DNA from: Selaginella tamariscina
Taxonomy: Eukaryota; Streptophyta; Lycopodiopsida; Selaginellales; Selaginellaceae
Assembly: GCA_003024785.1 (NCBI GenBank)
Contig: PUQB01000079.1
Coordinates: 310,001-374,000, forward strand
Reading direction: 5' to 3'
DNA length: 64,000 bases
A program made the translations under genes and the position numbers. Positions 1 through 64,000 of the stretch are shown here, piece after piece. Numbering within the stretch: the stretch's first letter is position 1; each line of letters opens with the position of its first letter. The notes below the pieces were generated by a model, which did no database searches, was not told the DNA's origin, and saw nothing but the letters and a program-made list of their open reading frames with translations.

Positions 1-264
1 GGCATGTTACAGTTCTTTCCAAGTCTGGATGTACAACAGATATGACCGTTTGAGGCATTCTTGCTGGATTCAGGTATAATGTGTGTTTGTTATTCACAAG
101 AAGGGGATGAATAATTGTCACCAGTAGTAGGAGGGGTGCATTTTTATCCTCGAGAAGGGTAGGAGACAGCGCAACTGTGTCAGGTGACACACCGTTTTGT
201 CTGCATCACCTAACTTACTTGTGTTTTTACTCTCACAGTACTGACTGAGTGGTGAAAAAAAACA

Positions 265-3200
265 ATGCCAGCGTCTGCATCGAAAGCTCCAAGTCCACAT
301 GGAGTAAGATACAGCAGTGCGAAGAAGAACGGGTGCTCGCTAGGGAGCATTTTCGACAGCCCGGCTGCTTTTGAGGACTCACTCGACAGGAAGAAGATCG
401 ATTTCTGTAGCAGAATCGACATGCTGGAATGCCAGATCAGAAGCATGGACACATGGGTCGGAGAAAGCAGAACGACTTTCCAGAAAGTGGCCCATTACAG
501 AGATTCCGACTCCACTTCGGACCGTGCGAAAGCGCCTCGGACACGGACAAGGAGGAGCAACAGTGAAAGCAGCTACAATCCGTCTACAACAGTGATCCCC
601 TCGTGTAGAAGGAGGCTTGAGTTAGATGTTCCAGTAGCAACCGTGCCTCTTCTGGATGACTGCGAGATCTTCTCGGACAATTCGAGGTCTGGTAGAGACG
701 AGTGCATGGAAATGGATTTCATGGGAACCGGATCTACCGCGGATTGTACTCGACATACTCCTTCGCCATCTCTGAGATCTCTGGAGGATCTGGACAGCTC
801 AATCGGCAGTGTGGAGCTCGAACAGGAAAGCTTCTCAAGGGGGCGGTCACTGAGGGGAACGCTGAGAGACGGGCAGTATTCCGTATATCCAGGTTGGTCG
901 CGCTCTTACAAGTCGCTCTCCCAGGAGAATGGCAGATTCAGGACGTCACTCCACCAGCATCTCGTAGGGCAATGCAGACATCGCTCCACTGCTCTCGGAT
1001 GTGGTTCAGCCAGGAGCCTTAAGTTTTGTCTCAGTACGAAAGCTCTCAGCAGTGTTGAAGATGTAAAGGCTCCATTGTTAAAGCCACAGAGAACTCTCAC
1101 AAAGCACTTCCTGGTCAAGTGTATCCAGAAGGGAATCAAGTGTTTGGCTTGTAATGGTAACACACACGCACACACACGCGCACACACTAATGTGTATATG
1201 TACCAGGTGTGTTGCAGATTGGGATACCGAGGTTGCACCAGATGGTACTTCGCAAACCGAGGAAGTTAGTCTTTGGGAGGGGAAATAAGAGTGTCTCTGA
1301 GGTTGCAACGGTTCAGTCGTCACAGAGTAACTCCTGCCAAGAAACTACTACATGTTTGATCGGTTATCTTCAAGGTATTGTCAGGCATGGTGTCACTAGC
1401 TACAGCTTTTGGATGGATGGTCTTAATGAGGTGTTTGTCGCCAAGTTCTCAAGGTATTCACACACACACACACACACACACATTGTGCACTACATAAAAC
1501 AGCATCTCTCTCTCTAGTTTTGATGTTCTTATTTAACATAAAGCTACTTTTAACTTTGTCGTTGTCACTATCATAGTTATAGTCATTGTCACTGTTATAC
1601 ATAAAACAACCTCTCTTTCATTGAAATATACATCAAAGCACACTTACAAACGTACACCCACACACGCACACAAGTCAGTTAAAATAATATACTGTTGCTG
1701 CTGGTATAGTTTAACTAAACACCTGCTCTGCGATATGCCCTGTCTGTGCATATGTTAATCATGTTAAAAAAAAGAAAAAGTATTATGATATATATACACA
1801 GGGAGCAGCAGAAAACTGTTTCATTCTACACCTGTAAGGGCAAGGAACGATCAACGTGGCGGCACAGGATGAAGACGCGTGTGGTGAACCTGGTGGGAAC
1901 GATGAACTTCGGGTGCCACGTGTATTCGGAGGTAGACTCCAGAGGCAAAGTTATGCACTACATGGACTCGGAGTTTACCTTGTTTGATGAGAAGCAGGAG
2001 TTCCGTCCACAGCACTCTCTTCTGGGCTGAACAAGTATAAGCCTTGCAGGTTGATCAAAGCTCTCTGGAGAAGTCCTTGGGAAGGTGCGTATATTCATTC
2101 ACACACACACGTGTGCGTGTGTGTTTACTGACGTATATCATAAAGTATCTTCTTTTCTCTCTCTCTGAATATTGTATATTATTATATATACATTAAACGT
2201 GCAGTATAATATAGAATATACTAAAGACATATATAATGTAGTATATCCATATGTAATGTAGTACATACTGTAGCATATATAGATATAATCATTCTAGCAT
2301 GTGGAAACATACTGTAGTATATATAGATAATAATGTAGCATGTGTCTTGCAATAAAATTAAAAAAGAAAATATTTGCACTGCCCGGGAATCGAACCCGGG
2401 TCTGTTCCGTGGTAGGGAACTATTCTACCACTAGACCAGCAGTGCTTAACATGAAATGTTTTTAATAATTCATAATGATAATTGATTAATAAGGATATGC
2501 TGTACTATACCACCCACATATTACTCATCTGTATACGTACGGAATGCATATGTGTGGATATGTACACGTATTCTGCTAATGTAGTATATATTATACATGT
2601 AATATGCTGCATGAGTTATTCTATCTATCTATCTATAGATAGATAGAGAGAGAGAGATCTGTACGTGCGCGCGCGCGTCTGTCTCGAGTGTATATTCTAC
2701 ACTATATTAATGTAATGTACAAGCATGTCTATATAAAAGCCGCGCGCGCGCGTGTGTGAGAGAGAGAGAACCTGGCTGTTCCTGCACATCCAAGATACAG
2801 ATATTGACATTCCTAGCATTATACATTTAAATCAGCATCATATATCGTGCACACACAGTACTATACGTGTGTGTGTATGTGTGTGTGCGTGCGTGCTGAT
2901 TTATTCTGTAGGTAATGAAAGAGAAGCAGGGACCAAGTGCAAGAAAGAGCTGGGTGCAGTTGTGATAAGAGTCCCATTAGAGGTTAAGAAGGCCAAAAAC
3001 AGCAACGGTGTTTACAATAAAAAACTATTAACAAAATGGGATGGTGTATTGGGAAATTCTAAGGGGGAGAGTGTACATGTTATATTGCCAAGGGGTGATC
3101 ATGGCCATCCAATCTGTGGCTTGGAAGGTCCTCGGCCGTGATCGAACGGTGGAGGTCTGGTGGCTTGTGTGACTGTGGTAGCTGGGATTTGGGTTGTGGG

Positions 3201-3611
3201 ATGGTTACACTTTCCTCGAGTTGGCGTTTCAAAGAACAGCATCTTAACCTTGTTTTAGAGGTGTGTTGTGGGTGCGTGCGCGTGTGTGTGTGTCGAGTTT
3301 AACACGCGCACACACACACACCCATACATACTTGCATTGATACGTATACTGTGTATGCAGGGGAGCAACAGAAGGTAGTGGCTATGAGTTTGGTTCCATG
3401 TAACAAGGAGGGACTGTACCGTCTAAGTTTCCAGAGACCGTTGGTGGCAATTCAAGCTTTCGCAACCGCTGTCGCTATTCTGCACACCAAGTTAAACACA
3501 GGTGAGTTTAGTTACTCTAGTCATAACGATCAGACTAAACTCCCGGTTACGCTAATTAAGAGCAGCTTTACACATCCTAATCCACCCCTTTCTCCTAATG
3601 ACCGTCTTTGA
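265..3611 (+). CDS. DUF3527-family plant protein, five exons, frame disturbed
   Basis: I read five exons: 265-1156, 1207-1453, 1802-2084, 2912-3260 and 3361-3611. All have GT-AG borders. Phases agree at the first three junctions; the exon 4-5 junction does not settle into one frame. A likely 5' UTR splice acceptor lies at 237-238, and AATAAATAAA follows at about 3633. Exon 1 encodes a Ser/Arg-rich, low-complexity N-terminus of about 297 residues. The later exons resemble plant DUF3527 proteins, as I recall the family: a GIVRHGVTSYSFWMDG segment, FYTCKGKE, VVIRVPLEV, VILPRGDHG, a Cys-rich RWRSGG-CDCG-WDLGC block, and a C-terminal GLYRLSF...QAFA segment. Biochemical function of the family is unknown. 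Exon 3 needs a frame change near 2015-2030. Exon 4 lacks one C near 3138 that both partial copies of this exon still have. The gene is therefore either freshly inactivated or carries assembly errors. Family call fairly sure; exact end of exon 4 unsure. Confidence 0.68.
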
Positions 3612-3675
3612 CATGTATATGTAACTTGTTATAATAAATAAATCACTTTCCGTAAATTCATTGTTTATTTGAGTT

Positions 3676-3707
<32 letters not shown>

Positions 3708-4325
3708 TATAAGTGTGTGTACGAGTCTATATACGTCACATAGATGAAATAATGAGGTTGAAATGATTTCCTATTGATAAAGCCTTAATATACTGTACGC
3801 TAGAATTCATGTCTGTGTATTCGTGCATACCTTATAATATAGTTCTGTACAGAATGTACACTGTATATTATTTTAAATGGTAATATAGTACACAATTCAG
3901 CATTATCTGTATAAAAAATCAGTGTTTTCACGTGTGTGTGTGTGTGTGTGCATTTGTGGACAGATTTTTCCATTCTCCACATTATCACAAAAGGTCCATC
4001 TACATACGCTTCAAGGGCAGGCATTACATTACACTCGAATCATATACATATATAATATGCACACTGGTGTGAGAGAGAGATTGCTGATTACAAACACTAT
4101 GTGTGGGGTATATATAGACATAAAACAGGTTGACACTCCTAAATCCCCTTAAACGTGGAGTATGTCATATGTATATTGAAAGAGTATATAATTATGTTTA
4201 TATACATGGAATGCATGTGACACGTGACACTCCCCTGTGTTAATATGTCACTCTGTATATCCCTTCTTGGCCTATAGACGCTCTTAGAGGTATGAACCCA
4301 ATTATTTAAGGTTTGACTAAACATC
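2087..4325. repeat. Source block A of a three-copy segmental duplication
   Basis: This block runs from intron 3 of the DUF3527 gene, through the tRNA-Gly and the last two exons, into the 3' flank. It recurs in direct orientation at about 12840-14895 (copy B) and in inverted orientation at about 20575-22160 (copy C). Copy C matches out to the GGTTTGACTAAACATC sequence near 4325; copy B stops earlier, at the GH95 relic. Block A keeps the whole tRNA-Gly and most of the gene, so it is the likely source. Beyond the last exon the block holds (CA)n, (GT)n and AT-rich DNA and no further gene. Confidence 0.85.
2375..2445 (-). tRNA. tRNA-Gly, anticodon ACC
   Basis: The minus strand folds as a 71-nt tRNA. 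The acceptor stem is GCACTGC/GCAGTGC, all seven pairs intact. The box A region (GGTCTAGTGGTAGA) and box B region (GGGTTCGATTCCC) match plant tRNA-Gly. The anticodon stem GTTCC/GGAAC is perfect around the loop CTACCAC, which gives anticodon ACC. The usual plant gene has CTGCCAC (GCC). Compared with the common plant tRNA-Gly(GCC) I recall, acceptor and anticodon stems differ by paired changes, so structure has been kept. TTTT runs follow immediately on the minus strand, as expected for Pol III termination. The gene lies inside intron 3 of the DUF3527 gene, antisense to it. Confidence 0.88.
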
Positions 4326-7300
4326 AATTTCTTGAGTTTTTACAACTAAGAAAAGAAGCAAGACAACGTTCAAATTAAATGGTAATTTAATTGACAATTT
4401 TTATATATGTTTATACTATGCATTAGGCAGAAATATTAATCAAATTTGAAGTATAACTACTCAACTATTCCATCAATATGAAATATTATATTTCTTAATT
4501 GAATGCATAACAATCATAACGCTTTTAAAATATCAAACAATTGTTTAAATGCATTCATTTAAGACAAAAGTGCTATAAAATAACATTATTGAATAAGAAT
4601 ATGGTCATTAATATGATATTTGCATCTAAATAGGTTATGTAGTGGGATCCTACAATAATATATTAATTATCTTTATTATTTAAAATTTAAATTAATCATA
4701 ATTAACTCAAATAGGGGAGGGACATAAACAAATGCCTTAATTACTCGAGTTTTGAGTATGACAAATTGGATAACAAATCACATTATTATGCATGCTTGAT
4801 CAATAAAATCTCAAACTTGTCTAAATCACATTAGTAACTAATGTTATAAACTACTAAAATATATTGATATTAATAAATTTATTTTAAATATTTAAGAACG
4901 TTCCATACATAACAAGCATTATACAAAATTTTATTACAATGTAGTTTGTTAAATCATGTTATATTTTAAAATTCATTTATCTTGTTTTAAAAAGTTTGAC
5001 TCAAACTCTTCAAAATAATATATAAAAAGGTTTAATTTAAAATCATAATGTTTTACACAAGTTATAACCAATCTTGTGTTTAATTCATTTTTTTCTTGTT
5101 ATTTAATTTTTCTTTTATTTTTCCCTTATACTCACAATTATCTATATTTATATTATTCTTAGCCCTTACCCCAATAATAATTTAAATTGGTATTCTCAAA
5201 AACTAAATCAAATTCATTATATCAAACCAATTGTAATAATAACTCAACAAGATTATTATATAATATACTTTAAACTAAATTGTTTACACACCAAGAATAA
5301 GAGAATCAATAATGACAAAAATGAAAAATTCATAAATTTAAAATAAGAAAATTTATAGTGACAAAAATGAAAAGTTCATAAATTTAAAATAAGAAAATTT
5401 ATAGTGACAAAAATGAAAAGTTCACAAATTTAAAATAAAAAAATTAATAATGACGAAATGAAAAGTTCTTGAACAAAAATAATTCAAGGAGAAGTAATAG
5501 AATAAAAAATGCTAAAAACTAATAAAGCAAATAAATAATAAATGTAACAAGTTAACAACTACAAATTAGGTCCTTAAGCTGGCACTGCTTTCGCAAGCCC
5601 AAGGTTAACCTATTAAAAAAGTTCAATGATAAAAGGTTCCCATTGTGTAAGTTTATGAACCAGGTATTTTTATCATTCAAAAGAACCCTAATTAAAAATA
5701 AATTTTGTATATTTAATACTCATTAGTTCTGCATAAGCATGGTTCGTATTGACAAACATGGAAAACGAGTTTCTAGATGCATGTTTGAAAAACTTGTTGT
5801 CATGGATTTAACCGATTTGGATAATTCAGAAGTAAATGAAATGGATTTTGTAAATTCTTGAACCCTTATTTATTTATTAAAATGTTTACTTATATTGACA
5901 TCTTATTCTTTTATTTCAAAACACCCCAAGCAACTCTTGAGAACTAATAACATGAAAATAAAAATTTAACAAGCATATAGAGTTGTGTTTAAGTAATAAA
6001 TTTATGCCAAATAAACTTCTTTCATTCAATTTATTATTCTTTTTATCCATAAGATGTGGCAAAGAAGGCAGTCTCCATATTTCAAGCTAGTGCTACCAGT
6101 GAATTCATAACTATAGATATTTCAAACTTCCTTTTTATGCTTTAGCTTGCTTATTTACAGTTGAAAGGATAAAGTACCTTCTCTATGAATATTATAAGCA
6201 TTAGCTGTAGTGAATCTTTGTGGCATTAAATCCTTTTGTGCATGGCACAACAAAACTTGTTCGTGAATGATGAATTTAAATCAATTATTGATTCATCTAG
6301 TTATCAGAGCTAAGATGAAGGTGCTAAAAATCAATTCAAAAACTTGAAAAAACATCATTCCTATCGACAAATGTGTTTTTTTGTAGCTTTATTTGAAAAA
6401 GCCACATAGCAATTAATCAAAATCTAAACATTAAAAAAGTCACCAAAAAACCATTATAAAACTAGTACTTAGCCAAACACAAAGTATGTTTATTAGTCAC
6501 TTTAAAAGCCATGTGAAAAGCCCTATTGGCTACCCACTATCCACTTAAAAACAAAAAAGCCATGTAAAAAGTATAATAATTAGCCACCAAGAAAACAATC
6601 AATTAATTAATCAATAGGTATGTCACTTTAAAAGTCATATGAAAACCGTATTGGTCCACTTGAGAAAAAAAATACACAAAATACATGGCAATTAACTATA
6701 TATTTAGCACTAGAACAAGCCACCTTTAACTTGTAAAAGCCCCAAATAAGGCCACCTACATTAAGCCACTATATTCTTAGTAAAAAGCCACCAAAATAGT
6801 GCCATAAAAAATTGCATAAAAAACCACTTGAAAAGCCACTTAAAAAAGCCCTTAAAGAAACCATTCATGATAGTGACTTCTTAAGTGGAAAGTCTTAGGG
6901 TAATCAATAGGCCTTTTCACATGGTTTTTATTTTTATAAAAAATCACTTAATTAATTTTTCTGTGATTTTAAATCTCGTGACTACTTAAACATCTAAAAT
7001 AGACATTCGAAATCGTATTAGAAAACTTAACATTACTCACACATGATGATGATGCCAGATAACAATAATGTATTACCACATGGTAGCCTTTTTAATTAAA
7101 ACTCTAACATTTAATATCGGAAGTTATGTTTCTTAATTGTTTAAGAAGTTAACTGTGGATTATGGACTCTACTACTATGAAGGTAGCACTCGGAAGACAG
7201 TTTCTTGTTGCATGTCAAATTATTTTATCTTACATTTGCCCAAATTATTTTACTTTACATTTACACATGTTAGTATGATTTACACTTCCAAGACATGGCA

Positions 7301-8828
7301 AGTTAGTTTGCCTTGATTAACAAACTAATTTTTTGAAGTGGATCATATGATATTTTAAATTTGCACACTTTTGAAAATTTTATTTTTCTTTAAGGTGTAT
7401 GAATTTGGAATTATGCCATATAATTTAGAAATACGATGTTAATTATCAAGTTTGGGCTATAGGTCAAGACTTTGTTGACAATAGTGTTTAAACATGGAAA
7501 AACTTATGTTAATGTGCATTTTTGACTTAAAAAAAAGAGGATGAAAATTTTAATAACAAGGGTGAAACGAGTTCTTATTATAACATGTTTTTGAAGTATA
7601 ACTCAAAAAGTAGATTATAACATTGGATTTATGGTATTGCTAAATAGTTGCATGTATTAACATATATTAAATATGTTATTAAGCAAAGTTGAAATTTAGA
7701 CAAAATTTTATTTAATGTTTTTATTATTTCAATGATGCTAGCTGAAGTAATATTATGTAAAATGAAATTTTATACTAATATTTATTAAGAGTAAGTTACA
7801 AAGTGCAAAGAAAGAATCTACATAAATAAAAAATAATAGGTAGTGCTCAGATTTGATTTATTATGTTCAAGTGACTTGATTTAAACAAGTATAACATTAA
7901 ACTTTAATTAATTCTAAATAAGCACTTTATGTTTAATGTTGGGTATGGCATGTTCTCTAGACCATTATCCACAAGTCATTATACTTATACTCATGTGTGT
8001 TGCAAGCAAGAGGGTGGAATGCAAATGTTTCTGCTATAAACAATATAGAGGAAATTATATATTTATGTGAATATGAGAAATACTAGTAGCTGTTATGCTG
8101 TTTTTTCTCTTATTAAATCTAAGATTTCTAGATCATTTGCTTCTAATTTACTTTGAAATTGTTTATATCTTAAAAAGTAATACTGAACTCATACTTGTAC
8201 TCGAACGCGTTCAGGTCTCTATTAACATTTCTTTCACAAGGCCCAAAGGGTATATCCACACAATTATATGCTCATGATTCCAAATGGACTGATGTACAAA
8301 AAAATATAATAAATAATATATAATATATAATATTTATACAATAGCAATACAAAAGTTGAAATGTCCTTTTGAAAGAATGCTAAAATAGACCCGAACACGT
8401 TCTTATACAAGTATAGTCCGATTCTGAACTTTCTAATTTAATTTATAACTTGCAAATAGACAATATTTATTTATTCTAATTAAAATAATAAAGTGAAATT
8501 GATGTCGCTCAAAGCTTTATACGTTTGACATGTACAACTTTATTAATACATTCTAATACACCTTCATATTATTAATATATTTTAAATTTTAAAAAAATTA
8601 ATTGCTGAAATAAATTAAAAACTTAATTAAACCATATTCTTAATATTTATTGCATTTTCGTTTTTTCTTAAATATGAAGTATTATTAATATATTTTAGTT
8701 AAGTGGTATTTACATTAATCATATAATCGTACATATTTTAAACTTTTACGATTAGCATGTTTTAACTAAGATTTAAGATTAAAATAAGTCATTTCAATTA
8801 AAACATTTCTTTAACATTTTAGTATATT
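4326..8828. other. AT-rich intergenic DNA, no gene seen
   Basis: Very AT-rich sequence without a coding region I can support. It contains a 46-bp tandem repeat at 5313-5470. From about 6390 to 6860 a loose AAAAGCCAC-type motif recurs many times, like an eroded tandem array. The short open frame at 8095-8277 has no recognisable features. Old transposon debris is likely but cannot be assigned to a family. Confidence 0.5.
5313..5470. repeat. 46-bp tandem repeat, about 3.4 copies
   Basis: Units starting TGACAAAAATGAAAAGTTC begin at 5313, 5359 and 5405, and a diverged partial unit begins at 5451. The spacing is exactly 46 bases each time. The unit is AT-rich and noncoding. Confidence 0.85.
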
Positions 8829-9279
8829 ATTAAAATATTCTAAATGCTTTAAATATAATTTAAACAGTATAATTAACTAGGTATGCTGTGATCTGAATCA
8901 GAGGTAAGCCGTTTAAGCCAGCAGGTGCGTTGGGTTCGAACCACGTTCATTTATCCAGAATATATTATGTCCACGGGTTGCTGCGTATACAGAGAGAATT
9001 TATACATGTGTGTGTACATAAAGAAAATATATACGTGTGTGTCGTAGAGAGTGTTCACGTGTGTGTGAGTTAAAGAGAGCGTACAAATTAAATAAAAGTT
9101 CCTCTTTAACTCCAGATAATGACAGTCGTCCCTGTATGTTAATAATAATAATCAATCCAAGTATATCTCCTAACGTTCTGTGTATATTCATGCATCAAAT
9201 CTACTATATGAGAGATGCATAATCTTCTGGTTAATAAGATTGAATTCTTGAATACATATGGTTGTGAGTGTGTTGTGTA

Positions 9280-9678
9280 TCATAATTTAAAGAGACACAC
9301 ACACACACACACCAATGCACAGACACTATCTGTGTTGTAAAATGCGTGTGTGTGTTTGTCAGTGCTATGACCAATATAAATAACTACGATGCACCCTTGG
9401 ATCCACGCAAGGCTATTAGGCATACCATGTAGCAAATTTTCAGCTCCCGCCAATTCCCCCAGCTTTAGCAAACACGATAACCATGCAAGCGTAGTGATCC
9501 ACATTTGACGAGATACCACGGTATGGACCAGGGTGCTCACAAGCCAGAAATACACACAAGTATGTGGCTTCACGTTTCGTAACCTGAAAGCTGTATATGT
9601 ACGCTTTTGTATAATTGTCGATTCAAACACAGACAATTGTATGTATACAGTTTTACATCCGTTTGCGCTCAATAGCAA
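9280..9678 (-). CDS. Short open frame with a PPR-like stretch, left copy
   Basis: A 132-codon frame on the minus strand. It has a near-identical partner at 25046-25452 (+) in the other arm. I do not recognise the protein as a whole. One stretch (LLKLGELAGAENLLHGM) resembles the second helix of a plant pentatricopeptide repeat, so this may be a PPR gene fragment. The C-terminal end runs into a (CA)n tract read as Cys-Val repeats, which is unlikely to be real protein. It is probably a pseudogene fragment carried along with the duplication. Confidence 0.25.
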   Translation of the reverse strand: MLLSANGCKTVYIQLSVFESTIIQKRTYTAFRLRNVKPHTCVYFWLVSTLVHTVVSRQMWITTLAWLSCLLKLGELAGAENLLHGMPNSLAWIQGCIVVIYIGHSTDKHTHAFYNTDSVCALVCVCVCLFKL

Positions 9679-9859
9679 GCATTAGATGTCAACTGCCTGC
9701 AACACATACAGCAAAAGCATGCTGGACGGTGATTACATGCAACTTGAGAGCAAGAAGGGATCGTTATGTACATTAGATGGGTAGAGAACGAGTCGTCAAG
9801 AAAGATGGCTATTCAAAGCGAGGCCTGAAAGGCGTATCTATAACACACAGAAGACCTCA

Positions 9860-9915
9860 GATAAGCAACTTGAGTTCATCGTGGATGCATGGCTACAAGT
9901 CATCCAAGTGGACGC
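9860..9915 (+). pseudogene. Ariadne-like fragment, left copy
   Basis: The frame reads QLEFIVDAWLQVIQ after a KTSDK lead. This resembles the Ariadne-domain segment of plant ARI proteins (ESQLKFILEAWLQIIE as I recall ARI8). The neighbouring RBR copy contains the paralogous QLEFIVDGWKEIV. The fragment is on the strand opposite to that copy and about 800 bases away, so it comes from a second, diverged Ariadne gene. No other domain is seen. Confidence 0.4.
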
Positions 9916-10039
9916 ATCCGCACGGTTTCTACACCCTTGACAAAGAAAGAATTACTTTGAGCTACATGATTGTGCAGAGAAAACAGTCTTACTTTTACTT
10001 CTGTAGTAAAAAAGTTTCTTCTCTCTCTCTCAATATATA

Positions 10040-10075
<36 letters not shown>

Positions 10076-10097
10076 GCGCAATAGCTCTCACACCTGA

Positions 10098-10726
10098 TAA
10101 TTAATTAAATGCAATCTAATCATTTATCTTTATAAATACTATGCATAGAACAATCATCATTTGTGTATAAACATCAATTGACAATCCTTCAAACCGTCAA
10201 TCCTGAACGACGTTTACACGCGCATATGTAAAGTAACCGTCAATTCTTCTTATAAATATTACGTTCTACTTACGTTATTCAAAATAAATAATTTTAATAT
10301 ATGCCAAAATATGTCAAGTTTAATCTTAGAATAATAATAATATATCAGAGAAACATTCAAAAAATCTAAATCAGTATTTAAAATTAAAATTTTCATTTCA
10401 ATTAAGTAGATTCATTATATATCAATTATTATATGTATTAACATATAAATGTGAATATATAAAAAATATATAAACATCATTCTTTAGAATACGTAATATT
10501 TGCATTGTACTACATATACATATATTTATGTGTATCTGTATATATGTATGCACATATATTATATACATATTAATACTATCTGTGTTTAAAAATACGTAAA
10601 AGTAATTATAGTAAACACTTATGACAAACGCACACGCACTACATGTACACACATATATAAGTAAATTAAAATTTCCTTTAAGCACTTCATACACACCTAT
10701 ATATATAGGCAACTGTGAGAATGTAG
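10098..10726. other. AT-rich DNA within the left arm, no gene seen
   Basis: The stretch is AT-rich and matches 24040-24660 in the other arm. It has long TATA-rich runs. The 112-codon open frame at 10422-10760 (-) is low in complexity and is not conserved as protein in the right arm. Confidence 0.5.
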
Positions 10727-12398
10727 CTATATCTTTTTCAAATCTCTGCTGAGTAAGCACACCTCACAATCTAGCACCTGGAACGTGTTCACAAACTTAC
10801 ACCCCTCGCACATCCATCCACGTCCTTCCTCAGCTGACATCTAGCTTGCCAGCTTTCCTCAGCTGCCCAGATTGCCTTTAATGTATTGCAAGCTCTATCC
10901 CTTAATGCATTCTCTCTGGAAGAAACAACATCCACGTCGATCAATCCAATCTCTAATGAGTTTGCGAGGTTCTCCATATAGTCCTGGTTGCTCTAACTAA
11001 GGTCACCACCTTCTGCTTATAGTCCATAAAAAACAGTCTCTCTTTCACCTTATCCTCATTTCTTTCTCCACATACTCGTGAAGTCGCTCCAGTGAGGTCG
11101 CTGCAGACTCCTGTGATGGTTGTATAGCTGGATCTTACCATGATTATCTTTCTCGGAACAGAGGTAGTAACCATAAGCATATACCCACTTAAGAATCCTC
11201 CTGCTTCTGACTATCTCCTTCCATCCATCCACTATAAACTCCAACTGGGGACGCTCTATATTGTTGTCAATACCCAACTGGATTAGAATAGTGGGTATGT
11301 TCAAGAGATCCTGTGCTGCCTTTTCCTGAGATCTGCAATGTTCGGTAAAACGCGCAAAGAAGTGTGCATAGCGTTGTGTATCTACCCTTGCCTTGTGACG
11401 ATCGTTTAACACGGTCTCCTCGCCCTTGTATGTGTTGCAGTCTGTGTGTTTTGTCCAGTCATTTAGGCAGATCCAGCAAAACTCGTAATGCAAGGAGCCG
11501 TACATGTCATGTGCATGCAGCCCAGGTTCTTCTCTATCGGCCTCTTGCATTTCGGACACGGCTTTGTGTAAGCCGTCATCCACGTTGTTCTCCGCCTCGG
11601 AGTGGTTCTTCTCGATCCATTTGGTGGCAAGCTCGCATGAGAGAGGCCTGTGTGGCTCCCTCAGACACCCCCAGCAGAAGAGAGCCAAACACTTGCATGT
11701 CACTTCTGCATCATCCCCCTCTTCAACTATTTGCAACCTGGTGCAGGGCACCACTTGAGGTTCCTTCGGCTCTCCACAAATGACTTCAGAAGGTAGTTCT
11801 TGAACTTGTCAATGTACGAGTTCGCAACCAGAGATATTACCATCGCGTCTGGAACTGCTGCCCTGCACTTAGGCTGAGGGCATCGGATAGTCACGCAACC
11901 AGGGCCATCTGAGATTGCAGTTTCCAGATACAAAACCCAGCATTCCTTACAGAAGCCATGCTCTTTACAGAGAGCGTACCTTGCTTCCTCTGAAGGTTCA
12001 AAACATATGTTGCAGAAAATATGCCCTTGCACAGGTTGATTAAGGGAAATAACCACCCCAGTTTTCTCACGAACCCTAGCCTCGTCCGTAAACCATTCCT
12101 CAGTCAATTGTTGATGCTCCCAATTGAAGTAACGTAGCAATAGACTGGCTTCTCCAGTGCACACAGACAGAAGAGCAGAGGTTTCCTGTATTACCGCAGA
12201 TTGCATAATATCAATGTCATCTTGTTCCAATGTCTTGCTGATCCTCTTGCTGCTACTCGCATCTTCTATATTGTGATAGTAATTCTCATCTTCCTCGATG
12301 CCATTGTCAGATGAATCACCGTCATCATCATCATACTCAAAATCGGTAGCGTCTTCTTCGATGTAATCCTCCATCCTAAACTTAGAAGTCGTATGCAT
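10727..12398 (-). pseudogene. RBR (Ariadne/ARI8-like) E3 ubiquitin ligase, left copy, broken
   Basis: RBR ligases take ubiquitin from an E2 onto a RING2 cysteine and pass it to a substrate. Reading down from 12398, I see an acidic N-terminus, a UBA-like region (LLRYFNWEHQQLTEEW), RING1 (CNICFEPSEEA...CKECW), an IBR (CKCLALFCWGC), RING2 with catalytic [18 protein letters not shown], and an Ariadne domain (LKWVYAYGYYL). A C-terminal RanBP2-type finger (WMC-x2-C-x10-C-x2-C) ends it. The order and length (about 550 codons) fit plant ARI7/8 proteins. The locus has no introns, unlike the plant genes I know, so it looks like a retrocopy. A five-base loss before RING2, a change after WCPAPGCK and others later break the frame. 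The first shared start could be the internal ATG at 12374 (MEDYIEED). Confidence 0.85.
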
Positions 12399-12463
12399 TT
12401 GTGTGCTTACGTTCGTTAGTATGTTACCTGAGAGATTGTGGAACCCTAGCCTAGGTTGACCTT

Positions 12464-12471
12464 CTTATATA
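12464..12471 (-). promoter_or_regulatory. TATA box of the left RBR copy
   Basis: TATATAAG on the minus strand, about 66 bases before the first ATG. The same element sits at the same place before the right copy, so the retrocopy already had this upstream sequence when it was duplicated. Confidence 0.5.
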
Positions 12472-12531
12472 CACTTCCACAATGACGTGGATGCCTAATT
12501 TTTCAAAACTGTTCCTTTGGAAGGTGCATAT

Positions 12532-12837
12532 GGCTAGTTTGCACATTTAATTCCAATATTTTTTAAGAGAAATTTGACATGTATTACTGTTATGACATAA
12601 GAAGAAAAAATAAAAATTAAACGTGAATTCCTTGTGAACAAAAAATATAAATTTCTTTAGGGTTAATACATTTTTGAATTAATATGTTTTTTTTATTTAA
12701 ATCATATGTGAATAAGTTTTAATGCATATTAATTAAAAAAATAAAAAATAAATTAACCCAAGAAAACCCTTTGAATTTAAGGGAAATAATAATTTCCCCT
12801 TGTATGTCCTAACAGGGGGCCCCATTTGCAAGTGTCC
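12532..12837. mobile_element. Mutator-like MITE, copy 1
   Basis: A 306-bp insertion present in the left arm and absent from the right arm. The 9-bp GGTGCATAT stands at both flanks (12523-12531 and 12839-12847). The ends are GGCTAGTTTGCAC and, in reverse complement, GGACACTTGCAAATGGGGCC, an imperfect inverted pair. The interior is AT-rich and noncoding. A second copy is at 57581-57876. A 9-bp target duplication is typical of Mutator-type elements. Confidence 0.8.
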
Positions 12838-13026
12838 CGGTGCATATATTCATTCACACACACACGTGTGCGTGTTAAAATATCTTCTTTTCTCTCTCCC
12901 TCTCATATGTAATAGTCCAATTGAATATTGTATATTCTTATGCACATTAAACGTATTTTAGTGCAGTATAATCCACATACTGTAGCATATATAGTGTCTT
13001 GCAATAAGACAAAGAAAGGAAATATT

Positions 13027-13079
13027 TGCACTGCCCGGCAATTGAACCCGGGTCTGTTCCGTGGCAGAGAACTATTCTA
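13027..13079 (-). pseudogene. Truncated tRNA-Gly (anticodon GCC), copy B
   Basis: This is the 3' part of the tRNA at 2375-2445, ending at TAGAATAG; the acceptor 5' strand and most of the D-arm are gone. The anticodon loop is CTGCCAC (GCC). The anticodon stem has a mismatch (GTTCT/GGAAC). Copy C at 21899-21951 has the same breakpoint. Confidence 0.85.
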
Positions 13080-13596
13080 TATTTTTAATAATTCATAATG
13101 ACAATTGATTAATTAGGATATGCTGTACCATATTTTACTATACCACCCTCATCTATATACGTACGGAATGCATATTTGTGGATATGTACACATATTGATA
13201 TAGATAATGTAGTATATTATTTATACATGTAATATGCTGCATACATTAAAGTTTATAACTATCTACCTATAACTATATCTATCTATCTATATATAATAGA
13301 TAGACAGATCTGTACGTGCGCGCGCGCGTCTATCTCGAGTATATATAGTTCCATACATACACGGCTGTACACTATATTAATGTAATGTACAAGCATGTCT
13401 ATATAAAAGCGCGCGCGCGCGCGCGTGTGTGAGAGAGAGAGAACCTGGCTGTTCCCATTCTGCACATATGCCACAAGTCAAGATACAGATATTGAAATTC
13501 CTAGCATTATACATTTAAATCAAGTGCATCATATATCGTGCACACACAGTACTATACGTGTGTGTATGTGTGTGTGCGTGCTGATTTATTCTGTAG

Positions 13597-14263
13597 GTAG
13601 TGAAAGAGAAGCAGGGACGAAGTGCAAGAAAGAGCTGGGTACAGTTGTGTAAGAGTCCCATTAGAGGTTAAGAAGGCCAAAAACAGCAACGGTGTTTACA
13701 ATAGAATGGGATGGTGTATTGGGAAACTCTAAGGGGGGGAGAGTGTACATGTTATATTGCCAAGGGGTGATCATGGCCATCCAATCTGTGGCTTGGAAGG
13801 TCCTCGGCCGCTGATCGAGGTCTGGTGGCGTGGTAGCTGGGATTTGGGCTGTGGGATGGTTACACAGTTGGCGTTTCAAAGAACAGCATCTTAACCTTGT
13901 TTAAGAGGTGTGTCGTGGGTGCGTGCGTGCGTGTGCGTGTGCGTGTGTGTTGAGTTTAACACACTCGCACACACACACACACCCATACATACTTGCATTG
14001 ATACGTATACTGTGTATGCAGGGGAGCAAACAGAAGGTAGTGGCTATGAGTTTGGTTCCATGTAGCAAGGAGGGACTGTACCGTCTAAGTTTCCAGAGAC
14101 CATTCAAGCTTTCCCAACCGTTGTCGCTAATCTGCACACCAAGTTAAACACAGGTGAGTTTAGTTACTCTAGTCATAATGATCAGACTAAACTCCCGGTT
14201 ACGCTAATTAAGAGCAGCTTTACACATCCTAATCCACCCCTTTCTCCTAATGACCGTCTTTGA
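13597..14263 (+). pseudogene. DUF3527 gene 3' fragment, copy B
   Basis: This is a copy of the last two exons of the gene at 265-3611, with the intervening (GT)n intron. Splice sites TAG/GT and CAG are kept, and so is the end near CGTCTTTGA. The frame is broken early in the first exon: the stretch GTGATAAGAG of the source is GTGTAAGAG here. About nine bases are also missing after the GPRPLIE position. No promoter or upstream exons are present, so this is a dead fragment. Confidence 0.8.
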
Positions 14264-14600
14264 CATGTATATGTAACTTGTGTACTAAAGCTCACGTTTC
14301 CGTAAATTCATTGTTTATTTTGAGTTACACACACACACACACATATATATATATTATAAGTGTGTGTACGAGTCTATGTACGTCACATAGAAGGTTGAAA
14401 TGATTTTCCTATTGATAAAGCCTTAAGCCTATATACGTGTAACAACATATACTGTACGCTATATACGTACGGAATTCATGCCGTCCGTACCTTCCGTTTA
14501 ATATTGTATAGAATGTACACTGTACATTATTTTAAATGGTAATATAGTACACAATTCAGCATATGCAAGTTTAGTATCTGTATAAAAAATCAGTGTTTTT

Positions 14601-14647
<47 letters not shown>

Positions 14648-15734
14648 GTGCATTTGTCCATTCTCCACATTATCACAAAGTTCCATCGACATACACTTCA
14701 AGGGCAGGCACTACATTACACTCGATCGATTACAAACACTATGTGTGGGGTATATATAGACATAAAACAGGTTGACACTCCTAAATCCCCTTAAACGTGG
14801 AGTATGTCATATGTATATTGAAAGAGTATATAACTATGAAAACGAGAAACCTCTTTATATACAAGTGTTTGCCCTTCCCACATGGAATGCATGTTATCTA
14901 CAGAATGCAGAAGCTAAGAAAATATCAACACAAGAGAGGATTGTAAGCTTTGTTAATGACGAGGACCCCGCAATGGTTACACTCCTTTACCAGTTTGGAA
15001 CATATTTACTTATTTCCTCGTCCAGGCCTGGTAGCTTTGTTGCTAATTTACAAGGTATATGGAACAAGGATTTAAAACCTTCGTGGAGGTAAACGACGTG
15101 TATATGTGTATGTGTGTGTGTGTGGTGTGTGGGGTGTATCTATAGATTATAATATGTATAATGATTTGAAAGCTGATTTAAATGTACTTTAAAATAAGAT
15201 AAAATATAATACTAGCATTTGTACTTTGATTAAATTAACATTAAATTTTGATTTTTTCGTTTTTAGATGTGTGCCGCATCTTAATATTAACTTAGAGATG
15301 AATTACTGGCCAGAAACGTGCAACTTAACGGAATGTCATGAGCACTCTTTGACTTATCTTCCATGGCCATCAATGGAAGTGTCACAGGTACAACACACAC
15401 ACGCACACGCACACGCACGCACAACGTACATGTGTATAAAACAGGTGAATTATGATATGAGGGGATGGGTAGTGCATCACAACGCGGGTACAGACAGCTC
15501 CAATAGGTGGCGATCCCGTGTATGCACTCTGGCCCATGAGTGGGGCATGGCTATGTTTGCATACACCTTCTCTCTTGACAAGGTGTGTGTCTGTGCTTCT
15601 ATCATGATACTTAATGGTGTATGTTACAGTAATTAAATGATAGATATGTTATATATCCTTGTATCACACACACACACACACACACCATATATATTTGTTA
15701 TATACATAGATATAATAATATAAACATAAGATAT

Positions 15735-15737
<3 letters not shown>

Positions 15738-15784
<47 letters not shown>
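15738..15784. repeat. (TA)n microsatellite
   Basis: About 22 TA units, within an intron of the GH95 relic, close to a (CA)n tract at 15665-15684. A longer (CT)n(CA)n tract follows at 15937-15999. Confidence 0.95.
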
Positions 15785-15786
<2 letters not shown>

Positions 15787-15931
15787 TTTATATTTATATA
15801 AAGTTTTTCTTTTTTAAAGGAATTTCTGAGAAATAAAGCATATCCACTTTTGGTTGGCTGTGAACAATTTGGCTCACAGAAGGTAACACACACACACGTT
15901 AGACTCCCATTCTTTATGTAATGTACATAAG

Positions 15932-16000
<69 letters not shown>

Positions 16001-16814
16001 CATAACACTCTCTCTCTCATACAATGGATTGCTAGTTACCAACCCGTCGACATCCCCAGACCATTTGTTCATAGGACCTGATGGTAAACAAGCTTCTGTA
16101 AGCTATGCAACTACAATGGACATGGCTATCATTCAAGTGCCACGCTTTCTGCCTCTGAAGTAAGTTTACACGTGTGTGTGCGCGCGTGCGTCCGGGCGTG
16201 CGTGTGTGTAAGTTCTCTTTTATGCAGACTGTGAATTTACAACTAACTTAACCATACACAAAGTCCAGTCCAGATTAGTAAAAACGGCCTCATTATGGAA
16301 TGGGTAAACTTAGGGTCGATTCGCACCTGCACTTATACTTAGAGATAAGGGTCAAAAGTGCACTTAAATTGCTTCGCATGTATTTAGGAGATAAGGGTGG
16401 CCATTAAGTTAAATTTTAAGTGTGAAAAATTTAAAGTTGTTTACTCCGCACCTATTTTAAATTTAATGGTAACCCTTAAAATTTAAGTGTTTCAGAAAGA
16501 AAAAAATCAAAATTTAAAACCACCTCGTGATATTAAATTTTAAGGGGCACTTATAAATTATTTCAAAAAGATTCTTGTGAAGATTCTTTAAGGGCTAGGT
16601 TTATGGTTCGCGGCAGCCAGATTTTGGCCTGCCCCGCGGGCGGGTCGGGGATTCGGGGTGCGAAGAACGGTCCCCCGGGGCGGCTAATCGAACCCACCGG
16701 CGCTTGATCGGCTGATGTTAGGGGTGGCAATTGCAGAGGACCGCGCCGTCTCCTCCTACCCGCTCGCTTATTTATATTGGGATTTTTTTATACACTCCAA
16801 TGCGGTATAGGACG

Positions 16815-17094
16815 AGCCGGGATTCAACTTGTTCGATCCTCCACGCGGAATACTGCTATGCTTCCTTCAATGGGATGGGTTGCTTTGAGATTCAAGGCAG
16901 AGAATCCAGGTGTGTGCGTGTGCGTGCGCGTGTGTGTTGGAATGTAATAAGCTTTGCTGCTCTCAGGCGTTTGGTTATTTCATTGTCACTTGGAAGGACA
17001 TGCTACCTGGGGAATGCAGACGACTTTCATTGTTCAGAATGGGAAGAAACCCGGCCAAACGTTTCCCCCACCGAAGGATCTTCCAAAATGCTAA
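16815..17094 (+). pseudogene. Ascorbate-oxidase-like multicopper oxidase C-terminus inside the transposon
   Basis: Two exons flank a 57-base intron (16910-16966) that begins with (GT)n. The first reads FNLFDPP, then, after a one-base frame change, MLPSMGWVALRFKAENP. The second reads [17 protein letters not shown] then PPPKDLPKC and a stop at 17092-17094. The HCHxExH...M pattern is the type 1 and type 3 copper ligand motif at the C-terminus of plant ascorbate oxidases and SKU5-like proteins; the PPKDLPKC end favours an ascorbate-oxidase-like parent. These enzymes work in the cell wall. Only the last domain is present, so it is a captured fragment. The second exon is intact. Confidence 0.82.
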
Positions 17095-17654
17095 GCATAA
17101 ACAAACACTATCTACCAGAATTGGAAACGTTTTGGTAGGAATATATGTATATTGGTAGGAAAAGTTATATGTATATGTATTCATGTATATAAAGAGAACC
17201 TGCACGAACCAATGTTTATTCGGCCACCATCAAGACTTGTCACGCAATATTAAATCCTTCTTGCCAGTAGATTCTGCAGGCACACGTACATCTTCCAAAA
17301 TTACCTGGACTATATATATAAATATATAGAGTATGTTTGTCTGTATCATCTCTCTCTCTCTCTCTCTCTCTTGTGTGTGTGTGCGTGCCTGCATGTAGCA
17401 AGTAAATATATGAACTGTGTCTGTTATTATGACAATATACCAGTTGTTGGTTGAGAACGCCATCCCAACTTATTTTCAGGCCGACCAAATGAAAGTCCAT
17501 GTGTACCCTGTCCCACTTTCTTCTTTGCTCGTCGTTTCCGTATCTACAACAACACAATATGTGGCATGTGTACGTATGTGCATACATATACACACATAAC
17601 ATACATAAACATACTTGTCAATTAAAGAAGAACACATGTTATGAATGGTGAGAT

Positions 17655-17815
17655 AAGCAGTTGTGCTTATATCACCATATGCCGGTGTCTCCATCGGGAC
17701 ATACGAGCTTCGGTATGCTGTGTGCAGATGCAGATACTACCTTGATTTTCATATTGTTTTGCACTCCATATGCTACTGCATTTACAAGCTCCTCTTCTGT
17801 ACTTGGAAATAGTAC
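17655..17815 (-). pseudogene. L-gulonolactone oxidase-like fragment inside the transposon
   Basis: The minus strand reads FPSTEEELVNAVAYGV, then KIKVVSASAHSIPKLVCPDG, then, after a small frame change, ISTTAYLTI. This matches the start of the FAD-binding domain of plant GULLO proteins (PTTEAELV, then RYSHSIPKLVC and LISTKFL in Arabidopsis, as I recall). GULLO-type enzymes oxidise L-gulono-1,4-lactone to ascorbate. Only about 50 codons are present. The piece lies opposite in strand to the ascorbate-oxidase fragment. Regions 17220-17320 and 17440-17530 may be further captured pieces that I cannot name. Confidence 0.75.
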
Positions 17816-19192
17816 GTGGTAGTATATTGTGCATGTGTGCGCATGCGTGCGTGCCTGTGTGATGATACCCATGAGATATGCATGCCAACTGTGTTATATA
17901 ATGAATATGCCAGTGTTTTGAAGTCATAAATGCAACCATTGAATTGTTTAGCTGTCTATTTCATTCTCATGGAACAATATGCAATGCTGAAGATCAGGGT
18001 GTCAGAGGAAGAGCAGGGCACTGATCAGGGCGGCAATCAAGCAAGCGGGGAGGAGGAGATGACGCGAACTCTAGGCCTCAATCGAGGCCGAGGCGGACTC
18101 GGTGCTGGAGGTGGAGCTCGGGGCCCAAGTTTAGGCGTGCCAATCCGGGAGCTCCACAAGCTCCACGCGGGAATCCCGCACCTCCACGAGCTCCTGGAGC
18201 TGGCGTGTGAATCCCATGGCGCGAAGCTGGGTGTGGCAACCCTGAACCACCAGCCGCCAACTCCTCTCTTCTCCGAATTTGAATTTGAATTTGAAAATTT
18301 TTGAATTTTAAGTAAAATTTAAAGGTGAAAACATATTCGGAGATGAAAACATTAACAAAATTTAAGTGTTTTATGTACGAAGAGACACGCATTTAAGATT
18401 AAAATTTGAGGACAAATTCGCTATCATGTGCGAACAAACAAGTCTTAAAATGTGTAATTAAATTGCAAAAATCACTTTAAATTTTTATGTGCGAATATAC
18501 AAACCGTTAACTTTTTAACTGTTAGCACTTCAAATTTTTAAGTATGCAAGTGCAAATCGACCCTTATGAAGTTAAAATTTAAGTAATTAATCAAACTAAA
18601 GTATTTAAGTTGTAGTTATTATATCTATTTATTTTATTCGCAGGCAAAGGAGTTTAAGGATCCAGATGTTAATCACAGGCATATGTCACATTTGTTTGGG
18701 CTCTTCCCAGGCCACACAATCAATACAGAAAACACTCCTGAGTTATGTCAAGCAGCAGGTATACATAATATCATTGGGTGTGTGTGAGTGCGTGTGCGTG
18801 CGTGTGTGTATGCACATCAAATCAATATAGACATGAGCATCAGCAGGTACGGTCATGTCATGCGTATGTATGTGTAAGATGAATATGGATATGTATGTGT
18901 GTGTGTGTGTGATGTTCGGAACGTGTAAAATGTGGTGTTAAGTGTATATTCTCTCCCCCTCTTTGCTATATCTTTTAATTAAAGTCTGACTTAATTCTTT
19001 AGAAAAATGTTATAATACATTGAACTATAAAATTCAAAATAATATTATGCAAAGTTTTCAGTTTTAAATTTATGATAATGGATTTTGATGATATAAAATT
19101 AAGTAATAAATTTTAATCAATTTTTTTTAATATTAGATATAGCGCAAAACATTAACATCTGTAATATGTTGAAAACTACACGGATTATTCCA

Positions 19193-20080
19193 GGAATATA
19201 CTGCCCAATGGACCGGAATATTCGAGTTCACTATGGGAGGAGCAAACTTTTAGGTACATGCACATTGCAATGTACATAATTTTATTACTCGTTAATTTAT
19301 TAATTAATTAAAGAATAGTTCCTGATGAGTTATTAAATATTAATAATTATTATTTTAATTACTCTATAAGCACCTGAAGCTGGTTCACCACACCCTTAAC
19401 AAGCCACATCGTGTGTATGCGCGCGCGTGCGTGTTCATTATATTATAGCTGAATGAACGAGAGTACACGCACACGCGTATAAAAAGGCTTTGTCAGGCTT
19501 ACAACTTTGTTTCTCTTCGAATTATGATCAAATTTTTAAAATTAAAATAAGCTTGCCTACACTTATGTAATAAAGAAAATTTATTATACGTACATAAGTA
19601 CTATTTATAATATTTATACTTGGCTGAGGATTTTTTTTATATTAATGTAAAATAATAAAGACCATATAAGAAATGCATCCAACCTTAAAGCTTACGTATA
19701 GTTTATTAAAATAATTCAAATAATATAATTTTAAAATATATTTATATATATTATTAAATAAATTAGTGAGTTATATATTAAAATATTAAATATTACATAT
19801 GAATGTTTTAATGTTAGCATGTTTCGCGTGTTTATATTTTAGTGGGTGGGGCATTAAGTAAATCAAAACATTTTTCATTCTTTTTATGAATCAGTTGATA
19901 TATCAGTTGAAGTTTTTATTGATATTGAAATTGATATCAGTTGAATAAAAACTATTGAAATTAGAACTATAAATTAGTAAAAACTATAATTTAATAACTT
20001 TATAATTCTATTAAAATATGATCCACGTGCCGCAAATATAAAATATTAGAGTGTAAAACTATGTATAATTTTTATTACCT
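19193..20080. repeat. Diverged direct duplication, copy 1
   Basis: The stretch starting at the GGACCGGAATATTCGAGTTC segment recurs, diverged, at about 30395-31200. Shared landmarks in order are: GGTACATGCACATTG, the ATTAATTAATTA run, a (GT)n tract, TCATTATATTATAGCTGAATGA, and ATCAAATTTTTAAAATTAAA. No gene is visible in either copy. They may be copies of an unclassified element. Confidence 0.7.
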
Positions 20081-20267
20081 TAGCAAGAAGTTTGAGTACC
20101 CCCCATATATTAGCAGAACAACATAAAGCACAAACAAACACTCTGTTCCAAACACACATTCATATCTACATACGCACACCAACACATTTATTTACATAGG
20201 TCTGTGTACATGTTCATATTACAAATATCATAATCTTACATTGTATAAGAGGAAACCATTCAAAGAT

Positions 20268-20339
20268 GGTTCCATTGTCTAGCGGTTAGGACATTAGACT
20301 CTGAATTCAGTAGCCTGAGTTCAATTCTCGGTGGAACCT
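20268..20339 (+). tRNA. tRNA-Gln (CTG), diverged
   Basis: A 72-nt sequence closely matches plant tRNA-Gln. The acceptor GGTTCCA/TGGAACC is perfect. The box A region is GTCTAGCGGTTAGGAC, the anticodon loop is CTCTGAA (CTG), and the T-arm has the GAGTTCAATTCTC core. The anticodon stem TTAGA/TTCAG has an A-C mismatch and a G-T wobble, and the T-stem has a G-T wobble. No run of four T follows nearby, so termination is doubtful. It may be a decaying gene. Confidence 0.7.
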
Positions 20340-21273
20340 TGAATCTTATACATAAGATAAGATAATAATTTACATAGTTTAAGTTTAATAATAAATATTA
20401 GAAAACATTAAGATAAGATAATCATTTAAGTTAAATAATAATTTTAGAGAAACATTAAAAGAATCTAAATCAATATTAATGAACTTTTAACTACAATTAA
20501 GGAAGATTGTGAAAACTAGCCATTGGTATTGATTTGTATTTTTAACTAACTAAACCTTAAATAATTTGTCATTGATGTTTAGTCAAACCTTAAATAATTG
20601 GGCTCATGCAATTGGATCTAAGAGCGTCTATAGGTCAAAGAAGGGATATACGGAGTGACATATTAACACAGGGGAATGTCACGTGTCACATGCATTCCAT
20701 GTGGGAAGGCAATACTTGTATATAAAGAGTTTCTCACTGTTTTCATAATTATATACTCTTCAATATACATATGACATACTCCACGTTTAAGGGGATTTAG
20801 GAGTGTCAACCTGTTTTATGTCTATATATACCCCACACATAGTGTTTGTAATCGATTCGAGTGTAATGTAATGCCTGCCCATGTAGATGGAACGTGGAGA
20901 ATGGACAAATGCACACACACACACACACACACACACACGTAAAAAACTGATTTTTTATACAGATACTAAACTTGCATATGCTGAATTGTGTACTATATTA
21001 CCATTTAAAATAATATACAGTGTACATTCTATACAATATTAAACGGAAGGTATGCACGTGAATATTCCGTACGTATATAGCGTACAGTATATGTTGTTAC
21101 ACTCTTATATAGGCTTAAGGATTTATCAATAGGAAAATCATTTCAACCTTCTATGTGACGTACATAGACTCGTACACACACTTATAATATTATATATGTG
21201 TGTGTGTGTGTAACTCAAAATAAACAATGAATTTACGGAAAAATGAGCTTTAGTACACAAGTTACATATACAT

Positions 21274-21720
21274 GTCATTAGGAGAAAGGGGTGTAAAGCT
21301 GCTCTTAATTAGCGTAACCGGGAGTTTAGTCTGATCATTATGACTAGAGTAACTAAACTAACCTGTGTTTAACTTGGTGTGCAGAATAGCGACAGCGGTT
21401 GCGAAAGCTTGAATGGTCTCAGGAAACTTAGATGGTACAGTCCCTCCTTGCTACATGGAACCAAACTCATAGCCACTACCTTCTGTTTGCTCCCCTGCAT
21501 ACACAGTATACGTATCAATGCAAGTATGTATGGGTGTGTGTGTGCGAGTGTGTTAAACTCAACACATACGCACACGCACACGCACGCACGCACCCACGAC
21601 ACACCTCTTAAACAGGTTAATATGCTGTTCTTTGAAACGCCAACTTGAGGAAAGTGTAACCATCCCACAACCCAAATCCAGTCACACAACTCCACCGTTC
21701 GATCAGCGGCCGAGGTAGAT
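21274..21720 (-). pseudogene. DUF3527 gene 3' fragment, copy C
   Basis: This inverted copy covers the end of the fourth exon and the fifth exon of the gene at 265-3611. A deletion removes the front of the fourth exon and its upstream intron: sequence matching 13265 joins directly to sequence matching 13801, at a shared CCT. The original stop region is also lost. It still has GCCGCTGATCGAACGG, with the C that the source gene lacks. Confidence 0.75.
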
Positions 21721-21898
21721 AATTATAAACTTTAATGTATGCAGCATATTACATGTATAAATAATACTACATTATCTATATCAATATGTGTACATATCCA
21801 CAGATATGCATTCCGTACGTATACAGATGAGGGTGGTATAGTAAATTTGGTACAGCATATCCTAATTAATCAATTGTCATTATGAATTATTAAAAATA

Positions 21899-21951
21899 TA
21901 GAATAGTTCTCTGCCACGGAACAGACCCGGGTTCGATTGCCGGGCAGTGCA
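21899..21951 (+). pseudogene. Truncated tRNA-Gly (anticodon GCC), copy C
   Basis: Same 3' part, same breakpoint at TAGAATAG, same anticodon stem mismatch and same GCC anticodon as the copy at 13027-13079. It lies on the plus strand, as expected from the inversion. Confidence 0.85.
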
Positions 21952-22217
21952 AATATTTCCTTTCATTGTCTTATTGCAAGACACTATATATGCTATAGTA
22001 TGTGGATTATACTGCACTAAAATACGTTTAATGTACATATAAGAATATATATATTCAATTGGACTATTACATATGAGAGGGAGAGAGAAAAGAAGATATT
22101 TTATGATATACGTCAGTAAACACACGCACACGTGTGTGTGGATGAAATATGCACCTTCCAAAGGACTTGCTTGAACAGTTTTGAAAAATTAGGCATCCAC
22201 GCGTCATAGTGGAAGTG

Positions 22218-22225
22218 TATATAAG
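22218..22225 (+). promoter_or_regulatory. TATA box of the right RBR copy
   Basis: TATATAAG, 66 bases upstream of the first ATG at 22291. Identical in position to the element before the left copy. Confidence 0.5.
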
Positions 22226-22290
22226 AAGGTCAACCTAGGCTAGGGTTCCACAATCTCTCAGGTAACATACTAACGAACGTAAGCACACAA

Positions 22291-24039
22291 ATGCATACGA
22301 CTTCTAAGTTTAGGATGGAGGATTACATCGAAGAAGACGCTACCGATTTTGAGTATGATGATGATGACGGTGATTCACCTGACAATGGCATCGAGGAAGA
22401 TGAGAATTACTATCACGATCGAGTAGCAGCAAGAGGATCAGCAGGACATTGGAACAAGATGACATTGATAATATGCAATCTGCGGTAATACAGGAAACCT
22501 CTGCTCTTCTGTCTGTGTGCACTGGAGAAGCCAGTCTATTGCTACGTTACTTCAATTGGGAGCATCAACAATTGACTGAGGAATGGTTTACGGACGAGGC
22601 TAGGGTTCGTGAGAAAACTGGGGTGGTTATTTCCCTTAATCAACCTGTGCAAGGGCATATTTTCTGCAACATATGTTTTGAACCTTCAGAGGAAGCAAGG
22701 TACGCTCTCTGTAAAGAGCATGGCTTCTGTAAGGAATGCTGGGTTTGTATCTGGAAACTGCAATCTCAGATGGCCCTGGTTGCGTGACTATCCGATGCCC
22801 TCAGCCTAAGTGCAGGGCAGCAGTTCCAGACGCGATGGTAATATCTCTGGTTGCGAACTCGTACATCGACAAGTTCAAGAACTACCTTCTGAAGTCATTT
22901 GTGGAGAGCCGAAGGAACCTCAAGTGGTGCCCTGCACCAGGTTGCAAATATTAATTGAAGAGGGGGATGATGCAGAAGTGACATGCAAGTGTTTGGCTCT
23001 CTTCTGCTGGGGGTGTCTGAGGGAGCCACACAGGCCTCTCTCATGCGAGCTTGCCACCAAATGGATCGAGAAGAACCACTCCGAGGCGGAGAACAACGTG
23101 GATGACGGCTTACACAAAACCGTGTCCGAAATGCAAGAGGCCGATAGAGAAGAACCTGGGCTGCATGCACATGACATGTACGGCTCCTTGCTTATTACGA
23201 GTTTTGCTGGATCTGCCTAAATGACTGGACAAAATACACAGACTGCAACACATACAAGGGCGAGGAGACCGTGTTAAACGATCGACACAAGGCAAGGGTA
23301 GATATACAACGCTATGCACACTTCTTTGCGCGTTTTACCGAACATTGCAGATCTCAGGAAAAGGCAGCACAGGATCTCTTGAACATACCCACTATTCTAA
23401 TCCAGTTGGGTATTGACAACAATATAGAGCGTCCCCAGTTGGAGTTTATAGTGGATGGATGGAAGGAGATAGTCAGAAAGCAGGAGGATTCTTAAGTGGG
23501 TATATGCTTATGGTTACTACCTCTGTTCCGAGAAAGATAATCATGGTAAGATCCAGCTATACAACCATCTACAGGAGTCTGCAGCGACCTCACTGGAGCG
23601 ACTTCACGAGTATGTGGAGAAAGAAATGGAGGATAAGGTGAAAGAGAGACTGTTTTTTATGGACTATAAGCAGAAGGTGGTGACCTTAGTTAGAGCAACC
23701 AGGAACTATATGGAGAACCTCGCAAACTCATTAGAGATTGGATTGATCGACGTGGATGTTGTTTCTTCCAGAGAGAATGCATTAAGGGATAGAGCTTGCA
23801 ATAAATTAAAGGCAACCTGGGCAGCTGAGGCAACCTGGGCAGCTGAGGAAAGCTGGCAAGCTAGATTGTCAGCTGAGAAAAGCTGGCAAGCTAGATTGTC
23901 AGCTGAGAAAAGCTGGCAAGCTAGATTGTCAGCTGAGGAAGGACGTGGATGGATGTGCGAGGGGTGTAAGTCTGTGAACACGTTCCAGGTGCTAGATTGT
24001 GAGGTGTGCTTACTCAGCAGAGATTTGAAAAAGATATAG
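22291..24039 (+). pseudogene. RBR (Ariadne/ARI8-like) E3 ubiquitin ligase, right copy, broken
   Basis: This is the inverted twin of 10727-12398 with the same domain order: acidic N-terminus, RING1, IBR, RING2 with GCMHMTC (cysteine codon at 23162), Ariadne domain and C-terminal RanBP2-type finger (GWMCEGC...DCEVC). It shares with the left copy the five-base loss before RING2 and disruption after the APGCK position. Private changes include a frame change near 22419 after ENYYH, a missing T near 22745 and an extra T near 23191. Its Ariadne domain is better kept than in the left copy (LERLHEYVEKEMEDKVKER runs on cleanly). It has extra in-frame tandem units before the finger. No introns. It cannot make a full-length ligase. 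Confidence 0.85.
23812..23940. repeat. In-frame coding tandem repeats in the right RBR copy
   Basis: An 18-base unit (GCAACCTGGGCAGCTGAG) occurs twice at 23812-23847. A 30-base unit encoding roughly SWQARLSAEK occurs three times at 23851-23940. The left copy has a single instance of each. All units are multiples of three. Confidence 0.9.
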
Positions 24040-24799
24040 CTACATTCTCACAGTTGCCTGTGTGTATGTTAGTGCTTAAATGAAAATTTTAATTTAACTT
24101 ATATATGTGTGTACATGTAGTGCGTGTGCGTTTGTCATAAGTGTTTACTATAACTTATAATTATTAATTCCTTTTACATATTTTTAAACACAGATAGTAT
24201 TAATATGTATATAATATATGTGCATACATATATCATAAATATATGTATATGTAGTACAATGCAAATATTACGTATTCTAAAGAATGATGTATTATATTTT
24301 TTATATATTCACATTTATATGTTAATACATATAATAATTGATATATAATGAATCTACTTAATTGAAATGAAAATTTTAATTTTAAATACTGATTTAGATT
24401 TTTTGAATGTTTCTCTGATATATTATTTGGCATATATTAAAAATATTTACATAACATATTTATTTTGAATAACGTAAGTAGAACGTAATACTTATAAGAA
24501 GAATTGACGGTTACTTTACATATGCGCGTGTAAATGTCGTTCAGGATCTGACGGTTTGAAGGATTGTCAATTGATGTTTATATACAAATGATGATTGTTC
24601 TATGCATAGTATTTATAAAGATAAATGATTAGATTGCATTTAATTAATTATCAGGTGTGAGAACTAGTGCGCAATATATATATATATATCGAGAGAGAGA
24701 GAGAAGAAACTTTTTTACTACAGAAGTAAAAGTAAGACTGTTTTTCTGCACAATCATGTAGCTCAAAGTAATTCTTTCTTTGTCAAGGTGTAGGATGCG

Positions 24800-24850
24800 T
24801 CCACTTGGATGACTTGTAGCCATGCATCCACGATGAACTCAAGTTGCTTA
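24800..24850 (-). pseudogene. Ariadne-like fragment, right copy
   Basis: The minus strand reads QLEFIVDAWLQVIQVDAS, the counterpart of 9860-9915. Again it points opposite to the adjacent RBR copy. No further Ariadne domain is seen. Confidence 0.4.
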
Positions 24851-25045
24851 TCTGAGGTCTTCTGTGTGTTACATAGATACGCCTGCCTTGTGTTTTTCAG
24901 GCCTCGCTTTGAATAGCCATCTTTCTTGACGACTCGTTCTCTACCCATCTAATGTACATAACGATCCCTTCTTGCTCTCAAGTTGCATGTAATCACCGTC
25001 CAGCATGCTTTTGCTGTATGTGTTGCAGCAGTTGACATCTAATGC

Positions 25046-25452
25046 TTGCTATTGAGCGCAAACGGATGTAAAACTGTATACATACAATTGTCTGTGTTTG
25101 AATCGACAATTATACAAAAGCGTACATATACAGCTTTCAGGTTACGAAACGTGAAGCCACATACTTGTGTGTATTTCTGGCTTGTGAGCACCCTGGTCAT
25201 ACCGTGGTATCTCGTCAAATGTGGATCACTACGCTTGCATGGTTATCGTGTTTGCTAAAGCTGGGGGAATTGGAGGGAGCTGAAAATTTGCTACATGGTA
25301 TGCCGTTTTATCCTAATAACCTTGCATGGATCCAAGGGTGCATCATAGTTATTTATATTGGTCATAGCACTGACAAACACACACACGCATTTTACGACAC
25401 AGATAGTGTCTGTGCATTGGTGTGTGTGTGTGTTTGTCTCTTTAAATTATGA
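25046..25452 (+). CDS. Short open frame with a PPR-like stretch, right copy
   Basis: This is the counterpart of 9280-9678. The early part reads MLLSANGCKTVYIQLSVF, and the frame changes partway relative to the left copy. The LLKLGELEGAENLLHGM stretch is kept, followed by three extra codons. Function unknown; probably a fossil PPR fragment. Confidence 0.25.
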
Positions 25453-25920
25453 TACACAACACACTCACAACCATATGTATTCAAGAATTCAATCTTATTA
25501 ACCAGAAGATTATGCATCTCTCATATAGTAAATTTGATGCATGAATATACACAGAACGTTAGGAGATATACTTGGAATTGATTATTATTAACATACAGGG
25601 ACGACTGTCATTATCTGGAGTTAAAGAGGAGCTTTTATTTAATTTGTACGCTCTCTTTAACTCACACACACGTGAACACTCTCTACGACACACACGCATA
25701 AAGTATATATTTTCTTTATGTACACACACATGTATAAATTCTCTCTATATATACATACGCAGCAACCCGTGGACATAATATATTCTCGATAAATGAACGT
25801 GGTTCGAACCCAACGCACCTGCTGGCTTAAACGGCTTAAACTCTGATTCAGATCACAGCATACCTAGTTAATTATACGGTTTAAATTATATTTAAAGCAT
25901 TTAGAATATTTTAATAATAT

Positions 25921-28900
25921 AGCTGGATAACGATGAGAGTTGTAACGCGCGCGTGTTATACCACTTTAAATGTTCTGTAGACTCCACTTGAACTAATGGA
26001 AGAATGTTTGTTAAAATATCAATCCCATGGGTTAGCATCAAAGCTCGTGACAGTGTGAAGGTAGACTAACTTTGTAAGTAAACCGATCATGCAAAGTACC
26101 AACAAAACTTTTTACTCAAATGAAATAACGTATCGAAAAGATAGTAGATAACCATTCCAATTCGAATTTAAAAGTTTACGTACTTTGCGATCATCCTTTT
26201 GAAGTTTGACTTGTTGTTCCAAATCATCTATTTAAGGATGATAAGTACTTATGAAAGTGTGTGTATCCAATTAAAATGTTAAATATAAAATGCTCAGCAT
26301 AATGTAAGACCATTGTCCGAAAAAATCTCCGAACAAGAAACTACTAATTAAGGAGAAAGTGATTAACAACAAAAATAGTCGCATTAGAAGAGCATCAACT
26401 TCTACCCAATGAGTTAGATGTCAGAAGGGATAATAACGCTCATTGCCAATAATCGATTGTGGAAAAGGTTCATTAAATAAATGTCACCAACTCAAACATA
26501 CAAGAAAATACAATGAACTCTAACTATCCTTTTGAAATACAAGGGGTAGTATTGCGAGCTTGGCACATACACAACTACACAATAGCAAATTACATATCTT
26601 ACAACTCTTGGCCAATAAAAAGATATGTGCAACTTCTTAATTACACGACGATGTCTCATGTGCCTACCAAAAATAAGAGAGTCATGATAAACTGGAGGAA
26701 GCATGGAATGATGATGACATAAGCACACCAATTGCAAATGATTCTAATCAGTCCTTTGTTCTGAATGTGATATTACAGAATGTAAGTGCCTAATGATGCA
26801 AAGATTCAACCCATCATAAAGCTTTCGGATCTACAGCTCCACCTTTTACTTCATAAACTCATTAAAGAAGGCAAATCCAACTCTACATCTTGCGGACATG
26901 AATGTAAGCATAATAATTGCGATGGCACCAAATCTTTATTTAGAAATCCATTGATGCTGAAAACTGACTTAGGAACATATGAAGAGAAAGAAGGTGAAGG
27001 AGGAGCTCAAGAAAGAGCATCAACGTCAGCGTATAACTCTCTAGGTGATGAACAACTCGAAGTTGTAAATCTAAAACTTCAAGACCCACCGAGTAGATAA
27101 TAATCAATTTGTTTTGCTTCAACAACAAGTGACCACAGCATCGCATTTCAATAGCCTACAAGTAGGCATGGAGCTTCTCAAAACCCAAACGTTGTTAAAC
27201 ACTTCTTTGTTGTGGAGTAGTTCACCTTATAACTGAATGTACGACTAATGTATGTAATGGGATGATGTTGACCAGGCAACTCGTACTCTCTACATTAACA
27301 AGCCCCAAGACGATGTTTAGAAGCATCCACGCACAAGATAAAATAAAGATGAAATCAGGGTAGCCAAAATGGAGGAGTCGTCAACAATCTTTAAGATCTA
27401 CAACACTTATTGCAATCCTTAGACCAAACAAGAGATGACGTTATCTTTAATATCAATGCTTGCAATGGTGCGTACGATCCAAAATATAATCCACAAAACA
27501 GCCAAATATTGTACCTTGTCAAGAAAACATTACACATCATTCACACACTTCGGCACATGGAACTTCAAAATCGCAATAAGTTTGTTAGGATCAACTTGCA
27601 AACCTTCATGAAAAAATAACAATAACTAAGATAAGTGATGTTCTTGGATCTAAACACACACTTAACTGCTTCAGCTTCAAACCAATTTACCATAACTGAT
27701 CCAAAACTTGTGTACATCACAAATATGTTTCTCCCATGTTCCTCTGAGTGGACCAAAACATTGTTGATGAAGTCAGCAGTCACCTCTAACATATCACAAA
27801 GAACTCGTTCATATACATTGGAAAGTTACTGGAGCATTGCTCAAATAAAAAGGCATCACCATCATACAAACTAAATGGTATTTGAAAAGCAGTCTTGGGA
27901 ATGTCCATATCAGTCATTGGAACTTGCCATTATCCAGATGCGAGATTTCTTGATGAAAATGGATCCCCTAATCAATCCAAAAGATCTGCAATATGAAGAA
28001 GTGGGTAAATATCTAAAATAATAACATCATGATGCAGAACCAAATGTTCCCATCCAACTTTATTACAAAATGAAGTTCTCACGCCAAGGACTTTAAGACT
28101 TCTAATAACACACTTCTCTAACATCTTTTTGACATGTTCCTTCGGTGATCGATGCCAAACAAATATCTCGATTGACTTAGCATTCCTAGTTAAAATAAAG
28201 TGACATGTTGCAATTTTGGCCCTAAATGACAAATCGAAGTCAAAAAGATCAACATATTTATTCTTAAGTTGATCAACGATTACATCACAACAATCATCTG
28301 AGGGATTCAAAGACGTAATGAAAAGCATAAAAGAAAGACGGCAAGAAGTAAGGGTGAGACAAAGTGATGAAATCAAAAGTACAAGCATACGAATAAAGTG
28401 AAATAAAAGTAAAATGGATCAAAAATGTGAGAGAGTCAAACAAGGGAGAGATTTTTCAAAGTCACACTTGGCATAATTGCGAGTTAGACAATCCATACAA
28501 GAATAAGGTCAAAAACTTAACTTGACACCACCTTGAAGCTCAAGCTTATGATTGTCCACGAATAATGATGTCAGTATCTTCCCATAAATAAGCATGAGTG
28601 TGTCTATTGCTGTAAAGAATGAAAATGGTTTTACCACATAGCAAATGAAAACAATGTAGCAACAGACTAAAAAAAAAAAACAAACTCAAGCCTATATCAA
28701 TTAACATTGAATGAAAAACATGATGTGTCATGTAATTAAATTTAGCTTGAAAAGTAAAGACCGGATGAACTGGTCCCGAGTGAACCCCTTGATGATACTC
28801 TTAAAAGAAAGATGGAGGAGTCACTAACTTATTCGCATGAGGACTCTTCTCTTCTTTATTTCCTAGAAAATCCACCATAGACTTTTCATTACAGCAGTGC

Positions 28901-29700
28901 CACCCGAACATTGTTGATGCCAATGCCTCCACCCAAAAATAAAGGATGCCAATCGGAAAACATTAATAGCATCAATACGTGTGTCCAACTTCATCACACG
29001 CCCAACAATGAACTGCACGTCCACGGCCCCAATCTTGTGCTGGTACACAAGCAGCAATAACATCAGCCTTCATCGGAGCAAGACCATTTCTAACATGAAG
29101 TAAAACTAAAGAACATGAAGTTGTAAGTGGAAGAGGTGATGTCTCATATCATTGTGCCAGCCGTTGAACATTGTTAAGAGTCACTAGAGCTAATTTATGC
29201 AAGCCCCACAAGGTCTTGACAACCATAATACTTTAACTTGATGCGCTCAGGTTTTACACGAAGCAAAAGGCTCTAAAAGTGAATACCAAATTGTATCACC
29301 AACTCAAATGACTCTTGATAAATATGATGTAATTACTGAAAAGCATCATCACAGTCGTTAACATGTCCAAAAACGCATTTGAAGATTGCTAAAAGAATAT
29401 TTAAGTCCCCATGAGTTACTATGTCTAAACCATTATACCACTACAATATCATCTCTTGAAGATAAGTAGAAAACTTGCACAAACATTGGGCATTGTCTCA
29501 TGAATGATATGTGATGACCATGGTGAAGTAATCAAATTAATGATAAACATCATTTTTAAGACTTCTATGAAGAAATTTGGCCGAACTCAAGATTTGTAGT
29601 AGGAGTAGGAGTAGGAGGAGTATCACCATGGGTTGTGAACGCTACCATCAACTGAGATTGATTGTTCAATTGCACCTGTAACAATTGCATAAATAGCTAC
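25921..29700 (-). mobile_element. Ty3/gypsy retrotransposon fossil, heavily degraded
   Basis: The minus strand shows, in order toward lower coordinates, a gag-like start (near 29650), reverse transcriptase pieces (28.4-27.6 kb) and an integrase zinc-binding piece (26.7-26.5 kb). This is a Ty3/gypsy pol order. It is broken, with many breaks spread over its length, and no LTR pair can be recognised. It is much older than the element at 49476. Its left limit is the end of the inverted duplication. Confidence 0.65.
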
Positions 29701-29732
29701 TTTACTAAACAAAGAATTTGCTTGTTGCACAT

Positions 29733-29737
<5 letters not shown>

Positions 29738-29780
<43 letters not shown>
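29738..29780. repeat. (TA)n microsatellite
   Basis: About 21 TA units at the far edge of the gypsy relic. Confidence 0.95.
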
Positions 29781-29784
<4 letters not shown>

Positions 29785-30394
29785 ATAAATTTACAAGAAT
29801 GAAATATTTAAACAATAAAAAAATTAGATTTAAAAAGACAAGGAAAATTTACAAAAAAAACACAAATTTTAACACTTCATAAGGACAATTAAAGGTGCCC
29901 CTCACCTTCACCAATGTGAAAGATTGGAACATTAGAAATGTGCATATTGTATTAACTCAAAACCTTTAATTTTAATGGTTCATATTAAAATAAATTCGAT
30001 TGTTATGAAAATCCCACTACACTAATAATAATAATAAGCATTGTAGTCGTACACCCGGACATTATAACATAACATAAATAAAAATTAATTATCTTTAATA
30101 TTATATAAAAAAACACACTTGGCAAGTTAAAGACTCTTAAATGTTGAATGTTTCTTACATAGTTTTGTAATATATATATATGTGTGTGTGTGTGTGTAAT
30201 TTTACTTTTTGTAAAACATGTACCATAATTAGTAAATTTAACCTGCGTTTTGTAACACGACAGAGTGATGGGTATAATATACAATTACTACCAGCACTTC
30301 CCAGCCGTTGGATGTCCAGGCATGTGAACGGACTCAGAGCGTTACTGTTAAACTCCTGATCCTACTCCTTATATAAACTGTTTTTATATTATAC

Positions 30395-31200
30395 TTATAA
30401 ACTACCCAGTGGACCAGAATATTCGAGTTCACTATAGCAACTTTCGGTTACATGCACATTGGGGAAAACTCTAGAGCAATGTATATAATTTATTACTGAT
30501 TAATTCATTAATTAATTAGAATTTAAATATCCTGAATAATTATTGATGAGTTATTAATTATTAATAATAATTATTTTAATTATTCAATAAGCACCCTTAA
30601 CACACCATTGTGTGTGTGTGTGTGTGTGTTCATTATATTATAGCTGAATGAATGAAAGTATATCTTTGTTATCACACACACGCACACGCACACACACGCA
30701 CACACGTTTAAAGAGGCTTTGACAGGCTTACAACTTGGTAGAACTTAAAATAGAGGCTATAAGGTTCTTGGAATTACGAAGATAACGATCAAATTTTTAA
30801 AATTAAAATAAGCCTGCATACGCTTATGTAATAAGTAAAAATTTATTGTACATATTTAGTAAGTTATATAAGTACTTTATACTTGGCTGACAAATTTTTT
30901 TAATTGATATCAAATTATAGAGATACCATATAAATTTATTACAAAGTTTAAATAATTGAGAAATACATAATTAAAGTGAGAACTTTACAAACAGAGGATG
31001 AAACCTAATAAGCTAATTCAAATAATATAAGTCTAAAATAATAAATTTGAGTTATATATTAAAATATTAAATAGAATGTTTTAATGTTAGCTTGTTTCAC
31101 ACGTTCTTTTGATGTGGGTGGGGCATTTAAGCAAATAAAAACATTTTTAATTCCTTTTAGTTTCTTATATATTGATGTCAGTTCAAAAGAAATATAAATT
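30395..31200. repeat. Diverged direct duplication, copy 2
   Basis: Counterpart of 19193-20080 in the same orientation, with many substitutions and indels. No gene seen. Confidence 0.7.
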
Positions 31201-31354
31201 AGTAAGAAATTTATTACAAATATCAATAATCTCACAGAATATACGAATATTCATGGAAACAACGAGTATTTTCAGAATCTACAAATAGAGCATATCAATA
31301 ACTAAATGGTACATAAAAATGCTAATTAGCAACTAATATTGTGCGTGTGTGTGC

Positions 31355-31481
31355 CTATAATTAATAGTATATGTTAGTAATGTATGTTACAATAGTTTTG
31401 TATCACACACAGACAAACAAACAAACGAGCCAGCAAATCTAAGCTATTGTTGTGTCTTTAGGTGCAAACATTGGATTGAAA

Positions 31482-31540
<59 letters not shown>

Positions 31541-31760
31541 TGTGTTGTGTGTGTGTGTGTGTGTGTGTGTGTGTCACATTATAAATACTAAAGATATACA
31601 TAATACAATAGGTGATACAATGCATATTTTATCACATTATACATTTCTTATAATTAATAGTATATGTTATTAATGCATGTTACTATTTGTATCACACACG
31701 CACGCACGCACAAACAAACAAATCTAAGCTTTGTTGTGTCTTTTAGGTGCAAACACTGGA
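31355..31760. repeat. Tandem duplication of an intron-exon border around a (TA)n(GT)n tract
   Basis: The segment TAATTAATAGTATATGTTA, a (CA)n/(CAAA)n tract, ATCTAAGCT, then a splice-acceptor-like GTGTCTTTTAG|GTGCAAAC appears at 31357-31475 and again at 31650-31760. Between them is (TA)n at 31485-31536 running into (GT)n to 31574. Confidence 0.75.
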
Positions 31761-31810
31761 TGAACAGGCTCAAATCGCAGCAACACCTGCTCATCCTGAA
31801 AGTCTTTATG
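31747..31810 (+). CDS. Isolated exon-like segment, unrecognised
   Basis: A 64-base open stretch with a strong acceptor (TGTCTTTTAG) and donor (GTGAGT). It reads VQTLDEQAQIAATPAHPESLYG in two parts: VQTLDEQAQIAATP then AHPESLYG. I do not recognise the protein and see no partner exons. The first bases are duplicated at about 31463. Confidence 0.3.
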
Positions 31811-34800
31811 GTGAGTTAAGCAATGTGCATTTATCATTTTTTTACAATATATACACGTATATGCATATGTGCATTTTCTTTTCTTATGCCAATGTATGCA
31901 ACATATCCTTAAGAGTTTTATATTTACATATGTACCCTTTAAAACTTCAATTTAAAACTTCATAAATTTCAAAATTAAAAATTAAATTTTTTTACAAAAT
32001 TAATAAAAATGTATAATTAATTTATATTTTATTATATTTAGGTTTAAAATATAACCTATTAAACATATATATATAATATAATATAATTATTTTAAAAAAT
32101 ATTTTATTTTTTACTATGATAATTTTTTGACATTTAACACTTAATAAATTTTAATTATCTCATTTGTAATATATTATAAATTAAAAGAATATTTTTAATT
32201 AATATATTATTTTAAAAATTAAATTATTATGATTCAAAATTTTCAAGGGTATATATAAGTTTACAACTTTTAAAGGGATATATATGTAAATATAAAACTT
32301 ATAAGGGTATATATGTAAATATGATAAATTTTAGGATATAAATATAATTTTCCCATTTAAAATGCATATAAAATAAGTAACACTAATATGCAAGAACAAC
32401 CAGGGATTATTAATGGCTATTAAAATCTAATACTATTCTTTTGATGTGTTTCAATTTTGAACGTATTTACTCACCAAGAAGATCCATAGTTAATATTTAC
32501 TCACTTAAATGTGAGATGTATTGTAGAAATGTTTTATTTATAAAGATTTTGCGTAAGGATATATATGTAGTACACCATTATGGTCACTAAATTAAAATAT
32601 ATACAATCTTATCAAAGTTCTTTCACAATATAAGACATTTAGCTTAATGGATAATATTATTTAAACTGTTATTGTTATCATGGTTTAGGTCCTACAAACA
32701 TGAGAAATCTGTTTCTGATATATATATTACATATTAACAAAGAATTACTTATTGAGCACTATATCTATAATGTATAGTTTATGGTATGTAAGTGTAAAAC
32801 ATAGCCAACTAAACATATATTACAAGATATTGGAATAGAATATAGTTATGTTAAAAAGTTATGACATTTTATAGTATTTGTAAAAATTAAATAAATTTTT
32901 TTAATATTATATTTTAATATCTGTGTTTCATTGGTAGTGTTTAGAATTAAATGCCATAAATTATAAATAAATCATAAAAGTTTATTGATTTATGTGAATA
33001 CATTTCATACTTATTAATGAAATTTTTTAAAGGTTTATATATATATAGTGTGCAGGTTTATTTGTATATGTATGTGTGTATGTGTATACAGGAGTTTCTC
33101 TTGAGTTATAGAATGTGTATATATACATATACATATGTGTACCACTACAATTTATATATAGAAATAGATTGTCTTTTTTTTGGTTGTTGCAGTGTGTATA
33201 TATATGTATATAAACTATTATATATATATATTAGGTTTATATAAATATGCACACACAATATATACTGTGTGAGGGCCCTCTATAAATATATACATATATG
33301 TACATACATAATTTATAAATACGAGTATACAGATAATGTATGTGTGCATATATAATATATATATACATCATTGTAGACGTACACAAAGGTGAATAAATAT
33401 CAAGTCATAATCTTTTGTATACTGTACATGTATAATATTCAAAATATGTTACATATAATAGCATACACATAACAAATGTCCGTAATATGTTTTATGTCAA
33501 TAATTAAATCTTACCAACGCTATATATATATACATTTGACTATATTATGTATATTCTACATTGGAACATCACTGCAAGAAATTAAAATATAGATAATAAG
33601 AAAATAAAATGCAAAGTGAACAAAAAGCCGCAATACATTGTTAATTATAACTTAATCATAATTAATTAAATTGTTTCTTTTATTTACAAATAACCCCTTC
33701 TGAATAAAAATTTATTAGATATCTTAAATCATAATTAGTTTAAATTACTTAAACATCTGCTAAAACTCTTATAATAACAGAACACATATATATTATTAAT
33801 AATTTTATGTGTAAATATAACACATATTTATTTTGAGGTATTCATCCAATTAAGTTTTACTTTTGATTTTAACGGTATTTAATATGTGTGGAGCTAGGCA
33901 ATTGGTAAATGTAAGTCTTTCTTATTTGATTTAAAATATAAGATCATTACATTTTAATTATTTATAAAATTACATTATCTATGATATTAACTGTAAAAAT
34001 TTACAAACAATAATATGTGTAACATCTTGTACACATATTTTGTATATTAAGTTTTAGGTATAAATTTAACTGTAACCTTAAAATAGACTTTATACATATA
34101 TTTTGAATATATAATATATTTTAAAACCTAGACCATACACAATCCTATCTTAGATAATATTCTAAATTGTTTCTCCTTTGTTCTTTAAATAATCCAAATT
34201 AAGACGGAAGCACCTTATTTCAATCAAACACGTTTTTTCAACCCCATCATTAATTAAAAATTTGTAAGTGGTATACATCTCACAGTATATTGAGAATTTA
34301 ATATAAGTTGAAAAGTTATTAAACTTTAGAACATTCCAGCTGAGCTGCCAAAACTATATGAAAGCATTTTCAAATTTTAAATTATATAGAAAATATATAT
34401 AAAAGCTTATGTATATCTGTTATTATAACGATTAGATCAGTTCATTTTAACAATGTAGCAAATTCTTTTGATTTAAAATAGGTAATTCTTCACTATTTAT
34501 AATGAGTTTACATTTTAGTTAATTATATTTTATAAATACTAATTACTTTTGTGATATATTATATATATATATATAGTGGTTTAATTTCGATTGTTTAATG
34601 CCAATATTATAAAATAATGATGTTTGTACAAATGCGTATGGTTATATCAATATTCTGTATATATTTGTATTTATATTCTTAACACGAATTTGAATATTGT
34701 TGTTAATTTATTTAATTTAAAAATAAAATTTAATTATAGCTTTGATATATATTTTTAAGTATTCAAGATATTAAATAAAAACCTTAATATAAACTGAATA

Positions 34801-35362
34801 TAGACAAAATGTGTGGCAAGTATACAAGTTGTGTAATGACCATGTATTGTTTAGGTAATAATCTATATATTTAAATTATATATAATATCTCTACTACATG
34901 TCATCAATATATATATATGAATATACTAAGTATAAGTTATGACTGCGTAGTCCTCACAATCTAATGGTTAGAGATTACAAGCTCACGACTATAATATGCA
35001 GCATGTATATGTATATGTGGATTTTGTATACAAATACAAGGCTTTACAATATACATTTATATATAAGTGATATATACTGCTTAAAGATGAATACATATGT
35101 AAGTAGAACGAACAATACACAAACACACACACACAATTTACTGGTGTCTGTGTGTGTATACACATATATTAAAACATATCTGATATTTTGAATTTTGTAT
35201 TTTATATAGTCCAGACAAATCATTTAGAGTAATCTATTTAGTTTTACTTATATAATTGTAGTTTATAGTTTTGATGTAAGTTTTACACACAAGCATGCTT
35301 GCTTTCATTTTATTATATTTATAGAATCCTTTCTTTTGTACCACATAATACATAATTGTAAG

Positions 35363-35409
<47 letters not shown>

Positions 35410-36690
35410 CACAACGCGCACGTGCAGAGTCGCTTTCAAACACAAACGTGCATGTGTGCAGAGAGAGACAATAGATAGTATTAAATTTTTGAGTTATATA
35501 CAATCCAACTTGCAAATACAATATCCATACTAAATAGAATCTTCTGTTTATAGCACCTTCAACGTGTTTATTCTCCACATATAGTAGTATTAGAAATTTA
35601 GAGAATACTATAAATCATGTATTTATCTTGTAGTAGTAACCACATTAACATACTTTAATGCTACGTTAAATTAAATTTTATGAACAATTAATAAATTTAA
35701 GACAGAATGAGTGGCATGCCTGCTGAATATAATGAAGATTCAATAGTTTTAAAGTTTTATATAATTTAAATATCAAATATTATTCGTTGGGTACAACCCT
35801 CTTCCCCTAATTATGTTTAAGTTAATTATTTTAATGATTTTATATGTATTTAAAAGATAAAAATTAAAAAAAACTTCCAGAGTAATGCATTTCTCAAACG
35901 ATTTGGTATATATAAATTTTCTTAAATACATGTTTGTTTTTGGTTTTTAATATTTATCAATTAATTAAGTTTTAATTAATGACCACTAATACAAAGGGGG
36001 TTGTATACTCTCTTACTATATATATAATTAAGGAGGCAAAATTTGCTCAATCCTCATTCAAATTTATTTTTAACAATTTATAAATTTCTGATGTATTAAC
36101 AATTAACTAATTACAAACACACACCAACCACACACATGTGACTTTTAATATAATGCACTCTGTGTAAGAACTGTTACAACGTGTTTTTTCTTGCTTGTTT
36201 AAATTAAACCAACCACGTCAGAATATGTGAATTACTATATATATATGTATATGTCTGAGTAATATATGTGTTACATGTGTGTGTGTGTGTGTGTGGTGTG
36301 TGTGACATAATATATATACAGAATATATAGTTTGCATTGCAAGCTCTGGTATATAAAAACTAGGTGTTGAATCAAATATTCAACATCATGCACAACTAAT
36401 TTAAGTATATAACTACACCACGCTTTAGGTTGTATTTCTTACAAGCTTGCCTGTTTGAAACATGCTACGTTATATATGTATTAAATGAAAATTTACATGT
36501 ACATATATATATATAAAATCTTATGTCTCTAAACAATACAAACCTAAGCTCTTTATTTTGTTGAACAAGCTTTTAACTAAATAGAGAACATTCATAAATA
36601 GTGTATATCTTTGTCTTGATGTCCATGTATTATGAATTAAAACAAATAAACCCGATATTAAGTTGCAGTCACTGATAAGTACCAAGCTGC
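31811..36690. other. AT-rich DNA, no gene seen
   Basis: Very AT-rich sequence with TATA-type runs and scattered microsatellites: (CT)n(CA)n at 35362-35408 and (GT)n at 36278-36302. The open frames here are short and low in complexity. Confidence 0.6.
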
Positions 36691-36699
36691 AGGATTTCT

Positions 36700-37270
36700 T
36701 GCCATAGAGTGTGCCAATACACTTGTTATGAGGTCGCCTGCATGGCAGAATATGGAGCCACTCACTACTAGGCTCTACCATATTTTTTAGAATACAGGTA
36801 TCATGCGAAGTACTTGCCACCACCTGCAATTGAATATGTTATTCAGTTTTATGATAGCAATGATGCTTATAACAAGGCTAGGGAGTGGGCAAATGCAGAT
36901 GAAAAGCACAAAGCACTTGAGAAGGTATTGGGGCTTATGGATTATATAAACATGCCTTGTAAGAAGTATTGAAGGATAAAGATGAAAAGATTAGGATTAA
37001 GTAATTATATTCTCGATTCTCAATTGGAAATCATAAATTTTGCAAGTTTGTTCATATGAAAGCCACTCTTAAGGATTGCAAAGCTAGAGAATATGGAGGG
37101 ATTATTCCGGAAGCTAGAAAGCGCAACATATACATTCACTTGGAAGATCCTCCTTGAAACAGACTTGCACAAGAACACCCAGATTTTGAAGAACATATAG
37201 GGATAGAAATTATACAACATGACAACATTCCAGATATACCTATTAAAATTGGACTGCAATTGTACTAGAA
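36700..37270 (+). pseudogene. Unrecognised coding-like remnant
   Basis: Base composition is less AT-rich than the flanks. The plus strand reads with codon-like continuity in pieces: PPPAIEYVIQFYDSNDAY, REWANADEKHKALEKVLGLM, and further on RKRNIYIHLEDPP and EEHIGIEIIQHDNIPDIPI. Stops and frame changes interrupt it. No splice sites or poly-A tail are clear. I do not recognise the family; it may be a dead gene or a piece of an unknown element. Confidence 0.35.
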
Positions 37271-37579
37271 AAGTAAAAATGGATTGGAAGACTGAAAGAA
37301 TAAAAAAAGATATATAGAATATTATAAAGATTGGGTTCGAATACGAACTACTATAGCTGTATCACAAGTGAATTGTACGTTACATTAATCTGTTTAGTTC
37401 AAAATTATAACACAAGATACGTAAGTTAACTAAAGTTACACTACACGAATAAAACATTGCATTACAATATTTATAATGTAAATAGTTTGCTAACTGTAGT
37501 ATTGCTGCATATATGGGTTGCACCAAATGATATCCACTCTTGATCAGTTCTGCATATTATCATACACTTTTCCGTGTGC

Positions 37580-37623
<44 letters not shown>

Positions 37624-38950
37624 ACAAGATATATGAATGGATAGACATTAATATTTAGTGTGATATATCTATACACATGTTACAACATGTGTGCGTGTGT
37701 GTGTGACTTACGGTATTTTGGTGAGCTCGATGATTGTGTATCTCGGTCCATGAAAATAACACCTTAAGGAACTCATTTTACCACCCCGAAAACTTTGAAA
37801 GCCCGTCAATAACAGCAGCAAATTCTAATTTTTAGTGTGCACATATAAAAGGGGTGTGTGTGTGTGTGCGTGGAAATATATTGCTATCAGATACAATGCT
37901 ATTAGTGGACATACATGCATATGTAGATATATTCTGGGTACACAGAAAGAGACACACACAATTCATCACTTGGTTGAAAAAAAATATATATATAATATAT
38001 TAAGTTTGCAATTAAATTGTTAACATTATGAGTTGTTTTGATTTAAGTTAACTAGATAATAAACTTCACAGTCATAATGTTAATAAATTGACGATCTAAT
38101 TTACTTCTAGCTCAAGAAAAAAATACAAGACAGAAGAAATATATACTATTTCAATCTTTGTATAAACAGTAATAAAAAATTTCTATTCTGTAGGCATGTC
38201 AAATGTTGAATATGTTAAGTTTTTTTCACGGTCTTAATTTATAAATTTAATCTATTATACTATTCTTTGTTGTCTAATATTTACATAACAATGTTTTACC
38301 TTATCAAGAGTTGTTTACCTCTTTATATACAAGTTATACATGCACAGAGATGTGTTTACCGCATGTGTATCTAAAGACACCAGTGTGCGTGCGTGCGTGT
38401 GTGTGTGCATAAAGAAGATTCCTTATTTCTGATATATTCCTGTATTTAATTCTCATTTTAATATCATTTTTTCTCAAGTGTTTCTTGCCTTGCTTGTTTT
38501 TACACCTTTAACATATATTAAATGTTTGTATTAATCATTGTAATTAAATTAAATAAATAAGACTCTTCTTAGGCATGTCTTTGGGTTAATTTCTCTTAAT
38601 AAAATAAGATTATGTTAATAAAATTAAACATTTAATTAAATATGACTATATGTTGAAATTAATTATTTGTATAAACAAATCCGAACGTGTATGGAAATGT
38701 GTATTCTTAACATTTATTAATAAGATATTAATTAATTTTCTTTGTAATTAAATCTAGAATCTATAAAACTGTTAAATATGAATTAAAAACTTGAAGAAAA
38801 ATGCCTTAACAACATATTAACACCGAAAACATATATTCGAACATAATATAATAACATAGTTAAAACACAATATATTATACATTGGACGTATCACTCACGT
38901 GGCATTATTAAAAACTTAAACATATATAATACTTTTAATTAGCTTATTAC
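37271..38950. other. AT-rich DNA, no gene seen
   Basis: It holds (GT)n(GA)n at 37578-37622 and several shorter (GT)n tracts. No coding region can be supported. Confidence 0.6.
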
Positions 38951-38989
38951 TTTCAATTATATAGACACCCTTGTGTGTATGCGCGTGTT

Positions 38990-40620
38990 TGGCAGTATGT
39001 ACACTGGCCACATTCGACGGAATATCCAAGTTGCCACGTGTGTGAAACGTCAATAATTTGATCAAATTGTAATCTAAATGGTACTAAACCCTTACGCTGT
39101 ACATAGAGTTCTTGAAGGCAGAGAGTCATGGAGGCGAGGGCGCTGGAGGAGAGAGGTTGGGAGATCATTCTTGCAGAGAGTTCTGCAGCGTAAATCGTAC
39201 CTTGAGGGCAATCGTCTGCCATTTCTCCGATGCGCTATAGCATGCAATGCCCGTCACCTACTGCAGCAGAATCTGCAAATCCAGAGAGAGAGAGAGAGTA
39301 CATATACATTCATACACACGCTACTGTATATACACAATATATACATTCTACGGACAGATGGTATAATACATAAAGTAATGTGGGTTCTATCTATAAAGCT
39401 ACATTATAACGGCCACAGACATTCGTACATTATACGTATATGTATATATATGTAAATCCTTGTAACACACATGGACACCTGAAGATATATACATGGTACA
39501 TTATGTTCATACATACGGTAATGAATGTGTATGTGAAAGAGTATTACACACACATCGTTGATGCAGGCACACTGGGATACACAGCAAGATGCTTCTTATA
39601 TGGAACGAATACTTTCCATACTATAACAATCATATACACACACCACACACGTATGTATGTATGTATTTATGCAAAAATGTGCGTGTGTATGTTTGTGTGT
39701 GCACCTTGTAAGCTGGAGATACCCTTCTGAAGTCTTGTGTTCGAATAATCTCTCACTTGCTCGGTCAAGCTGGTTTGAATGTACTGCATGAGCAACCCCC
39801 ACGTATTATCTTGAACTCCACCGAGAGCTTTAAATTTAAACGCCCATTTCCTGAATGCAGCTTCTAAAGGAGGACCCATTTCACTCGATAACCTGAACAC
39901 AGCATTTATATGTTCATCTTTGTGTGTGTGTGTTAGAGTAAGCGGGTCTTGGCAACAGAAACAGCGGATCGTGTGCAGCGGTCCAAGGCATCGTATGCAG
40001 CAGCCTTGCAAGCCATGTTCTGTGCATCTGTCATCGAAAGGGACTACCAAGACAACTCCACAGCCTCCTCCCCAAACAGCCTCAGAAGCTCCACCATCAT
40101 GAAGTTCGTACCACAATTTGCGCACCAACAACTCTATCTTTCCCCATATAATCCCCGGGAATCCTGTAAAAAATGTAGGTGTGTGTGTGTGTGAATTGTA
40201 TATACAATCTATGTATACATATAGTGATTGCTTGTCTTTATGTGAGTATGTATAGTTCAACCTGGACAGAGTGTTGAACACGTTCCTAAGATCACCCGAA
40301 GCTGGAAACCAGAGCTTGAGACGATTAGCCGGATTCACCATGCTTATTGCTGGCACGTTCCCATAGACAGATCGATGCTTTCACTCCTGAGTAATCTCCT
40401 GTTTTAACTTAAGCTGTTCTGCACAAGCCACAAAGTGGATTTCACATATCTGCCGCTCATACACACATGCGGTGATACATTCGTATGCAATGATGTATGA
40501 TACATGCACATGTTCGTACTACACCATTGGTGTGTGTATGTGTGTGTGTGTGTGTGTGTGTATTACAGGTCGTCAATTTCGAGTTCCCTCCAAGGATCTC
40601 TATGGTGGTCTCTTTCCATT
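38990..40620 (-). pseudogene. Unrecognised multi-exon gene or remnant
   Basis: GC content is clearly above the flanks. On the minus strand a possible first exon at 40570-40618 reads MERDHHRDPWRELEIDD and ends at a donor followed at once by (CA)n. Further pieces: 40260-40350 (NPANRLKLWFPASGDLRNVF), about 39935-40167 (MMVELLRLFGEEAVELSW, then AAAYDALDRCTRSAVSVAK, with a stop and frame changes), 39715-39908 (PLEAAFRKWAFKFKALGG, then DNTWGLLMQYIQTSL), and 39000-39250. Several borders fit GT-AG. I do not recognise the protein and the frame does not stay open. A plus-strand reading of 39949-40194 is also open, so the strand is not certain. Confidence 0.35.
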
Positions 40621-41260
40621 GCAAAGAGGTAGTGGTTGAAGTGTGAAGTGCTACTGCAGCTCACCAATACAGACGCACACGAGCTGGTAAGTAGCAGCTC
40701 TACTTGGTTATTATGATACAAATTTGTATGTACAAGTAAAGTGGACTACCCTAGGTGAAAGACTTGAGGGATGAAGTTCCATGCTATTAAGACCACAAGT
40801 GGAACTGATTCGAATTAATTGGGTATCTCTATCATTTCTCTCTTTCATGCACACACACGCACACATACACACACATATATGACACCATTGTTTAGCTTAA
40901 TAGAATTTGAAGCGGTTGCAAGTCAAATAGTGGTGGTTGTTTAGAGTATGAAATTAAACAGAGTGGATGAACATACGCAAGTCACAAATAAATTATAAAT
41001 GTTTTTTCATTATAAATTTTGAATAAGATAAGATTTTTGTTAATAATAGCGTGTCTGCTTGAAATCAATCATTTTATTAAACATTAAATTTTCATACAAA
41101 AATTATATGTTTTTCCTTGTGATATAAATTTTTGTAATTGGTAATATATTTCATTAGTAACCCTTATTAAATTGTTATTGAGAACCAATACAATAAAAAT
41201 AAGATGTTCATCGTTTCTTATTACACATTCTTAACATTTTTAATTAAATTTTCAACTTCA
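40621..41260. other. Intergenic, no gene seen
   Basis: Noncoding, becoming AT-rich toward the tetranucleotide array that follows. Contains a small (CA)n tract at 40851-40876. Confidence 0.5.
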
Positions 41261-41261
41261 G

Positions 41262-42735
41262 AGCTTATATTTCTACTTTCTCACTCAGTCACTCACTCTC
41301 TTTCTCATTTATTACTTACACTTCACTATATCACTCACTCATTATTTTTATTTTTATTTAATATCTTATTCATTTTTTCTACTTAATATTCACTCTTACA
41401 CTCATTTAACTTTCCTACTCATTTACTTTATTTCACTCACTCATTCACTTTCTCATTACACTTTTAATTCTCACTCATTTATTCATTTAATTTCACTTAT
41501 TCATTCACCTCATACACACTTTCTCACTCACTTATTCTTTCTTATTCATTCATTCATTATTTATCTTTCACTTTCACTTTCACTCATTTATATCTCTCTC
41601 ACTCATTTATTCACTACATTTTATCTCTCACGTATTCTCTCATTATATTTATCTCTCACACATTCACTCACTATATATGTCTTTCATTTCTTATTTTTCT
41701 CATTCACGCTTGCTTACTCTTTCACACTCTTTCTTAATCACTCATTTTTTCTCTTTCTTTCTCACCCACTTACTCATTTTTTTCTTTCACTCTCTGTCAT
41801 TCACTTTACAATATCTCTATTTTTCACTCATTATCTCACTTATTTGATTTTACTCACTTATTCATTCTCATATTTTGTTTTTTACTTACTTACTTATTCA
41901 TTATCTTTTTCTTTCACTCATTATCTTACTGATTTTCTCACCCTCACTCACTCTTTCACATTCTCTTTTAGTCATCACTTTTACACCTAATTATTTCACT
42001 TACTTGCTTACTCATTTAATCACTTTCTTAATTATTATAATCTCTCTATTTTTCATTCATAATGTTCTTCATTTTTTTCTCATTTTTTTTATTATCTTTT
42101 ACTTTTTATTCTCTCACTCACTCTTACACTTATTCACTATTTAATTCATTTAATTACTCTCTCTACACTCTCACTGATTCATTCGTTCTTTCTCACTCAC
42201 TCACTACTCACTTTTTCTTTTTTCTCAACTTTCACTCTTTCATTCATTCTGTTTCGTTTACTCACTCACTCACTTATTTTTTCTTTCACAACTTTCACTC
42301 TTTCACTCACATTTTCACTAACTCATTATCTTTCTTTCACACTCTCACTCACTCATTCATTCATTTACTCTCTCACACTCTCACACTTTTATTCACTCAC
42401 TCATTTATCTCACACTTTCACTCACTCATTCGTTATATCTCAGATTCTTACTCACTCACTCTTTCATTCATTATGTCTATTACACTCTCACTCTCTCATT
42501 TCTCTTACTTTCACTCTCTTTCTTACTCACTCACTTTCTTATTTATTCATTCATTCACTTACTCTTATACTCTATCTTTCTCATACACTTTCACGCTCTC
42601 TTTCATACACACACACTCTACTCACTCACTTTATATCACTTTTTCACTCACTCTCACTCTTCTCTCATAAATACACACACTCTCTCTCTTTCTTACTCAC
42701 TCTTTCACTCTCTCACTCTTTCACTTATATATATA
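41262..42735. repeat. Degenerate (TCAC)n/(TCAT)n array with almost no G
   Basis: About 1.47 kb built from TCAC, TCAT and TTCA steps with CT-rich interruptions. The plus strand is almost free of G throughout. The long open frames across it (for example 42062-42670) are Ser/His/Leu/Phe repeats created by the array and are not genes. Confidence 0.92.
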
Positions 42736-43570
42736 CACCTTTTAAATCAAATACATAACTAGCCCATATCAGGAAACGTTTGTATAAGAGCAACCTTTTC
42801 TACTTTGTATAAGAGCAACCTTATTCTACTTTGTAAGAGATAAAAGTTAAACTCTTAATCTTTTAAATTGAACACTTGTGTCTCAAATAAATTAATAATT
42901 TGACTTATAATTTTGACTTAAGCCATAATTTAAATTCATTAAATAAACCATAATAATTTAAACTAATAAATTTAAACTAATATAGGTACATTTTATAGAT
43001 AATTAAAACTTTATAAATTTTCTATATGTTTAAACAAGTAAAAAGATCATGAAAAATGAAAAATTTAATTTTCTTATGAAAAAAATGAATATTTAAAAGT
43101 AAGTGGTACTTAAGTTAAGTGCGAGCGATGGTGTGAAACGAGCCCTTAAGTTAAGTAGCTATTTACTTAACTTTTTTACAGGTTTAACCGCTAATTTCCT
43201 TGCCATAGGGAGTTAATTAATGTAGCCGGAAATATGCAATGAATAATGCCGGACACCCCTCCCTTAAAATTATTTTGCTACTTTGTTGCATTATATATAA
43301 TATACACGTAATAAAATGTGAAATAAGTTAAATTTTAATGATCAATTTGCATTATATAGTTAAATCATTATCTTTATTAATAATTTAATTTTAAATATTC
43401 AATAGCTCGATAATATTTTATTAAATATATACTCATTATGATAATAATGAAGCAGGTGGGGCATATTAGAGAGAATATTCTATTTGACTATACTGTACAC
43501 GTGGACTACAGATCAATCGTGTCTCCTTTTTTGCTATATTTTGTATATTGTAGTATGTTCTTCTAAACAT

Positions 43571-43612
<42 letters not shown>

Positions 43613-46600
43613 TATAGAATACATATGCAGTATAAACACACGTTAATACAGTAATAATATTAATACCAATACTATTTATCTGGTTAAATACTAAAAAGCT
43701 GTATAGTCAGCAGGGCGGAACTCTCTCTCTCTCTCACACACACACATACACATAACTTTAATTATTAAAACAGTTGATTCTATGCCATACATGTCTTAAT
43801 TCTTAATATTATCCCAGACAAATAAAATAAATATTACTACATAATATGATTATTACTTAATTAGTTCACTCAGTTACATAATTATAAGTACTATATGTAT
43901 CTCTACAAGATAACATGCTAATAACATTGAAAGTAAGTAAAATATACTTATCATATATAATATGTTATTAATAATGAGATATATTACAATATAGTATAAC
44001 ATTCCAGACATAAAAACATGCATAGTTATGCACAGGAGGTTTTAAATGCTTCTGGTATAACTAAATAAACATTAGATATGATATAATATTACAAAAATTA
44101 TACTATGTTTATCATGACTTGTATATTAATAATTCAACTAATTAGTTAATTTTTAGTGTCAATGATTCAGAATGTACATTGGGTTTCAAATCCTTGTGTT
44201 TTTATTATAAATTTACACACACACGTGTGTGCGTGTTTATTAGTTTTTAAACAGTTGAATGGTCAAGAATCTAGTGAACCAAATTTAAGTATATTAAACT
44301 GTCTAAATATAGCTACCATTTAAGTGTTAAACTAACGTATTTTAATTTAAATTCAAAAAGTATAAATTATATAATTTATATCAATATTATATACTATCAA
44401 TATACTATAACATTTCAGATGTAAAACATGCATATTTCTGCATGGGGTTTTAGAGGATTCCTCTGTTATAACACTGCAACATAACATATAATATATACAC
44501 AGTATATTAATAACTACGCAGTATATATTTTGTAAATAAGTTTTAGTTTATAGTTCAGTGCTTTCAAACTGTTTATGTTAGGTTTTATTATATAATTAAG
44601 AAAACAACCACCGTAAATGTTAGTATTCCAAAGAGATAAACATTACATATTACTCAACTAAATAAACATTAACATCTAATATAATATTATGTTTAATATG
44701 CTTCTGTTATATATATAGTATTAATGTAATATATTAGTTAACTAATTTTATTAACCTCGTGTATAGCTTTAGTGTTTTCACTTTATTCCTAATTTATTTA
44801 CACCTGTATATAAAATATTAAATAAACGAAGTCTTAGTTATATTTGCTAATATATAATATTAAAATCATTAACTTAAATAATATTTGCTATAATAAAAAT
44901 GACTGATCGTTGATGTTGATTTAGAATATTAGTATGTGTAAACTTGAAAGTTCTCTCCCTCTCTCGCACACACACGCACACACAAACACACGAGACAAAA
45001 CCAGCTCATAAGTTTTCTAACGTATTAAGTTACCTGTACTATCACATACACACACACACACAAGCTTACTTTGGTCGTATAAAACTAATATAAAATTGAA
45101 CTAAAATGGATGAGAAGTTTAAGAATTATACTAAACTTAAATTATAGATTGTTTTAAGAGCATTTTCAAACTTTTCTCTTTAGATTTTAAAATGTGGCTG
45201 CTGTTTTCTCTCAGAAAGATATACACCAAGTGTATACGTGTATGTAGACTCGACATATCTGTATACAAATATATAGCGATACAGAATACAAACTGCACGT
45301 GTATATACATGTGTGATATAGGTCAAGCAGCATATGTATTTTATAATTAATAATATTATACTTAATAACTATTAATATTTATAACTAAATATTAATAAAA
45401 TGTCGATTTGGAAAATCAATTTCATTTCTTAACTGGAATATCTATCAAAATTTAACATAGCAATTTAATTATAAATCAAGACAGCTGTGTGTTCAATTAA
45501 AGAATGCTAACAATTGCTTTTATGGATAATATTCTAATTGATAAGGTATGTTTTCTGTAGATTTAAAGCTGGTATATTAATATATGACAAAATATATTTA
45601 AACAGAGGGACAAATGTTTACAAACTTTGATATGTGAATATATATATATATTTATAAGGTGTTGAATATTGTTTTGATTGAGAAATATTCCACATCTAAA
45701 TAGTGTTTTATTATATTAATTATAGTAATACATTTAAGATTCGAAGTTTGCATATGAGCTCATGTATTTAACTAAAAATACATGCTTTTAACATCCCAGT
45801 GCTAATCAAAAGTTCCAACTATTCGGACAATCTTCTTTAATAATCATGTATTTAACTTTCTTAGAAAACAAATATTAATGTAACTTTCATAAGTGCAATA
45901 TAATAATAAAACATTCGACACACACACAGATACACATGTATAACAGTGTTACTTTTTATGTAAAAATAATTTTTAAAAATTAAAATAAAAGTTGTCACAC
46001 ATCATGCACTCACATTCAGAAGTTAAACTATACATATCCCTGGTTTCAATATATATATATAATCAATCTGTGAGTGGAAAAAGAAAAATTATAAAAAAAA
46101 TCTGAACGCAATAGCTATATTAAAACTACAACACTGTATTTAAAATTTAAAAGATTTTTGAATGCTTTTTATAATCGTCGTAAGTTTGATAAAATTCTTG
46201 TGTGTGTGCGTGTGCGCGCGTGTGTCTGTGTGAGGGACTTTATATTGTTGTTCCTTTTCCATAATCCTCCTTGCGGTGAATCTTTAAAATTTTTATTTAA
46301 GATGCTCCATTTTCACAAGTCATAAAGTCCATAATATATTAGATATTAAAAAATGACTCTTGTTTACTGCTAATTTTTTTTAAAAATATTTAATTAATTA
46401 ATCATCTCAAATATATTGATTAATATTAAATGCTAAAGTTATATTCATTTAAAGTTTAATACTGAAAATATATTCAACTCAATGGTACTTATATTTCAGT
46501 ATACTAAATCGTTTAATTAACTATTTATTTAAAAATATAACATTAAATAGTTACGAGAATCGCTGTTCGAGCCCTGTTGTGAGTAGGAAGCTTTTTCCAG

Positions 46601-46615
46601 AGCTGCGATTTCCTC

Positions 46616-46708
<93 letters not shown>

Positions 46709-46930
46709 ATAAGAATGTTATACACAATAAGCAATATTTCATGTATGTATCTATCTAGCATACACTTGAAATATTATTTAACAGAAGAGCACAGTAGTAT
46801 AAACTTATTAATTATTAAGATCCAAGGTATTACCATGCTCCTTTAATGTTGAAAAATAGATATATAAACTTACATGAAAATCTCATTGAATGGTTACATT
46901 AGAAAAAATGTTAATAAACATTCAGACTCA
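42736..46930. other. AT-rich DNA with microsatellites, no gene seen
   Basis: Contains a short direct repeat of TACTTTGTATAAGAGCAACC (42790-42835), a (CA)n tract at 43570-43610, and a composite (CT)n(TA)n(GT)n tract at 46621-46706. A stretch around 43130-43280 with CTTAAGTTAAGT repeats has the look of a transposon end, but no partner end is clear. Confidence 0.55.
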
Positions 46931-47001
46931 CAAATGTAGGGTATCGCTCCCCTTACCTATTGCATAGGAAGTGATCACTGTACCATCTGAGCTACAACCC
47001 C
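46931..47001 (-). pseudogene. tRNA-like sequence (tRNA-Ala-like or SINE head)
   Basis: The minus strand begins GGGGTTGTAGCTCAGATGG, a perfect box A region very like plant tRNA-Ala. A weaker box B (GGAGCGATACC) follows at the right distance. The acceptor 3' strand does not pair with the 5' strand and the anticodon arm is poor. It is either a dead tRNA or the head of a tRNA-derived SINE. Confidence 0.5.
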
Positions 47002-47880
47002 ATACAACTGAAACATTTGTACGTGGAATCATATGCATCAGTGCATGTTGTATTTCTATAGTATAATATGCAACATTTCCTCTCTTAACCAATGAATATT
47101 ATACTAAGTTGCACTGTCTATTGCTAGGCATGATATATTTCTGTGTATCTTGTACATGTACGTGTCACGTTGTAAAACAACCTCTACATTTTAAAAATTA
47201 CATTATATGCATTCAATTGTTAAGGTTATTAAGGCTATTAATATAAGGTAAAAGAAGATTCCAAAAATTTCAAGATTTCTATTCAATATTATAAACATTT
47301 ATATAACTTCAGGTAGTATGTAGTGCATATAACAAAACTAGCAAGGTCAAACTTTGTAAACATTTTAAACTCTATATATATATATATATATATATTCATG
47401 TTCAAACGGTTTCAAATAAAATAATTTATAAGTAAATTACAATTAAAGGATTTAAAGTATCTGAATAAAGTAAAGTTTGTAGTGGTTGTGATTGTTCTGT
47501 ACATTAGATATTCATTGCTATGTATATAGTTTTCACAATATTATATACTTAAATTATTTAAATACATAGACTCGCAAAACATTTTATATTTATTAAACAT
47601 TAATAAAAAAAATTAAAAACCCTTTCCCTCCCTCCCTCTCTCTCTCTCTCAAGGCCAAGGTGACAAACCACATGGAAATATACTCTAATAGCATGGAAAT
47701 ATACTCTAATGTATACATTTTACATGAATAAAAACATGATAAAGCAATATACCATAATATTATATGATATATCATTACAAGAATTCAATTTTAATTACAT
47801 CCTTCAAGCCTCTTGTATGCGCGAGTTCTCCTTGTTATTATTATGCTCTAATGTATATATAACCCCAATATAACCCTACA

Positions 47881-47942
<62 letters not shown>

Positions 47943-48878
47943 TGATAGATAGATAGATAGATAAATGGATTGTTTTGTGTTATATTCTATATATGATAAT
48001 GTATAAAACATGGAGGTTATCTTTACATTAGATAGTGCTATATGCTTCATGTAGCAGCTAATGATGTATACATGGAAATATACTCTAGTTATACTATATA
48101 CGATGCGTTATATATATACATCAAACTGTATAATTTGATGGGCTGTATATACAATGTACCATGTATATGTAGCTGTATCGACATGGGCTATTGAGAAAAT
48201 ATAAATATACTGTACATACTTTCAACAGACAAAGATCAATAGTTCATCTTCCTATGCTATATGAATATATTCATAGTTTGTGTATATACATACATACACA
48301 TGGGTATCTATCTTTGTGTGTGTGTATATCGATGGGCTATATTTCAACATGAAACATAATTTATATACATAGTTTCAATATTAATAATAATTTTAATACA
48401 TTAATACGCCGTTGATCCGATATGTACCTGCATTTATCTTATGAAAGTGAAAAAGACAAAATGAAAATTATCATGTACATGAATATATATTATTATTTAT
48501 ATATGCATAATAATGTATATGTATAGAATCAAATCAAGCAGACTAATAAAACTGTATAGGCTTTGATATGTGAATATATATAATGCTTCTGCATGAAATG
48601 AGTGAATTAAAATTTTACTAAGCTAGTATAATATTAAATGACTTACTAATAGTTCGTTAATTTGATTCATAAGTGGGATATTTAACTTATTTACATTTAA
48701 TATCATTCATAAGGTAACTATTGTGAATAAAGAGTAATAAATATTGTGTCAATAATTAATATATTACTTTTATTAAATAAATCTTATGTATACATTTTAT
48801 ATATATACATATAAATAACTAATGAATTGTAATAATTAATTAGCGCCAACCAGTTTGTGACTCTGTGTGTGTGTGTGT

Positions 48879-48909
<31 letters not shown>

Positions 48910-49470
48910 AGAGAGAGAGAGCATGCTTGACAGCAAAAGCTGAAAACAAGAAAAACCCACAATTTACAGCCATTTCTGGTAAGGAAGATATAATCACAAT
49001 GAATGTATATTCTGTATAATTACATTGATGTATTATTATCAAGGTATCTTTAATTTCAACACTATTATTATTTATATGTTTATACAAGCATATATATATA
49101 TATATATATATATAAAGTAAATGTTCTTAGTAGTTATAATAGAATAAATTTACTTAATTTGGATTAGCAGTTGAATAGTAAGCTTCGTATAACCTCAGTC
49201 ATTTATTTACTACCTTTGTTTAACAAAATCAGAATTAAGTTTTTAAATTTAAAATACCATATTTAAATTATATACATTTTATTATACACTTATTATACTG
49301 TATAATACATTTGATTTTAATATTTAATTGGTGATTGCATCCCGTAAGTAAATAAGTAATCATCATATTGCCTAGTTTAACAATCGTCCAACCAAAATTG
49401 GCCGTTTCTCTTGAATTTAATGTTTTTTTTTTTTTCCGTCTGCAAATTATATCTAAAATTAGTTTTATTT
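47002..49470. other. AT-rich DNA with small repeats, no gene seen
   Basis: The phrase CATGGAAATATACTCTA occurs at 47671, 47693 and 48071. There are (CATA)n and (GATA)n tracts at 47879-47960, and (GT)n(CG)n at 48864-48908. No coding region is supported. Confidence 0.55.
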
Positions 49471-49475
49471 AATAT

Positions 49476-49680
49476 TGTGAGAACCCCGAGACAAACACAG
49501 TAATATACGAAAAGACAGAAAACTCAGATATCCTTTGTATTCAAGGTCAGGGTTTATATATACAAAGGAAAAAGTATATTCTAACTATTTTTGAACTATC
49601 TTATCAAGGATTTAGCCAGACCATAAATATCTCTAGTAACTTCTAGAAACTTCTAGAATTACCATAGTAATTACCTTACA
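49476..49680 (-). repeat. 3' LTR of the Ty3/gypsy element
   Basis: Starts TGTGAGAACCCCGAGAC and ends ATTACCTTACA on the plus strand. It pairs with 53982-54187. Confidence 0.95.
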
Positions 49681-52600
49681 TTATCCCCCCTCGTAAGAAA
49701 AACTTCTTCAGTCGTAAAACGTGAGCAACCAAAGGTGCTTCTCGAGACTCAACATCTTACACATGGTAAACTTGAGGGCCAACTTGACGAAGAATCTTAT
49801 AAGGACCGAGCCATTTCCGCAAGAAACTTGGAGTGATCCTTTTTGATGAAGTTCCGGAAAATGTACAAGAACAAGGTCACCAATAGCAAACTGAGGAGGT
49901 GGCCGATGACGAGAATTATAATCCTGTTGTTGTTGAACTTGTGCCCGACCTAAATGTTCTGCTGAGGTAGCATGCAATAAAGGAAGAGCTCGATCTAAGT
50001 AAGTCGCCCAATATCGAGCTTCAGCATACTTAGGTTTGTGAGAAGCCAAACCAACTTCTGGAGGCATTCGAGGGTCTCGCCCATACAATGCTTTGAATGG
50101 AGACATGCCAATGGAACTTTGAATGCCAGTGTTGTATGCAAATTCTAAGTATCGCAAATACCAATCCCAATCATTCTGAGTAGGATTTACATACTTAGAA
50201 ATCATACCTTTAAAAGTCCGATTCAAACGCTCGACTAATCCATCTGTTTGTGGATGAAAGGGAGATGTGAAAGATTGTTGAATTCCCATCCGTGAAGTCA
50301 AAACCTTCAAAACTTCAGCAATAAAGGCAGGTCCATTATCTGATAAAATCCGTTCTGGACATGAATGGCGCAAAATTACCCGAGTGAGTAGAAAATCAGC
50401 AACACTATGGGCCGTGGCATCTGGTAAAGCTCCAACCTCCACCCAACGTGTCAAATAATCTGTTAAAACCACAACATATCGGTTGCCTGCAGCTGAAGGT
50501 GGAAAAGGACCAATTAAATCCCATGCAACAAGTTCAAATGGCCGTTCCACCTGTATAGACTCTAAAGCACCAGTTGATCGTGAGGAGTTCCGAGTCTGAC
50601 ACAATGAACAACTTCGTACGTACTGGATCACATCTTGTCGCATATTCGGCCAGTAAAAAGAACGTTGTAAGCTGTCCAAAGTTCTTCGATAACCAAAATG
50701 TCCGCCAGAAAGTGGTGAATCATGATATGCTGCAAGATACCTAGGAACAAAAGTGGTTGGAATTGCCAAACGTAGTGAAGTTGTAACATCTGTGCCAATA
50801 AAATAAACCACACCGTCATGTATGCGAAATTGTGCCACAAATGAAGAAAAACGAGAGTTGGATGGTTGAGAAGGATTGGTTAGTGCCAAACGAATAGGTT
50901 GAATCCAAGCATCTGTTTCCTGAGCCCTTGAGACCTCTGCAAGAGATGGAATTGTAAGATCCAATTGATTGGCCATAACTGCACAAGGAGCCCTAGAAAG
51001 AGCATCAGCATCCACCATACTATCCCCGGGACGATGTTTGACCTCAAAGTCATACATTTGGAGCCGAAGTGCCCATCTGGCAGATCGTCCAAGCAACTTC
51101 TTTCTTCAATAAGGCAGAAACAGCTGCATGATCACACTCCAAAAGCGTATGAGATCCATGGAGATATACATGAAGACGCTCAAAAGCCCACACTGCAGCT
51201 AAGCACTCAAGATCTGAAGCACAATAGTTGTTTTCAGGGCCTTGCAATGCCCTACTCACATATGCAATGGGATGTCGAACGGACTCATCACATACCTCAG
51301 TTGCATTAGGACTCCACCAATACCTACGGAAGAAGCATCCGTTCGTAATATAAAAGGACGAGAAAAATCCGGATAATGAAGCACCGGAGGGGACGTCAAA
51401 TACTTTCGTAGCTTACAAAAAGAATCTTCACAATCGTCAGTCCACACAAAAGGAACATCCTCATGCAACAAAGCTCGCAAAGGAGCATTGACATCAGCCA
51501 AACGAGGTATAAAACGTCCTAAATATGTGACCTTACCAAGAAATCGTCGTAAAGACCGTACATCTGTTGGACGAGGAAATTTCGCCACAGCCTCCACCTT
51601 GGATGGATCCACACGTAACCCCTCACGAGAAACCATGTACCCCAAATACGTAGTTTCAACTGTGCCAAAAACACACTTGGCTTCTTCAACTTGAGCCCAT
51701 ACTCCCGTAAACGATCAAACACACGAGCTACTTCCTTGAGATGATCTTCCCAAGATCCCTGAGTATGAACCAGAATGTCATCCAAGTACTTTGCAACTGT
51801 CTCCAGAAACTCATCATTAAAAACTTCATCCATCATGCGCTGAAATGTGGCAGGAGCAGATACTAAACCAAAAGGCATAACAAGGAACTCATATAAACCA
51901 AAAGGAGTTCGGAATGCTGTTTTGGGAATGTCTTCGGGAGCCATAGGAATTTGCCAATAACCTGAAGCAAGATCCAATTTAGTAAACCAACGACTCTTAC
52001 CCAATTGATCTAACAAATCCTGTGTGTTCGGCAAGGGATAGCTATCTGGTTCTGTAACAGCATTGACGGGACGGTAATCCACCGTGAACCGCTTAGATCC
52101 ATCAGGTTTATCCACCAAATGGGGCTCCGATGCCCATGGACTGAAAGAACGGCGAGCCAGCTTCTTCTCCAGCAACTCTGACACACATTTTCGTATAATG
52201 GCCAATTCTTTTGGAGATCGCCTTCGAACAGCAGCTTTAGAAGGTAAAGCGTCCCCTGTTCGAATGTGGTGTTGTGTTCGAACCTTAGCAGTGGGGGTGA
52301 TATCTGTAGAGAAAAGATCTGAATATTTCTTCAATAATTGTTGTACCTGAAACTCTCGCTGAGAAGAAGTTGGTTCAGTTGCCACATGTACATTTCCAGA
52401 GTTCCTTGACACTGAGGACACCATTGCTGAAACATCTAGCTCATGCATGATGGCACTTGACAAAATTGCTCCACATCGCTTGAGAGGGAGTTTATCCAAA
52501 AGAAAAGGTGAATGACCTGGAAGTATTAACCGTCGAGGCCCAAATTGGCAACTTGCCTTACATGCATCCAACCAAGTACACCCAAGAATAATATCAAAAA

Positions 52601-53981
52601 TCTGGTGTGAGAATACATGGAGTTGCAACTCGTCTGCATAAGTCCCAAACTGCAAAGGTACTTGAGCAAGTGTAGACGAAGCAGCTCGAGTACATCCATC
52701 GCCATACAACACATGTAAAGCTTCCTTGCTTGGCACCGTTGTCAAAGCACAACGTGTAACCACATTAGCAGAAATCGAAGAAATACTAGAACCTGTATCA
52801 ATAAGAATAGTTACAGGGGTACCATGTATGAAACCTTGTAGTGTAAATGGAGATAACCCTTTATGAGGAGTTCGCGAAGCTTGAGGTGAAAAAGAAAGAA
52901 AAGATGAAGGACTAGGAGATGAAGGAAAAGTGTTAGGTGCCTTCGTACCCAACACACCTACTCGTTTCCCGCCTCCACAGGAGCAACATCCACAACAGCA
53001 ACCGGTTGATTCTGACCTGGACGCCAACCTGGATATGGTGGTCGCCAATCGGGAAACCGCCGACAATGTTGGTAAGTGTGACCAAGTACACCACAAGCCC
53101 AACAAGACAATCGTCGTCGTCCTTGTCCTTGACCACGACCAGCACCACGACCAGCACCATTAATGCGAGCAGCTTCTACCTCCATAGGCACAGGACCAGC
53201 AGGCGCATTGAAAGTTGGAGGAGTGATGGCCTCTGGAATGGGTAATTGTACTCTTGGAGCCGCTTCAAAACGTTGTGCCGAGTGAAAGCCTCTTCCAAAG
53301 TGACAGGTCCCAGTGCCCGAACATAACCAACAAGATCCGGTCGAAGAGCAGGCCATAACATTCCTAATTTGCTACGCTCGGACATGGTGGGATCCGCCCG
53401 CATCAAGAGATCACGAAACTTTATAGCAAACTGCATGACAGATTCATTTGGTGCTTGCTTCAAACTATGAAGTTGTTGAAACGCATCGTCAGAATCTTCT
53501 GCTTTCCCAAAAGCCAATTTAAATTCCGCTTGAAGGGTGAACCAATATTGCTCATCTGTGAGTAAACCTGTTGGTGGTGGACGACTATTATACCATTGGA
53601 GAGCAACATCTAAAAGACAAGTTGGAAACTCGCGAAGGCAATGTGTAGCTGTCCACCCATGATATGTGGCAATATTGATGAAATGAGCCAACCAATGGTG
53701 AACATCTGCACCCGGCGCACCTCGAAAAGGTTGAGGTCGTACACGTGGGTTTGATTGAGGAGTAGGAGCTAGAACTGGAACTTGCAAGTGTTGAAGGAGC
53801 TGTTCATGCTGGTGTGTGATGCGAATTAGTTGTTCCAAAAGTTGTTGCTCCATAAGAATCGTATGAAAGGAAACAAAGAAAACAAAGAAAAGAAGAAAAA
53901 AAAAAGGAAAGATTGAAAAGAGATAAAAGAAAAGAAGATCAAAAGAAACTTCTCTCACAAATTGCCCGACTTCTCCACCAG

Positions 53982-54187
53982 TGTGAGAACCCCGAGACAC
54001 AACACAGTAAATATACGAAAAGACAGAAAACTCAGATATCCTTTGTATTCAAGGTCAGGTTTATATATACAAAGGAAAAGGTATATTCTAGCTATATTTG
54101 GACTATCCTATCAAGGATTTAGCCAGACCATAAATATCTCTAGTAACTTCTAGAAACTTCTAGAATATACCATGTAATTACCTTACA
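53982..54187 (-). repeat. 5' LTR of the Ty3/gypsy element
   Basis: Same termini as the other LTR. Next to it on the internal side is a sequence beginning TGGTGGAGAAG on the minus strand, in the place of a primer-binding site. Confidence 0.95.
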
Positions 54188-56380
54188 ATATAGTATATTT
54201 CTGCATTAACTGAATTTAAATTAATCAAAAAGATTAACATTTTACGTCTTCGTGGCTCACATTCTCCACGTCAGCAATGTATACAATACAAGATATATGT
54301 CTGTGTGTTATACACAATATAACATGTGTATATGTAGTTGTTTTACATATATATTTATTTATATACTTCAACAGACGGCCTAGAATTTGTAATACTGTAT
54401 ATTGTCCAATTTTCATCTCTCCTGTTCCTGCTTATGATCTTAGAATATCTAGGAGTTACTGCAGAACAACCTGACACGTTTACAAAATTTTATTGATAGA
54501 AAATATACTAAGCACATTACCTGAACACATGAGAAATGTAACTATTAAATATGTTGTTAATATTAAATTGAAATCTAATGACTCAGTATGTTATATATAT
54601 GGGATTAATATTTCTTTTATATTCACTACAATTCGTTCAGAAAAATCTAAGGGGTATGCATGTTATATTGATTCTTATGTGTCCTTCACACATATAAGTA
54701 TGTTATATATATTACACAATATAAGTAAATACTTGAATAGTCTCACATTAAACAACTAGCTTGTTATAAATGTTACTGTTTTCAAAATTATATTTTATAA
54801 TTTAATTTTTTAAATTTAGAATTTTAACATTTTAAACTCATCAAGAACACTTATATACATGAAAGTCCGAGGTATATATGTATGAATGAGTAATATACGG
54901 ATATTCTTAAAATATATTAGAAGGCATAAAAACATCATTTATGTAATAATAAAAATTTAGGCCTGTTAAAATAAAAACTCATTAAAATGAATCAATTTGC
55001 ATCTGGTGTATAACTTTTTAAAGCAACATTATTTATATATAAAAACATCCTGCATTGTAACTTCAATTTGATTTCGCTTTATCACTTGTGTAAACAAAAA
55101 TTTGGTATTAGATTTTACATTAAACATTATCATATTTTTAAGATATATTTTTTGTATATATTTTTTTAGTATATTCTTAGAGTACATTATGACAGTAGAA
55201 TCTCTTTCTAAGAGTTACGCATCAATTAAAAATGCTTAAATATCTCCTAATTTGGGATTCTATTTGTATATGTATGAGAGTATTATACTTTATGTGTGCA
55301 TATACGCTTGTGTACATAAGCTACATGCTTGGAATATGCATAGATATTATCTTTAAGATAATAGGATTAAAAGATTCAAGGGGAATGTACATACATTGGC
55401 AGCTAAGATTGAATTATTATTATTATTAATTAATTTATTTATTTTAAAACATGCACTTCATGTTTCACACTTATGCTAATTTAAAAATATATTGTATATA
55501 TTGTTTGTATTAAACTAACAAAATATTATTTATGAGAATAAAATCTAGAAGTAATTCAATATGTACAGTGTATTAACACAAAAAACATGCGCTCGCACTC
55601 ACATTCACGAATACATCGTAACGCACAGTTACACTTATACCTTTCTATTATAATTTAATAATACTTTATGTTTAGCAAAAATCTTTAGTATAAATTATAA
55701 ACATTCACGAATACATCGTAAAGCATATATAAAATAGAATACATTCATAAATTTATCAAACTCTTTGAGTAAATACTTATAAATTTTAATAAACATTCAG
55801 TGTTTATAAATCATAATAAATAATTATTTAAGTTACACTTTATTATAATTTAGTAATACTTTATGTTTAACAAAGTATAACTTAAATGATAAATTTTATT
55901 ATAACTTACAAATATTTAAAAATTAAATAATCATTCTTGTTACAATCGTATGCAAATTCATGAATGTGTAATCCTTATTTATACGCTTTACTATATATGT
56001 GTGAATGTTCTGTGCTTTCTGTGTTGTGTGTGTGTGTGTGTGAATATATCTTATGAATGTGTATATATATTTTTTCTTTATGCACAACACACACACACAC
56101 ACACACACATAAACACGTGCAAGCTACTCCAAGTGAAGAGGGTAGGTTTTGATCCGTGGTAGCATGATAGCTTTAAATATATAATGTAGTTACGGTATAT
56201 AAAATATGTTAGCCTTCACATTCTTCTTGCAGAAGTGATGTTGATATTACACCTATGTAAGATGTTAACATAAATCTAATTACCTGTTTACTAATTTCCG
56301 TCGGTTTTTTTCTTCGCTTCTTATTACATTCTCTTCTTCATTATAATGGTGGGTTACAACCTCCATTTTCTGTGGCAATT
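54188..56380. other. AT-rich DNA, no gene seen
   Basis: Noncoding. The open frame at 54493-54759 is AT-rich and unlike any family I know. Short repeats of CATTCACGAATACATCGTAA occur at 55602 and 55702, and (GT)n/(CA)n tracts at 56025-56110. Confidence 0.55.
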
Positions 56381-56383
56381 TAC

Positions 56384-57310
56384 CTGCATCTTCAAAGATT
56401 ATGTCTATACAAGTGTGTGTGTGTGTGCGCGCGCGTTGTGTGTGTCTGTGTGAGAGAGAAGAAGGCTTACTTGCATCCTCATCAGTTACTGCCTTGAAAA
56501 CTACTTCGAGCTTTTCAGAACTGATCCATAGAAATGCAATGCATCGTGGAAGTTTGAACCTCCTGGGTCCAGCGCTTCCGGCTGCAATCACACTTTAACA
56601 ACACACACACGCTGCACACGCTGCACACAGCACACGCACACAATATTCCTAAAACTGCTTACGATTGATGTAGAGGATATTTTGATGCCACATTGTGCAG
56701 GGACGTGAGAATGGCCGCAAATAACAATCTGGGGATTGAGAATATATGTGTCCTCGAGCTGGCGATTTTCCTTTGGTGGTAGGTTGCATATATGCCTTCA
56801 TATGTAAAACAAAGTGAATCCTATATATATTTATATATTATATATATTAGTGTGTGTGTGTGTGTGTGTTGTGTTGTGTGTGTGTGTGTGTGATGACAAG
56901 CTTACTTACATAACTAGAATCTTTTTACCTCGACTGTCACAGTTGCAAAAGGCGGCAAATCTGTCACACTGGAGCACACTAAGTGAGTGTGTGTGTGTCA
57001 TAGTATAATAAGTTGTTTTATTTGTTCTATATAATATACATATACTGTGTGTGTGGTGTGTGTGTGTGGTTAGGAACGATGTGCAATAGAGATATGCTCA
57101 CAAACTTGAGATGCAAAATTTACTATGTCAGTATGTACCACACACACACACATCCAACACACATACGCACGCGTTACCCTTCGTCTACATTTCCTGCGAC
57201 TGCTACCACATCACTGCAAACCTCTGTTAGCTTTACTATTCTCTGGCGCACTTGCTCGACTTTTTCGCTTAGCATCACCCACATCTCCTTCACAACATAT
57301 CCAAAACTTA
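56384..57310 (-). CDS. Calcineurin-like metallophosphoesterase, partial (3' part)
   Basis: Exons on the minus strand: 57178-57310 (VEQVRQRIVKLTEVCSDVV, then AVAGNVDE), 56663-56757 (ILNPQIVICGHSHVP), 56471-56581 (PGSAGPRRFKLPRCIAFL, then EVVFKAVTDEDA), and possibly a 21-base exon at 56384-56404. GNxD and GHSH are two metal-binding motifs of the calcineurin-like phosphoesterase fold, and GSAGPRR is the family's C-terminal loop in small YfcE/VPS29-like enzymes. The donor after GNVDE and the intron before GSAGPRR carry (GT)n tracts. The N-terminal DxH motif is not visible upstream to 57.6 kb, and the exon between GNVDE and GHSH is unclear. The gene is therefore partial or a relic. Substrate unknown. 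Confidence 0.62.
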
Positions 57311-57580
57311 AAATAAATAGATATTAAGAAAAAAAAAAAAAAAAAACTAACATCTATCATATTTTATTAAATACATTTTTTCTAATTAATAATTTTCATT
57401 ATTCATATTAACCTGATCAAGTCAAACCTGCGTGTATGATTAGATGTTGGAGAAAGCAGTCTTGAGTATAGTCAAAGTTTTGTTGTCTAAAAACTCCATG
57501 AGTGTCGGAGATTAGGGCGACCAGAGCAACTTGTTTATATTTTTCCTGCTAAACATACGATCACTTACAATACATTATAG
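57311..57580. other. AT-rich flank, no gene seen
   Basis: Contains a poly-A run at 57330-57346. Nothing else can be supported. Confidence 0.4.
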
Positions 57581-57876
57581 GGACACTTGCAGAATAGTCC
57601 CCCTGTTAGGAGACTATATAAGAAATTGAGGGAAATTTATTTTTATTAATTTCAAAAGGTTTCCAAGGGTTTTTTTGGTATAATTTTTTGGGTATAACAT
57701 GCACTACAACTTATTATATGGATTTAAATAAGAAAATATATTAATTCAAAATACATTAACCCTATTTTAATTTACGTTTAATTTTATTTTTTCCTTTTTA
57801 TATCATAACAATAATACATGCTAAATCCCTCCTAAAAAATATTGGGATTAAATAGGGCCTCATTGACAAACTAGCC
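57581..57876. mobile_element. Mutator-like MITE, copy 2
   Basis: A 296-bp element of the same family as 12532-12837, in the opposite orientation. The ends are GGACACTTGCAGAATAG and, in reverse complement, GGCTAGTTTGTCAATGAGG. CATTATAG and CATTGTAG flank it, an 8-9 bp target duplication with one change. Confidence 0.78.
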
Positions 57877-58560
57877 CATTGTAGATTAATCAACCGCACT
57901 CACCAATAACTGCTCGATTCTCCATGTCCAGAATGCACGGGAAACCCTAAACCCTCCCAAAATTCATTTTAAGAATATACCTATGAATATTTTATTAGTA
58001 TATCCTTTATTTTTAAAGTATATGTATATATATATATTTCTTAACAAAAATGGCTTTCACCACAAAAAATGACAAATAACTAATTCATTATTTATAATAA
58101 TAATAATAATAATTTCAGCAATTCCAGATATTTAATTAAAGAAAATCAATTCTGAGTGTCTAATTCCTGGTCGACTGACCAACTACCAGCCGTGTATAAC
58201 AGTGTCAAACATGATCGTGATATAAAAAAAATATTAAGAATTTTAAATAAAAGTCTAACATGTCCATCAAAATATAGCGATTTCTAATATATCTTTATCT
58301 CGTCGTGAACAATTGATTTTTTTTTCCAGCTGTAAGAGTTTACCAATTCAATCCTTGAACGAACACATATATAATAGAATATAATCTATTTTGACGACAC
58401 GGCCAGCCAAATTTTAACCATTTTACCAGTCAAAGCTGATATATAATCTGGAATATACGAGAATATACTAGTATATTCTTGTATATTTTATCCGGTGTGG
58501 ACACGACTTACATTTGAAGTGAATATATTTTGTCTCCGTGACAAGAGCATGATCATAATT
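57877..58560. other. Intergenic, no gene seen
   Basis: AT-rich, with an ATA trinucleotide run near 58097-58112. No coding region. Confidence 0.5.
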
Positions 58561-58568
58561 AATGTAAT

Positions 58569-58991
58569 GATGACGTCATCGGAGAGAGAGCATATCCTTT
58601 GGTTTGTTTTATCCTGATTCGGACAAGCGGATCGCTGGCAAGAATTGAGGGGCCGGACGGGAGCATGTCAGCATTTGATTGGTTCATAGCTGTTTGGTGG
58701 GTCACCAATTGTTGAAATGCCACCCGTCGAGCATCCTGCGGCCAGAAAGCTGGCTCCCACAAAGCCTCTGACACGTGGTGGAAAGCGATACTGGTGCTGC
58801 ATGGAAAGGAGTGCCTGTGGGCCTGCCACGTGTTGTGCGGCACAATTATAATGACCCCCTCCGCACCCAATCGCATATTTTCTTGTCGCTTGTCGCACTT
58901 TTGGTACTTCGTTTCCCCTGATATGTTCCCTCTTGGTGTGTGCTTGTGTTCCTATGCATATGTATATGCGTATACATAGGTGTGTATATAA
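58569..58991 (+). promoter_or_regulatory. Promoter-like cluster: CRE, two G-boxes, TATA box
   Basis: A 12-base palindrome GATGACGTCATC, with a perfect TGACGTCA core, lies at 58569-58580. CACGTG G-boxes are at 58772-58777 (ACACGTGG) and 58827-58832 (CCACGTGT). CCAAT-type motifs are at about 58676-58685 and 58867-58872. TATATAA is at 58985-58991. The stretch is GC-richer than its surroundings. The spacing suits a plus-strand promoter with a start near 59015. bZIP factors bind both ACGT classes. Confidence 0.6.
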
Positions 58992-59495
58992 ACACCCCTC
59001 CCGTACTTCAATTGTTGTATGCATGAAACGTGTCTTATATAGCTCACGGGGTTCGTTCGAGGGAACTGCATGTGATTTCATATATAAAATGCACAACTTG
59101 AGAAATGCATGTTAGAAAACAGTATACGTGTCTCTCTGAGTTTTCCTAAATGAATATGATATGAATTCTAATGTATGTATATATTTTGATATTGTAATTC
59201 CTGCCTTGTACACAGTTCTTCAGTACATTTATCATAACTTTGAGAGCTTGAAGTTTTCTTCAGTGAATGATTTTTCGAATTATAAAAGAAGAAAACAATA
59301 TCAATATATCCCATCGCTGCGCATGTACTGTATATAACTAGCTACCCAATAAATCTCTTTCTATACTGTCGCTTTAATCCCGATCCCATTCCCAGAACCC
59401 GTACTTGTCTCGTATCCCCGTCCCCCAGACTTGTATTTGGAAACCAAGGGGAGAATGTACAAAGTAGCAAGCAATGCTACTATATAGATAGATCT
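58992..59495 (+). other. Possible short transcript, no convincing protein
   Basis: Downstream of the TATA box the longest forward frame from the first ATG (59023) is 30 codons and has no recognisable features. The sequence runs toward the 3' end of the bZIP gene on the other strand. If transcribed it would be a noncoding or convergent RNA. Confidence 0.3.
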
Positions 59496-60948
59496 TCACC
59501 ACGGCCCTGTGACTGTTCTTCTCAGCATTTTCGGTAGATGCCGTGTCATGGGAGCAATCACTTCCAACACCTGCTGTTATTGAGTAAACAAGAGAGTGAG
59601 AGAGAGTATATATGCATGCAATAGTTAGTTACCTGTTTTTTCTCTTGACATTCTCTTCCTCCTGCATTTTCCTTAGTCTCATGTTCTCCTCCTTGAGCTG
59701 TGTCACCTCTGCCTCCAACTCCACTGTGTAAGCCTGTTTAAGGGTTCATTAGCAACTTTTAAACTAATTAATGAGATGGTAAATTACCTGCTTTCTAGCT
59801 CGAGACCTTGCTGCTGACTCACGATTCTTGATCATCCGTCTCTGCCGTCTCTCAACAATCTTTTCCAGTGGTGCATCAAGAATCCTCTTGCGGCCCCGGA
59901 GAGGACCTTCAAAGCCACCCAAGTTACCATTGCCAGAGGAAAGCCCGCCATACTGTGCGTCGGATAGAGGACTACCCGGTGAGCCTTCCTTGGTAACTAT
60001 AGGACCTACACCACCGTTGGTACCGTTCATGTACCCGGCGGCTGCTAGATGCATCAACTGTTGCTGCTGCTGCTGTGCAAGTGTGGTGGAGTTTTTGTAC
60101 TGGCTCTCCATCCAATCCGCTTGCTGCTTTGCTGCTTGCGCCGCGGCAGAAGCATTGTTGTATGTAACATACCGTTCGTTGTTGTAAGACCACTCGGACC
60201 GAGACCCATGCCGAGTATGGGATCGTTCAGCTCCATAGGCTCCTTCTTACCACCGCTGGGGAGAAGGCCAGTCATGCCCCCCAGTATGGGCTGTATACCA
60301 TTCGTTTGCTGCTGCTGCTGTTGTTGTAACTCTCGTGTCGAGGGAAATCCAGTGGATGTGACACCGTTAGCTGTAGTACCGTAGTAACTAGGCTGCTGCT
60401 GCTCCGGAGGAGAGTATCTGGTGCCATGACTCCAGCTTTGATCAGGAAGTCTTCCAGTGTCATTTCTCCATATGTACCTTGTCTCTGCTTCATGGGCTGT
60501 ACGGGCTGTGTCGTCCCGCCACCGAACTCCGGGACAGGACTGAGGTCCCTCCAAACCTCGTCCACCGTTTTCTTGCTGAGCTCCTGTGGGAGAGGGAGGA
60601 GAGTGAGGGAGTTTTGCCTCTGGATACTCGGTTGGCTGGTCAGACCATTGGTGCCTGAATTCTCATTGGGTGTGGTGGTGAGAAGAGAGCAGCAGCCATT
60701 GCTTGGCTCTCCTCCGCAGTCCATATGTTCTTGAGTAACTCGTCCATGTTCATCGACCCAAAATTCTTACCTGGCTCTCCCAGAGCGTTCTGGAACTCAT
60801 CCAGAGTCAGGGAGTATATCGACATCTGCCGGGACATCTGCCGAGGTAAAGACATGCTTCCCAGCCTCAAAAGCGAGCTGTTGTTCCCCTGTTGCTGTAA
60901 GAATCCGTTGCTCTCAAATTGGCTAGTTGTTGATGCCATAAGCCTCAA
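59496..60948 (-). CDS. ABF/AREB/ABI5-type bZIP transcription factor, frame disturbed
   Basis: These factors bind ABRE (ACGTGG/T) in abscisic-acid response. Three exons: 59788-60948, 59633-59733 and 59496-59570, all GT-AG. Conserved blocks appear in the family order: C1 (SIYSLTLDEFQNALG), C2 (LTLLPLPQELSKKTVDEVW), C3 (GEMTLEDFLIKAGV), two poly-Gln stretches, the basic region (RRQRRMIKNRESAARSRARKQ, part), the zipper (AYTVELEAEVTQLKEENMRL, part) and the C-terminal LRRTVTGPW. Ser/Thr in C1-C3 are SnRK2 targets in the family. Exon 1 passes through three frame changes, near 60690, 60415 and 60150, each equal to one missing base. The domains on both sides are intact. Either the assembly has indel errors or the gene died very recently. 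Confidence 0.9.
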
Positions 60949-61290
60949 TTCACATTGTCATCTAGAATTCACACCAAGAACCGCTCGCAAATTGGAGATT
61001 TCCTCAACAATTCAGCTCCTGCTATATATTTAATTGTTCAAACACAGAATGGCAGAAACCCAACTGTAGAAACGGCCTCGGATCTGGTGAGGGATAAGAA
61101 ACAGAATTAACTGCTTACACGAACTTTGCAACACTTGGCAAGCTTAAAACTGGAGAGGCCGCGCGAGTTGTGCAAACAATGTCCCCTGGCTATGGCGGAT
61201 GAACACGTCTTATCTATGCAGGTACGGTACCGAACCTATGGACTAGGTTTGGAGCTAGTAATTACCGAGTTACTAAACCTGTTAACTGGT

Positions 61291-61300
61291 GACACGTGCC
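61291..61300 (-). promoter_or_regulatory. ABRE/G-box upstream of the bZIP gene
   Basis: GACACGTGCC, about 345 bases before the ATG. ABRE elements in promoters of ABF/AREB genes are consistent with the family's known ABA induction. Confidence 0.45.
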
Positions 61301-64000
61301 CCATTAATCCATGATTAGTTTTCTAACTAGCTATTTAGCAATAAGATTGGCTATATAAATATTTGTCCGGGACACCTGTCGATTTTTTATTCTTCGATAT
61401 CACAGGCATGAAAAAGTTAGATCTAGATCTGATCTAAAGGCGTTGCTTAATTGGAATATATTTGAGTATATTCCTTTTTAATTAACTTTCACTTTCTTAC
61501 AGGATAAGTATCTGCCATTATATATAGATATAAAAGACTTGAACATAATCCGGTGCCGTATGTATGTAAAACTCTGTATAGCATGAGAAAGAATCTCGAC
61601 TTTGACTTACCAGTTTCACACACACTACGCAAATGTAAATATGTGTATGTACACACACTTGTCTATATTAAATCTCCATCTTCTCACTTTGGAAATATTT
61701 AATAAAATACTAGTTCAACCTAACCTTTCAACTCGAACAAGGGCCAAGTTTGGTATGATTCTAAAGTACTAAATAATTGTTTTTATAGTAAAAGGAAGTT
61801 TAAGATATTTTTTTCACTGTTCTGTTTATATAAGTTATTATCATGAACACGTAAAATGTACATATACAACTAATTGTTAGATATTGGCTGAGAAAGTTTA
61901 TATTGCACGTTTACGTTATAATCTCTACCGTCCAGAGCTTTATCTACTGTTTTAGTCAATCGTGACATATTTTTCAGCCTAATTTATATATAGCGTGCTA
62001 TCGATACAATACTATCAGAAAGTTGTATATTTTTTAAGAATATATGATATGTATAATGTTTTGTAATTTTACAACTAAATATCATTATTATGAATTTAAA
62101 TTAATTAAAAATCTACTGTATGCAGCCGAAAAGCGATAAAAACGTACGGTACACCGAGGTGTGCCAACTGCGTGATGCCAGGAATCATGCTTTGAGTAAA
62201 ACGGAACATGGTGCAGTCATTCATGACGTTTTAGATTAAACAACATAAGAATGTCACGACACGTAACTGCAGTTCCCAAGCATGCACGTCAACTCATGTA
62301 TATATTATTGTATGTAAAATTATTTTTATTTTATTTAAATAGTTAATAGAAATAAATAAAGATAAAAGGTCCACTCTTGGCCTATATATATATATATACA
62401 TATACGAATATTCACCATGTGGAAGAGGTCTCTTTTAATAAATTTCCATACGTATATATAAATGGTATACGGTATATTCCAAAGTTAAATAAATTGTTTA
62501 GAAATCTCTTGTGCTAAGGACAAGTTACAAATATTATCATTCTATAAAATATCTTTTGTTACGTATAAATATGAAGCCTATAATATAGCCGAGTACGGCA
62601 TATTTAAATAGGAATATGCTTAGATGCCAAGAATATTCTAGGGTTAATAAAGGTAAAAAGCTGGTTGAGATATGTCGAATATACGTGTATGTACTTAAGT
62701 CCTTGCTTGGGTTATTATTTGATGTTTGTTAGATAATTTAAGAATAACATTTGAGTTAAAAGAGTTTAATTTATAGGAAAAAAATTCAGATTAAAAATAA
62801 GGATTCATTAATTAATAAAGAAGAGTTTAGGAATAAATTCACTATATTAAGAATAATAATAAAATTAAAAATTCATGCACATTTGCCTGATCAGAATATA
62901 TTATGTCCATGTGTGTGTGTGTTTGTGTTATAGAGTGTATAAATTAAACAAAAGTGAAATTTATAAAGATACACCATATATACTTATTCACGTGTTTTTC
63001 TTGTGGATTTACAGTACTTTGCTAAACATCAAAATACTCTATAAATATCATTTAACGCAATTTAGAAGGCGACCAATATTAGACACACGATGTCGTGTGG
63101 ACTTTTCAATCATATAGCCTAGACCATGATCCCCACAATCTCATAAATACAAGCTGTGCACATCTACACGCACACACAGTGAACTTGTGTGTGTGAGAGA
63201 GAGAGAGCAGGGTAAGATAGACTTAAGGGATCGATCCTGTATGGTACTGGATCCATCCTCACATGCTATTTTACTATAGGGAAAAATTATGCATATACAC
63301 ATGCAAAAAGAACTTTTAAAATTAACTTCTTTACTTCTGAAAAACTTCATGCACTTTCATATTAATTATATATTCACACACATAGTTATGAATTACAAAT
63401 TAATCATAAATTTATACCTTTGTTTAACGTGTGTATGTATATTATATAGATATTACAAATGTACAGTTACTATTTTACAACATACTCTTTATTTATTAAA
63501 TGGTCTTTGTAGTATGCAGATGGTTACAATCTTGTTACTGTACCATTATAATTAGTAATTTTGAAGCATTTAATTTGGTTCTTCTAAATAACTCATTTTA
63601 TTTCATGAACGAAGTTCATTGTTGATTTAATAATAGAAAAAGTGTCTACATTATGTTCCTGGGCAAATGTCATTGGTTACACAACCTTTGGTAAAACATC
63701 TTTAGTGATAATGAATTTTAATTTAGTACTAAACTTTAGAAATAATTGTGTCTAAACTAAGTAATATTGAGTAATATCTTTAGTGCTTTAATAATTATTA
63801 ATATGATAATCAAATTAAATTTTGATTCATTATAAAATTGATATATAACAACTTGGTACACACTTCAACAAATTAGTGTCAGTTTTTATAATTATTATTA
63901 GCATTCCCACGAGTTTTTACATGTTTACACTAACCCATTAACTAATAGTATATTTAATAAAATTCGATTTATTTTTACATCATGCTTAAATGCTAATTGA
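61301..64000. other. AT-rich DNA, no gene seen
   Basis: Upstream flank of the bZIP gene and beyond. It has small (GT)n and (TA)n tracts and a short (GA)n near 63200. The open frames are short and low in complexity. Confidence 0.55.

Follow-up and report, generated by a model that had tools for sequence, protein, structure and literature searches.

The grapevine PIF elements named Pifvine-3 have, in the part of their description used here, a 5′ region of up to 3.5 kb that lies outside ORF1 and the transposase and contains transduplicated exons and introns, and in some cases this cargo is common to multiple copies (PLoS One, 2008; PMC2528002). Pack-TYPE Harbinger-PIF elements are known in rice and maize, according to the sections of the paper cited here (Gisby and Catoni, 2022; PMC8903248). 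A 2026 review, in the portion on which we draw, states that unlinked captures might have an undiscovered mechanism (PMC13317346). Our literature search found no report joining three of Harbinger, gulonolactone oxidase, laccase and gene capture.

We analyzed a stretch of 64,000 nucleotides from Selaginella tamariscina (C1159:310001–374000, hereafter the window) and searched the genome from which it comes (G000; 300.7 Mb, 1,391 contigs; C and L numbers denote contigs and loci). We put at about 0.85 the probability that an element within the window is, as its sequence suggests, a non-autonomous, internally deleted PIF/Harbinger Pack-type transposon whose ancestors took up host DNA in nested steps and later underwent deletions. 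Compared with Pifvine-3 as described in that part of PMC2528002, the Selaginella family is likewise of PIF type with ORF1, a transposase and a 5′ cargo of exons and introns, but here the cargo is nested and drawn from three genes plus a fourth locus, copies with empty sites order the steps, and the target-site duplications (TSDs) are less strictly TTA/TAA. The window copy resembles the Pack-TYPE Harbinger-PIF elements in the cited sections of PMC8903248 in being a non-autonomous TIR element with host coding fragments, and differs in that copies with ORF1 and transposase carry the same fragments. At least the later captures would thus predate the loss of transposase from the group to which the window copy belongs. 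5′ cargo in PIF elements is already published, for grapevine; the value of the present family lies in internal captures that can be read as a series.

Structure and intronic setting of the window element

The element is a complete TIR transposon of 2,251 bp with TTA on either flank, as read from the sequence, and its exact ends, TIRs and TTA/TTA duplication confirm the TIR element that an earlier note on this DNA had placed at 16313–18563. It shows the features of a Pack-TYPE element, namely TIRs, a TSD, no transposase and fragments of host coding sequence. Its parts, in window coordinates, are as follows.

16310–16312, no strand: left TSD, TTA (from flank letters and the ends of copies)
16313–16331, +: left terminal inverted repeat, GGGTCGATTCGCACCTGCA (end comparison)
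16313–16628, +: family core, left end, element positions 1–316 (also present in copies free of gene fragments, among them L034 and L038)
16629–16699, no strand: 71-bp insert (site empty in L014; alignments of L015, L018, L019, L020 and L021 lack it)
16767–16799, −: gulonolactone-oxidase-like sliver, putative far end of the first capture (L063 415–448)
16794–17143, +: C-terminal exons assigned to laccase, with intron, stop and 3′ flank
17164–17515, −: acyl-CoA dehydrogenase (isobutyryl-CoA-dehydrogenase-like) piece 1 (putative donor on C441, L037)
17513–17691, −: acyl-CoA dehydrogenase piece 2 (adjoins piece 1 where, by comparison with L018, internal sequence is deleted)
17681–17995, −: gulonolactone-oxidase-like gene (TIGR01677), intron 1 with the beginning of exon 2 (putative donor on C1015, L063 1868–2191)
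18003–18277, +: family core, upstream of ORF1 in L014 and L018
18270–18290, no strand: deletion scar, at which ORF1 (Myb/SANT) and transposase are missing (about 2.7 kb in L014)
18282–18563, +: family core, right end
18545–18563, −: right terminal inverted repeat
18564–18566, no strand: right TSD, TTA
16304–18643, +: putative intron of a GH95-type gene, holding the element (splice sites by eye; PF22124 matches on both sides)

The earlier note had listed two host-gene pieces and had allowed that protein searches might match neither to an oxidase or might place one outside the element. Both pieces are real: profile searches match a multicopper-oxidase C terminus on the + strand and an L-gulonolactone-oxidase-like FAD domain on the − strand, and both lie inside the element. 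The inventory was incomplete, having missed the acyl-CoA dehydrogenase DNA at 17164–17691, the sliver at 16767–16799 and the insert at 16629–16699. This insert is GC-rich, is present in the window group and is absent from L014; a search for its origin returned six hits, five in family copies and one partial (C566:56694–56746), and no clear outside source.

In a profile search, matches to the GH95 domain (PF22124) flank the element on both sides. Read by eye, the putative intron has its donor GT at 16304 and its acceptor AG at 18642–18643, which puts the start of the element 9 nt beyond the first base of the intron; the intron would measure about 86 bp without the element. Relative to this + strand gene the laccase piece has sense orientation, and both remaining pieces have antisense orientation. 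The opposite orientation reported earlier is borne out, but a transcript of the GH95-type gene would include two antisense pieces beside the sense one, not a single antisense piece.

Relatives place the family in PIF/Harbinger

A genome search for the TIR and the parent genes, which the earlier note had proposed, recovered relatives of the element and candidate donors. The family has at least 115 matches (40 of 149 candidates were scored), and TIRs with matching 3-bp duplications were found in 20 of the 24 copies compared, the other four (L036, L041, L022 and L023) having no matching 3-mer. The duplication is TTA in the window and ATA, TTT, AAT, TAT, TAA, TCT, TCA, ATT or GTT elsewhere; its length is that of PIF/Harbinger elements, and the AT-rich 3-mers are looser than the classical TTA/TAA. 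L022 and L023 are neighbors: one of the two adjoining copies, of about 1 kb, is free of gene fragments, and the other bears gulonolactone-oxidase-like DNA.

One relative, L014 (C480; 5,057 bp, TSD TTT), holds all three pieces together with a Myb/SANT ORF1 and DDE_Tnp_4. Its left core is followed by the gulonolactone-oxidase sliver, then by laccase, acyl-CoA dehydrogenase, gulonolactone oxidase, core, ORF1, transposase and right end. PF13359 matches L014 in three frames, at profile positions 48–95 (27.3 bits) and 101–158 (44.0 bits; cut-off 24.8) and, below the cut-off, at 16–52 (19.6 bits). L053 matches HTH_Tnp_4 and DDE_Tnp_4, both below cut-off, and the Myb/SANT profile PF13837 scores 33.1 bits in L018 (cut-off 27) and 25.7 bits, below cut-off, in L014. 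The relatives have a DDE_Tnp_4-type transposase and a second ORF with a Myb/SANT-like domain, and by these sequence characters the family is PIF/Harbinger. In L014 and L018/L053 the ORF1 and transposase sequences are broken up among several frames, possibly through assembly indels.

L019 (C1380; about 5.35 kb, TSD AAT) has the plan of L014 with two pieces, laccase being absent, and its ORF1/transposase part is known through a DNA match to L018/L053. ORF1/transposase sequence is present in six of the fetched cargo copies (L014, L015, L018, L019, L020 and L021). Both ends and a matched duplication are present in two of these six (L014 and L019); L018 has its right end and is missing the first bases of its left TIR, and for L015, L020 and L021 the left portions were compared, covering only the first 0.1–0.5 kb of the L053 transposase stretch.

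Compared with L014, the window copy is missing ORF1 and transposase and contains the 71-bp insert, and at the window scar the sequence just upstream of the L014 ORF1 ATG joins the right-end core directly. The laccase/acyl-CoA-dehydrogenase junction of the window is identical in L015 and different in L014, which also retains part of a fourth-locus patch (described below), and for these reasons L014 is, judged by structure, not the direct parent of the window copy.

Among 32 tabulated copies (L033, L042 and L064, partly matching or partly fetched, were left out), laccase DNA is present in nine, which represent seven insertion sites after two same-flank pairs are merged. Six of the nine, at four sites, are without transposase (the window copy and L009–L013), and these group as a single clade in the core tree (support 0.91, midpoint root). 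C1055 has the insertion of the window copy too, within identical flanks, as a haplotype or duplicate copy; seven locus pairs share flanks, including window/L009 and L012/L013, indicating that haplotype or duplicate contigs are present in the assembly. Single-base events account for 36 of 43 indels between L012 and L013 and for 15 of 38 between the window copy and L009. Because such indels are numerous between paired copies, frameshifts are weak evidence of decay.

Identity and donors of the captured DNA

The earlier note had called the + strand piece ascorbate-oxidase-like. Laccase outscores that assignment: the 54-residue + strand fragment, spliced by hand, scores 87.2 bits with the plant laccase model TIGR03389, its best family match, and 46.0 bits with plant L-ascorbate oxidase (TIGR03388). 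The laccase match covers profile positions 485–539 of 539, thereby reaching the C terminus of the profile, and being that of a fragment it lies far under the whole-protein cut-off. A 47-residue unspliced frame in the window gives 59.5 bits for laccase and 22.2 for the higher-scoring of two ascorbate-oxidase models. The ORF of the related gene L031 gives 337.5 and 135.8 bits for laccase and ascorbate oxidase, respectively; in PDB the best match of this ORF is maize laccase (6klg, 2e-66), with ascorbate oxidase (1aoz) at 2e-19. On the NCBIfam and PDB scores we reject ascorbate oxidase, and by profile score the + piece is laccase C-terminal sequence. Its nearest donor among three related genes compared is L029 (C1093:168 kb), with 95% identity over 16794–17093. 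The other two, L030, with which the stretch on to 17143 aligns, and L031, are more distant and were rejected as donors. The reading frames of L029 are broken in several places, and the true donor may therefore be an allele or a close relative.

The − strand piece at 17681–17995 is confirmed by profile as gulonolactone-oxidase-like, with a putative role of the enzyme in ascorbate synthesis. Its best family match is the gulonolactone-oxidase-like FAD oxidoreductase model TIGR01677, at 47.2 bits for the fragment and 236.9 bits for the donor ORF, both under the whole-protein cut-off of 383.1. In the donor (L063, C1015) exons read by eye flank the captured stretch (415–2191) on both sides.

The third and larger piece, 17164–17691 on the − strand, is by sequence similarity an acyl-CoA dehydrogenase of branched-chain, isobutyryl-CoA-dehydrogenase-like type: the best PDB chain for the C-terminal exons of its donor, L037 (C441), is human-type ACAD8 (1rx0, 5.8e-22). 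L037 has N-terminal exons beyond the captured part, and the 5.5 kb compared matched neither the family core nor the other cargo. Another candidate, C548:205 kb (L064), ends in the right terminus of the family and is itself an element, and on these grounds we rejected it as the donor.

The best blastn E values of donor against element are 7e-137 for laccase, 4e-85 for the gulonolactone-oxidase-like gene and 3e-143 for acyl-CoA dehydrogenase; reversed decoys of the three donors gave no hits at E 1e-3. The donor genes extend past the captured segments, and the introns carried along indicate capture from DNA. The nearest donors found lie on three separate contigs, C1015, C441 and C1093, each of 0.50–0.75 Mb.

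A fourth locus contributed to some copies. In L018 a 77-bp exon-like patch (L018:2183–2259) adjoins the laccase piece; it is 98.7% identical to C455:262739–262815 and also matches C1251:847–923. The C455 locus (L065) had no match in NCBIfam, Pfam or PDB; its gene may resemble an acyl-CoA thioesterase.

Divergence from the donors

For intron and exon together, the gulonolactone-oxidase-like DNA differs from its donor by a K2P distance of 0.10–0.18 (15 of 15 copies). The laccase DNA differs by 0.024–0.058 (K2P; seven copies) and the main acyl-CoA dehydrogenase pieces by 0–0.053 (uncorrected, leaving out five microsatellite-like rows). The gulonolactone-oxidase-like exon by itself diverges by 0.036–0.075, which overlaps the laccase range. 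These distances fit the gulonolactone-oxidase capture as the oldest when intron and exon are taken together, but not when the exon is taken by itself; they leave the ages of the laccase and acyl-CoA dehydrogenase captures unseparated. For the longest gulonolactone-oxidase-like exon, dN/dS is 0.52–1.48 across all 10 of the element-copy pairs and 0.39–0.64 against the donor; the among-copy values, roughly neutral on few sites, led us to reject a protein function for this piece, and the donor values count against the reading preferred below.

Empty sites order the captures

Five of five mapped copies that lack the other two pieces have the gulonolactone-oxidase-like piece uninterrupted (L022, L024, L035, L043 and L044, the last two of which may represent one site). 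The acyl-CoA dehydrogenase DNA is joined to it at L063 position ~1046 in L025, L028 and L064; in L021 the right junction of the acyl-CoA dehydrogenase DNA lies near L063 1854, and in L016, L018, L019, L020 and L021 the gulonolactone-oxidase stretch from 743 to the acyl-CoA dehydrogenase junction has been lost. The laccase site, in turn, is uninterrupted in all six mapped copies that have acyl-CoA dehydrogenase DNA, keep the site and lack laccase (L016, L019, L020, L021, L025 and L028), and was also read letter by letter in L019 and L020. In L018 the laccase DNA and the 77-bp patch separate bases that adjoin each other in L020, and no loss is visible there. One further deletion inside the acyl-CoA dehydrogenase DNA is common to L014, L015 and the window group, and the loss of ORF1 and transposase from the window group is the last ordered step.

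Comparison of the copies shows an order of acquisition, as far as extant sequences record it, of gulonolactone oxidase, then acyl-CoA dehydrogenase inside it, then laccase with 77 bp of the fourth locus inside that. The earlier suggestion of a captured gene cluster finds no support in these separate, nested acquisitions or in the nearest donors found, which lie on three contigs.

A model for nested capture, and alternatives

Comparison of the copies shows that the capture region lies between the left TIR and ORF1 and that it took up host DNA with introns included. About 1.78 kb of the gulonolactone-oxidase-like gene was taken up first, acyl-CoA dehydrogenase DNA then replaced the middle of this piece, and laccase DNA with 77 bp of the fourth locus entered the remainder; later deletions trimmed the cargo and removed ORF1 and transposase. 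The window copy would be mobile only with transposase supplied by relatives, and the cargo fragments are probably without protein function. The mechanism may have been a patchwork repair, with copying from unlinked loci, of breaks or gaps within the element. We give somewhat less than even odds to repeated repair of this kind in one internal region, each capture inside the previous one and at least the later ones in copies with ORF1 and transposase, with the family as a record of the capture route.

The five copies that have only gulonolactone-oxidase cargo bear on where the series began. Core and cargo cover their entire length, leaving no room for a transposase, so the first capture need not have taken place in a transposase-bearing element. 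Captures might instead have occurred in non-autonomous copies and spread to transposase-bearing copies by gene conversion, which would also suit the imperfect match between cargo and core histories: L014, L015 and L018 are not grouped together in the core tree (mostly modest supports), and either their cargo may have moved by conversion or the tree may be unresolved. We consider this route unlikely, if the least so of the alternatives, since acyl-CoA dehydrogenase and laccase cargo are both found in the ORF1/transposase copies (L014, L015, L018, L019, L020 and L021), relative to which the absence of both ORFs from the window group is a derived state.

Slightly less likely is the route that PMC13317346, in the portion cited, gives for Pack-type TIR elements on the Pack-CACTA model, in which aberrant excision of two nearby copies fuses them around the host DNA that separates them. 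Host DNA is taken up between TIRs in both cases, and the adjacent L022 copies show that family members can be neighbors. The Selaginella cargo, however, consists of internal nested patchwork insertions and not of DNA between fused neighbors: laccase lies between the two halves of a single gulonolactone-oxidase-like stretch from which nothing is visibly lost, a fourth-locus patch accompanies it, and two neighbors truncated at the same internal point are improbable. Fusion of neighbors could still explain the first capture.

It is improbable that the element serves as a source of antisense or small RNAs against the donors, transcribed with the GH95-type gene. The mixed orientation of the pieces and the existence of several dispersed copies would suit such a role, but intronic RNA is normally degraded and the sequence analysis gave no pointer to a role in RNA. 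Selective gathering of ascorbate-pathway genes, or capture of a cluster of them, acting on ascorbate through RNA or protein, is very improbable, for although one piece is gulonolactone-oxidase-like and the pieces are oppositely oriented, the other oxidase is a laccase, the third piece is a branched-chain-type acyl-CoA dehydrogenase (so that the ascorbate pairing proposed earlier does not hold), and the captures were separate and nested, with the nearest donors found on different contigs.

Nested capture with later deletion thus remains our preferred reading. The family is a gene-capture series ordered by structure, and it bears on the route discussed in the cited portion of PMC13317346. Copies with empty sites, an insertion within the element that cost no visible sequence, and an insert compounded of DNA from two loci are of a kind that can discriminate between models of capture. 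If the patchwork-repair reading is true, the family would be a natural record of the route by which unlinked gene fragments are captured.
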